Shown here: positions 1-42,393 of the stretch, one piece after another
Layout of the letters: every line of letters begins with the position of its first letter
How positions within the stretch are numbered: the stretch's first letter is position 1
NCBI GenBank assembly: GCA_902775485.1
Contig: CACYMJ010000015.1
Span: forward strand, 1 to 42,393
Length of the DNA: 42,393 nt
DNA from: an uncultured Lachnospiraceae bacterium
GTDB lineage: Bacteria > Bacillota > Clostridia > Lachnospirales > Lachnospiraceae
Direction: 5' to 3'
Notes under the pieces: generated by a model
The model's database searches: none
What the model saw: the letters and a program-made list of their open reading frames with translations, nothing else
What the model was told of the DNA's origin: nothing
Position numbers and translations under genes: made by a program

Positions 1-93
1 TCGGGCAGAGGCCTATCCACGGATATAATCGGAGCAAGCGTAAGAGCATATCTTAACGCCGTAAACAAAGTGATATTCGAGGAGGAGGCATAA
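1..93 (+). CDS. leuA: 2-isopropylmalate synthase, C-terminal end (partial)
   Basis: The window opens inside a reading frame that ends with TAA at 91-93. The last 30 residues include GRGLSTDIIGASVRAYLNA, the pattern of the C-terminal regulatory (leucine-binding, LeuA dimer) domain of 2-isopropylmalate synthase, which commits 2-ketoisovalerate to leucine synthesis. Only this tail is visible, so the catalytic HMGL-like barrel and full length cannot be checked. The stop is one base from the next ATG, and the GAGGAGGAG inside the last codons serves as the next gene's ribosome binding site, so the two are probably co-translated. Citramalate or homocitrate synthases share this domain, but the wording fits LeuA best. 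Confidence 0.75.
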   Translation, partial: SGRGLSTDIIGASVRAYLNAVNKVIFEEEA

Positions 94-94
94 T

Positions 95-2572
95 ATGAAG
101 CTGTCATTTTCAACACGCGGATGGTCTGATCTGACGTTTGAGCAGTTCATGGACATTGCCGGGGAAATGGATTTTTCCGGCATAGAAGTATATAAGCTTA
201 TCAAGGACAAAGATGTGTTTGTCAAGGGAGAGGCGTTTGACCGTTACAATATCGCGGCAACGACGAGACAGCTGCGCGACCGGGGGCTGTCGATCCCCAT
301 ATTTGACGGAAACTATGATCTGTCCATCCCTTCAAGCATCGAGGACATCAAAAAGATAATCGACGTTGCAAGTTATATGCGTGTGGATTATGTCGGCATC
401 GGAATTGAGAACGATGATGAGGATATAGTAAAGCGCGCGATAGACGAACTTCTTCCGGTAGCCCGCGAAAAGAACGTTATCCTTCTTGTGGAAACGGGAG
501 GGGTATACTCGGATACGAAGAAGCTTTGCGATATGCTCGACTCTTTTGCCGATGATAATCTCGCTGCCCTGTGGGATCTTCATCATACGTTCAGATATGC
601 GAACGAAGAGCCGAAGGATACCATCAGAAATCTCGGCGCATACGTTAAGCACGTACATCTTCGCGATTCTGACGATAAGGATACGTTCAATCTCATAGGT
701 GAGGGAAGTGCTCCGATCAAGGAGTTCATGGATGCGCTTTATTCGATAGACTATGCCGGATTCATTTCACTTGAGTGGAAACCGGAGTATATGGAAGACC
801 TTAAGGATTATGAGGTCATTTTCCCGTATTTTGTAAATTACATGAGCCGCTTTGAGAATACGAGAGGCAAAAAGAAGGTACTGTATCCGAACCATGACGG
901 CACGGGACAGTATGTCTGGAAGAAGGATGAACTGATAAATCTTACGTTTCCGCAGGTCCTGGATCGTATGGTAGAGGAGTTCCCTGACCAGTACTGCTTT
1001 AAATATACGACACTCGATTATACGAGAACTTACGAGGAGTTCAGAAAGGACGTCAACGATTTTGCAAAATCCCTTATGAGTCTCGGAGTAAGATCGGGAT
1101 CCAAGGTGGCTGTGTGGGCTACCAATGTTCCGGCATGGTACATATCATTCTGGGCATGCTGCAAGATCGGTGCGGTGCTTGTGACGATGAACACCGCATA
1201 CAAGATCCATGAGGCGGAATATCTCCTGCGACAGTCCGATACGCATACTCTTGTCATGATCGAGTCGGCAGTGGATTCAAACTATAAACAGATAATAAAC
1301 GAGATATGTCCCGAGATAGAATCATCGAAGGCAGGAAAACCTCTTCACTGCAAGAGGCTTCCGTTCCTGAGAAATGTCATCACGGTAGGCTTTACCATGC
1401 CCGGGGCACTGACTTTTGAACAGGCGATGCAGCGATGCGACATGGTATCGGATCCCGAGCTTGAAAAAATGGCGGCAAACGTTCGTCCCGACGATGTGTG
1501 CAACATGCAGTACACTTCGGGTACAACGGGATTCCCGAAGGGTGTTATGCTGACACATTACAATGTCGTGAATAACGGAAAGTGTATCGGAGACCGTATG
1601 GGACTGTCCACGGCGGACAGGATGATGATCCAGGTTCCGATGTTCCACTGCTTCGGTATGGTCCTGTCGATGACGTCTTCGATAACGCACGGTGCGACCA
1701 TATGTCCGATGCCTTATTTTTCGGCAAAATCATCTCTTGCATGCATCAATCAGGAGAGGATCACGTGCTTTAACGGCGTTCCCACGATGTTCATAGCGAT
1801 GTTCAATCACCCTGATTATAAAAAGACTGATTTTTCATATATGCGCACGGGTATCATGGCAGGTGCCGGATGTCCTCCGGAGCTTATGAAGAGAGCTGCC
1901 GATCCCGATGAGATGAACATGCGCGGTATAGTATCCGTTTACGGTCAGACGGAGACCGCTCCCGGCAATACCATGTCGGCATGGACGGATCCGATCGATG
2001 TAAGGACGGAGACTGTCGGGTATGCGTTCCCTCATGTTGAGTGTAAGGTCATAGATCCCGAAACGGGCCTTGAGGTCGGAGTCGGTGAGAACGGCGAATT
2101 CTGCGCAAGAGGCTATAACACGATGAAGGGCTATTATAAAATGCCCGAGGCTACGAGAGAGACTGTGGATGCCGACGGATGGCTTCATTCGGGAGATCTT
2201 GCCGCGAAGGATGAGAACGGAAACTACAGGATAACGGGCCGTCTTAAGGACATGATTATAAGGGGCGGTGAAAACCTTTATCCGAAAGAGATAGAAGAGT
2301 TCATATATACGTGCCCGAAGGTCAGGGATGTGCAGGTTATCGGTGTTCCCGACAAGAGGTACGGTGAGGAGGCGATGGCGTGCATAATCCTCAAAGAGGG
2401 AGAGAGCATGACCGTTGAGGAGATGGATGAGTATATCAAATCACATCTTGCAAGGCATAAAGTACCCAAGTATATAGAATTTGTTGATGAATTTCCGATG
2501 AATGCCGCCGGAAAGGTATTAAAGTACAAGATGAGAGAAGATGCGGTGGCACGTCTCGGACTTGATAAATAG
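95..2572 (+). CDS. Fusion protein: sugar-phosphate isomerase/epimerase-like TIM barrel + AMP-forming acyl-CoA ligase
   Basis: This 825-residue protein has two parts. Residues 1 to about 255 resemble the xylose-isomerase-like TIM barrel family (PF01261 type). They carry a likely metal site of E133, D161, H188 (in HVHLRD) and E227. Residues from about 275 to 815 form an acyl-CoA synthetase of the ANL superfamily: the P-loop YTSGTTGFPKG at 473-483, a YGQTE-type motif, GWLHSGDLA, GRLKDMIIRGGENLYP, and the catalytic lysine K807 in NAAGK. The ligase half should activate a carboxylic acid to an acyl-AMP and then the CoA thioester. The isomerase half has no assigned substrate. The ATG at 95 follows an excellent GGAGGAGG site. 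leuA lies upstream and nifJ downstream, which suggests acyl-CoA or keto-acid metabolism, but the substrate is unknown. Confidence 0.85.
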   Translation: MKLSFSTRGWSDLTFEQFMDIAGEMDFSGIEVYKLIKDKDVFVKGEAFDRYNIAATTRQLRDRGLSIPIFDGNYDLSIPSSIEDIKKIIDVASYMRVDYVGIGIENDDEDIVKRAIDELLPVAREKNVILLVETGGVYSDTKKLCDMLDSFADDNLAALWDLHHTFRYANEEPKDTIRNLGAYVKHVHLRDSDDKDTFNLIGEGSAPIKEFMDALYSIDYAGFISLEWKPEYMEDLKDYEVIFPYFVNYMSRFENTRGKKKVLYPNHDGTGQYVWKKDELINLTFPQVLDRMVEEFPDQYCFKYTTLDYTRTYEEFRKDVNDFAKSLMSLGVRSGSKVAVWATNVPAWYISFWACCKIGAVLVTMNTAYKIHEAEYLLRQSDTHTLVMIESAVDSNYKQIINEICPEIESSKAGKPLHCKRLPFLRNVITVGFTMPGALTFEQAMQRCDMVSDPELEKMAANVRPDDVCNMQYTSGTTGFPKGVMLTHYNVVNNGKCIGDRMGLSTADRMMIQVPMFHCFGMVLSMTSSITHGATICPMPYFSAKSSLACINQERITCFNGVPTMFIAMFNHPDYKKTDFSYMRTGIMAGAGCPPELMKRAADPDEMNMRGIVSVYGQTETAPGNTMSAWTDPIDVRTETVGYAFPHVECKVIDPETGLEVGVGENGEFCARGYNTMKGYYKMPEATRETVDADGWLHSGDLAAKDENGNYRITGRLKDMIIRGGENLYPKEIEEFIYTCPKVRDVQVIGVPDKRYGEEAMACIILKEGESMTVEEMDEYIKSHLARHKVPKYIEFVDEFPMNAAGKVLKYKMREDAVARLGLDK

Positions 2573-2584
2573 ACAGGAGCAGTT

Positions 2585-5500
2585 ATGGAAAAGAACATCG
2601 TCACGGTAGACGGAAACGGCGCATGTGCGCATGTGGCCTATGAATTTACGGAAGTGGCGGCCATATATCCGATAACGCCATCTTCGCCGATGGCGGCCAA
2701 GACGGATGAATGGTCGGCAAACGGAAGGGAGAACATGTTCGGAATGCCGGTGCGTCTCGTTGAGATGCAGTCGGAAGCCGGAGCGATAGGAGCCGTTCAC
2801 GGGGCGCTCCAGACAGGATCGCTGGCCACAACCTACACATCGAGTCAGGGTCTCATGCTTATGATACCGACTCTTTACAGAATAACCGGCGAGCATCTGC
2901 CGGCTGTTCTTCATATTGCGGCAAGGACCGTAGGTACCCATGCCATGAGCATCTTCGGAGATCATTCCGATGTGATGGCATGTCGTCAGATAGGTCTTGC
3001 CATGCTCTGTTCGGGAAGCGTGCAGGAGGCTGCCGATATGGCGGCCGTCGCTCATCTGTGCGCGATAAAAGCCCGGGTTCCCTTTATGCATTTCTTTGAC
3101 GGATTCCGTACCAGTCATGAAATGTCAAGGATCGAACTGCCTGATGTCAGGAAGCTGTCTGCTCTTGTGGATGAGACGGCACTGAATGATTTTCGCGCGC
3201 ACGCGCTCAATCCCGAGCATCCGCTCCTTCGAAATACGGTCCAGAACGATGACGTTTATTTCCAGTTCAGGGAAGCAAACAATAAATGCTACATGCAGCT
3301 GTCGGATATCATAGAAGATTACATGGACAGGGTATCCGAAACCGTGGGAAGAAAATATGAGCCTTATCAGTACTACGGACCGAAGAACGCGACTGATATC
3401 ATCATTGCCATGGGTTCCGTTTCGGGAACGATAGAGGAGACGGTTGATGCGCTCAATAAGCGAGGCCGTAAGACCGGTTTTCTTCAGGTCAGGATGTACA
3501 GACCGTTTGATACGATGAAATTCCTCGAAGCGATACCCGAGAGCGTCAAGCGCATCGCGGTTCTTGACAGATGCAAGGAGATGGGTGCAGCGGGCGAACC
3601 GCTTTATGTTGATGTGTGTACCGCACTCTTTAATTCCGAAAGAAACGTGAAGGTCATCGGCGGAAGATACGGACTTTCATCAAAGGATACGAATCCCGAA
3701 CAGATAGTTGCGGTATTTGATAATCTTGCATCGAATCGTCCGGTAAACAGCTTCACGATCGGTATAGAAGACGATGTAACCCATCTGTCGTTAAAGAGTG
3801 AGCCGCTTGATTTTGAGGTCGGATCTCCCGACATGATCTGTTGTAAATTCTGGGGACTCGGCGGTGACGGTACGGTCGGGGCCAATCATAATACAGCCAA
3901 GATCCTCGGCGATCTTGCCGATATGTATTCGCAGGCTTATTTTGAATATGATGCCAAGAAATCATTCGGTGTTACAAAATCTAACCTGCGTTTTTCGAAA
4001 AAACCGATAAGAGGCAGTTACTACGTAAAATCGGGTGATATAGTCGCATGTCATAATCAGAGCTTTATAAAGCAGTATGATGTGGCATCCGAAGTAAAGA
4101 AGGGCGGGATATTCCTGCTTAACTGCACATGGTCGGACGATGAGCTTGAGACTGAACTTCCGAACAGGGTCAAGAGGATATTTGCAAAGAAAAAAGTCAG
4201 GCTGTTTGTCATAAATGCGACTGCGATCGCAGAGCAGCTCGGACTGGGAAGCCGCACCAATACGGTTCTTCAGGCTGCGTTCTTTAAGATCTCGGGCCTC
4301 CTTCCTATGGATGTTGCCATAAAGGAAATGAAGGCTGCCGCAGAAAAGGCATACTTTACAAAGGGCAGTAAGGTTGTAAAGATGAACACGGATGCTATCG
4401 AAATGGGCGCCGAAAATGTTCACGAAGTTCCGGTCCCGGCTGCATGGGCCGAGCTTAAGGATGAAGAGATACCGAAGACGGAAAACGCACCGGCGGTTGT
4501 CAACGAGGTGTGTGACTTTATCAACCGTCAGAAGGGAAACGACCTTCCGGTTTCGACGTTTTTAGGCCGCATGGACGGATCGATAGAGATGGGACTTACG
4601 GCTTATGAGAAGAGAGGCATAGCCGTTAACACGCCAAAGTGGGATCCAAAGAAGTGCCTTCAGTGCAACATGTGCTCATTCGTATGTCCGCATGCGGCGA
4701 TACGCCCTCATCTGCTGTCGGAAGAAGAAGCAGCCGCAGCGCCTGACGGCATGAAGATGACAGATACAAAGCCTGCAGGACAGTATAAATATACGCTTTC
4801 CGTTTCCGAATTCGACTGTACCGGATGCGGAAGCTGTGTCGCATCGTGCCCCGCAAAGGAAAAAGCGATCACGATGGGACCGGTTGAGCTTACTGACGAA
4901 AAGCGTAAAGAGTGGGATTACTCACTTACGATAACGAAGAAAAAGGAAGCATACAACAAATATACACTTAAGGGAAGCCAGTTTGAAACACCGCTTCTGG
5001 AGTTTTCGGCAGCATGTGCCGGATGCGGGGAGACACCATATGCAAAGCTGATGACGCAGCTGTTCGGAGACCGTGTATACTGGGCAAACGGAACAGGCTG
5101 CTCGCAGGCATGGGGTGCCACCTATCCGGGTATTCCGTACACGGTGAACGAGCGCGGATTCGGACCTGCATGGACCAATTCCCTGTTTGAGAACAATGCG
5201 GAACTGATGCTCGGTATGTATCTGTCCGTTACCCAGCAGAGGGGACTGATCAAAAAGAAGGTCGCACAGCTCCTTGAAAAGGCAGACAGTGACAAAATAA
5301 AGCAGGCTTGTCAAAAGTATTTGGATTCATTTGATGATTATGACTTATCGCGCACAGCTTCGGATGAACTTATTGAGATACTGAAAAATTCACGTGACGA
5401 TGCCAACGAAAAACTCATCGCTTCGATACTTCGCCATCGCGATCATCTTGCACGAAAATCCTTCTGGATGTACGGAGGTGACGGATGGGCATATGATATC

Positions 5501-6091
5501 GGATTCGGTGGACTCGATCATGTCATAGCATCCGGTGCCAATATCAATACACTTGTCATAGATACGGAGGTTTACTCCAATACCGGCGGACAAAGTTCCA
5601 AAGCTACACAGATCGGTGCCGTTGCACAGTTCGCATCATCGGGAAAGAAGACCAAGAAAAAGGATCTCGGTGCGATATTCATGACATACGGAAACGTATA
5701 TGTTGCGTCCGTCTCGATGGGAGCCAATCCGAACCAGCTTCTGAAGGTACTCAAAGAGGCAGAGGAATACGACGGACCGTCGCTCATCGTGGCATATACA
5801 CCGTGTATCACTCACGGTATCAGGGCCGGCATGGGTGCAAGCCAGGAAGAGATGAAAAGAGCGGTAGACAGCGGATACTGGACGCTCTATCATTACGATC
5901 CGAGACTCGAGAATCCTCTTGTCGTTGACTGCCGCGAACCTTCGCTCGATTACGAGGAGTTCCTCGCGGGTGAGAACAGGTATTCTTCACTGAAAAAAAC
6001 GTTCCCGGAAAATGCAAAAGAACTGTTTGCAAGGGGAGCAAAGGAAGCGAAGGAGCGGTACGAGAAATATAAGGGTATGGAAAATAAATAG
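2585..6091 (+). CDS. nifJ: Pyruvate:ferredoxin (flavodoxin) oxidoreductase, single-chain
   Basis: The 1168-residue product has the full length of the single-polypeptide PFOR family. It oxidatively decarboxylates pyruvate to acetyl-CoA and CO2 and reduces ferredoxin or flavodoxin in the cytoplasm of anaerobes. Domains run in the usual order: N-terminal pyrimidine-binding domain (GNGACAHVAYEFTEVAAIYP), domain II, the gamma/EKR region, two 4Fe-4S motifs (CLQCNMCSFVCP starting at C691 and CTGCGSCVASCP starting at C745), and the C-terminal TPP domain with AACAGCGETPY, GDGWAYDIGFGG and DTEVYSNTGGQ. An AGGAG at 2575-2579 precedes the ATG. It sits 12 bp after the ligase fusion gene and ends at a strong terminator, so it is probably the last gene of the leuA transcript. 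Confidence 0.97.
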   Translation: MEKNIVTVDGNGACAHVAYEFTEVAAIYPITPSSPMAAKTDEWSANGRENMFGMPVRLVEMQSEAGAIGAVHGALQTGSLATTYTSSQGLMLMIPTLYRITGEHLPAVLHIAARTVGTHAMSIFGDHSDVMACRQIGLAMLCSGSVQEAADMAAVAHLCAIKARVPFMHFFDGFRTSHEMSRIELPDVRKLSALVDETALNDFRAHALNPEHPLLRNTVQNDDVYFQFREANNKCYMQLSDIIEDYMDRVSETVGRKYEPYQYYGPKNATDIIIAMGSVSGTIEETVDALNKRGRKTGFLQVRMYRPFDTMKFLEAIPESVKRIAVLDRCKEMGAAGEPLYVDVCTALFNSERNVKVIGGRYGLSSKDTNPEQIVAVFDNLASNRPVNSFTIGIEDDVTHLSLKSEPLDFEVGSPDMICCKFWGLGGDGTVGANHNTAKILGDLADMYSQAYFEYDAKKSFGVTKSNLRFSKKPIRGSYYVKSGDIVACHNQSFIKQYDVASEVKKGGIFLLNCTWSDDELETELPNRVKRIFAKKKVRLFVINATAIAEQLGLGSRTNTVLQAAFFKISGLLPMDVAIKEMKAAAEKAYFTKGSKVVKMNTDAIEMGAENVHEVPVPAAWAELKDEEIPKTENAPAVVNEVCDFINRQKGNDLPVSTFLGRMDGSIEMGLTAYEKRGIAVNTPKWDPKKCLQCNMCSFVCPHAAIRPHLLSEEEAAAAPDGMKMTDTKPAGQYKYTLSVSEFDCTGCGSCVASCPAKEKAITMGPVELTDEKRKEWDYSLTITKKKEAYNKYTLKGSQFETPLLEFSAACAGCGETPYAKLMTQLFGDRVYWANGTGCSQAWGATYPGIPYTVNERGFGPAWTNSLFENNAELMLGMYLSVTQQRGLIKKKVAQLLEKADSDKIKQACQKYLDSFDDYDLSRTASDELIEILKNSRDDANEKLIASILRHRDHLARKSFWMYGGDGWAYDIGFGGLDHVIASGANINTLVIDTEVYSNTGGQSSKATQIGAVAQFASSGKKTKKKDLGAIFMTYGNVYVASVSMGANPNQLLKVLKEAEEYDGPSLIVAYTPCITHGIRAGMGASQEEMKRAVDSGYWTLYHYDPRLENPLVVDCREPSLDYEEFLAGENRYSSLKKTFPENAKELFARGAKEAKERYEKYKGMENK

Positions 6092-6106
6092 ACGTGATCC
6101 GGCAGA

Positions 6107-6136
6107 GGACAGCACCGCATGAGGTGCTGTCCTTTT
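6107..6136 (+). terminator. Intrinsic terminator after nifJ
   Basis: A perfect 10-bp stem, GGACAGCACC (6107-6116) pairing with GGTGCTGTCC (6123-6132), has a 6-nt loop and is followed by TTTTG and a T-rich stretch. It lies 15 bp after the nifJ stop. Confidence 0.93.
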
Positions 6137-6163
6137 GTCTTTGATATACGGGTAAAAATCCTA

Positions 6164-6192
6164 TGGACGGATATATAAAAAAAGCCTATTAT
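6164..6192 (+). promoter_or_regulatory. Candidate sigma-A promoter for uvrB
   Basis: TGGACG (6164-6169) and TATTAT (6187-6192) are separated by 17 bp and lie 42 bp upstream of the uvrB ATG, between the nifJ terminator and the gene. The -35 matches consensus at only 4 of 6 positions. I see no GAAC-N4-GTTC LexA box of the Firmicute type nearby. Confidence 0.4.
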
Positions 6193-6233
6193 AGGATAAA
6201 TCAACTTTGATCGAAGCATAATGCGGAGGATAT

Positions 6234-8213
6234 ATGGAGTTTAAATTACACTCGGATTACAAGCCGACCGGCGATCAGCCGCAGGCTATAAAGGAACTTG
6301 TGAACGGTTTTAGAGAGGGCAACCAGTTTGAAACCCTGCTTGGCGTTACGGGATCCGGCAAGACTTTCACGATGGCGAACGTTATCGCGGCACTCAATAA
6401 ACCTACACTTATCATTTCACATAACAAAACACTTGCGGGCCAGCTGTATTCCGAGATGAAGGAATTCTTCCCGGAGAATGCTGTCGAGTATTTTGTGTCC
6501 TATTATGACTATTATCAGCCGGAGGCCTATATCCCCTCGTCTGATACATATATTGAAAAGGATTCATCGATAAACGATGAGATAGATAAGCTGCGCCTTA
6601 GTGCCACGACATCGCTTTCCGAAAGAAAGGATGTAATAGTTGTGGCATCGGTATCGTGCATATACGGTATCGGATCTCCGGGGGATTATCAGAACATGTG
6701 CGTATCGCTTCGCCCGGGACAGAATAAGGACAGGGATGACGTGGTACGTGAGCTTGTGGATATAAGCTACGAACGCAACCAGATCGATTTTTCACGCGGA
6801 AGGTTCAGGGTTATGGGAGATACCGTTGAGGTGTTCCCCGCATGGGAGAGTGAATATGCCGTAAGGATCGAGTTCTTCGGGGATGAGATAGACAGGATCT
6901 CGGAGTTCGATCCCCTGACCGGAAAGGTACAGTCGGATCTGAAGCATTTTGCCATCTTTCCCGCATCCCATTACGTTATTCCGAGGGATAAGCTTGAAAG
7001 AGCCGTTTCCACGATCGAGGAAGAGCTTGCCGAGCAGGTAAAGTATTTCAAGAGCGAAGATAAGCTCATAGAAGCCCAGCGCATAAATGAGCGGACACGG
7101 TTTGATATAGAGATGCTAAGGGAGACCGGATTCTGCTCGGGGATCGAGAATTATTCGAGACACTTGACAGGCGGCAGACCGGGGGATCCGCCCTATACGC
7201 TCATGGATTATTTTCCCGATGATTACCTGATCATAGTGGACGAATCACACATGACGATCCCACAGCTCGGAGCGATGTTTAACGGAGATCGTGCAAGGAA
7301 GAATTCCCTTGTGGATTACGGTTTCAGACTGCCTTCCGCCAAGGACAACCGTCCCTTGAACTTTGAGGAGTTTGAAGGTAAAATAGACCAGATGATGTTT
7401 GTTTCGGCAACTCCGGGCCCTTACGAAGAGGAGCATGAACTGCTTCGGACCGAACAGATAATCCGTCCGACGGGTCTTCTCGATCCGGAGGTTTCGGTGC
7501 GGCCGACAAAGGGTCAGATCGATGATCTTATCGGTGAGATCAGGAAGGTTGTCGGGGAGGGAAACAAGGTCCTTGTTACGACACTGACCAAAAAGATGGC
7601 CGAGGATCTGACGCTCTATATGAGAGAGGTAGGCGTCAGGGTCAGGTATCTTCATTCCGATATCGACACTTTTGAGAGGGCAAAGATCATCAGGGATATG
7701 CGCCTTGACGTATTTGACGTGCTCGTGGGCATAAACCTTCTGCGTGAGGGACTTGATATTCCCGAAATAGGGCTTGTTGCGATACTCGATGCTGACAAGG
7801 AAGGTTTTCTGCGTTCGCGCACCTCGCTGATCCAGACTATAGGAAGAGCGGCCAGAAACAGCAGCGGGCGTATCATCATGTATGCGGATACGATGACCGA
7901 TTCAATGAAGAGTGCCATCGAGGAGACCGAAAGACGCCGCAATCTGCAGGATGAATACAACAAGGCAAACGGGATCACACCGACTACGATCAAAAAAGCG
8001 GTCCGCGACCTTATCAGCATTCATAAGGAGATCGCGAAAGAGGAAGCAAGGTTTGCAAAGGATCCCGAATCCATGGACGAAAAAGAGCTTAAAAAACTCA
8101 TCGCCGATGTTGAAAAACGCATGCGTCATGCAGCTGCCGAACTTGATTTTGAAACGGCGGCACAGCTGCGCGACAGCATGATAGAACTTAAAAAGCATTT
8201 GGAGGATATATAA
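6234..8213 (+). CDS. uvrB: UvrABC excinuclease subunit B
   Basis: UvrB is the damage-verifying helicase-like subunit of nucleotide excision repair. It receives damaged DNA from UvrA and recruits UvrC. The 659 residues match the family length. Visible motifs are the Walker A GVTGSGKT at 37-44, the beta-hairpin region with [17 protein letters not shown] with D336-E337, helicase motifs near [16 protein letters not shown] and QTIGRAARN, and a C-terminal UVR domain ([11 protein letters not shown]) that contacts UvrC. The start is supported by GCGGAGGA 4 to 11 bp before the ATG. The TAA is directly followed by the TTG of the next gene, so uvrB heads a long cell-envelope operon. uvrA lies 3.8 kb downstream instead of adjacent. 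Confidence 0.97.
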
Positions 8214-8975
8214 TTGGGCAGAATATCCGTTGTCGTTCCGACATACAATGAATCCGAAAATGTCGGAAATCTTGTTAACCAGATAGATTATGCCCTTCGC
8301 GGTATAGAGTATGAGATCATCTTTGTTGATGACTCTACCGATGATACACCCGAAGTCATCAGAAAAGTGATGGATGAAAACCAAAATGTACGCATGGAGC
8401 ACAGAGATACCGAAAAGGGTCTCGCAACGGCCGTGCTGCTGGGCTTTTCCATCGCCGGCGGAGATTATATAGCGGTCATGGATGCGGATCTGCAGCATCC
8501 TCCGACGATACTCAGGTCGATGTATGCCGTTATGGAGACGGGCGTGGATTTCTGTGTGCCGTCCCGTTTTATTCCCGGAGGCAACGACGGAGGACTCGGT
8601 CCCTATCGTAAGCTTGTATCCGGTGTTGCAAGGTATATAGGAAAGATACTTCTGCCGTCGCTTCGAAAGATTTCCGATCCTACGAGCGGACTGTTCATGT
8701 TCAGGCGCTCGGTTATCGAAGGCGCCGATCTTCGCCCGATAGGCTGGAAGATCATGGTAGAGGTTCTCGCAATGGGAACATACAAAACGGTTGTGGAGAT
8801 CCCTTATAAATTCCAGGCCAGACCCGCCGGGGAATCAAAGCTGTCATCGAAAGTTACGGTCGAGTATCTTAAACAGATAGGACAGCTTATGAAGAGGGGC
8901 AAAAAGCAGTCGGATGTGACTGTTACGAGATGGTCCGTCTCAAAGCTTAAGAGTGAATTGGAAAAGATTAAATAA
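8214..8975 (+). CDS. Family 2 glycosyltransferase, polyprenyl-phosphate mannosyltransferase-like
   Basis: A 253-residue GT-A fold enzyme resembling dolichol/polyprenyl-phosphate hexose synthases. It starts VVVPTYNESENV, has VDDSTDDT near residue 40, and carries the metal-binding MDADLQHPP at 89-97. Such enzymes move a sugar from a nucleotide donor to a lipid phosphate on the cytoplasmic face. The C-terminus is a short charged tail with no membrane helices, unlike the GtrB/DPM forms with two to four. The start is TTG at 8214, fixed by GGAGG at 8201-8205 with an 8-bp spacer and by direct abutment on the uvrB stop. The next gene, an MBOAT, starts immediately at its stop. Lipid-linked sugar supply for the neighbouring envelope genes is my inference. 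Confidence 0.85.
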   Translation: MGRISVVVPTYNESENVGNLVNQIDYALRGIEYEIIFVDDSTDDTPEVIRKVMDENQNVRMEHRDTEKGLATAVLLGFSIAGGDYIAVMDADLQHPPTILRSMYAVMETGVDFCVPSRFIPGGNDGGLGPYRKLVSGVARYIGKILLPSLRKISDPTSGLFMFRRSVIEGADLRPIGWKIMVEVLAMGTYKTVVEIPYKFQARPAGESKLSSKVTVEYLKQIGQLMKRGKKQSDVTVTRWSVSKLKSELEKIK

Positions 8976-10448
8976 ATGGTATTCAGTTCGGTCGTATTCC
9001 TTTGTATATTTTTGCCGGCGGTTTTGCTCGGCTATTACGTTCTTCCCAAAAAGGCGCGCAACATCTGGCTTCTTGTTGCGAGCCTTGGTTTTTATGCGTG
9101 GTCGGGACCGAAGCACCTGATATACCTTCTCGGCTCGATAATTTTCAACTACTTTGCCGCGATGATAGTGGTAAAGCTTGCGGACAAGGACCGGGAGCGC
9201 GACGAAAAGGGCATGTATCTGTCGCATCCGCGCCTTCAGAAGATCGTTCTTGCCCTTGTGGTTGTGATAAACATAGCATCTCTTTTATATTTTAAATATA
9301 CCGGTATGCTGATCGAGACGTATAACGGAATCTTCGGCAAAAGTGTCGGGATACCCGAGATCATACTGCCGCTGGGTATATCTTTCTATACTTTCCAGTG
9401 CATGTCCTATATCATAGATGCTTACAGAACGGGGCAGTTTACAAACGATCCCGTCAAGTTTGCCCTGTACATCTCGATGTTCCCGCAGCTCCTCCAGGGT
9501 CCCATTATACGGTTTTCCGATGTAAGGGAAGCTATCGACTCTCCGGTTATCACCATGGATGATTTTTCGCGCGGTCTTGAGAGGTTCATTGCGGGACTTG
9601 CCAAAAAGGTGATCATAGCCGATACGCTCGGTGAAGTCGCAGACAGGATATTTGCGATCGACACCGCTTACCTTTCGACATCGATAGCGTGGCTCGGAGC
9701 CATACTTTACACGCTTCAGATATTTTTTGATTTTGCCGGATACACCGATATGGCGATAGGACTGGGCAAACTGTTCGGATTTTCATTCAGGGAAAACTTC
9801 GATCATCCGTATATTTCACGCTCGGTCACGGAGTTCTGGAGAAGATGGCATATATCACTGTCAAACTGGTTCAGGGATTATCTGTACATTCCGCTTGGCG
9901 GAAACAGGCGGGGCAATGTCTATATAAACCTTCTCATTGTATTCCTGGCAACGGGCATATGGCACGGAGCCGCATGGGGATTTGTTGTATGGGGCCTGTG
10001 GCACGGCCTGTTCATGCTGATCGAACGATTCCTTCGCAACAAGCGGATGATCGCTGTACCCGCGTTTTTATCGTCATTTTTGAAGTGGGCTTATACGATG
10101 CTTGCAGTAACACTCGGGTGGGTGCTTTTTAAGATAGAGGATATCAATGAAGCGCTTTCATATATAAGCGTTATGTTCGGACTGAAAAAACATGATTATA
10201 ATGCTTTCTCGCTCGGATTTTTCCTTGACCGGCGTATCGCCTTCTTCCTTGTGATCGCGATCATCGCCTGTGTTCCGTGGGCACAGATTATGCCGAGGCA
10301 TATCGCTTCAAGGATCGCTGCATTTTCGGACAACGATAAGGGCGGATGGTGTATCGCCAGATATGCCTGCCTGCTGGTATTGCTTGCCGTAAGTTTTGTA
10401 TTTATGGTCAACTCGACATATTCACCGTTTATATACTTCCAGTTCTAG
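8976..10448 (+). CDS. MBOAT family O-acyltransferase (AlgI/DltB-like)
   Basis: The 490-residue multi-pass membrane protein has the AlgI-like layout: an N-terminal FSSVVFLCIFLPAVL segment, the middle FPQLLQGPIIRF and FFDFAGYTDMAIG blocks, FWRRWHISLSNWFRDYLYIPLGG, and the catalytic histidine block GIWHGAAWGF (H330). These enzymes pass acyl, usually acetyl, groups across the membrane for O-acylation of extracellular polymers. The family normally works with an exported SGNH/DHHW partner, and one is encoded next door. The ATG follows the upstream TAA with no gap. The acceptor is unknown. The surrounding glycosyltransferases suggest a surface glycan rather than teichoic acid D-alanylation, since no dltA or dltC is present. 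Confidence 0.93.
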   Translation: MVFSSVVFLCIFLPAVLLGYYVLPKKARNIWLLVASLGFYAWSGPKHLIYLLGSIIFNYFAAMIVVKLADKDRERDEKGMYLSHPRLQKIVLALVVVINIASLLYFKYTGMLIETYNGIFGKSVGIPEIILPLGISFYTFQCMSYIIDAYRTGQFTNDPVKFALYISMFPQLLQGPIIRFSDVREAIDSPVITMDDFSRGLERFIAGLAKKVIIADTLGEVADRIFAIDTAYLSTSIAWLGAILYTLQIFFDFAGYTDMAIGLGKLFGFSFRENFDHPYISRSVTEFWRRWHISLSNWFRDYLYIPLGGNRRGNVYINLLIVFLATGIWHGAAWGFVVWGLWHGLFMLIERFLRNKRMIAVPAFLSSFLKWAYTMLAVTLGWVLFKIEDINEALSYISVMFGLKKHDYNAFSLGFFLDRRIAFFLVIAIIACVPWAQIMPRHIASRIAAFSDNDKGGWCIARYACLLVLLAVSFVFMVNSTYSPFIYFQF

Positions 10449-10465
10449 GGTAAACCGGATTAATT

Positions 10466-11989
10466 ATGGACATTAGAAAAACCGATAAAAACAAAATACC
10501 GGCAACTGCCTTTATTGCCGCAGTTCTTCTGCTTCTTATCCTTCCGGTGGTCTTTATGAACTTCAAGGCTGATCAGATCTCGGAATACGAGAACAAAAAG
10601 CTTGCCGACTGGCCTGAGTTTGAGCCTTCGGAGGATTATATAGAAGCGGTTGATACGTATATAAATGACAGGATAGGTTTCAGGGAAGGTTCGATCGCGC
10701 TGTACACCGAAGCGAATGATGCCCTGTTTAAGACGATGGTCAATCCGCTTTTTATGTGGGGAGAAGACGGGAATATTTACTATAAAGACAAGGATTATAT
10801 AGCCGCTTACCAGAGGCTGAACACAGACAGAGAGTATATCGATTCGATGGTCGGATTTCTTGAGAAGACCAATGATTATCTGGAGTCCAAGGATATAAAG
10901 TTCCTGTATTTCGTCTGCCCCGATAAGAAGACGATATATCCGGAGCATTTCCCGAAAACAGTACATGTGAATACTCAAAACGAATCGGTCCTTGAGTATC
11001 TCGATGAGCGCATGAGCAGATCGGATGTCGAATATATCGATCCGAAGGACTGGCTTATGGCCGCAAAGGAAAACGTCCTTTTATATAATAAAATGTACGA
11101 TGTAACGCATTGGAACGACAGGGGAGCGTTCATCGGACACAAACTCATCGATGAGAAGATCCAGCAGTGGTTTGACGATGTTCCGCCGCTTCGCGAGGAA
11201 GATTTCGATGTCGACATCGTTCATATGGATTCGCTCGATAATGCCAAGTTTGCGATAGATGAGGACGTACCTCTTTATGTCCTTCGTGATGACGGCATGG
11301 CGGATTATACGGAACTGTTAAAACCGGATATGCTGTGCAATACGGATACGTTCTATACCCATCATATCAACCCGGAAGCACCAAATAACCGCCGGCTTCT
11401 TGTTTTTACCGACAGTTACTTCCAGTCGTATCAGAAGTTTTACGATGACAGGTTCCGTGAGGTTTATTTCGTACACCGCCAGAATTACGATTATGTACAG
11501 TACTTTGTGAACCTCACTTTCCCGGATATGGTAATATTCGAGACGGCCGAACGATCGATATCAAGCGAGATGCCGCTCATGGCGGATTTTGACGGATATT
11601 ATTACGAACCCGCATATAATGGCGATAACAACTATACCGCCAATCCCGGCGTGACCTACGATGTGACCGGCACAGACGGGGGAGTGGTGGAAGGAAACCG
11701 TATAATACTCGACCCTGCGGATACTACTTCGATATTCAGGATGGATGCCGTTTTGAATGTTCCGGAAGGCATGGGAAGGGTTGACGTATATGCCAGGACG
11801 GATGATGAGTGCATGGAAACCGACTACTGTGAACTGCACAGGCGTTCGGAGGAAGAGGGCGTAAACCGGTTCTCGCTTTCGATACAAAGGCGGTATCTGA
11901 TACCGTCGCGGATCGAACTGTTTGCGGTAGATGAAAAAACAAATGATACGTTTCTGCTTGAGACGTTTGAGGTGACATACAATGAGTAA
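10466..11989 (+). CDS. DHHW/AlgX-like exported acyl-transfer partner protein
   Basis: A 507-residue protein with an N-terminal membrane anchor (hydrophobic stretch at about residues 11-29) and an extracytoplasmic SGNH-like domain of the AlgJ/AlgX type. The catalytic order is as in AlgX: Asp and His first (D212 and H215 in [10 protein letters not shown]), then Ser (S317 in FTDSYFQS). This family completes O-acetylation of secreted polysaccharides with an MBOAT partner, encoded 17 bp upstream. Residues from about 385 to 507 form a tail with no recognised motif that looks beta-rich and could bind glycan. The stop overlaps the uvrA start by 8 bp, so translation of the two is probably coupled. Confidence 0.85.
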
Positions 11990-14828
11990 ACCCGGGATAA
12001 ATCCCATGATAAGGATCAGGGGTGCAAAGGAGCACAACTTAAAAGACATAGATATAGATATCCCGAGAAACGAACTGGTCGTGCTGACAGGTCTGTCGGG
12101 GTCGGGAAAATCGTCGCTTGCATTTGACACCATATATGCAGAGGGCCAGAGACGGTACATGGAATCGCTCTCGTCATATGCCAGACAGTTCCTCGGACAG
12201 ATGGAAAAGCCGGAAGTTGATTCGATAGAAGGGCTCCCTCCTGCGATATCGATCGACCAGAAATCCACGAACAAAAACCCGAGATCTACCGTCGGTACGG
12301 TTACGGAAATATATGATTATTTAAGACTTCTGTACGCAAGGATCGGTATCCCGCACTGCCCGAAGTGCGGCAAGGAGATCAAAAGACAGACGGTTGACCA
12401 GATGACGGATTCGGTGATGAGCCTGCCGGAAGGCACCAGGATCCAGCTGCTCGCGCCGGTTGTACGCGGAAGAAAGGGTGAACATGCCAAGATATTTGAG
12501 CGTGCCCTTAAGAGCGGATATGTCCGCGTCATGGTCGACGGCAATATGTATGAGCTGTCCGAAGAGATCAAGCTCGACAAGAACATAAAGCACAACATAG
12601 AGATAATCGTTGACAGGCTTGTTGTCAAAAAGGGGATTGAAAAGAGGCTTACGGATTCGATAGAGACGGTCATGCAGCTGTCGGACGGTCTTGTTTACGT
12701 TGATGTGATCGACGGTAAGATGCTTACATTTTCACAGAGCTTTTCATGTCCTGACTGCAACATAAGTATTGATGAGATCGAACCGAGGAGCTTTTCGTTC
12801 AACAACCCGTTCGGTGCGTGTCCCGAATGCGCGGGACTCGGATACAAGATGAGATTTGACGAGGATCTTATCATTCCCGACAAATCATTGTCTATCATGG
12901 ATGGCGCCATCGTTGTTCCGGGTTGGCAGTCATGTAACGATCCGTCGAGCTTTACATATGCAACTCTTGATGCGATGCGCAAAAAATACAAGTTCAGTCT
13001 TTCGACGCCTTTTGAAAAGTACCCGCCGAAGATCCACGATCTGATCATTAACGGTACGGACGGTGAGGTTCTGAAGGTCTCATATAAGGGTATGAGAGGT
13101 GAAGGCATCTATGATGTTCCGTTTGAGGGCCTTATAAGGAACGTTGAAAGAAGATACAGGGAAACCGCTTCGGAAAGTTCCAAAGCCGAATACGAAACAT
13201 TCATGCGCTTTACTCCGTGTGAAGTCTGTAACGGTATGAGACTGAAGGAGGCTGCACTTGCCGTAACGATAGGCGGTAAGAACATACATGAGATCACATG
13301 TATGTCGATCGTTGGGCTCCTTGAATTCATTAACGGCTTAAAGCTTACAAAGCAGCAGGAGCTTATCGGAGAGAGGATACTTAAGGAGATAAAGGGACGT
13401 CTCGGATTCCTTGCGGAGGTGGGACTTGAGTATCTGACACTTGCAAGGGCCACGGGATCGCTCTCCGGCGGGGAAGCACAGCGGATAAGGCTGGCCACAC
13501 AGATAGGATCGGGACTGGTCGGAGTTGCGTATATTCTTGATGAACCGAGTATCGGACTGCATCAGAGGGACAATACCAAACTGCTCGGTGCCCTGGCAAA
13601 TCTCAGGGATCTCGGAAACAGCCTCATAGTCGTTGAACATGACGAAGAGACAATGCTGGCTGCGGACTATATAGTGGACATAGGACCGATGGCCGGGAGC
13701 GAAGGAGGAAAGGTCGTTGCCGCCGGAACGGTGGAAGATATCATGAACGAGCCGCAGTCGCTGACCGGAAAGTATTTAAGCCACGAACTGTATATCCCGG
13801 TTCCGAAGAGGCGGCGCAAACCGGAAAAGTTCCTGAAGATCAAGGGCGCCCGTGAGAACAATCTGAAGAACATAGATGTTGATATACCTCTCGGGGTATT
13901 CACATGTATAACGGGCGTATCCGGTTCGGGAAAGAGCTCGCTTATAAATGAGATCCTCTACAAACGTCTTGCAAGGGATTTAAACCGTGCCAGGACGATC
14001 CCCGGAAAGCATGATAAGATCGAGGGAGTCGGAGAACTTGACAAGATAATAGCCATAGACCAGTCGCCGATAGGGCGCACCCCCAGATCAAATCCCGCCA
14101 CGTATACGGGCGCTTTTGACCTGATAAGGGATCTGTTCGCAACGACAAAGGATGCCAAGGAGCGCGGATACGCCAAGGGACGTTTTTCATTCAATGTAAA
14201 GGGCGGAAGATGCGAGGCGTGCAGCGGCGATGGTATAATAAAGATCGAGATGCATTTCCTTCCCGATGTTTATGTTCCGTGTGAGGTATGTAAGGGAAAG
14301 AGATACAACAGGGAAACGCTTGAGGTAAAGTATAAGGGAAAGAGCATATATGATGTTCTCGATATGACGGTAGAGGAAGCGCTTCCTTTTTTTGAGAACG
14401 TTTCGGCCATCAGGAGAAAGATAGAGACGTTAAATGAAGTCGGGCTCGGATATATAAAGCTGGGTCAGCCTTCCACAACACTTTCCGGCGGTGAGGCACA
14501 GCGTATCAAGCTTGCCACGGAGCTTTCGAGAAGGAGCACAGGAAAGACGATATATATTCTTGATGAGCCGACAACGGGTCTTCATTTTGCCGATGTCCAT
14601 AAACTTGTTGAGATACTGCAGCGCCTGACTGAGGGCGGAAATACCGTTGTTGTGATAGAACATAATCTTGATGTGATCAAGACAGCGGATTATATCATAG
14701 ATCTCGGCCCCGAAGGCGGTGAAGGCGGAGGGCAGGTCATAGCGACAGGTACTCCCGAGGAAGTTGCGAAAAACAAAAGGTCGTATACCGGTGCGTATGT
14801 CGGACCGCTCCTGAAGCGGGATAAATAG
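11982..14828 (+). CDS. uvrA: UvrABC excinuclease subunit A
   Basis: UvrA is the ATPase that first detects bulky DNA lesions and loads UvrB. The 948 residues match the family. Both ABC modules are visible: Walker A GLSGSGKS at 37-44 and GVSGSGKS at 645-652. Each has a signature LSGGEAQRI, and the modules have [13 protein letters not shown] and [10 protein letters not shown] respectively. Zinc-binding cysteine pairs occur in CPDCN...CPECAGLG and CEACSGDG...[10 protein letters not shown]. The ATG lies inside the end of the DHHW gene. It is separated from uvrB by three envelope genes, although these two repair genes are commonly adjacent. Confidence 0.98.
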
Positions 14829-14838
14829 AGGAACAAAC

Positions 14839-15441
14839 ATGTATCAGAAGATATTTAAGAGATTACTGGACATAATACTCTCGTCAGCAGGGATAGTCAT
14901 CGCCGCGATCCCGATGCTGATCGTTGCCGTGCTTATAAAGATCGATTCACCCGGACCGGTCTTTTTCAAACAGAAAAGAGTCGGCATCCACAAGTCGCAT
15001 TTTATGATAATCAAATTCCGTTCCATGCCGGTGAGTGCGCCGAAGGACACTCCGACACATGAGCTGAAAAACGCGGCTTCTTTGCTGTCGCCGTTCCAGG
15101 AGGCCATCAGGAAATATTCCATTGACGAGATACCACAGCTTTTTAATATCTTCCTGGGACAGATGAGCTTTGTAGGTCCGCGTCCCGCCCTGTGGAATCA
15201 GTATGATCTACTGGAAGAGCGGGATAAATACGGAGCGAATGATGTAAAACCCGGACTTACCGGATGGGCACAGATCAACGGAAGAGACGAGCTGCCGATC
15301 GATGTCAAGGCGGGGTATGACGGAGAATATGTAAAAAGATTAAGTTTCGGATTTGACTGCAAGTGTTTTTTCGGAACGTTCTTTGCGGTCGCAAAGGCCG
15401 AGGGTGTTTCAGAAGGAGGTCCGAAGGACGGGAATGTATGA
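14839..15441 (+). CDS. Short phosphoglycosyl transferase (PglC/EpsL-type sugar transferase)
   Basis: A 200-residue bacterial sugar transferase that places the first sugar phosphate on undecaprenyl phosphate to start a glycan repeat unit. It has one N-terminal membrane segment (about residues 12-34, probably a re-entrant helix) and then the catalytic core: GPVFFKQKRVG, KFRSM, the DEIPQ block with the acidic catalytic dyad, FVGPRP and GLTGWAQINGRD. The length fits the minimal monotopic class without the N-terminal four-helix domain. It starts 10 bp after uvrA and overlaps the epimerase gene by 8 bp. It marks the start of the glycosyltransferase set of this operon. Confidence 0.93.
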   Translation: MYQKIFKRLLDIILSSAGIVIAAIPMLIVAVLIKIDSPGPVFFKQKRVGIHKSHFMIIKFRSMPVSAPKDTPTHELKNAASLLSPFQEAIRKYSIDEIPQLFNIFLGQMSFVGPRPALWNQYDLLEERDKYGANDVKPGLTGWAQINGRDELPIDVKAGYDGEYVKRLSFGFDCKCFFGTFFAVAKAEGVSEGGPKDGNV

Positions 15442-16384
15442 GATACTGGCCATCACGGGCATAACCGGAAAATCAGGCCGCGCGTTTGCCCATGAGCTTA
15501 TCAGACATCAGGATATCATACGGAAGATGTTTCCGAAAGGCATACGTCTGCTCCTTCACAGGGAAAGGGAGACGGATGCCGATATTTTATCGTGTTTTGA
15601 TACCGAGAGAATGTACGGTGATCTTGACGACGAAGCGTTCCTTGGAGAGGCTTTTCTCGGCGTGGATACGATCGTTCACATTGCCGGGATACACTGGTCA
15701 AGACCGGTGGTGCATGCCGCTGCGAACAATTTTGTCAGAAGGATGATCATGGTCCATACGACCGGGATCTATTCGAAATACAAAGAGGCCGGAGAAGAAT
15801 ACAGGAACATAGATGATTTCGTGTATATGATGTCAAAGAGCAAGAACATCATACTTACGATCCTTCGTCCGACGATGATATACGGAACGATAAGCGATCG
15901 TAACGTGGCATCGTTCATTAAGATGGTCGACAGACTCCCGGTCATGCCTGTCGTCAATAATGCGGAATATGAACTGCAGCCCGTTCATTTCCTGGATCTG
16001 GGAAGGGCATATTATGATGTTCTGGTAAATGAAAATATCACCGGAGGACATGATTATATCCTTTCGGGAGGCGAGGAGATAACGCTTCGGGATATGCTCA
16101 TAGAGATGGGTGCATATCTGTCCAAAAAGATGAGATTTATAAGCGTCCCTTTCCCGATCGCATACGCGGGAGCATGGTTTTTCTATCTTGTATCGATAGG
16201 AAAGATAGATTTAAGAGAGAAGGTCCAGCGTCTGTGCGAGCCGAGGGTATATCCCCATGAGGAGGCCACAAGGGATTTCGGATACGATCCGAGGACTTTC
16301 AGAAGCGCCATAGGCGATGAGGTCAGGGAATACCTGGCCGCAACCGGAAGATTAAGGGATGATCAAAGAGAGGACGGGACATGA
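15434..16384 (+). CDS. NAD-dependent epimerase/dehydratase family protein
   Basis: A 316-residue extended short-chain dehydrogenase/reductase. The N-terminal Rossmann motif is ITGITGKSGRAF. HIAGIHW follows near residue 80 and an active-site-like RPTMIYG near 160. The canonical YxxxK is not clear: the nearest match is Y138 in VYMMSKSK, so the catalytic chemistry may be altered. A longer reading frame exists upstream from 15353, but the ATG at 15434 is preferred. It aligns with the family start, overlaps the previous gene by only 8 bp, and has an AAGGAGG at 15413-15419 upstream. It probably makes or modifies the nucleotide sugar used by the adjacent transferases; the substrate is unknown. Confidence 0.83.
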   Translation: MYEILAITGITGKSGRAFAHELIRHQDIIRKMFPKGIRLLLHRERETDADILSCFDTERMYGDLDDEAFLGEAFLGVDTIVHIAGIHWSRPVVHAAANNFVRRMIMVHTTGIYSKYKEAGEEYRNIDDFVYMMSKSKNIILTILRPTMIYGTISDRNVASFIKMVDRLPVMPVVNNAEYELQPVHFLDLGRAYYDVLVNENITGGHDYILSGGEEITLRDMLIEMGAYLSKKMRFISVPFPIAYAGAWFFYLVSIGKIDLREKVQRLCEPRVYPHEEATRDFGYDPRTFRSAIGDEVREYLAATGRLRDDQREDGT

Positions 16385-17610
16385 AGATACTAACGGTATG
16401 CCAGTATTATCATCCCGAACCCTTCAGGATACACGAGGTATGCGAGGAACTTGTCCGCAGAGGTCATGAGGTGACTGTGCTGACAGGGCTTCCCAATTAT
16501 CCGATGGGAGTAATTCCCGATGAGTATAAGGATAAAAAACACAGGGATGAGACTGTTGGAGGCGTACATGTAATACGCGTAAACGAACGCCCGAGAACAC
16601 CCGGAAAGATCGGGCTTGCGAAAAACTACGTCTCATTCGTATTAAACGGCAGCATCAAAGCCCTTACGATGAAAAAGGATTTTGATGTGATATTCGTGTA
16701 TCAGCTCTCCCCTGTCCTTATGGCGATACCTGCGTATGTCGCAAAATGGTTTTCGGGGACGAAGAAGATCGCTCTGTACTGCCTCGATCTGTGGCCGGCA
16801 AGTCTTGCAAGTCTCGGGATCGGTGAAAAGAGCACATTCTATGCCTTTATGAAGTTTGTCAGCCGCAGAATATATAAAGGTGCCGATTCGATAGGATATA
16901 CTTCGCAAATGTTCGAGGACTATTTTACCGGACAGCTGTCGATCACAAAGAAGGATTTTATCCATATCCCGCAGTTCGCCGATGAACTGTTCTCGGATAT
17001 CTCGTCAAGCGATACAACCGGAGGAACTGACGGGAGGAAGGACACGATAGATTACGTTTTTGCCGGAAACGTCGGTATGATGCAAAGCGTTGATACGATC
17101 ATAAAGGCCGCCGCACTCGTAAAGGATGAGCGGATCAGGTGGCACATCGTCGGTGACGGTTTTGCACTCGATGATTGCAAAAAGCTGTGCGATGACATGG
17201 GAGTTGATGATAGGGTGACATTTCACGGCAGGCTTCCTGTCGGGGAGATGCCGCGTTTTTACGATATGGCTGATGCCATGATCGTAACGCTTGCCGATAA
17301 CGAACTGATCAGTTATACGCTTCCGGGAAAGATGCAGTCCTACATGGCAGCGGGCAAACCTGTCATTGCCGCGGCAAACGGTGAGACGCAGTCCGTCATA
17401 AAAGAGAGCGGCTGCGGACTGTTCGCTCCGGCGGAAGACGAGAAGGCATTTGCCGCTATCGCCGATGAAATGGCAAATGCAGACAGATCCCGCATGGGAA
17501 GCCTTTCAAGACAGTATTACGATGAACATTTTACGAAGAAAAACCATGTTGATCTTATAGAGAAGATGCTTACCGGCTGTGCCGGCAAAACGGTGAATGA
17601 CAATGGCTGA
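16381..17610 (+). CDS. Family 4 glycosyltransferase, WbuB-like
   Basis: A 409-residue GT-B protein that resembles WbuB-type (N-acetylfucosamine transferase-like) enzymes. The N-terminal domain begins with CQYYHPEPFRIHEVCEEL and the GHEVTVLTGLPNYP block. The C-terminal domain has FAGNVGMMQSVDTII and ends with the donor-binding region LPGKMQSYMAAGKPVIA and the acidic/Gly-rich ESGCGLFAP. It overlaps the epimerase gene in an ATGA arrangement, which implies coupled translation. A member of this family often sits next to a PglC/EpsL-type sugar transferase and adds the second sugar. The exact donor cannot be read from sequence. Confidence 0.88.
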   Translation: MKILTVCQYYHPEPFRIHEVCEELVRRGHEVTVLTGLPNYPMGVIPDEYKDKKHRDETVGGVHVIRVNERPRTPGKIGLAKNYVSFVLNGSIKALTMKKDFDVIFVYQLSPVLMAIPAYVAKWFSGTKKIALYCLDLWPASLASLGIGEKSTFYAFMKFVSRRIYKGADSIGYTSQMFEDYFTGQLSITKKDFIHIPQFADELFSDISSSDTTGGTDGRKDTIDYVFAGNVGMMQSVDTIIKAAALVKDERIRWHIVGDGFALDDCKKLCDDMGVDDRVTFHGRLPVGEMPRFYDMADAMIVTLADNELISYTLPGKMQSYMAAGKPVIAAANGETQSVIKESGCGLFAPAEDEKAFAAIADEMANADRSRMGSLSRQYYDEHFTKKNHVDLIEKMLTGCAGKTVNDNG

Positions 17611-18478
17611 TATAACTGCGATAATCCTGACAAAAAACGAAGAAGTCAATATTGAGAAATGTATCAGGTCGATAAAGCCGATCGTAAAGAGGATCATAGT
17701 CGTTGATTCGGGAAGCAGCGACAGGACTGTTGATATCGCAAAGTCTCTCGGTGCGGACATACTCGTAAATGAACTTAAGCCCTTTTTGTATGCCAAACAG
17801 TTCCTGTACGGAATGGAAAACGGCAATATCGACACGAAATGGGTCTTCAGGATCGACGCCGACGAGGAACTGACCGAAGAGTCTGCAAAGGAGATAGACA
17901 GACTGTGCAATGAAAACGAAGATACGGACGTGAACGGCATCGTCGTAAGGTTTGAAGTAAACTTTATGGGAAGACCGATACGTCACGGAGGAGTGTATCC
18001 GCTGCGAAAACTTCTGCTCTTTAAGTACGGCAAAGGTACGATAGAGGACAGATGCATGGATGAGCACTGCATATTGTTTGAGGGCAGAAGCGTCGAAGTT
18101 TCGCATGACAGCCTTCATCATGACGATAAGGGACTGACGGCCTGGATCGACAAGCATAACGGGTATTCCACAAGAGAGATGCAGGATTACTTTAACAGTA
18201 CGAGATCGGACCTAGCCACGGGCCTGGGCGGTGAGCACAGTCTTGATGCAAAGGCAAAGTTTAAAAGATTCCTGCGCTGGAAGATATATTATAAGCTGCC
18301 GGCATCCTTCAGGGCATATGCTTATTATTTCTACCGTTATTACATAAGAATGGGATTTCTTGACGGCAGGGAAGGCAGGATATTCTGTTTCATGCAGGCA
18401 TACTGGTACAGATTTCTGGTGGATGCCAAGATATACGAAGAGATGAAAAAGAACCCCGAAAGGGAAGAAAATGCGTAA
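17603..18478 (+). CDS. Family 2 glycosyltransferase (WaaE/KdtX-like)
   Basis: A 291-residue GT-A protein beginning ADITAIILTKNEEVNIEKC, with VVDSGSSDRT near residue 40 and the metal-binding DADEE starting at D85. This pattern is shared with WaaE/KdtX-like beta-glycosyltransferases. The C-terminal part is rich in Lys, Arg and Tyr (FLRWKIYYKLPASFRAYAYY) and may sit against the membrane. Two in-frame ATGs exist, at 17597 and 17603. I chose the second because GGTGA lies 6 bp before it, while it would be at zero spacing for the first. It overlaps the upstream gene by 8 bp and the downstream gene by 8 bp. Confidence 0.86.
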   Translation: MADITAIILTKNEEVNIEKCIRSIKPIVKRIIVVDSGSSDRTVDIAKSLGADILVNELKPFLYAKQFLYGMENGNIDTKWVFRIDADEELTEESAKEIDRLCNENEDTDVNGIVVRFEVNFMGRPIRHGGVYPLRKLLLFKYGKGTIEDRCMDEHCILFEGRSVEVSHDSLHHDDKGLTAWIDKHNGYSTREMQDYFNSTRSDLATGLGGEHSLDAKAKFKRFLRWKIYYKLPASFRAYAYYFYRYYIRMGFLDGREGRIFCFMQAYWYRFLVDAKIYEEMKKNPEREENA

Positions 18479-19601
18479 GATCCTTATCATAACAGGAAGA
18501 TATCTGCCCGGCTGGCGCGACGGAGGACCGGTCCGCTCGATACTCAATCTTACGGAGTGGCTCGGTGATGAATATGACCTGCGCATCATGTGCCTTGACC
18601 GGGACCATGAAGATACGCAGCCGTACAGCGGCATTACGACCGGCGGGTACAACACGGTCGGAAAGGCAAAGGTCTTTTATGTCGAACGGTTTTTGCCGCA
18701 GATGATCCGGAAACTGTCTGACGAAGCCGATGTTGTATATGTGTGCGGACCATATAATGATTATGCACGCATGGCAATGCGCCTGAAGAAAAAGGGGCTT
18801 ATACAAAAGCCGCTTTTTGTTGCATCGATGGGATCGTTTTCACCGGAGGCGTTCAGGATCAAGGGATATAAAAAACGGATCTTTATCGCGTACATGAAAC
18901 TTGCGCATATGTTTGATGCCGTCACATGGTCGGTAACATCAGAGCGTGAGGAAGCAGAGCTTAAGGCTGTGATAGGAAAAGGCAGTAGATGTGTTATCGC
19001 AAGGGATCTTCCGAGAAAGGGAGCGGTCAGACACTGCGGCATAAAATATCCCGGACAGCTGTCCGTTGCGTTCGTATCCAGGATCTCACAAAAGAAAAAT
19101 CTGTCTATGATACCGCGCATTTTTCATGCGGCAGATGATGGTATCAAGATAAGGCTTGATATTTACGGGGCCGCGGAAGATAAGGAATATCTGAAGGGGT
19201 GTATGGAGAGTCTTGATGAACTTCGGAAGACGCATCCGGACTGCAGATGGAAGTATCACGGTGAGGCTGACAGCAATGATGTCCCGCAGATATTTGCAGA
19301 GCATGATGCATTTTTGTTTCCTACTCTCGGAGAGAATTACGGACATGTTATTGCGGAAAGCCTTGCGGCGGGATGCATTCCGATAATAAGCGACACCACG
19401 CCGTGGACGGATCTTGAAGAGATGGGATGCGGATATGTCTGCAGCCTTAATGATAAGGACGGCTTTGCAAAGGCTGTAAATGAGCTTGCTGCGGCGGATG
19501 AGGATAATGTCAGGATCAAACGGGAAAAATGTTATGAATACATAGGACGCTTAAATGACGAATCCGTAAAGAATACCGGATACCGTACCATATTCGGATA
19601 A
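18471..19601 (+). CDS. Family 4 glycosyltransferase
   Basis: A 376-residue GT-B glycosyltransferase. The N-terminal half starts with the LIITGRYLPGWRDGGPVRS nucleotide-sugar/acceptor loop. The C-terminal half has VAFVSRISQKKNLSMIPRIF, DIYGAAEDKEY, and the donor-site block FPTLGENYGHVIAESLAAGC, with the E-x7-E type arrangement of GT4. It starts inside the end of the previous GT2 gene with an 8-bp overlap. It is the last obvious polymer assembly enzyme before the exported protein genes, and there is no flippase or polymerase in this part of the operon. Confidence 0.88.
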   Translation: MRKILIITGRYLPGWRDGGPVRSILNLTEWLGDEYDLRIMCLDRDHEDTQPYSGITTGGYNTVGKAKVFYVERFLPQMIRKLSDEADVVYVCGPYNDYARMAMRLKKKGLIQKPLFVASMGSFSPEAFRIKGYKKRIFIAYMKLAHMFDAVTWSVTSEREEAELKAVIGKGSRCVIARDLPRKGAVRHCGIKYPGQLSVAFVSRISQKKNLSMIPRIFHAADDGIKIRLDIYGAAEDKEYLKGCMESLDELRKTHPDCRWKYHGEADSNDVPQIFAEHDAFLFPTLGENYGHVIAESLAAGCIPIISDTTPWTDLEEMGCGYVCSLNDKDGFAKAVNELAAADEDNVRIKREKCYEYIGRLNDESVKNTGYRTIFG

Positions 19602-19630
19602 ACGATAACGGATATTTTGGGGAGCATGAA

Positions 19631-20635
19631 ATGAGAAAGATCACATTTACGTTTATACTGCTTTTATCGTTGATGCTTGCGGCATGTGCACCGCAGACGC
19701 AGACGACAGATGATGCCGCTGCAGGGCAGGCAGACGGCAAAGAGCAGACGGACAGTTCAAATGATGATGCAGCCGATGCGCAGCTTGTTACCGAGGAAGA
19801 TTACAGGAATGCCATAGAGTCGGCTTCCGGTGACGATAAAAAACTGGAATTATATGCACAGTTTTCTTCGGTCTATAAGATGACGGAAGCCGAATATCTG
19901 GAGTATGCGGCACTTTGCGAAAAGGCCGGAGATACCGTATCAGCCAGAAAAGCACTTTTTACCCTGTACAGATCGGATCCCACGGAACAGCACGGTCAGA
20001 TGCTGAGCGACATGACGCTGAAGATCACACCGGCTGATGACGAAAAAGCGGAAGGCCTGCTTGATGCACTCCTTGCGGAACTGAAAAAGTGCGAAGATGA
20101 TGATTTTTCACCTGATGCGATAAAGCAGATATTCGCTTCGAACGACTGGATGAAGTCATTCTATATAGATAACGGAACATTTACGTCGCATACCGAATTT
20201 TCATCGGAATCGCTTGAAGCGGTTGTCGATTCCGACAATCTGTACACACGTGCCGTCATAACATCCGGAAGCGACAGGTATATGTGTGCAGTCTCATACA
20301 ACGGTGTCGATGCCGGACATGAGCAGATCGCTGATAATAAACCGGAGGGAAAGTATTATTACAGACAGAAAGATGCCGAAAATGTTGACATCGTTTGTGC
20401 AAACGGGTATATTAAGGATGGTCATTATGTAAACCAGCTTGATATCACGGTAGGCAATATAACGTATTCGGGTTCGTTTGATGATGCCGGAAAGACAAAA
20501 GAAGAGCAGCCTCAGGGATTTGAAGGAACAGTATATGCATATGCTCCGGACGGGGGGAACTATCTGTATGTAGAGGATGCAGATCCGGAGACTTTTGTCG
20601 CAAAAGTGGGAGAAATAGGGTTTTCCGAGTTCTGA
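19631..20635 (+). CDS. Predicted lipoprotein of unknown function
   Basis: A 334-residue protein with a lipoprotein signal peptide: a basic start, a hydrophobic core at residues 6-16, and lipobox LAAC with C19 as the lipidated cysteine. A low-complexity acidic linker rich in Asp, Gln and Thr follows (about 22-52). The remainder is acidic and probably extracytoplasmic. It has a helical part (about 52-150, YAQFSSVYKMTEAEYLEYA region) that may be TPR-like. The C-terminal beta-rich part has spaced Gly and Tyr, including EGKYYYRQKDAENVD. I do not recognise the family. GGGGAG 6 bp before the ATG supports the start. It ends 4 bp before the SGNH hydrolase gene, suggesting a shared exported role. Confidence 0.8.
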   Translation: MRKITFTFILLLSLMLAACAPQTQTTDDAAAGQADGKEQTDSSNDDAADAQLVTEEDYRNAIESASGDDKKLELYAQFSSVYKMTEAEYLEYAALCEKAGDTVSARKALFTLYRSDPTEQHGQMLSDMTLKITPADDEKAEGLLDALLAELKKCEDDDFSPDAIKQIFASNDWMKSFYIDNGTFTSHTEFSSESLEAVVDSDNLYTRAVITSGSDRYMCAVSYNGVDAGHEQIADNKPEGKYYYRQKDAENVDIVCANGYIKDGHYVNQLDITVGNITYSGSFDDAGKTKEEQPQGFEGTVYAYAPDGGNYLYVEDADPETFVAKVGEIGFSEF

Positions 20636-20639
20636 TACC

Positions 20640-22574
20640 ATGAAAAACAAGACAGGGCAAAAGTTCATAAAGTTTATCTGCGCGGTACTGACGATGTTTG
20701 CCGGTATCGTTTGTTTTGTCATGCCCGTTTTTGCCCGGGACTGGGAAGTACTGATCGATATTCCGTATTCCGAAAGGACTTTTGAGGTACAGCTTGACGG
20801 TAAAGTTGTACCGTTTGTTAAGGAAGGTGATAAATATAAGGTCACCGTTCATGACGATTCATCATTTATTACGGCGATACAGTATTATAAGGACAGGGCC
20901 GAGGTTCAGATCTATGATGACGAAGGAAACCGCACAGGTGATACCGCACCGTATCCCGAACATATGTCGGTATGGGAGATCAACAAGTATTACGAGGCCG
21001 ATCCCGAGCAGAATAACGAAACGGTACTTAAAAACCTTACCGTCCCCGAGCAGCGCCTGGAAGGATTTAACGATATACTCGGATACGAAGGTTTTGCGAT
21101 AAAGCAGCCGGAAAAAAGAATACAGCCGGATAACGAACTTGACATGACGGACGGCGGCCTTCGCGTGTCGCTTTCGATGCCGAGAAATATCAAGGAAAAC
21201 GGATTAAGGAACGAAGAAGGTCAACGGTATTCGATCAAAGAATACGGTCTTTTGCATATCTTTTCAAGGAACTGGAATGCGCAGAGTCGGGACAATATGG
21301 TCATAGGTGCCGAACTTGTTGAGCGTATCGCAAGCTATCGTGAGGGAAGTTTCGATAATGAACTTGCAGCCAAATCAACGGCCACAAAATCGGTTTTTTC
21401 CAATTATCTTTATAATGTTGTCGATTTTGACGCCAATAAGTATTTCAGGGCATACGTTAAGATCCGTAATCATGTAACGAATGAGGATCTTTATCTTTAC
21501 GGACCTATAGTGGGCAGGAATCCGTACTATGTCGCAAAAAGCTATAAGACGACGATAGAGAATGACCCCGACAAGTACGATGATGACATGAAGGCTTACG
21601 TTAATCATGTCATAAATCAGGTTGAGGGAACGGGTGAAGGATTTAATGAAGGCGGCGGCGGAGCCGGGAGTGAAGAGACACTCAATATATTCTTTATTGG
21701 CGACAGTATCATGATGGGGCAGACGTTAAGATCAGGTTCTACGACCCAGAACAAGCCGCAGGATTATACCCAGGTCTCAAAGCCTCCCAGTGTAACTATC
21801 GGAAACGCGATCGCGGGAAGACTGAATGAATATCACAAAAAACAGGATGACGGAGTGACCGTAAAGGTTAACTGTACCCTTATCGCAAACGGCGGCGCAA
21901 CATATTCGCAGCCCGGCATAAACAGGATCAACATGCCCATGCTGGTGGAAAGAGCCAAGGCACAGGGTGTAACGCCCGACTATGTTTTTCTGCTTGCCGG
22001 CGTTAATGACTGGGCATACGCGGATCAGGGAGAGGGACCTACCAACCATTCGGCGCTGTTTGGCAATCATATCAACGGAAGGGTGGTAAATGAATTCCTT
22101 AATGATTACGGTCCGACGGATGCGAAGACCTATGCCATCGGATTTGACACCGCGCTGCGCTCTCTTCTTGACGAATATGAGGCTCATGGGACAAAGATCA
22201 TAGTATGTTCACCGCTCCGGGCATTCTGGAAGCCGAGCGGACCCGGAACCACTACGGTAAACGCAAGTACCAACCGTACCTTAAGCGACTATTCGTACGT
22301 ACAGTACAGGGTTTCAAAATACTATAACGAGACAGAGAACAAGAATGTGTACTTCATCGATCTTTATGAAAAGATCTGTGATGCCATGGGATTGTCAAGA
22401 GCAGCTGATTCCGTACCGGAGGACAGCAGCAGATTCTGGTCCTATTTCCCCGATGGGATACATCCGAATCAGTCGGGATACAACAAAGCGTGCCAGACTG
22501 TACTTGACGAGATGCACAACATAACCGGCAGGGACGGGCAGAAACTGATCCCCGATGCCGCCGGTAACTGGTGA
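20640..22574 (+). CDS. Exported SGNH/GDSL hydrolase with N-terminal accessory domain
   Basis: A 644-residue protein with a signal peptide (about 1-32, ending PVFA). Residues 33-330 form an unrecognised domain with YbbR/Ig-like beta patterns. A Gly-rich linker with FNEGGGG follows at about 335-345, then a C-terminal SGNH hydrolase. The catalytic blocks are FFIGDSIMMG (Ser356), the Gly in NGGA, AGVNDW (Asn456), and FPDGIHPNQSGY (Asp605 and His608), a complete SGNH set. The enzyme is likely an extracellular esterase or deacetylase, for example on an acetylated glycan. The same operon contains an MBOAT/DHHW acylation pair, so it could edit that modification. This is inference; the substrate is unknown. 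Confidence 0.87.
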   Translation: MKNKTGQKFIKFICAVLTMFAGIVCFVMPVFARDWEVLIDIPYSERTFEVQLDGKVVPFVKEGDKYKVTVHDDSSFITAIQYYKDRAEVQIYDDEGNRTGDTAPYPEHMSVWEINKYYEADPEQNNETVLKNLTVPEQRLEGFNDILGYEGFAIKQPEKRIQPDNELDMTDGGLRVSLSMPRNIKENGLRNEEGQRYSIKEYGLLHIFSRNWNAQSRDNMVIGAELVERIASYREGSFDNELAAKSTATKSVFSNYLYNVVDFDANKYFRAYVKIRNHVTNEDLYLYGPIVGRNPYYVAKSYKTTIENDPDKYDDDMKAYVNHVINQVEGTGEGFNEGGGGAGSEETLNIFFIGDSIMMGQTLRSGSTTQNKPQDYTQVSKPPSVTIGNAIAGRLNEYHKKQDDGVTVKVNCTLIANGGATYSQPGINRINMPMLVERAKAQGVTPDYVFLLAGVNDWAYADQGEGPTNHSALFGNHINGRVVNEFLNDYGPTDAKTYAIGFDTALRSLLDEYEAHGTKIIVCSPLRAFWKPSGPGTTTVNASTNRTLSDYSYVQYRVSKYYNETENKNVYFIDLYEKICDAMGLSRAADSVPEDSSRFWSYFPDGIHPNQSGYNKACQTVLDEMHNITGRDGQKLIPDAAGNW

Positions 22575-22598
22575 TGGATTTAACCTGCAGGAGAAAAC

Positions 22599-23630
22599 AT
22601 GAAAAACTTTCTGATCGCATTATTGCCACATCTGACATCGAAGGCCGCGATCACTGCGGCGGTATGCGTTACCGCGACCGCAGCGACGACAGCCACGGTA
22701 ACTACGGTTGTATATAATCACAAGGTTGCCGATTATGAAAAGACCATAGATGCACTGGAGGCCGAAAAGAGCGAAGACGGTAATACGCCGGGTGCACAGT
22801 CTGCATCCGGGGAAGGAGCCCAGTCAACGGCTGTCCGCGTTGTTGACGGCGTGCTTGAAGTGTGGGACGGAACTTCGTGGACCGATTACGGCCCGGTTGA
22901 TGATATCTGTTCTTCGGATCCGTATAATTCGGATTCAAACGACGAAAAGAGACAGGAAGTCGAGAAAAGTGTCGCGGCAAAAAAACTGGACGAGCTCGGT
23001 CTTAAACTGAACGAAGAAGGACAGATCGTAGCGAAGGATGAGAGTGAAAAAACAGGCGGAGAGACTGCCGAAAAGAAAACCGTGATACTTGTCGGTACGA
23101 CGTCAAAGACGGACAGACCGGGCAACACAAAAAACAGCACCACTGATAATAAATCCGGAAGCAAAAATAATACCGCCACAGCGGCTCCGGCTGCAAATCC
23201 GGCCGCGGCGGCAACTCCCGGCCTTACGCGCGAGCAGGTCATGGCCGCCATTCAGGGCACAGGCAGTATAGCATCCATGCCAATGTCCGCGGCATCGACC
23301 ATTACCACAAACACCTGGGTTGCGCAGCCGTCATCCGGTGGAGGCGGCGGCGATTCAGGCGGTGGCGGAGGCGGTGATTCGTACAGCGGAGATTCCGGCG
23401 GAGGCGGATCATCATATTCGGGCGGCGGATCCTCTGATTCCGGAGGTGGAGGCGGCGGTGGCGGCTCCACGGATTCCGGCGGAGGCGGAGGTGACTCCGG
23501 CGGTGGCGATTCCGGCGGTGGTGATTCCGGCGGAGGCGATTCCGGTGGAGATTCAGGCGGAGATTCCGGCGGCGACAGCGGCGGATTCAATGAAGGCGGC
23601 GGCGATGACTGCGGAGACGATGTAAAATAG
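22599..23630 (+). CDS. Membrane-anchored protein with a long Gly/Ser/Asp-repeat C-terminus
   Basis: A 343-residue protein of unknown function. A hydrophobic Ala/Thr-rich anchor spans about residues 16-38. A charged segment (40-60) and a short ordered region with VRVVDGVLEVWDGTSWTDYG (78-97) follow. Next come a Lys/Glu-rich region to about 160 and an Ala/Pro/Asn/Thr linker to about 245. From about 246 to the end there is a near-uninterrupted GGGDSGG-type repeat tract ending in FNEGGGDDCGDD. Such acidic, flexible tails suggest an extracellular spacer or a cation-binding wall tether. A GCAGGAG site 8 bp or so before the ATG supports the start. It is the last gene before a strong terminator. The antisense proline-rich frames across the repeat are not genes. 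Confidence 0.8.
   Translation: MKNFLIALLPHLTSKAAITAAVCVTATAATTATVTTVVYNHKVADYEKTIDALEAEKSEDGNTPGAQSASGEGAQSTAVRVVDGVLEVWDGTSWTDYGPVDDICSSDPYNSDSNDEKRQEVEKSVAAKKLDELGLKLNEEGQIVAKDESEKTGGETAEKKTVILVGTTSKTDRPGNTKNSTTDNKSGSKNNTATAAPAANPAAAATPGLTREQVMAAIQGTGSIASMPMSAASTITTNTWVAQPSSGGGGGDSGGGGGGDSYSGDSGGGGSSYSGGGSSDSGGGGGGGGSTDSGGGGGDSGGGDSGGGDSGGGDSGGDSGGDSGGDSGGFNEGGGDDCGDDVK
23335..23601 (+). repeat. Tandem codon repeat tract encoding (Gly)n-Asp-Ser units
   Basis: An in-frame, degenerate tandem repeat built on units such as GGCGGAGGCGATTCC, with 9-, 12- and 15-bp versions. It encodes GGDS, GGGDS and GGGGGDS blocks. The last third is most regular (GGTGATTCCGGCGG repeated with third-base changes). 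The regularity favours slippage or unequal crossover, so copy number is probably variable between strains. Confidence 0.85.
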
Positions 23631-23651
23631 GTTGTGTTACAAAAAACACGG

Positions 23652-23681
23652 AAAAAACCGGCCGGTTTCGGCCGGTTTTTT
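23652..23681 (+). terminator. Intrinsic terminator ending the uvrB-to-repeat-protein operon
   Basis: CCGGCC (23658-23663) pairs with GGCCGG (23670-23675) around a 6-nt loop. The stem is extended by six A's pairing with the T-run that follows. The symmetric A and T tracts mean it could act on both strands, but no gene converges on it. Confidence 0.93.
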
Positions 23682-23820
23682 GTTATTGTTGTACAAAACT
23701 CCGATCGGGGAGGATGCGGCAGGTTTTGTTAATATTCCGATATTGTGAAATACTGTTTTTTTGCGTTATCATATACGTGCGGATGGAGATCATCCTGCGT
23801 CTTATACACTTCTTTCAAGC

Positions 23821-23834
23821 AATGCGGCCGCATT
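23821..23834. promoter_or_regulatory. 14-bp perfect palindrome, possible operator
   Basis: AATGCGGCCGCATT is a perfect inverted repeat with no loop. It ends 16 bp upstream of the sigma-28-like -35 element, a usual place for a dimeric activator or repressor. No specific regulator can be named. Confidence 0.35.
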
Positions 23835-23850
23835 ACTTACGGGAAATCCC

Positions 23851-23877
23851 TAAAGTTTTTGCAAAAGAGTCCGATAT
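23851..23877 (+). promoter_or_regulatory. Sigma-28 (FliA/SigD)-type flagellar promoter
   Basis: TAAAGTTT (23851-23858), 11 bp, then TCCGATAT (23870-23877). The known flagellar sigma consensus is TAAAGTTT-N11-GCCGATAA in enterics and TAAA-N15-GCCGATAT in Bacillus. All eight -35 positions match, and the -10 differs from the Bacillus form only at its first base. The expected start is near 23884. It faces the mreB-flgF-flgG operon. Confidence 0.8.
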
Positions 23878-23900
23878 ATATATCAGACATGCAGGGAAGC

Positions 23901-23944
23901 AGTGTAAAACGGATGGATCCGGTCTCGTTTTAGACTGTTTTTTT
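23901..23944 (+). terminator. Terminator-like hairpin in the leader between the two mreB-side promoters
   Basis: AGTGTAAAACG (23901-23911) pairs with CGTTTTAGACT (23926-23936) with one mismatch and a 14-nt loop containing GGATCC, followed by G and seven T's (23938-23944). It lies about 17 nt downstream of the predicted sigma-28 start and upstream of the sigma-A promoter. It could end a short RNA of about 60 nt or act as an attenuator. The stem is A/T-rich, so its strength is uncertain. Confidence 0.65.
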
Positions 23945-23968
23945 GTGCCGTGATACGGACTTTTACAA

Positions 23969-23997
23969 TTGAAAACCGCAGTACATTGAGTTATACT
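23969..23997 (+). promoter_or_regulatory. Sigma-A promoter for mreB
   Basis: TTGAAA (23969-23974), a 17-bp spacer, and TATACT (23992-23997). Each hexamer matches consensus at 5 of 6 positions. The predicted start near 24004 gives a leader of about 57 nt to the mreB ATG. Confidence 0.85.
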
Positions 23998-24060
23998 ATA
24001 TCGTGAATAATAATGGGCGAGTGTCCTTAAGATCATAAAAGCATTTGAAAGGGGATAGAC

Positions 24061-25059
24061 ATGCTTTATTCAGATATAGGTATCGATCTCGGTACTGCAA
24101 GTGTACTTGTATATGTAAGAGGAAGGGGAGTCGTACTCAAAGAGCCGTCGGTAATAGCACTTGATACCGATACGAATTCGATCAGGGCGATCGGAGAAGA
24201 GGCCAGAATGATGCTTGGCCGTACTCCCGGAAACATAGTTGCAATAAGACCTTTAAGACAGGGCGTTATATCGGACTATACGACAACCGAGAAAATGCTC
24301 AAGTACTTCATCCAGAAGGCAGTCGGAAGGAAGAACTTCCGTAAGCCGAGGATCAGTGTATGCGTGCCTTCGGGAGTCACCGAAGTTGAGAAGAAGGCGG
24401 TTGAAGATGCAACATACCAGGCAGGAGCCAGATATGTTGAGATCATAGAAGAACCTATTGCCGCAGCTATAGGTGCCGGAATAGACATCGGAAGACCATG
24501 CGGAAACATGATAGTCGATATAGGCGGCGGAACAACGGATATAGCGGTCATATCACTCGGAGGAGCGGTGGTATCGACATCCATTAAGGTTGCCGGAGAC
24601 GATTTTGACGAAGCGATAGTCCGTTACATGAGAAAGAAACACAATCTTCTGATCGGTGACAATACGGCAGAGGAGATAAAGATAAAGATCGGAACGGCAT
24701 TTAAGCGCCCGGAGATAGAGTATCTTGAAGTTACCGGACGAAACCTCGTTACCGGTCTTCCGAGAACAGTCAAGGTTTCATCGGAGGAGACAGAGGAAGC
24801 ACTGAGGGATACTACCGGACAGGTGGTTGAGGCGATCCATTCGGTACTTGAGAAAACACCCCCTGAACTTGCGGCGGATATCGCTGCAAGAGGCATAGTC
24901 CTTACGGGCGGCGGAAGCCTTCTGAGGGGGCTTGAAGACCTGATCGCATATAAGACAGGTATAAATACAATGACGGCGGAGGATCCGATGACTGCCGTTG
25001 CCATAGGAACAGGTAAATACGTCGAATTCCTTGCGGGATATACGGATAATGTGAACTAG
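24061..25059 (+). CDS. mreB: Rod shape-determining protein MreB/Mbl
   Basis: A 332-residue actin-like ATPase that organises lateral cell wall synthesis beneath the membrane. The phosphate 1 motif is DIGIDLGTASVLVYV and phosphate 2 is MIVDIGGGTTDIAVISLGG. The adenosine motif is GIVLTGGGSLLRGL, with ACVPSG-like VCVPSGVTEVE and IIEEPIAAAIGAGI between. Length and motifs are complete. AAGGGGA precedes the ATG. The order mreB-like, then two rod genes, matches mbl-flhO-flhP of Bacillus, so this copy is closer in context to Mbl. It is the first gene of the operon and would respond to both the sigma-A and sigma-28-like promoters if the leader hairpin is read through. Confidence 0.94.
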   Translation: MLYSDIGIDLGTASVLVYVRGRGVVLKEPSVIALDTDTNSIRAIGEEARMMLGRTPGNIVAIRPLRQGVISDYTTTEKMLKYFIQKAVGRKNFRKPRISVCVPSGVTEVEKKAVEDATYQAGARYVEIIEEPIAAAIGAGIDIGRPCGNMIVDIGGGTTDIAVISLGGAVVSTSIKVAGDDFDEAIVRYMRKKHNLLIGDNTAEEIKIKIGTAFKRPEIEYLEVTGRNLVTGLPRTVKVSSEETEEALRDTTGQVVEAIHSVLEKTPPELAADIAARGIVLTGGGSLLRGLEDLIAYKTGINTMTAEDPMTAVAIGTGKYVEFLAGYTDNVN

Positions 25060-25092
25060 GATATACCACGTAAGGGGAAACGGGGAGTATTT

Positions 25093-25866
25093 ATGGTTAA
25101 GGGATTATACACATCAGCAACCGGAATGATCAACGAGCAGCGAAGGGTCGATGTTCTTGCCAACAATCTGGCGAATTCTTCGACTACGGGCTTTAAGGCA
25201 GAGGGATCCACGTCCGAATCGTTTTATGACGTTTTGGCATACAAGATCAAAGATACGTCGGAACCTTTTGCCGCAAGACGCCTCGGAGCCATGAATCTGG
25301 GTGTCAAGATAGGCGAGACCTACACGGATTATTCCGAAGGATCTTTTGTTACGACAGGTAATGATTATGATATGGCGATCTCCGGAAAGGGATTTTTTGC
25401 CATAGAATTCACATCCAAGGACGGGGAAGTTTCCACGAAGTACACAAGGGCCGGTGATTTTATCGTCAATACAAAGGGCGAACTGGTCAATAAGAACGGG
25501 GATTATGTTCTCGATAAGGGAGGCAATCACATAATCCTTGACCCGATAGTCAAACCGACAATGGGACTTGACGGGACCATATATCAGAACGGAAATGCCG
25601 TAGCCACCATTCAGGTCCAGGATTTTGAAGATTACAATTATCTCAAGAAGTACGGGGAGAACTATTACGATACCGTAGAGGGCGCAACCCCGATAGAGAC
25701 TGATGCCACGATATATAACGGAATGCTTGAGGCATCAAACGTGCAGGCCGTAAAGGAGATGGTCAATCTGATCAACTACCAGCGTGCATATGAAACGAAC
25801 CAGAAGATGATACAGGCCCACAACGAGACGTTGGATGTGGCAGTCAACCAGTTAGGTAAAGTATAA
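25093..25866 (+). CDS. flgF: Flagellar basal-body rod protein, FlgF/FlhO-like
   Basis: A 257-residue axial protein of the flagellar rod/hook family. It has the N-terminal MVKGLYTSATGM and DVLANNLANSSTTGFK block and the C-terminal heptad-rich VKEMVNLINYQRAYETNQKM block, which form the coiled-coil D0 domain. The central ISGKGFFAIE and YTRAGDF motifs are present. It lacks the FlgG-type insertion present in its neighbour, so I assign it as FlgF (FlhO in Bacillus naming). The protein is exported through the flagellar type III system and has no signal peptide. GGGGAG precedes the ATG. It starts 33 bp after mreB. Confidence 0.88.
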   Translation: MVKGLYTSATGMINEQRRVDVLANNLANSSTTGFKAEGSTSESFYDVLAYKIKDTSEPFAARRLGAMNLGVKIGETYTDYSEGSFVTTGNDYDMAISGKGFFAIEFTSKDGEVSTKYTRAGDFIVNTKGELVNKNGDYVLDKGGNHIILDPIVKPTMGLDGTIYQNGNAVATIQVQDFEDYNYLKKYGENYYDTVEGATPIETDATIYNGMLEASNVQAVKEMVNLINYQRAYETNQKMIQAHNETLDVAVNQLGKV

Positions 25867-25877
25867 GGAGGGTATTT

Positions 25878-26696
25878 ATGGTAAGAGCACTTTGGAGCGG
25901 CGCATCGGGAATGATCGCCCAGCAGACTAACGTTGATACCATTGCCAATAACCTGGCAAATGTTAATACCGTCGGATACAAGACTGAGCAGAACGAGTTC
26001 AAATCGCTCCTGTATCAGGAGATCCAGACAAGAACCACGACCGCCAACGGCATTCAGAAGCCCGTGGGAGCACAGGTCGGACTCGGTGTCCGCAATGCCG
26101 CGATCACATCGGAGTTTACGCAGGGTGCGTTCCAGGCATCGGAGAGCAGTACAAGCTTTGCCATAAGCGGCGAGGGATTTTTCGCTCTTAACAATAACGG
26201 GAAGACGGTATATACCCGAAACGGTGATTTCCATTTCGCGATCGGAGCCGGCAACCAGATGTGGCTGACGTCTTCTGACGGATACCCTGTCCTTAACACA
26301 ACGGGACAGCCGATAACCATTCCCGCCGATTATATTTCGAGCAAAGTACAGGTTGATGCAAACGGACAGCTTACATATCCGGATGCAAACAACAACCAGC
26401 AGCCCATTCCCGGAATGCAGATAGGAATGTTCCAGTTCCAGAACGCCAGCGGATTGTTCAAGACCGGCGGAACTATGTATCTGCCGACGGAAGCATCGGG
26501 TCCCGCACTTAATGAAGCAACAAATGCTGCACTTACAAAGTCCGAGATCAGACAGGGATATCTTGAATCATCGAATGTACAGGTTGCGGATGAAATGGTA
26601 AACCTTATCATCGCACAGCGTGCATACGAGCTTAATTCCAAGGTCATCACGACTTCTGATTCTATGCTCCAGGTTGCAAACGATCTTAAGAGGTAA
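25878..26696 (+). CDS. flgG: Flagellar distal rod protein, FlgG/FlhP-like
   Basis: A 272-residue rod protein with MVRALWSGASGM, DTIANNLANVNTVGYK, the characteristic GAQVGLGVRN segment after the D0 start, ISGEGFFALN, YTRNGDF, and the C-terminal VADEMVNLIIAQRAYELNSK. The GxQVGxGV segment is typical of FlgG, the distal rod subunit. AGGAGGG lies 6 bp before the ATG, and the gene follows flgF by 11 bp. No hook gene, export apparatus or P-/L-ring gene is present, as expected when the rest of the flagellar cluster is elsewhere. Confidence 0.92.
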   Translation: MVRALWSGASGMIAQQTNVDTIANNLANVNTVGYKTEQNEFKSLLYQEIQTRTTTANGIQKPVGAQVGLGVRNAAITSEFTQGAFQASESSTSFAISGEGFFALNNNGKTVYTRNGDFHFAIGAGNQMWLTSSDGYPVLNTTGQPITIPADYISSKVQVDANGQLTYPDANNNQQPIPGMQIGMFQFQNASGLFKTGGTMYLPTEASGPALNEATNAALTKSEIRQGYLESSNVQVADEMVNLIIAQRAYELNSKVITTSDSMLQVANDLKR

Positions 26697-26699
26697 TTT

Positions 26700-27041
26700 A
26701 TGGATATAGGAAGCTTATACAGTGATTATCTGACATCAACGGCTACCAAGCAGAGTAATCTCGAAAGGACGCTTAAGGGATCGCAGGATAAAAAGAGCGA
26801 TGACGAGCTCCTTGATGCATGTAAGCAGTTTGAGGCGTATTTCTACGAGCAGGTCTTCAAGAACATGGAGAAGGCTATGGTTCCGTCCGATGATTCGGAT
26901 CCGAACAACACGCTTGTCGATTACTACAAGGAAAACCTCATAGCAAAGTACAGTGAAGCCATCGTTGATCAGAGCGGGGGCGGCAGCAATACTCTGGCAC
27001 AGCAGCTGTATGAACAGATGAAGAGAAACAATTCACAGTAG
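26700..27041 (+). CDS. flgJ: Rod-binding protein (FlgJ N-terminal domain only)
   Basis: A 113-residue protein with the rod-binding core KSDDELLDACKQFEAYFYEQ, FKNMEKAM, and the C-terminal ENLIAKYSEAIVDQSGGG and LAQQLYEQM. In enterics FlgJ carries a further muramidase domain. This short form has only the rod scaffold part, a common arrangement in Firmicutes and alpha-proteobacteria. It starts 3 bp after flgG and follows the rod proteins it would help assemble. Confidence 0.88.
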   Translation: MDIGSLYSDYLTSTATKQSNLERTLKGSQDKKSDDELLDACKQFEAYFYEQVFKNMEKAMVPSDDSDPNNTLVDYYKENLIAKYSEAIVDQSGGGSNTLAQQLYEQMKRNNSQ

Positions 27042-27047
27042 GTCCCG

Positions 27048-29264
27048 ATGGAGACTATTTCAGGTTTTATCAAACATTTCATTTATTCCGACCCGGAAAG
27101 CGGATACAGTGTATTTGAACTTGCCACCGACACAGAAGAAATAACCTGTGTCGGTGCTTTGCATACCGCTTCCGAAGGGGAGATCGTACGCCTGTCGGGC
27201 GAATATGTCACGCACAATCTGTATGGCAGACAGTTCTCGTTTTCACAATATGAATTCTGCGAAGCACAGGATGAGATCGATATCCTGCGCTATCTTTCGT
27301 CCGGTGCGATAAAGGGCATAGGTCCGTCTCTGGCGAGAAAGATCGTTGACAGATTTTCCGTGGATACATTCAGGGTGATCGAGGAAGAGGCCGAACTGCT
27401 CGCACAGATAAAGGGTATATCGCTCAGAATGGCACAGCAGATAGCCGCTGAATTTGCCGAAAAGGCTCAAAACCGCAAGGCCATGCTGTTTCTTCAGAAA
27501 TACGGCGTGTCCGTCAATATGGCTAACAGGATATATAAAAGATACGGCGACGGTATATTTGATGTTATCGAAAAAAACCCGTACAGACTGGCCGAGGATA
27601 TCGAGGGGATAGGATTCAGGACTGCTGACGAGATCGCCAAACTGTCCGGTATAGACAAAAATTCCGAGTACAGGATAAGAAGCGGTATAGTCTATACACT
27701 TTCTTCGGCCGTATCCGAAGGACACATATTCCTTCCGGCGCAGATACTCTTCGACAGGTCGGCGCAGCTCCTTGATACACAAGAAGATGATATAGAGAGC
27801 CAGTGCAGAAATCTTACCGCTGAGAGGAAACTCGTTATGAAGTCAAAGGGCGGCGAGGTAAGGGTATATCTGTCCGGATATTATCACATGGAACTGTCAT
27901 GTGCCCGGATGCTCCTGGATCTCGATCAGGTCCTGTATCACGATACCGGAAAGATAGAACGCGAGATATACGGTTACGAAGAAGAGGATGCCCCTCTTGA
28001 CGAGAAACAAAGGCAGGCCGTTGTAAGTGCGATATCAAACGGGGTATGCGTCATAACAGGCGGACCGGGAACGGGCAAAACAACGATCATCAATGTGTTG
28101 ATCAAATATCTGATGGCCAGAGGTGATGACCTGGTACTTGCGGCGCCTACCGGAAGAGCGGCCAAACGGATGACCGAGGCTACGGGATATGCCGCGTCAA
28201 CCATCCAGAGACTGCTTGGTCTGGCACCGTCCGGAAGCGATAACAGGTTTTCGTACGAGTATAATGAGGACAATCCCCTTGAAGCGGATACGATAATAAT
28301 CGACGAGATGTCGATGGTAGATCTCCCGCTGTTTCGGGCTCTTTTGTCGGCACTTGTTCCGGGAACGAGACTGATAATGGTCGGAGATACAAACCAGCTG
28401 CCGTCAGTCGGCCCCGGTGCCGTGCTCAAAGATATCATAGCCTCCGGGTGCTTTTGTGTGGAGAGGCTTGATAAGATATTCAGACAGGATGAAGCAAGTG
28501 ACATCGTCATAAATGCGCATAAGGTCAATGAAGGCCGGATGCCGGCACTCGATAACAGGAGCACCGATTTTTTCATGCTGCGAAGGAATGATGTAAATCT
28601 TGTGCTTAAGAATATCGTTCTTCTTGTTACCGAAAAACTGCCCGGATATGTGAAGGCCGAACCGTTCGATATCCAGGTACTGACTCCGATGCGCAGGGGA
28701 CCTCTCGGGGTGGAAAATCTTAATCCCATTCTGCAAAGGTATATAAATCCTTCCTCCGTGGAACGGGGAGAAAAAAATTTCGGATCGGTCCTGTTCAGGG
28801 AAGGTGACAAGGTAATGCAGATCCGTAACAATTACCAGCTGGAATGGGAGGTTACCGGAAAATACGGTATAGCAGTCGATAAGGGCCTTGGAGTGTTTAA
28901 CGGTGATATGGGCATCATAGACAGGATTGACAATGTCTCGGAGACTGTTGAAGTTATCTATGAAGAGAATCACAGGGTAAGATATCCGTTTTCAAATCTT
29001 GATGAGCTTGAACTTGCATATGCAGTCACAATACATAAATCTCAGGGAAGCGAGTATCCGGCTGTGGTCATACCTCTGCTTACGGGTCCCAGGCAGCTGT
29101 TTTCACGGAATCTTCTGTACACTGCGATAACACGTGCCAAAAAATGCGTGACCATAGTCGGCAGCGAAGAGACGGTTGAACAGATGGTAAAAAACGCGGA
29201 TGAAAGAGGCAGGTTTACCGGACTTAAGGACGCACTTGAGGAAATGTCGGCAGTTGTTTTATGA
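27048..29264 (+). CDS. recD2: ATP-dependent RecD2-like DNA helicase
   Basis: A 738-residue superfamily 1B 5'-3' helicase. The N-terminal OB-like domain (to about 85) precedes helix-hairpin-helix motifs in GAIKGIGPSLARKIVDRF and the GISLRMAQQIAAEF region. The helicase core has Walker A GGPGTGKT at 338-345, Walker B IIIDEMSMVD, motif III GDTNQLPSVGPG, and the C-terminal VTIHKSQGSEYP and YTAITRAKK. RecD2 acts without RecBC in mismatch, recombination and replication-fork repair. It starts 6 bp after the rod-binding gene, so it appears to ride on the flagellar/shape transcript, and it overlaps comFC by 4 bp. Confidence 0.95.
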   Translation: METISGFIKHFIYSDPESGYSVFELATDTEEITCVGALHTASEGEIVRLSGEYVTHNLYGRQFSFSQYEFCEAQDEIDILRYLSSGAIKGIGPSLARKIVDRFSVDTFRVIEEEAELLAQIKGISLRMAQQIAAEFAEKAQNRKAMLFLQKYGVSVNMANRIYKRYGDGIFDVIEKNPYRLAEDIEGIGFRTADEIAKLSGIDKNSEYRIRSGIVYTLSSAVSEGHIFLPAQILFDRSAQLLDTQEDDIESQCRNLTAERKLVMKSKGGEVRVYLSGYYHMELSCARMLLDLDQVLYHDTGKIEREIYGYEEEDAPLDEKQRQAVVSAISNGVCVITGGPGTGKTTIINVLIKYLMARGDDLVLAAPTGRAAKRMTEATGYAASTIQRLLGLAPSGSDNRFSYEYNEDNPLEADTIIIDEMSMVDLPLFRALLSALVPGTRLIMVGDTNQLPSVGPGAVLKDIIASGCFCVERLDKIFRQDEASDIVINAHKVNEGRMPALDNRSTDFFMLRRNDVNLVLKNIVLLVTEKLPGYVKAEPFDIQVLTPMRRGPLGVENLNPILQRYINPSSVERGEKNFGSVLFREGDKVMQIRNNYQLEWEVTGKYGIAVDKGLGVFNGDMGIIDRIDNVSETVEVIYEENHRVRYPFSNLDELELAYAVTIHKSQGSEYPAVVIPLLTGPRQLFSRNLLYTAITRAKKCVTIVGSEETVEQMVKNADERGRFTGLKDALEEMSAVVL

Positions 29265-29980
29265 TCTTTAATTCACTTCCGGGATCCGTTATGGATCTGA
29301 TCTATCCGAAGATATGTCCGCTATGCGGCAATATAGTACCTTTCGGCCGGGGCATGGTATGTCCCGGCTGCGCCGGCAGGCTTACTTACGCGTGCCAGCC
29401 GTATTGCATGCGTTGCGGCAAACCTGTTGAAGAGGACGAGCAGTACTGCCGGGACTGCACCTGCAGGAAACACAAATACGATGAGGGCAGGGCGGCGCTG
29501 ATATACGATGAGTATATGTCAAAGAGCATATACAGGTTCAAATACAATAACAAAAGAGAATTTGCAGTATTCTACGGCAAAGTGATGGCGGACGTTTTGG
29601 GGGATAAGATCAGGAGATGGAACGCCGATGCGATAATACCGGTCCCGATACATAAGAGCAAGCTGAAAAAGAGAGGTTATAACCAGGCTGAACTGATCGC
29701 AAGGCAGCTTTCGCAGAAATTTAAGATCCCGCTTAAAAATGACATTGTGATCCGCCAAAGTGCCACAACAGTACAGAAAAATCTGGGTGTTGTGGCACGC
29801 CAAAATAATCTCAAAAAGGCTTTCAAAGTAGTCGAAGATAGTGTAAAATTATATTCGGTCCTGGTCGTGGATGATATATATACAACAGGTGCCACGATCG
29901 ACGCAATGGCCGAATGCCTCAAAAATGCCGGTGTCAGCAAGGTGTATTTTGCCGCACTGTGCATAGGACGAGGTAATTGA
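29261..29980 (+). CDS. comFC: ComF family phosphoribosyltransferase-like protein
   Basis: A 239-residue ComFC/GntX family protein. The N-terminal double zinc ribbon is CPLCGNIVPFGRGMVCPGC then CMRCGKPVEEDEQYCRDC. The C-terminal type I PRTase fold contains KKRGYNQAELIA and the PRPP-binding loop VLVVDDIYTTGATI. In Bacillus ComFC is a late competence protein that supports DNA uptake with ComFA. No comFA is visible here, though RecD2, another DNA helicase, lies directly upstream. Its start overlaps the recD2 stop (ATGA), and the next frame begins at its stop. Confidence 0.93.
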   Translation: MIFNSLPGSVMDLIYPKICPLCGNIVPFGRGMVCPGCAGRLTYACQPYCMRCGKPVEEDEQYCRDCTCRKHKYDEGRAALIYDEYMSKSIYRFKYNNKREFAVFYGKVMADVLGDKIRRWNADAIIPVPIHKSKLKKRGYNQAELIARQLSQKFKIPLKNDIVIRQSATTVQKNLGVVARQNNLKKAFKVVEDSVKLYSVLVVDDIYTTGATIDAMAECLKNAGVSKVYFAALCIGRGN

Positions 29981-30007
29981 ATGCAGTATATTCAGGAGGA
30001 AGAAGTA

Positions 30008-30418
30008 ATGGATGTCAAGAATTGTAAGAGATGCAGAAGACTGTTTAACTATATAAGTGGTCCTTATATCTGCCCACAGTGCCGCGAGGAGTTGGAGAAG
30101 AAGTTCCAGGAAGTCAAAAAATATCTGTTTGATAACCGCGGGGCCACTATCTCAGACGTAGCGGAAAACTGTGACATCGATGAAACCCAGATCCGTCAGT
30201 GGATCAGGGAAGAGAGACTTGAGTTCTCTTCCGGAATCGATGTCGGAGTGACATGTGAGACATGCGGAGCTCCGATCACATCCGGACGTTTCTGTGAAAA
30301 GTGTAAAGCATCAATGATAAACGGACTCAAGGAAGCAGGAAAGAGACCTGAGGTTGAGGCACCTGTTCAGAAGAAGCCCCAGACTCACGAGAATAAGATG
30401 AGATTCCTGAATCAGTGA
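30008..30418 (+). CDS. yvyF: YvyF-like flagellar operon regulator (TIGR03826 type)
   Basis: A 136-residue protein with an N-terminal zinc ribbon (CKRCRRLFNYISGPYICPQC), a MerR-like helix-turn-helix (ATISDVAENCDIDETQIRQW), and a second zinc ribbon (CETCGAPITSGRFCEKC). This matches the YvyF family encoded between comFC and flgM in Bacillus, where it affects FlgM expression. A longer frame starts at 29981, but AGGAGG at 29994-29999 with an 8-bp spacer points to the ATG at 30008. The basic tail (VQKKPQTHENKMRFL) is probably disordered. No flgM or flgN follows, unlike Bacillus. Confidence 0.85.
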   Translation: MDVKNCKRCRRLFNYISGPYICPQCREELEKKFQEVKKYLFDNRGATISDVAENCDIDETQIRQWIREERLEFSSGIDVGVTCETCGAPITSGRFCEKCKASMINGLKEAGKRPEVEAPVQKKPQTHENKMRFLNQ

Positions 30419-30419
30419 T

Positions 30420-30827
30420 ATGTTGAATGAAGAAAGAATCAGGCTGATGACGAGAATGGCCGCCTATGAGGAGCGCGAAGGAAAAAAGGACATCGCGATC
30501 TCCGGATACTTCAGGGGCGACTACATCAGCTTCCAATTATTGAAATCGGCTCTGTATGCCACCGTCGGCTTTGCTCTGGCGGTGGCTATGTATGTTTTAT
30601 ATAACATGGAAACCTTTCTTGAGGATTTCTATAAAATGGACATGGTTGAGTTCATGAAGGACATCCTGTCCAAGTATATCCTTGTGATATCGATATATCT
30701 TGTTATCTCATACTTTGTTTACAGTTACAGATATCACAGGGCCAAAAAGCACGTCAAGCAATATAACCAGCTGTTGCGTACGCTGATGCAGATGCTGAGT
30801 ATTAACCGTAAAGGAAGGAAGCTATAA
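30420..30827 (+). CDS. Small membrane protein of unknown function
   Basis: A 135-residue protein with a charged cytoplasmic N-terminus, two clear membrane helices (about 42-61 and 85-105), a short acidic loop between them, and a very basic C-terminal tail (YHRAKKHVKQYNQLLRTL). No enzyme motif is seen and I do not recognise the family. It starts 2 bp after yvyF and overlaps the next membrane-protein gene by 1 bp. Placement next to a larger membrane protein and cdaA suggests a small complex at the membrane, which is inference only. Confidence 0.78.
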   Translation: MLNEERIRLMTRMAAYEEREGKKDIAISGYFRGDYISFQLLKSALYATVGFALAVAMYVLYNMETFLEDFYKMDMVEFMKDILSKYILVISIYLVISYFVYSYRYHRAKKHVKQYNQLLRTLMQMLSINRKGRKL

Positions 30828-31804
30828 TGGAGTCTTTACTGATAGTCAAACAGCAGTTGACCCGGTTCTATACGAGATTTGAAGCGTACATAGTTCCGGC
30901 ACTCAAGTTTCTGGCGATGCTGTTTGCACTTATTTTCATAAACGCAAGTGTCGGATTCATGACAAAACTTAAGAATCCTGCGATCGTACTGATACTCTCG
31001 CTCCTGTGTTCTTTTCTTCCGACAAACGTGATAGTGCTCGTGGCCGGTCTTGTGATAATCGGACACCTGTATGCCCTGTCGCTTGAGTGTGCGGTCATTG
31101 TACTGTTTATATTCATTATAATGTATGCCCTTTATTTCAGGTTCACACCCGGAGATGCCATAGCGGTAATGCTCACGCCTGTTTGTTTTGCGATGCATAT
31201 TCCGTATGTGATGCCGCTTGCCATGGGATTTGTCGGTAATCCGATATCCTGCATCTCGGTTGGATGCGGAACCGCTGTTTATTATATCCTTCATTATGTC
31301 AGTGAACATGAGGATGCTTTGCAGGGCGGAAGTCTTTCGGATCTTGATATTGAGAACATGACCGGCAATTTCAAGACTTTGATAGACGGGATACTGAAGA
31401 ATGATACCATGATAGCCATGATCGTAACGTTTGCGGTAACGATCGTGGTGGTTTATCTGATACGAAGGCTCAAGATCAATTATTCATGGCAGATAGCACT
31501 CGGTGCCGGCCTGATAGTATGTTTTGTTGTCCTTCTTGTTTCGAGCGCCGTTCTTGATGCGGAAATAGGTATAGGAGGAGCGATCCTCAGCCTGTTTGTA
31601 TCGGCCGTTATCGTACTGGTACTGCAGTTCTTTATTTTCAACGTGGATTATTCCAGGGCGGAATATGTCCAGTTTGAAGATGATGAGTATTATTATTATG
31701 TCAAGGCTGTTCCGAAGATCACTTTGGACGCCCCGTCTGTCAGGGTGAGAAGAAATACCGCCCGCCGCGACAGAGAGGATTTTGATGATGAGGATGATTA
31801 TTGA
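30827..31804 (+). CDS. Multi-pass membrane protein of unknown function
   Basis: A 325-residue protein with about eight or nine membrane helices. It has a short loop GNPISCISVGCGTAVYYILH mid-protein, a cytoplasmic stretch at about 165-195, and a strongly acidic and basic C-terminal tail (FEDDEYYYYV at about 284-293, then RRNTARRDREDFDDEDDY). I do not recognise the family. AAGGAAGG 6 bp upstream supports the ATG, and its stop touches the cdaA start in a TGATG. It could be a transporter or a partner of the neighbouring membrane diadenylate cyclase. Neither is shown by motif. Confidence 0.8.
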   Translation: MESLLIVKQQLTRFYTRFEAYIVPALKFLAMLFALIFINASVGFMTKLKNPAIVLILSLLCSFLPTNVIVLVAGLVIIGHLYALSLECAVIVLFIFIIMYALYFRFTPGDAIAVMLTPVCFAMHIPYVMPLAMGFVGNPISCISVGCGTAVYYILHYVSEHEDALQGGSLSDLDIENMTGNFKTLIDGILKNDTMIAMIVTFAVTIVVVYLIRRLKINYSWQIALGAGLIVCFVVLLVSSAVLDAEIGIGGAILSLFVSAVIVLVLQFFIFNVDYSRAEYVQFEDDEYYYYVKAVPKITLDAPSVRVRRNTARRDREDFDDEDDY

Positions 31805-32679
31805 TGTCGGAGATCATTGAATCCATAACCTCGTTTATCGAGCGATATGTTACATGGCTGTCCATTCCTTCCATCAAGTGGACCGATATAGTGGAAGTCC
31901 TGATAATCTCCGTACTTCTGTACAGGGTTCTGGCATGGATCAAAGAGTCAAAAGCATGGTCACTTCTTAAGGGCATAGTGATCATACTTGTGTTTGTCAT
32001 CGTTGCGGCAATGTTCTCGATGACAACGATCTTATGGATAGCAAAGAACATTTTCGGCGTTGCCGTAACCGCAATGGTCGTAGTCTTTCAGCCCGAACTG
32101 CGAAAAGCACTTGAGCAGCTCGGACGTCGTAAGGTTTTGTCCTCGCTTTTCACATTTGACAACAGGATAATCGGCGAAAGATTCTCGGATGAGACGATCA
32201 ATGAGATCGCAAGGGGATCATTTGAAATGGGAAGGGCCAAGACAGGCGCCCTTATTGTCATAGCGCAGAACGATTCTCTTGCGGACTATGAGAAAACAGG
32301 CATCATACTTGATTCCGCCATATCCAGCCAGCTGCTCATAAACATATTCGAACATAATACGCCGCTTCATGACGGTGCCGTGATCGTACGCGGAAACAGG
32401 ATCGTGTCCGCAACATGTTATCTTCCGCTCTCGGAAAATTATGATCTTTCCAAGGAACTCGGGACAAGGCATCGTGCCGGCGTGGGAATATCCGAAGTAA
32501 CGGATTCCATGACGATCATCGTTTCCGAAGAGACCGGAAGAGTCTCGGTGGCATATGAAGGCAATCTTACGAGAAACGTCGATGTGGAGCAGTTAAAGGA
32601 CATGCTTCGCATGATCCAGGGTAAAACATACGAAGAAAAGAAGTCGCTGCGATTGTTTAAGAGAAAGGCCGGTACATGA
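31804..32679 (+). CDS. cdaA: Membrane diadenylate cyclase CdaA (DisA_N domain)
   Basis: A 291-residue enzyme that makes cyclic di-AMP from two ATP. Three N-terminal membrane helices (about 25-95) precede the DAC domain, with catalytic DGA at 190-192 (HDGAVIV) and RHR at 222-224 (TRHRAGVG). The earlier TTG at 31801 is also in frame, but ATG at 31804 fits the family start and the overlap with the upstream stop. It overlaps cdaR by 4 bp. The usual third gene, glmM, is absent. c-di-AMP controls potassium and osmolyte balance and cell wall stability in Firmicutes. Confidence 0.96.
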   Translation: MSEIIESITSFIERYVTWLSIPSIKWTDIVEVLIISVLLYRVLAWIKESKAWSLLKGIVIILVFVIVAAMFSMTTILWIAKNIFGVAVTAMVVVFQPELRKALEQLGRRKVLSSLFTFDNRIIGERFSDETINEIARGSFEMGRAKTGALIVIAQNDSLADYEKTGIILDSAISSQLLINIFEHNTPLHDGAVIVRGNRIVSATCYLPLSENYDLSKELGTRHRAGVGISEVTDSMTIIVSEETGRVSVAYEGNLTRNVDVEQLKDMLRMIQGKTYEEKKSLRLFKRKAGT

Positions 32680-33992
32680 AAGATCTGTTCACAAAAAATC
32701 TCGGCCTTAAGATCGTTTCGATACTTGCGGCTTTCATACTGTGGCTTGTGGTCGTTAATGTTGACGATCCCGTGATCAGCAAGACCTATACGGGTATAGC
32801 CGTAGAGGTTCTTAATGAGGACGTCCTTACCGATCAGGGAAAATGCTACGAGGTAGTGGGTGATACCGGGGTGATAAATGTCGTGGTTACAGCTCACAGA
32901 TCCATACTTGACGGGATGAGCAAGGACTATATTAAGGCAACGGCCGATCTTAAGCTGCTGACGTCCCTTGATACGGTCCCGATCGAGGTCAGATCCACAA
33001 GGTTTTCCGACAGGATAGAATCGGTTACGACGAGGGAGGCCAATCTTAAGATCAACATTGAGAATCTTGTCAACAAGGAGGTCCCGATCTCCGTAGGTCA
33101 CGAGGGTGAGCCGGCAGAAGGATATTTCCTCGCCGGTGTGGAAAATGCACTCTCAACTGTGACTGTAAGCGGACCCGAGTCGGTCGTGAACATGGTTGAC
33201 AGGGTGATGGCCACTGCCGATATAAAGGGAGTTAACAGCGATATTACCGTGACGGAACCGCTGTATGCTTATGACCGTGACCTTACGCTTATAGATGATC
33301 CCAGACTTATCCTTTCAAGAACAGTGACTGAGATCAAATATATAATATATGCATCGAAGACGATACCTATAACAAGCGGATTCTCCGGCACACCGGCTCC
33401 CGGATTCGGAGCTACAGGGTCCGTTATCACGGATCCATCAAGCGTTCTTATAGCCGGAAGAGGGGAAAATTTCGATGATATGGAGGTCATATACATATCA
33501 CCCGATCAGGTATCGGTGGACGGAGCATCATCCCCTGTTGAGACTACCGTTAATATATCCGACTATCTTCCTACGGGTGTTGTGTTTGCGGATCACGCAT
33601 TTGACCCGAATGTGAAGGTTACCGTTGCGATCGATGAGAATCTTCATAAGACGATAGAAGTTCCGATCTCAAATATCACTGTTGAAAACGTTCCCGAAGG
33701 ATACGTTGTCAATATAGTTGATGTCGGAGGAATTGTACCGGTTGAGATACAGGGTATAGGAGATGCATACGACAGGTACAGCGGAGATCTTGCAATAGGA
33801 AAGATAGATGCAGCAACGCTTGTTCCGAGAGGAACAGCCGGTATTCACGAGGGAGCGCCGCTGGCGGTAGGAGAAAACGACGGAAATGTTGTTTTTGATT
33901 TCCCTGCGGGAGTATCTTTGGTCAATCCCGTATCGCTCATGGTCGTTGTAGATCATGTCGGGGATACACCGGTTGTGGTTTTAGGCGAATAA
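32676..33992 (+). CDS. cdaR: CdaA regulatory protein CdaR (YbbR-domain protein)
   Basis: A 438-residue protein with one N-terminal membrane helix (about 8-28, IVSILAAFILWLVVVNVDDP) and then several YbbR-type beta domains. Repeated patterns of the form NVVVTA, PIEVRS, VTVSGPESVVNMV, and the later EVPISNITVENVPEGYVV mark about four units. It sits outside the membrane and modulates CdaA. It is translationally coupled to cdaA (ATGA). The ptsH promoter lies over its last codons and the gap that follows. Confidence 0.92.
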   Translation: MKDLFTKNLGLKIVSILAAFILWLVVVNVDDPVISKTYTGIAVEVLNEDVLTDQGKCYEVVGDTGVINVVVTAHRSILDGMSKDYIKATADLKLLTSLDTVPIEVRSTRFSDRIESVTTREANLKINIENLVNKEVPISVGHEGEPAEGYFLAGVENALSTVTVSGPESVVNMVDRVMATADIKGVNSDITVTEPLYAYDRDLTLIDDPRLILSRTVTEIKYIIYASKTIPITSGFSGTPAPGFGATGSVITDPSSVLIAGRGENFDDMEVIYISPDQVSVDGASSPVETTVNISDYLPTGVVFADHAFDPNVKVTVAIDENLHKTIEVPISNITVENVPEGYVVNIVDVGGIVPVEIQGIGDAYDRYSGDLAIGKIDAATLVPRGTAGIHEGAPLAVGENDGNVVFDFPAGVSLVNPVSLMVVVDHVGDTPVVVLGE

Positions 33993-34001
33993 TGGTATAA
34001 T
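33973..34001 (+). promoter_or_regulatory. Extended -10 sigma-A promoter for ptsH
   Basis: TTGTGG (33973-33978), a 17-bp spacer, and a perfect TATAAT (33996-34001) preceded by TG at 33993-33994, the extended -10 form. The predicted start is near 34008, about 38 nt before the ptsH ATG, with GGAGGAAG as ribosome binding site. Confidence 0.85.
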
Positions 34002-34045
34002 AGTTCCTTGGGGGAATCAATTTCAGATCGGAGGAAGTTGCTCTT

Positions 34046-34309
34046 ATGGTTAGTCAGAGGGTCGTTATCAAGAACCCTACGGGTCTGCACTTAAGACCGG
34101 CCGGAATACTGTGCAAGGAAGCGATGAAGTACAAATCACTCATCACTTTTTCGTTCAGAGAGAGCACCGCAAATGCCAAAAGTGTACTCAGCGTACTGGG
34201 CGCATGTGTCAAATGCGGTGACGAGATCGAACTGGTATGTGACGGTGTCGATGAATCGGAGGCTTTACAGGCACTCATCAATGCGGTGGACAGTGGTTTA
34301 GGTGAATAG
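34046..34309 (+). CDS. ptsH: Phosphocarrier protein HPr
   Basis: An 87-residue PTS phosphocarrier. The active His15 is in TGLHLRPAG and the regulatory Ser46 in NAKSVLSVLG, the site of HPr kinase in Firmicutes. His15 excludes Crh, in which this residue is not histidine. HPr carries phosphate from enzyme I to the sugar-specific PTS enzymes and, when phosphorylated at Ser46, works with CcpA in catabolite repression. No ptsI is adjacent. GGAGG lies 9 to 13 bp upstream. It is monocistronic, with its own promoter and a terminator 10 bp after the stop. Confidence 0.94.
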   Translation: MVSQRVVIKNPTGLHLRPAGILCKEAMKYKSLITFSFRESTANAKSVLSVLGACVKCGDEIELVCDGVDESEALQALINAVDSGLGE

Positions 34310-34318
34310 ATGATACGC

Positions 34319-34343
34319 GGCTCCGCTTTGGCGGAGCCTTTTT
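34319..34343 (+). terminator. Intrinsic terminator after ptsH
   Basis: GGCTCCGC (34319-34326) pairs perfectly with GCGGAGCC (34331-34338) around a TTTG loop, followed by five T's. It ends only 16 bp before the next ATG, so it may be leaky or serve as an attenuator for that gene. Confidence 0.93.
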
Positions 34344-34359
34344 ACGGATAAGACGTCAA

Positions 34360-34830
34360 ATGGAGATCCTGAAACTCATAATATCCAACAAAATACTGGT
34401 AACGGCATTTCTGGGTTATTTTATAGCCCAGATAGTTAAGTGTATCATCGAAGCGGTCATGGATCATACTTTCAGCATAAGGAGACTGTTTTCCGGGAAC
34501 GGGGGAATGCCCAGCTCCCATGCATCAACGGTGTGCGCACTCGCGACGATGACGGGCTTTATTGAAGGAGTCGGAACATTTCAGTTTGCCATGACTGTCG
34601 TGTTTGCCATAGTTGTCATGGTAGATGCGAGCGGGGTGAGAAGGGAAACCGGAAACCAGGCTGTGATATTGAATGAACTTATGGAGTATTTCGGGAAACT
34701 TAAGGACAATCCCCCGAGATTTTCACACGATAAGCTCAAGGAACTGATAGGACACACACCGCTGCAGGTTCAGACAGGTGCAGCTCTCGGTGTGATAATA
34801 GCGGTTGCGGCTCATTTTATCTGGAAATAG
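34360..34830 (+). CDS. YuiD-like divergent PAP2 family protein (DUF212)
   Basis: A 156-residue membrane protein with about four or five helices. It has the family block FSGNGGMPSSHASTVCAL, DASGVRRETGNQA, and a C-terminal GHTPLQVQTGAALG. The motifs are a reduced form of the PAP2 phosphatase signature (PSSH is kept). Members are thought to act on lipid or polyprenyl phosphates, but activity is not established. There is no room for a promoter between the ptsH terminator and this ATG, so expression probably depends on read-through or a promoter within ptsH. It converges on rfbD with a 7-bp gap. Confidence 0.9.
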   Translation: MEILKLIISNKILVTAFLGYFIAQIVKCIIEAVMDHTFSIRRLFSGNGGMPSSHASTVCALATMTGFIEGVGTFQFAMTVVFAIVVMVDASGVRRETGNQAVILNELMEYFGKLKDNPPRFSHDKLKELIGHTPLQVQTGAALGVIIAVAAHFIWK

Positions 34831-34837
34831 ATAAATA

Positions 34838-35707
34838 TCAAATCTTTGAAATGTATTCGCTTATGGACTTTTCCCAATCAGCAAATGTATAACTGCCGGT
34901 AAGACGGAGCATATAATTGTCAAGTACCGAATATGCCGGACGGTCGGCAGATGCGGGATTCATTTCCTTATATTGCCTGCTTGTTACCGGATTGACCTTT
35001 GTGTTTTTTCCGGCAAGTCTGAATATCTCTTTTGCAAAATCGGCCCATGAACACATCCCTTCACATGTACCGTGGAACAGACCGTAGTTTTCTGTGTCTA
35101 CGAGAGCAAAGATGGCACGTGCCAGTTCATCGGCACATGTTGGAGAGCCGACCTGATCGTTGACGACGCTTATCTCGTCATGCGATTCGGCCAGTTTAAG
35201 CATTGTTTTAACGAAATTCTTTCCGTCGCCGTACAGCCAGGCGGTACGTATGATGAAGAAATCATCGGCAAACTGTCTGACAAAGTTCTCGCCGGCCAGT
35301 TTCGTTTTGCCGTACATTGCCTTTGGAGCGGGCGTATCAAACTCCGTATATGGACTTGAGGCATCCCCGGGGAATACGTAGTCTGTTGAAATATGAACGA
35401 GCCTGGAGCCTGTCTCACGGGAAGCTATCGCCATATTTCTGGGGCCGATGGCGTTTATCCTGTATGCACTGTCCTTCTGAACCTCGCATGCATCAACATT
35501 GGTGTGTGCGGCACAGTTTATTATGGCATAAGGCTTTACCTCGCGGCAAAGTGCAAGTACCGCGTCAAGGTCCGTTATATCAAGATCCGTTATACCGGGT
35601 ACGCCGAAATCGGTATTTACAAGTTCATAACTGCCCCCGTCTCCGAACAGAGTGTTAATTGCACGGCCCAGCTGACCGTTACTTCCGGTTACCACGATCT
35701 TTTTCAT
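34838..35707 (-). CDS. rfbD: dTDP-4-dehydrorhamnose reductase (RmlD/RfbD-like)
   Basis: A 289-residue NADPH-dependent reductase that makes dTDP-L-rhamnose, the last step of the pathway. The Rossmann motif is VTGSNGQLGRAI. INCAAHTNVDACE, STDYVFPGD and the catalytic YGKTK with Tyr-x-x-x-Lys are present. IIRTAWLYGDGKNFV and NDQVGSPT also fit RmlD. The long upstream frame to 35935 is rejected. ATG at 35707 is the family start and has AAGGAAAGG before it. No rfbA, rfbB or rfbC is nearby, so the rest of the pathway is elsewhere. The gene is divergent from the envelope cluster and served by the symmetrical promoter. Confidence 0.93.
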   Translation of the reverse strand: MKKIVVTGSNGQLGRAINTLFGDGGSYELVNTDFGVPGITDLDITDLDAVLALCREVKPYAIINCAAHTNVDACEVQKDSAYRINAIGPRNMAIASRETGSRLVHISTDYVFPGDASSPYTEFDTPAPKAMYGKTKLAGENFVRQFADDFFIIRTAWLYGDGKNFVKTMLKLAESHDEISVVNDQVGSPTCADELARAIFALVDTENYGLFHGTCEGMCSWADFAKEIFRLAGKNTKVNPVTSRQYKEMNPASADRPAYSVLDNYMLRLTGSYTFADWEKSISEYISKI

Positions 35708-35731
35708 GACAAAACCTTTCCTTGTGTTTAT

Positions 35732-35781
35732 TTGCTTAAGACTACAATATATAGTATACTTATCATTGATTTTAAATGCAA
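35732..35781. promoter_or_regulatory. Overlapping symmetrical bidirectional promoter
   Basis: Plus strand: TTGCTT (35732-35737), 17 bp, TATACT (35755-35760), start near 35767. Minus strand: TTGCAT (complement of 35776-35781), 17 bp, TATACT (complement of 35753-35758), start near 35746. The two -10 boxes overlap within the palindrome AGTATACT (35753-35760). Both directions have near-identical strength by sequence, and polymerase can occupy only one at a time. It drives rfbD to the left and the envelope cluster to the right. Confidence 0.82.
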
Positions 35782-35815
35782 TTGTTATTATGAAAACGAG
35801 AACGGAACTTATCAG

Positions 35816-37273
35816 ATGATCTTCAGAAACGTCTTTGTCTTTCCCGATGTATCGGATGAGAGATATAAACTCGCAGTCACGGACTACCGTATCTGTCTGG
35901 TACTGGCGGTAATCACTCTCGTTTTTGTACTTCATTTACTCTATACGCTCATATTCAAGAAGAACGAATATCACACAGCGACAGCCGGATCGCTTAAATG
36001 TGCGCTTTTGTATCTTCCCGTTATCATTGCCGCTCTGGTGATAAAGCTCCCGCAGGGATTTTTGACAAACGACGAATATTCGATAATCAATTCGGCAACG
36101 AACCTTATACATGATACATGGTTCAATATCATGACCGTGTACTATTATATCGTCTCGCTCATGCTGATACCGTATACATATGCACCGATCATCGTAAAGG
36201 TCATAATCGAGTTCTGGGTAGTCGGATACACCGTATGGCGTACAAAATGTCATTTCCGGAATAAGTATGCCAATCTTATGTATGTTCTCTTCCTGCTGTA
36301 TCCCGTCATCGCTTATACAACAAGTGCCCACAGGCTTCCGGTCTATTTCCTGATATATCTGGCAGTGATCGTCAAGCTCTTTTACGATCATCTGGAGAAT
36401 AAGCATCTGACATATGCGGGTGCGGTGTTCCTGCTGTTTTTTGGCGCCGTGCTGACGCAGTGGCGGACGGAAGGCATATATCTTCTCGTTATCCTTCCGA
36501 TCCTTATGTTTGCTGCATATCCGCAGCTGCGAAGGGCAAAGGCAGCTATACCGGTCGTGGTATTGTTCATCCTTTTCCAGGCGCTTTTATGGATACCGCA
36601 AAACGGTGCCGTATCCTCGAACATAGACGGCGCGGCAAATGACCGCATGAAGCCTTTCTATGCTTATACGATAACGAACATGTACAGAAACGGTCTCGAT
36701 CTGTCGAAGAATGCCGACGATCTGGCTGTTGTTGACAGATATCTGAGCCTTGAGATGATCGATAAGATCAACGAACATTATGGAGATATAAACTATGAGG
36801 ATGTTCTGATACTGTACCAGGACGGGTTTACCGGGGTACGGGAAGGCGCCGGGGACGCCGAGTTTTACGACTACTCACAGGCGCTGAAAAGGATATTCGT
36901 AAATAATCCGGATGTGTTCGCACGTACCAGATGGGGAGCTTTCTGCTATGCGGCACTGCCGTATCACATCGTCTTTTCGTCAACAGGATTACGGGATATG
37001 ATCTCGTTTGCGATAAGCATCGTAAAGACTGTCTCTTACAACCTGTTCATCCCCGTGATATTTGCCGCCGCCGCAGCTGTTGTGTCGCTGATACGAAGAA
37101 AGTGGTTTGAATTCTTTATGTTCGCCGGAATCCTGGCACATGCTTTTATAGTGTTCGTGCTGGCTCCCGCGTCGTATTTCAAATATTATTTTCCTGTTTA
37201 CATTGTTTCATATTTCTACATGATCTTTATGCTGATCAGTTTTCTGAGCAAAAAGAGAGAGGACCGGGCATGA
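35816..37273 (+). CDS. Multi-pass membrane protein, GT-C glycosyltransferase-like
   Basis: A 485-residue integral membrane protein with about ten or eleven helices. An early extracytoplasmic loop has FLTNDEYSIINSATN, whose D-E pair recalls the catalytic loop of GT-C transferases (PMT/ArnT type), and HRLPVYFLIYLAVIVKL follows mid-protein. The long loop at about 265-380 contains DLAVVDRYLSLEMIDKINEHYG. The reading frame is open back to 35393, but the upstream part lies antisense to rfbD and crosses the promoter, so ATG at 35816 is the best start. The nearby GGAAC is a weak binding site. It leads the right-hand envelope cluster. The GT-C role is suggested by topology, not proven. Confidence 0.75.
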   Translation: MIFRNVFVFPDVSDERYKLAVTDYRICLVLAVITLVFVLHLLYTLIFKKNEYHTATAGSLKCALLYLPVIIAALVIKLPQGFLTNDEYSIINSATNLIHDTWFNIMTVYYYIVSLMLIPYTYAPIIVKVIIEFWVVGYTVWRTKCHFRNKYANLMYVLFLLYPVIAYTTSAHRLPVYFLIYLAVIVKLFYDHLENKHLTYAGAVFLLFFGAVLTQWRTEGIYLLVILPILMFAAYPQLRRAKAAIPVVVLFILFQALLWIPQNGAVSSNIDGAANDRMKPFYAYTITNMYRNGLDLSKNADDLAVVDRYLSLEMIDKINEHYGDINYEDVLILYQDGFTGVREGAGDAEFYDYSQALKRIFVNNPDVFARTRWGAFCYAALPYHIVFSSTGLRDMISFAISIVKTVSYNLFIPVIFAAAAAVVSLIRRKWFEFFMFAGILAHAFIVFVLAPASYFKYYFPVYIVSYFYMIFMLISFLSKKREDRA

Positions 37274-37277
37274 GACG

Positions 37278-37970
37278 ATGAGGGAACTGTTCAGTGAGAT
37301 CTACAGAGGATACAGGCAGTTTACCGGGACCGGTGCGGTTGTGGTCCTGTTCATTGTCGCTGTTGCGGTGATAATACTGTTTTACCGCGCAAGGAACCGG
37401 AAGATCACACCTGTTATATTGTCTGTAGGCGGAAGCATAGCCTTTGTTGCGGCATCGGTATGGGACATGGTAACAATGCCGAATGCCGGCAGACGGAAAA
37501 ATCTTGCCGCCCGGCTGTTTGCGGCGCTTGTATGTGTCCTGGCGATAACCTTATCCGGTACGTCGCCTTTTACGCGAAACATTTCCGAAAAGGCAGAAAA
37601 TGACATGCATCTGCCCTCATTCGTGCCCGAAGCTGCGGAGGCTGTGATCGGGGACGGTACGTACAAAACCATCCTTACGATGCCCGGATGGGGAGATTAT
37701 TTCAAAAGTTACTCATCAGCCTACAGCGTTGTCTCACCGGATGAAGATGATGCGTATTTGGCCGATGAGGACATGAGAACGTTATATACCCAGCTTATCA
37801 AAGTGCATCCGGATATGAAGAAGGTCGCATCCGGTGCGCATCGCATGGAATGCGGATACGTCATCTTATCGGACGGCATCTGGCAGGATATCCCGCTGAC
37901 GGATCTCGGATATGAACTTATATATGAGACCGAAGGGTGCAGGGTATACAGGGAGGTGAGAACTCCTTGA
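37278..37970 (+). CDS. Membrane protein with C-terminal soluble domain, unknown function
   Basis: A 230-residue protein with three hydrophobic segments (about 16-36, 45-60 and 78-95) and a soluble C-terminal domain from about 105. The domain pattern, MECGYVILSDG...LGYELIYETEGCRVYREVR, resembles the C-terminal domain of the protein at 40285-41178 (TQYVVLTIG...AGLSEAGRTDTHMIYRYD). I read it as a shortened relative of that protein's C-terminal half. No catalytic motif is clear. Its stop overlaps the next gene's TTG start by 4 bp. Confidence 0.72.
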   Translation: MRELFSEIYRGYRQFTGTGAVVVLFIVAVAVIILFYRARNRKITPVILSVGGSIAFVAASVWDMVTMPNAGRRKNLAARLFAALVCVLAITLSGTSPFTRNISEKAENDMHLPSFVPEAAEAVIGDGTYKTILTMPGWGDYFKSYSSAYSVVSPDEDDAYLADEDMRTLYTQLIKVHPDMKKVASGAHRMECGYVILSDGIWQDIPLTDLGYELIYETEGCRVYREVRTP

Positions 37971-39214
37971 TAAAGTGCATTATTTTCTTTGCGATCTTTT
38001 ATATACTTGCATTTGCCGCAGGCAGCTGGGGTAATGTGCTTATGACAAAAACCGGCTCAGCTGCTTCCGCCTTCTTCAGGATAGCTTTCGGCGGCTGTGT
38101 GGTGACAGCGGTATCGCTTCTTGCATGCCTTGCAGGGGGTATAGCGGGTGCATCAGCAACGACATGTGCAGTAATTGCCGCGGTATTGATCGCTGTTTTG
38201 ATCATATCGGGCATTATATCCGTACGTATTATGGCTGCGGACGGGACAGCCGGGATCGGAAAAGACGATATCCCGATGGTTGTTGTTACCGTTGCTGCCA
38301 TCGCGGCACAGGTGTGGGCCGTGATGTATTTCAGATATGATAACAGCCTCGCACTTAGAGGTATTGATACGGCAACCCGGATATTTGAAGGCGCAAAGCT
38401 TTCGGTATCCGATCCGATGATGAGTCTTATCGGGGTTATGGCATCAATTCTTCATATGCATCCGTTGAAGGTCGTATTTACCGTCCTTCCGCCTGTTATG
38501 ATCGCGCTGTATAATATATGCTATGCCGCACTTATATGTACATTGTGCACGAACAGGAAGCGTATTACCGCTTTCTGTGTCATCGTGCTTTTGAATCTGT
38601 GGGGATACCAGTCGGATGTGCTGATACCTGCGACGCTTCTGATAAGCTGGTTCGGTATTTGGGTATTTGTTGTTCACGGTATCCTGAACGTTTTTGCGGC
38701 AGTGATGATAAGGTATCTTGAAAATCTGCCGCAGATACCGGATGAGAATGAGACAGAAGATACAGACGAAGATATTTTGGAGGAGTGGGACATGAATAAA
38801 CACAGGATAATAAATGCGAGAAATCTTGCGATAGCGCTCGGAGTGCTGGCTGCGGTCCTTCTGGCAGCCGTGGTCGTTCTGAACAGCAAGATAAACAGAT
38901 TATATGATGCGACCGTAAACCTTCAGACCGATATGAACAGCAGATGCAGTATATATGAGTTTGTACCGGATGACGGGAATGCAGCGGGATACCTGATCAA
39001 GGGAAGCGACGGAACCGTGACATTTGTGGGCGGCGGTCCGGCATCCAATGCCGATGCGCTTGGCGAGTTTTTTGACAGATACGGCAATACCGTCACAGAC
39101 TGGTATGTATACGGCTCCGACGAGGAAAACTGCGGTGCGATGAATGAACTAATTGACTCGGCAAGGGTAAATGTCACAAAGATATTTGTCATCGAAAGGA
39201 AAGAGATGGAATAA
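37967..39214 (+). CDS. Membrane protein fused to a degenerate metallo-beta-lactamase-like domain
   Basis: A 415-residue protein starting at TTG 37967, chosen because GGGAGGTG lies 8 bp upstream; a GTG at 37937 is also in frame. Residues 1 to about 250 hold about seven membrane helices, with a loop SLALRGIDTATRIFEGAKLSV that resembles the loop DAAYYVAQVSTNVDTNMINV of the next gene. An acidic linker (ENETEDTDEDILEEWD) ends at Met276, which has its own GGAGG 8 bp upstream. After that come another helix (about 285-305) and a domain like the N-terminal half of a metallo-beta-lactamase fold. In that domain the THxDADHIGG motif is changed to YGSDEENCGA, so the metal ligands are lost. The function is unknown. 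Confidence 0.72.
   Translation: MIKCIIFFAIFYILAFAAGSWGNVLMTKTGSAASAFFRIAFGGCVVTAVSLLACLAGGIAGASATTCAVIAAVLIAVLIISGIISVRIMAADGTAGIGKDDIPMVVVTVAAIAAQVWAVMYFRYDNSLALRGIDTATRIFEGAKLSVSDPMMSLIGVMASILHMHPLKVVFTVLPPVMIALYNICYAALICTLCTNRKRITAFCVIVLLNLWGYQSDVLIPATLLISWFGIWVFVVHGILNVFAAVMIRYLENLPQIPDENETEDTDEDILEEWDMNKHRIINARNLAIALGVLAAVLLAAVVVLNSKINRLYDATVNLQTDMNSRCSIYEFVPDDGNAAGYLIKGSDGTVTFVGGGPASNADALGEFFDRYGNTVTDWYVYGSDEENCGAMNELIDSARVNVTKIFVIERKEME
38779..38794 (+). promoter_or_regulatory. Internal ribosome binding site and in-frame ATG within the fused membrane gene
   Basis: GGAGG at 38779-38783 lies 8 bp before ATG at 38792, in the same frame as the surrounding gene. Initiation here would give a 140-residue protein with a normal N-terminal membrane anchor (NLAIALGVLAAVLLAAVVV) and the degenerate metallo-beta-lactamase-like domain. 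Confidence 0.6.
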
Positions 39215-39219
39215 AGGTG

Positions 39220-40281
39220 ATGATCCTTTTAAAGGCTGCGGCCGTACTGCTCTTTAATTTCATAATGTATCTTTCATACGGAAGCCTTGTTTGTATACGC
39301 AAGGGGAAGGAGTGGTCTCTTCCGCTTACGCTTTCGGTGGGTTTCTTTACGTATTATGCGGTCTTTGCCGTATTTTCGGTACCGATAATGCTGACATACA
39401 GGCCGCTTACACTCCTGACAACCGTCTGGCTCATTCCGTGCGCTGCGGTACTTGTGATATCTTTTCTGCTTTTTGCAGGACAATGGGCACGAAAATTTAA
39501 AAGTATGGCAGCTGATGCTGCGCAAAACAGGATCTTCTGGATCGCGATAGCGCTCATATGCGTATTGATGACGGCTCTTACGGTCATAACATACAGCTTT
39601 ACACTGGATGCGGCATACTATGTTGCACAGGTTTCGACAAATGTCGACACAAACATGATAAACGTATACGATCCTTTCACCGGTAACTGGCAGGATCATT
39701 TCGAACTTCGTTATGTATTTGCGACATATTATGCAAACGATGCCGTGATCTGTTCCCTTACGGGACTGCCTGCCCTGGTACAGACAAAAAGCGTGATGTG
39801 TGCTACCGTAATGATCATCGTGAACATACTTTATGTCTGTATATGCGGATATTTCTTCAAGGATCGCACACGTGCACTTTTGATGTATGCGTTCATGACG
39901 CTGACAAATCTGATGTTCATCAGCATATATACTGCCCCCAACTTCCTGATGACACGTACGTATGAGGGTAAAACGATAGTCGGGAATATTTCGGTCATCC
40001 TCATATTCCTGCTGTATATGATGCTCGTTAATAACGCGGAGGAGAAGGGCATATTCATTAAACTGTTCATAGTCTGCCTGGGTACGGCAACGGTAAGCTC
40101 GACCGCAAACATGGTCATTCCTGCACAGGTGTGCATTTTGTTCTTTCCGTACGCTTTGTTGCACCGTAAGCCGGCGGTACTTGTAAAATCGCTTTTGTGT
40201 ATCGTGCCGGAGATCGCGATGATGCTTATGTACGTATTGTATGTTAAAGGTTATTTTGCCATATATACTTTTCCGAGGTAG
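39220..40281 (+). CDS. Multi-pass membrane protein, N-terminal part of a TAG-split gene (DUF6077-like)
   Basis: A 353-residue protein with about nine helices. The first loop has FTLDAAYYVAQVSTNVDT and the next YDPFTGNWQDHFELRYVFATYY, after which SVMCATVMIIVNILYVC and later helices follow. The topology recalls polysaccharide polymerase or GT-C-like envelope proteins of Lachnospiraceae (DUF6077-like in my recollection, not checked). ATG at 39220 is preferred over the GTG at 39217; AAAGG just before is too close for either. The frame ends in TAG at 40279-40281. The same frame continues with AAG and then the ATG of the next gene, so the two may be halves of one protein of about 650 residues. Confidence 0.75.
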   Translation: MILLKAAAVLLFNFIMYLSYGSLVCIRKGKEWSLPLTLSVGFFTYYAVFAVFSVPIMLTYRPLTLLTTVWLIPCAAVLVISFLLFAGQWARKFKSMAADAAQNRIFWIAIALICVLMTALTVITYSFTLDAAYYVAQVSTNVDTNMINVYDPFTGNWQDHFELRYVFATYYANDAVICSLTGLPALVQTKSVMCATVMIIVNILYVCICGYFFKDRTRALLMYAFMTLTNLMFISIYTAPNFLMTRTYEGKTIVGNISVILIFLLYMMLVNNAEEKGIFIKLFIVCLGTATVSSTANMVIPAQVCILFFPYALLHRKPAVLVKSLLCIVPEIAMMLMYVLYVKGYFAIYTFPR

Positions 40282-40284
40282 AAG

Positions 40285-41178
40285 ATGCAGGGTGTCAATG
40301 TATTTGAAAACGGAATAGGATATCTTCACAAATGCCTTGAGATGTATATGTCGGGTACGGGCTATCTCCTTTTGTATCTGTGCTGCGTGATATTCATCAT
40401 GATAAAGGGGAGCAGGCGCGATCGCGAACTGTTCATCCCGCAGGCGGTGCTGCTGCTCGTTACCGTATTTAATCCCGTTGTTCCGCTTTTACTCGATAAG
40501 ATATTTGATGTTGCCGGCGAGTATTACAGACTGTTCTGGATCGCTCCGGCAGTGATACTTGTTCCCTATGCGGCCGCAATGCTTATAGACGGTACGTCCG
40601 GCCGGAGCGGGAAAGGCATCGCCGCCGCCCTTGCGCTGGCAGCGTTTGTTCTGGGCGGCAATTTCGTATACGCAAAAGGGATCGATGTGGCACAGAACAT
40701 ATATAAGATGCCCGATGAACTGATCGAGATCTCCGGGATCATCCATGCCGACAGCGGCAGCGAGTATACCAAGGTATTTTTTGAATATGAATACAATATG
40801 GAGATAAGGCAGTACGATCCGAAGATACTGCTTTGCATAGACAGAGAGGAATATCTGTATGCGATGAATTATTCGTATACCGATGAGATGCTGGCCGATC
40901 AGCAAAAACCGACCAACCGGATACTGGCGCTTCTCGTAAGAAACCAGAGCATATCGCCGGAAGATTTTACGGATGCCCTGGAGCAGACGGGAACGCAGTA
41001 TGTCGTCCTTACGATCGGACATCCGCAGGCGGCATTTGTTAAAAAGGCCGGCCTCAGCGAGGCGGGCAGGACAGATACTCATATGATCTACAGATACGAT
41101 CCGGCACAGCCCGTCAGGTATGAGCTTGTTGATTATTCTGATGCGGTTCACAAGTTCAGTTACAGGAGGCTTAAGTGA
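40285..41178 (+). CDS. Membrane protein with soluble C-terminal domain, C-terminal part of a TAG-split gene
   Basis: A 297-residue protein with about four membrane helices (about 25-42, 52-68, 85-102 and 112-128). GEYYRLFWIAPAVILVPYAA lies in the third. A soluble domain follows from about 140, ending QYVVLTIGHPQAAFV and MIYRYDPAQPVRYELVD. It lies in the same frame as the upstream gene, two codons after its TAG. GAGGT at 40275-40279 could allow re-initiation at this ATG. The soluble domain resembles that of the protein at 37278-37970. It starts with no signal peptide, as expected for the second half of a membrane protein. Its stop overlaps the following GTG start. Confidence 0.75.
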   Translation: MQGVNVFENGIGYLHKCLEMYMSGTGYLLLYLCCVIFIMIKGSRRDRELFIPQAVLLLVTVFNPVVPLLLDKIFDVAGEYYRLFWIAPAVILVPYAAAMLIDGTSGRSGKGIAAALALAAFVLGGNFVYAKGIDVAQNIYKMPDELIEISGIIHADSGSEYTKVFFEYEYNMEIRQYDPKILLCIDREEYLYAMNYSYTDEMLADQQKPTNRILALLVRNQSISPEDFTDALEQTGTQYVVLTIGHPQAAFVKKAGLSEAGRTDTHMIYRYDPAQPVRYELVDYSDAVHKFSYRRLK

Positions 41179-42050
41179 GACTGACTGTATTCACTCCGAC
41201 ATACAACCGAAGAGAGTTACTCAGGCGTGCATACGAGAGCTTAACCAGGCAGACGGTAAAGGACTTCGAGTGGCTCATAGTTGACGACGGGTCGACTGAC
41301 AATACGGATGATGAGGTTAAAAAGTGGATCGATGAAGGGATCGTCAGGATCCGTTACAGTTACAGGGAAAACGGCGGAAAAATGAGGGCTCACAATACAG
41401 GCGTGGGACTGTGTGACACTTTGTTGTTCATGTGTCTTGACTCCGATGACTATCTTACCGATACAGCCGTTGAAGACATGCTCTGTGCATATGATCGGGC
41501 GTTAAAAGATAACGATGGCAGCGTAAAGATCGGCGGCGTGGTAGCACATAAAGGATGCACGAGTGAGAAACTGCTCGGAAAGGACGCGTTTCCTCCGGTT
41601 GATACATCCACTTTGTACGGACTGTATCTGAACGGTTTTTCCGGGGAGACGACTCTGATGTATGAAACGGACATACTCAAAAGGTTTTTGTTCCCCGAGA
41701 TCGATGGCGAAAAGTACGTGCCTGAGGACTATATTTATGATAAAATAGATCAGATATGTGTACTTGCCGTACTGCCTCGTATCGTAACGGTATGTGAGAT
41801 AGTAAAGGACGGGTACACCGACTCGGTAAAAAAGCTAAAACATGACAATGTAAATGCTTTTTACCTGTATTACGAGCAGAGAGCGTATATAACGCCCATG
41901 AGCATCAGAAAGATCAAGTATCTGGGGCGATATGTGATATATGCAAAAAGATCGGGACACAGTGTTTTTGGCGGCAGCCGGATAGGGTTTTTTTTGGCGG
42001 CAGTCGGGTGTATATACGGATGTTTTCTGCTCATGACACACAGGGAGTAG
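41175..42050 (+). CDS. Family 2 glycosyltransferase
   Basis: A 291-residue GT-A enzyme beginning RLTVFTPTYNRRELLRRAYESL, with IVDDGSTDNTDD near residue 37 and the metal-binding DSDD starting at D89 (CLDSDDYLTD). ENGGKMRAHNTGV is typical of the nucleotide-sugar site. A weak hydrophobic stretch lies near the C-terminus (about 272-286). The start is GTG at 41175, supported by AGGAGG at 41164-41169 and a 4-bp overlap with the preceding stop. It is likely part of surface polymer assembly with the next gene. Confidence 0.92.
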   Translation: MRLTVFTPTYNRRELLRRAYESLTRQTVKDFEWLIVDDGSTDNTDDEVKKWIDEGIVRIRYSYRENGGKMRAHNTGVGLCDTLLFMCLDSDDYLTDTAVEDMLCAYDRALKDNDGSVKIGGVVAHKGCTSEKLLGKDAFPPVDTSTLYGLYLNGFSGETTLMYETDILKRFLFPEIDGEKYVPEDYIYDKIDQICVLAVLPRIVTVCEIVKDGYTDSVKKLKHDNVNAFYLYYEQRAYITPMSIRKIKYLGRYVIYAKRSGHSVFGGSRIGFFLAAVGCIYGCFLLMTHRE

Positions 42051-42056
42051 CCTGAT

Positions 42057-42393
42057 TTGAACCGAAAACAATTTCAGAAAAGAGTATATCTGTTCGTTAC
42101 ATCGCTCGTGATCCTTGCCGTCGAGACGGGTATAATGCTGTATGTATGGTATTGGCATTATAATACCGGGATCCCCAAGGCGTTTTATTTCTGGGGCCAT
42201 GTTTTTATTGCCGTAGTATATTTGATGATGCTGCTTTTTTCATCGGTAATGTACGGAGGTCTTAAGATCGGTTCGTTCAGGATGATCGAACTGACCCTTT
42301 CGCAGGGCTTCGCCACGCTTATCACGAATGTTTTATTCTATGCCATCATATGTCTTTTGGCGTATCGATTCCCCACTGTAGTACCGCTTATTC
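42057..42393 (+). CDS. Full-length polyprenyl glycosylphosphotransferase (sugar transferase), N-terminal part
   Basis: An open frame from TTG 42057 runs off the window with 112 codons read. GGGAG at 42043-42047 is 9 bp upstream. The sequence has paired membrane segments, VYLFVTSLVILAVETGIMLY and the HVFIAVVYLMMLLFSSVMYGG region, then LKIGSFRMIELTLSQGFATL. These fit the N-terminal four-helix domain of EpsL/WcaJ-type sugar transferases in Lachnospiraceae. The catalytic part would lie beyond the window, so the call rests on the membrane domain pattern only. It would be a second phosphoglycosyl transferase besides the short one at 14839. Confidence 0.7.
   Translation, partial: MNRKQFQKRVYLFVTSLVILAVETGIMLYVWYWHYNTGIPKAFYFWGHVFIAVVYLMMLLFSSVMYGGLKIGSFRMIELTLSQGFATLITNVLFYAIICLLAYRFPTVVPLI

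Follow-up and report, generated by a model that had tools for sequence, protein, structure and literature searches.

We propose that a non-coding RNA of about 60 nt, predicted to be transcribed from a flagellar sigma-28 promoter just upstream of mreB/mbl, serves as a decoy that titrates CsrA off flagellin mRNA in many motile Lachnospiraceae, a reading to which we give a probability of roughly 0.56. The case is built on computed features, namely the promoter, the RNA structure and its covariation, the GGA sites, the presence of csrA, fliW and fliA, and similar sites in flagellin leaders. The window, by which we mean the whole 42,393-nt stretch of DNA analysed here, belongs to a genome of 2.33 Mb in 61 contigs (83.85% complete), and its nearest MreB relatives carry the label Lachnospiraceae MAGs. 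The elements and genes of the locus are as follows:

23851..23877, + strand: sigma-28 (FliA/SigD-type) promoter, with -35 box TAAAGTTT (23851-23858), an 11-nt spacer and -10 box TCCGATAT (23870-23877)
23884..23944, + strand: predicted short RNA of about 60 nt, its 5' end expected about 7 nt past the -10 box and its 3' end at the U run
23891..23900, + strand: GGA site 1, GCAGGGAAGC, of the form GC-ANGGAN-GC, kept in 7/7 close relatives
23900..23944, + strand: intrinsic-terminator-like hairpin, with arms CAGTGTAAAAC (23900-23910) and GTTTTAGACTG (23927-23937) and TTTTTTT (23938-23944)
23910..23921, + strand: GGA site 2, CGG-AUGGAU-CCG, an ANGGAN hexaloop capping the long stem, with covariation in 44 sequences
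23969..23997, + strand: sigma-A-like promoter of mbl/mreB, TTGAAA-17-TATACT, a conserved block in the seven-sequence alignment
24061..25059, + strand: mreB/mbl (PF06723, E 1.4e-141; TIGR00904 above cut-off)
25093..25866, + strand: flgF-like rod gene (TIGR03506 above cut-off, TIGR02490 just below)
25878..26696, + strand: flgG-like rod gene (TIGR03506 above cut-off, TIGR02488 just below)
26700..27041, + strand: FlgJ-type rod-binding protein (PF10135 at cut-off, 25.1 bits)

The original prediction placed a near-consensus flagellar sigma promoter within 23851-23944, followed by an 11-bp stem with one mismatch and seven T's and then by a sigma-A promoter for mreB; all three are present where it put them, the mismatch being G.G. 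Taken by itself, the promoter pattern was rejected as evidence because it is too common: the 2.33-Mb genome contains 32 copies of TAAA-N15-17-CCGATA and 13 of the reversed pattern, and the pattern alone is therefore not decisive. What lifts the window promoter above chance is its conservation. The core positions are intact (10/10) in the window and its three nearest MreB relatives (L032, L033 and L034, with MreB 99% identical), while the spacer has diverged. Within 70 nt upstream of the 53 RNA matches introduced below, at least 8 of the 10 core positions are found in 50, at least 9 in 44 and all 10 in 26, compared with 13% (at least 8) and 1.1% (at least 9) for shuffled upstream stretches. When the window was aligned with L032-L034, obtained by MreB homology, and with L129, L209 and L210, obtained with the RNA model, the conserved blocks of the seven sequences were the sigma-28 boxes, TGCAnGGAnGCAG, TAAAACGGANGGA-CCG and its 3' arm, the sigma-A-like promoter and the ribosome-binding site, the sequence between them having changed. 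Promoter and stem are thus both conserved in relatives, as the original prediction proposed to check. A sigma-28 consensus promoter stands at the 5' end of the RNA, the mark of a sigma-28-dependent sRNA, if transcription starts where the -10 box would place it.

The predicted transcript folds more stably than its shuffles. The energy of 23884-23946 is -26.2 kcal/mol, whereas shuffled versions average -12.15 (z -5.04) and none of 200 did as well. Four or more consecutive T's follow the stem in 42 of the 53 RNA matches, a count that misses runs seen by eye in L070 and L101. Comparative modelling started from A1, an alignment of 40 sequences (the window and 39 loci) chosen with a looser GC-GGA-GC pattern. 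The invariance of GC-GGA-GC is for that reason in part a product of the selection, which had no bearing on the A preceding NGGA or on the exact spacing of the sites. The covariance model R1, built from A1 with the window included, matches window positions 23888-23946 at E 3.2e-10 in the genome, the window being among the model-building sequences, and finds a single copy there, the next best match having E 2.66. Among the loci fetched, which are the best 80 of 571 MreB relatives, R1 matches upstream of mreB on the forward strand in 52, to which the window is added. Of these 52, 39 had built the model and 13 were new to it, including the weak matches in L101 and L074 (E 0.08 and 0.16). The model gave 58 matches in all; the other five (E 0.08 to 0.99) are either on the opposite strand or distant from mreB.

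Both rod genes downstream of mreB/mbl belong to the FlgEFG family, and the gene order mbl-flgF-flgG-flgJ is already known from Roseburia and Eubacterium, whose operon is the same as the one that follows the window element; the part of that report available to us makes no mention of an RNA or a sigma-28 promoter ahead of it (PMC3720852). The RNA tracks this operon. Within the best 80 of 571 MreB relatives, less four with too little upstream sequence, it is found in 52 of 71 loci that have flgFG and in none of the five that lack it (p 0.0023, which ignores relatedness and is optimistic), so that 19 of the 71 flgFG-bearing loci are without it. Upstream of mbl, L083, L093, L104 and L109 have kept a sigma-28-like site and show no match to the RNA model. 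In a family survey of 200 genomes, eight had a strong match (E up to 2.4e-4) and a ninth, G091, an mbl-linked match at E 0.007; 30 loci were examined, 9 of them mbl-linked, including all 8 strong matches, and 21 not. An order survey of 393 genomes returned 14 strong matches (E up to 2.0e-6) in 13 genomes, 12 of them linked to mbl and flgF and two, both in G520, running off contig ends; its 11 weaker matches (E 6.8e-6 to 9.9e-4) had neither mbl nor flgF in the surrounding stretch and were taken as chance. Every strong match with downstream sequence stands before mbl-flgFG. The two G520 copies (L203 and L221) differ in their upstream sequence, a possible duplication of the mbl locus.

Other searches add context. 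A family-wide pattern, GCCGATA-N5-32-GCNNGGANGC, occurs in at least 90 of the 200 genomes; four of its loci were read closely, and it was set aside as evidence. A plasmid collection contained no similar DNA. No Rfam family, CsrB, RsmX and RsmY included, reached its gathering score in the window, and in seven relatives the only matches up to E 5 were to microRNA models, far below gathering scores; a microRNA model match over the L098 RNA (E 2.1) was taken as chance. Upstream in the window, an ORF at 22599-23630 encodes a long Gly/Asp/Ser-rich C-terminus, has no Pfam match and adjoins a GDSL-hydrolase gene.

The core of the RNA is its pair of GGA sites, which resemble CsrA binding sites. CsrA has an optimum GGA spacing and a consensus fuller than GGA. 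The motif GCANGGANGC is present in 53/53 model matches, partly through selection, and ANGGA occurs at least twice in 48 of the 53 (mean 2.55 against 0.37 in shuffles, one occurrence being partly due to selection); two or three are the rule, with a single ANGGA in only five. Site 2 sits in a hexaloop in 44 of the 53, and in each of these 44 the loop starts with A. RNAalifold on A1 yields two hairpins: the first is GC-ANGGAN-GC, and the second closes an NNGGAN hexaloop with a stem of 6 bp. On this alignment the two pairs of the first hairpin are uninformative, since neither ever varies, and five of the six pairs of the second have changes on both sides. For the whole A1 structure, the number of pairs with both-side changes was matched in 99 of 500 shuffles, which is not unusual, and the covariation score in 0 of 500. 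The second hairpin was further assessed on A3, the 44 of 53 matches to which a GGA hexaloop with at least three pairs could be fitted (nine did not fit), a selection that biases the inner three pairs towards structure. Here 84.1% of cells are paired, while shuffles give 72.5% and sliding the partners gives between 29 and 57%; 56 cells have changed on both sides against a shuffled mean of 23.4, and the covariation score was reached by 0 of 500 shuffles. With compensatory change in 9/9 pairs across these 44 sequences, the stem has the covariation whose lack would have counted against the original prediction. The earlier proposal of a SigD-dependent short RNA of about 60 nt is accordingly supported, as a prediction, by conservation and covariation.

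The two GGA motifs are 19-27 nt apart in the 44 fitted matches (22 nt in 25 of them), a distance that a single CsrA dimer might span. Folded one at a time, the sequences do not favour the small first hairpin: in 50 of the 53 matches the minimum-energy structure has the site-1 GGA in a helix and not in a loop, and in the folds inspected its partner is the base of the terminator. In L111 the element carries GAAAC-AAGGAU-GUUUC.

The window's own genome contains the cluster flgK-flgL-fliW-csrA-flaG-fliD-fliS, in which flgL was assigned from its place and from a match to Flagellin_N. It also has a FliA sigma factor above cut-off, a CsrA that aligns with CsrA proteins of solved structure, and eight matches to Flagellin_N, of which flgL is one. 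Just before fliS, at 6960-7010 of L114, lies a stem-loop with GTACAGGATGT, a CsrA-like site seen by eye. In the family survey, csrA is above cut-off in all nine RNA-bearing genomes and in 102 of the 200 overall (p 0.0019, again ignoring relatedness and optimistic). The other 93 csrA-bearing genomes have no strong RNA match; either the element is one lineage's solution or it diverges beyond the model.

Flagellin leaders tie the GGA sites to a candidate target. We inspected the csrA-linked regions of seven relatives and of the window's own genome (L114), six of which had a flagellin match; the csrA-linked stretches of G032 and G091 had none. Some 35 nt ahead of the start, three of the six leaders carry GC-ANGGAN-GC on top of a mismatch-free stem that is 5 bp or longer (GUGGC-AUGGAA-GCCAC, GCCGC-AGGGAA-GCGGC and GCGGC-AAGGAU-GCCGC), followed by CAAGGAGG. 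In the leaders of the own genome and of G177, AAAGGA occurs but does not sit in such a hairpin, and CAAGGAGG is present as well; the sixth, L228, has no ANGGA. On contig C5 of the own genome, leaders L120 and L121 show a sigma-28 -10 box with a weak -35 and then both hairpins, the former preceding flagellin and the latter a small ORF adjoining a flagellin gene. The original prediction saw in the locus a leader tying cell shape to flagellar assembly; the two GGA sites, common to flagellin leaders, point instead to control of flagellin through CsrA.

Related arrangements were noticed elsewhere. The L121 leader (L121/L160, about 1000-1100 and 1500-1590; G000 C5:28858) stands before a small Cys-rich ORF that has no Pfam family over cut-off and lies ahead of the flagellin gene. 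In G018 (contig C54), L224 holds two near-identical sigma-28 leaders, at 6290 and 19086, with GCAGGGAAGC and further GGA motifs, both ahead of a ribosome-binding-site-like stretch. At G000 C3:46422-46560 (L159, about 1480-1600), the window's own genome has a second sigma-28 site; behind it lie AATGGAG, GCATGGATGC and a hairpin that, with its T run, resembles a terminator. This site may possibly yield another CsrA-type short RNA.

Taken together, these features suggest a mechanism whose central steps, transcription, termination, CsrA binding and titration, we infer. RNA polymerase carrying sigma-28 would make the non-coding RNA of about 60 nt and would stop at the intrinsic terminator that the RNA itself encodes. 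With two likely CsrA sites (ANGGAN) spaced by about 22 nt, each RNA molecule could bind a single CsrA dimer. After hook completion, when sigma-28 is released, flagellin mRNA and decoy would be made together; by mimicking the CsrA site of the flagellin leader, the decoy would remove CsrA and allow flagellin translation, so that CsrA would be controlled by an RNA as well as by FliW. The logic would be simple, in that one sigma factor would produce both the flagellin message and the decoy that releases this message. We prefer this trans-acting decoy because the part of the RNA that is conserved is the part that CsrA would recognise, and because the same part is found in flagellin leaders. Several observations weigh against it. 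A purely trans-acting RNA would need no linkage to mbl-flgFG, yet the strong matches are all linked. As the site-1 GGA is paired in the predicted fold, CsrA would have either to bind ahead of terminator closure or to unfold the closed terminator, and the conservation of site 1 may be owed in part to terminator pairing. With mostly two or three ANGGA motifs per molecule, titration needs abundant RNA. Clear T runs are confined to 42 of 53 matches, the RNA is missing from 19 of 71 flgFG-bearing loci, 93 csrA-bearing genomes lack a strong match, and half of the flagellin leaders (3/6) are without the matching hairpin, two with GGA outside a hairpin and one without ANGGA.

The main rival, an attenuator such as the original prediction also raised, acts in cis, and the linkage speaks for it. 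Sigma-28 transcription might normally stop at the hairpin of a CsrA-responsive attenuator, although we regard this as rather unlikely; that CsrA on the nascent 5' GGA site would keep the terminator base open and let transcription read through into mbl-flgFG is a possibility we rate equally low, and it is just as doubtful that the operon in this way senses free CsrA, with the short RNA as by-product or second output. An attenuator nevertheless stays strong because of the mbl-flgFG linkage (9 of the 30 family-survey loci examined, all 8 strong ones among them, and 12 of the 14 strong order-survey matches) and because site 1 pairs into the terminator, in 50 of 53 lowest-energy folds, which makes CsrA binding and termination look mutually exclusive. 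The sigma-28-like site that L083, L093, L104 and L109 keep before mbl in the absence of the RNA speaks for it as well, and the longer bands of MotR in E. coli, explicable in the available text by terminator read-through into motAB-cheAW (PMC10578931), offer a partial precedent for read-through into a flagellar operon. However, mbl has its own conserved sigma-A-like promoter 3' of the hairpin, site 2 is conserved at the tip without obvious effect on termination, GGA hairpins persist in some matches whose T run is weak or missing (11 of 53 were below the T-run count; L103 and L111 are examples), and the linkage can also be explained as plain inheritance of gene order. Decoy and attenuator can both be true. 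Each cell would then have two CsrA antagonists, FliW and the sigma-28 decoy, with CsrA also gating read-through into mbl-flgFG in cis, a combination that we entertain tentatively, at somewhat less than even odds; if it holds, one 60-nt RNA would couple hook completion, flagellin translation and the supply of rod and cell-shape genes.

Two other readings fare worse. Hfq-bound sigma-28 sRNAs exist in E. coli, as the accessible part of PMC10578931 describes, and the window RNA could in the same manner base-pair with some mRNA, its GGA loops serving as antisense seeds. The stem sequences, however, vary freely while the loop GGA and the spacing stay constant, and flagellin leaders contain similar hairpins in the sense direction; the hairpins therefore look like protein sites and not like complementary seeds, and we think base-pairing improbable. 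Least probable is an ordinary terminator beside a chance promoter with incidental GGA sites: the pattern alone is indeed common in the genome, but conservation, covariation, spacing and the flagellar link all contradict such an origin.

The decoy reading places the window RNA among several known systems. Transcription of CsrB/RsmY-type sRNAs is under BarA-UvrY/GacS-GacA control, and in B. subtilis CsrA binds the RNA SR1, which is not known to sequester it. Like CsrB/CsrC and RsmX/Y/Z of Gammaproteobacteria, the window RNA would be a short untranslated RNA with GGA in stem-loops, a type thought to titrate CsrA; it differs from them in having mostly two or three sites and not many, a sigma-28-type promoter, a genome that encodes FliW and no Rfam match. 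GGA motifs, often in hairpin loops, are described as the CsrA signature in the available part of PMC4894983, and two sequences of C. difficile fliC, TGACAAGGATGT and CTAAGGAGGG, are named as predicted CsrA sites in that of PMC8523840. With the B. subtilis hag and C. difficile fliC leaders the window system shares GGA sites before flagellin and a CsrA-FliW-flagellin circuit, and with the C. jejuni flaA mRNA, a CsrA sponge, the titration of CsrA by RNA (parts of PMC4894983 and PMC8523840); in contrast to both, the window RNA is separate, with a terminator and no flagellin gene attached. Dependence on the flagellar sigma factor is common to E. coli MotR and the other sigma-28 sRNAs and, in the accessible text of PMC11187230, to the FliA-dependent CJnc170 of C. 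jejuni. The E. coli RNAs differ in being treated mainly as Hfq-bound base-pairing RNAs, and the word CsrA is absent from the main text of their description in the version available (PMC10578931). Among the open-licence PMC papers that our searches returned, no title or abstract opening describes a CsrA-titrating sRNA in a FliW species or the window RNA, and a 2020 review, in its accessible part, leaves open for any species whether FliW and an sRNA act jointly on CsrA, a question that the window RNA would make directly testable in motile Lachnospiraceae. By likely function, we group the window RNA with the CsrA-sequestering RNAs, outside the CsrB and RsmY families, neither of which Rfam detects here.
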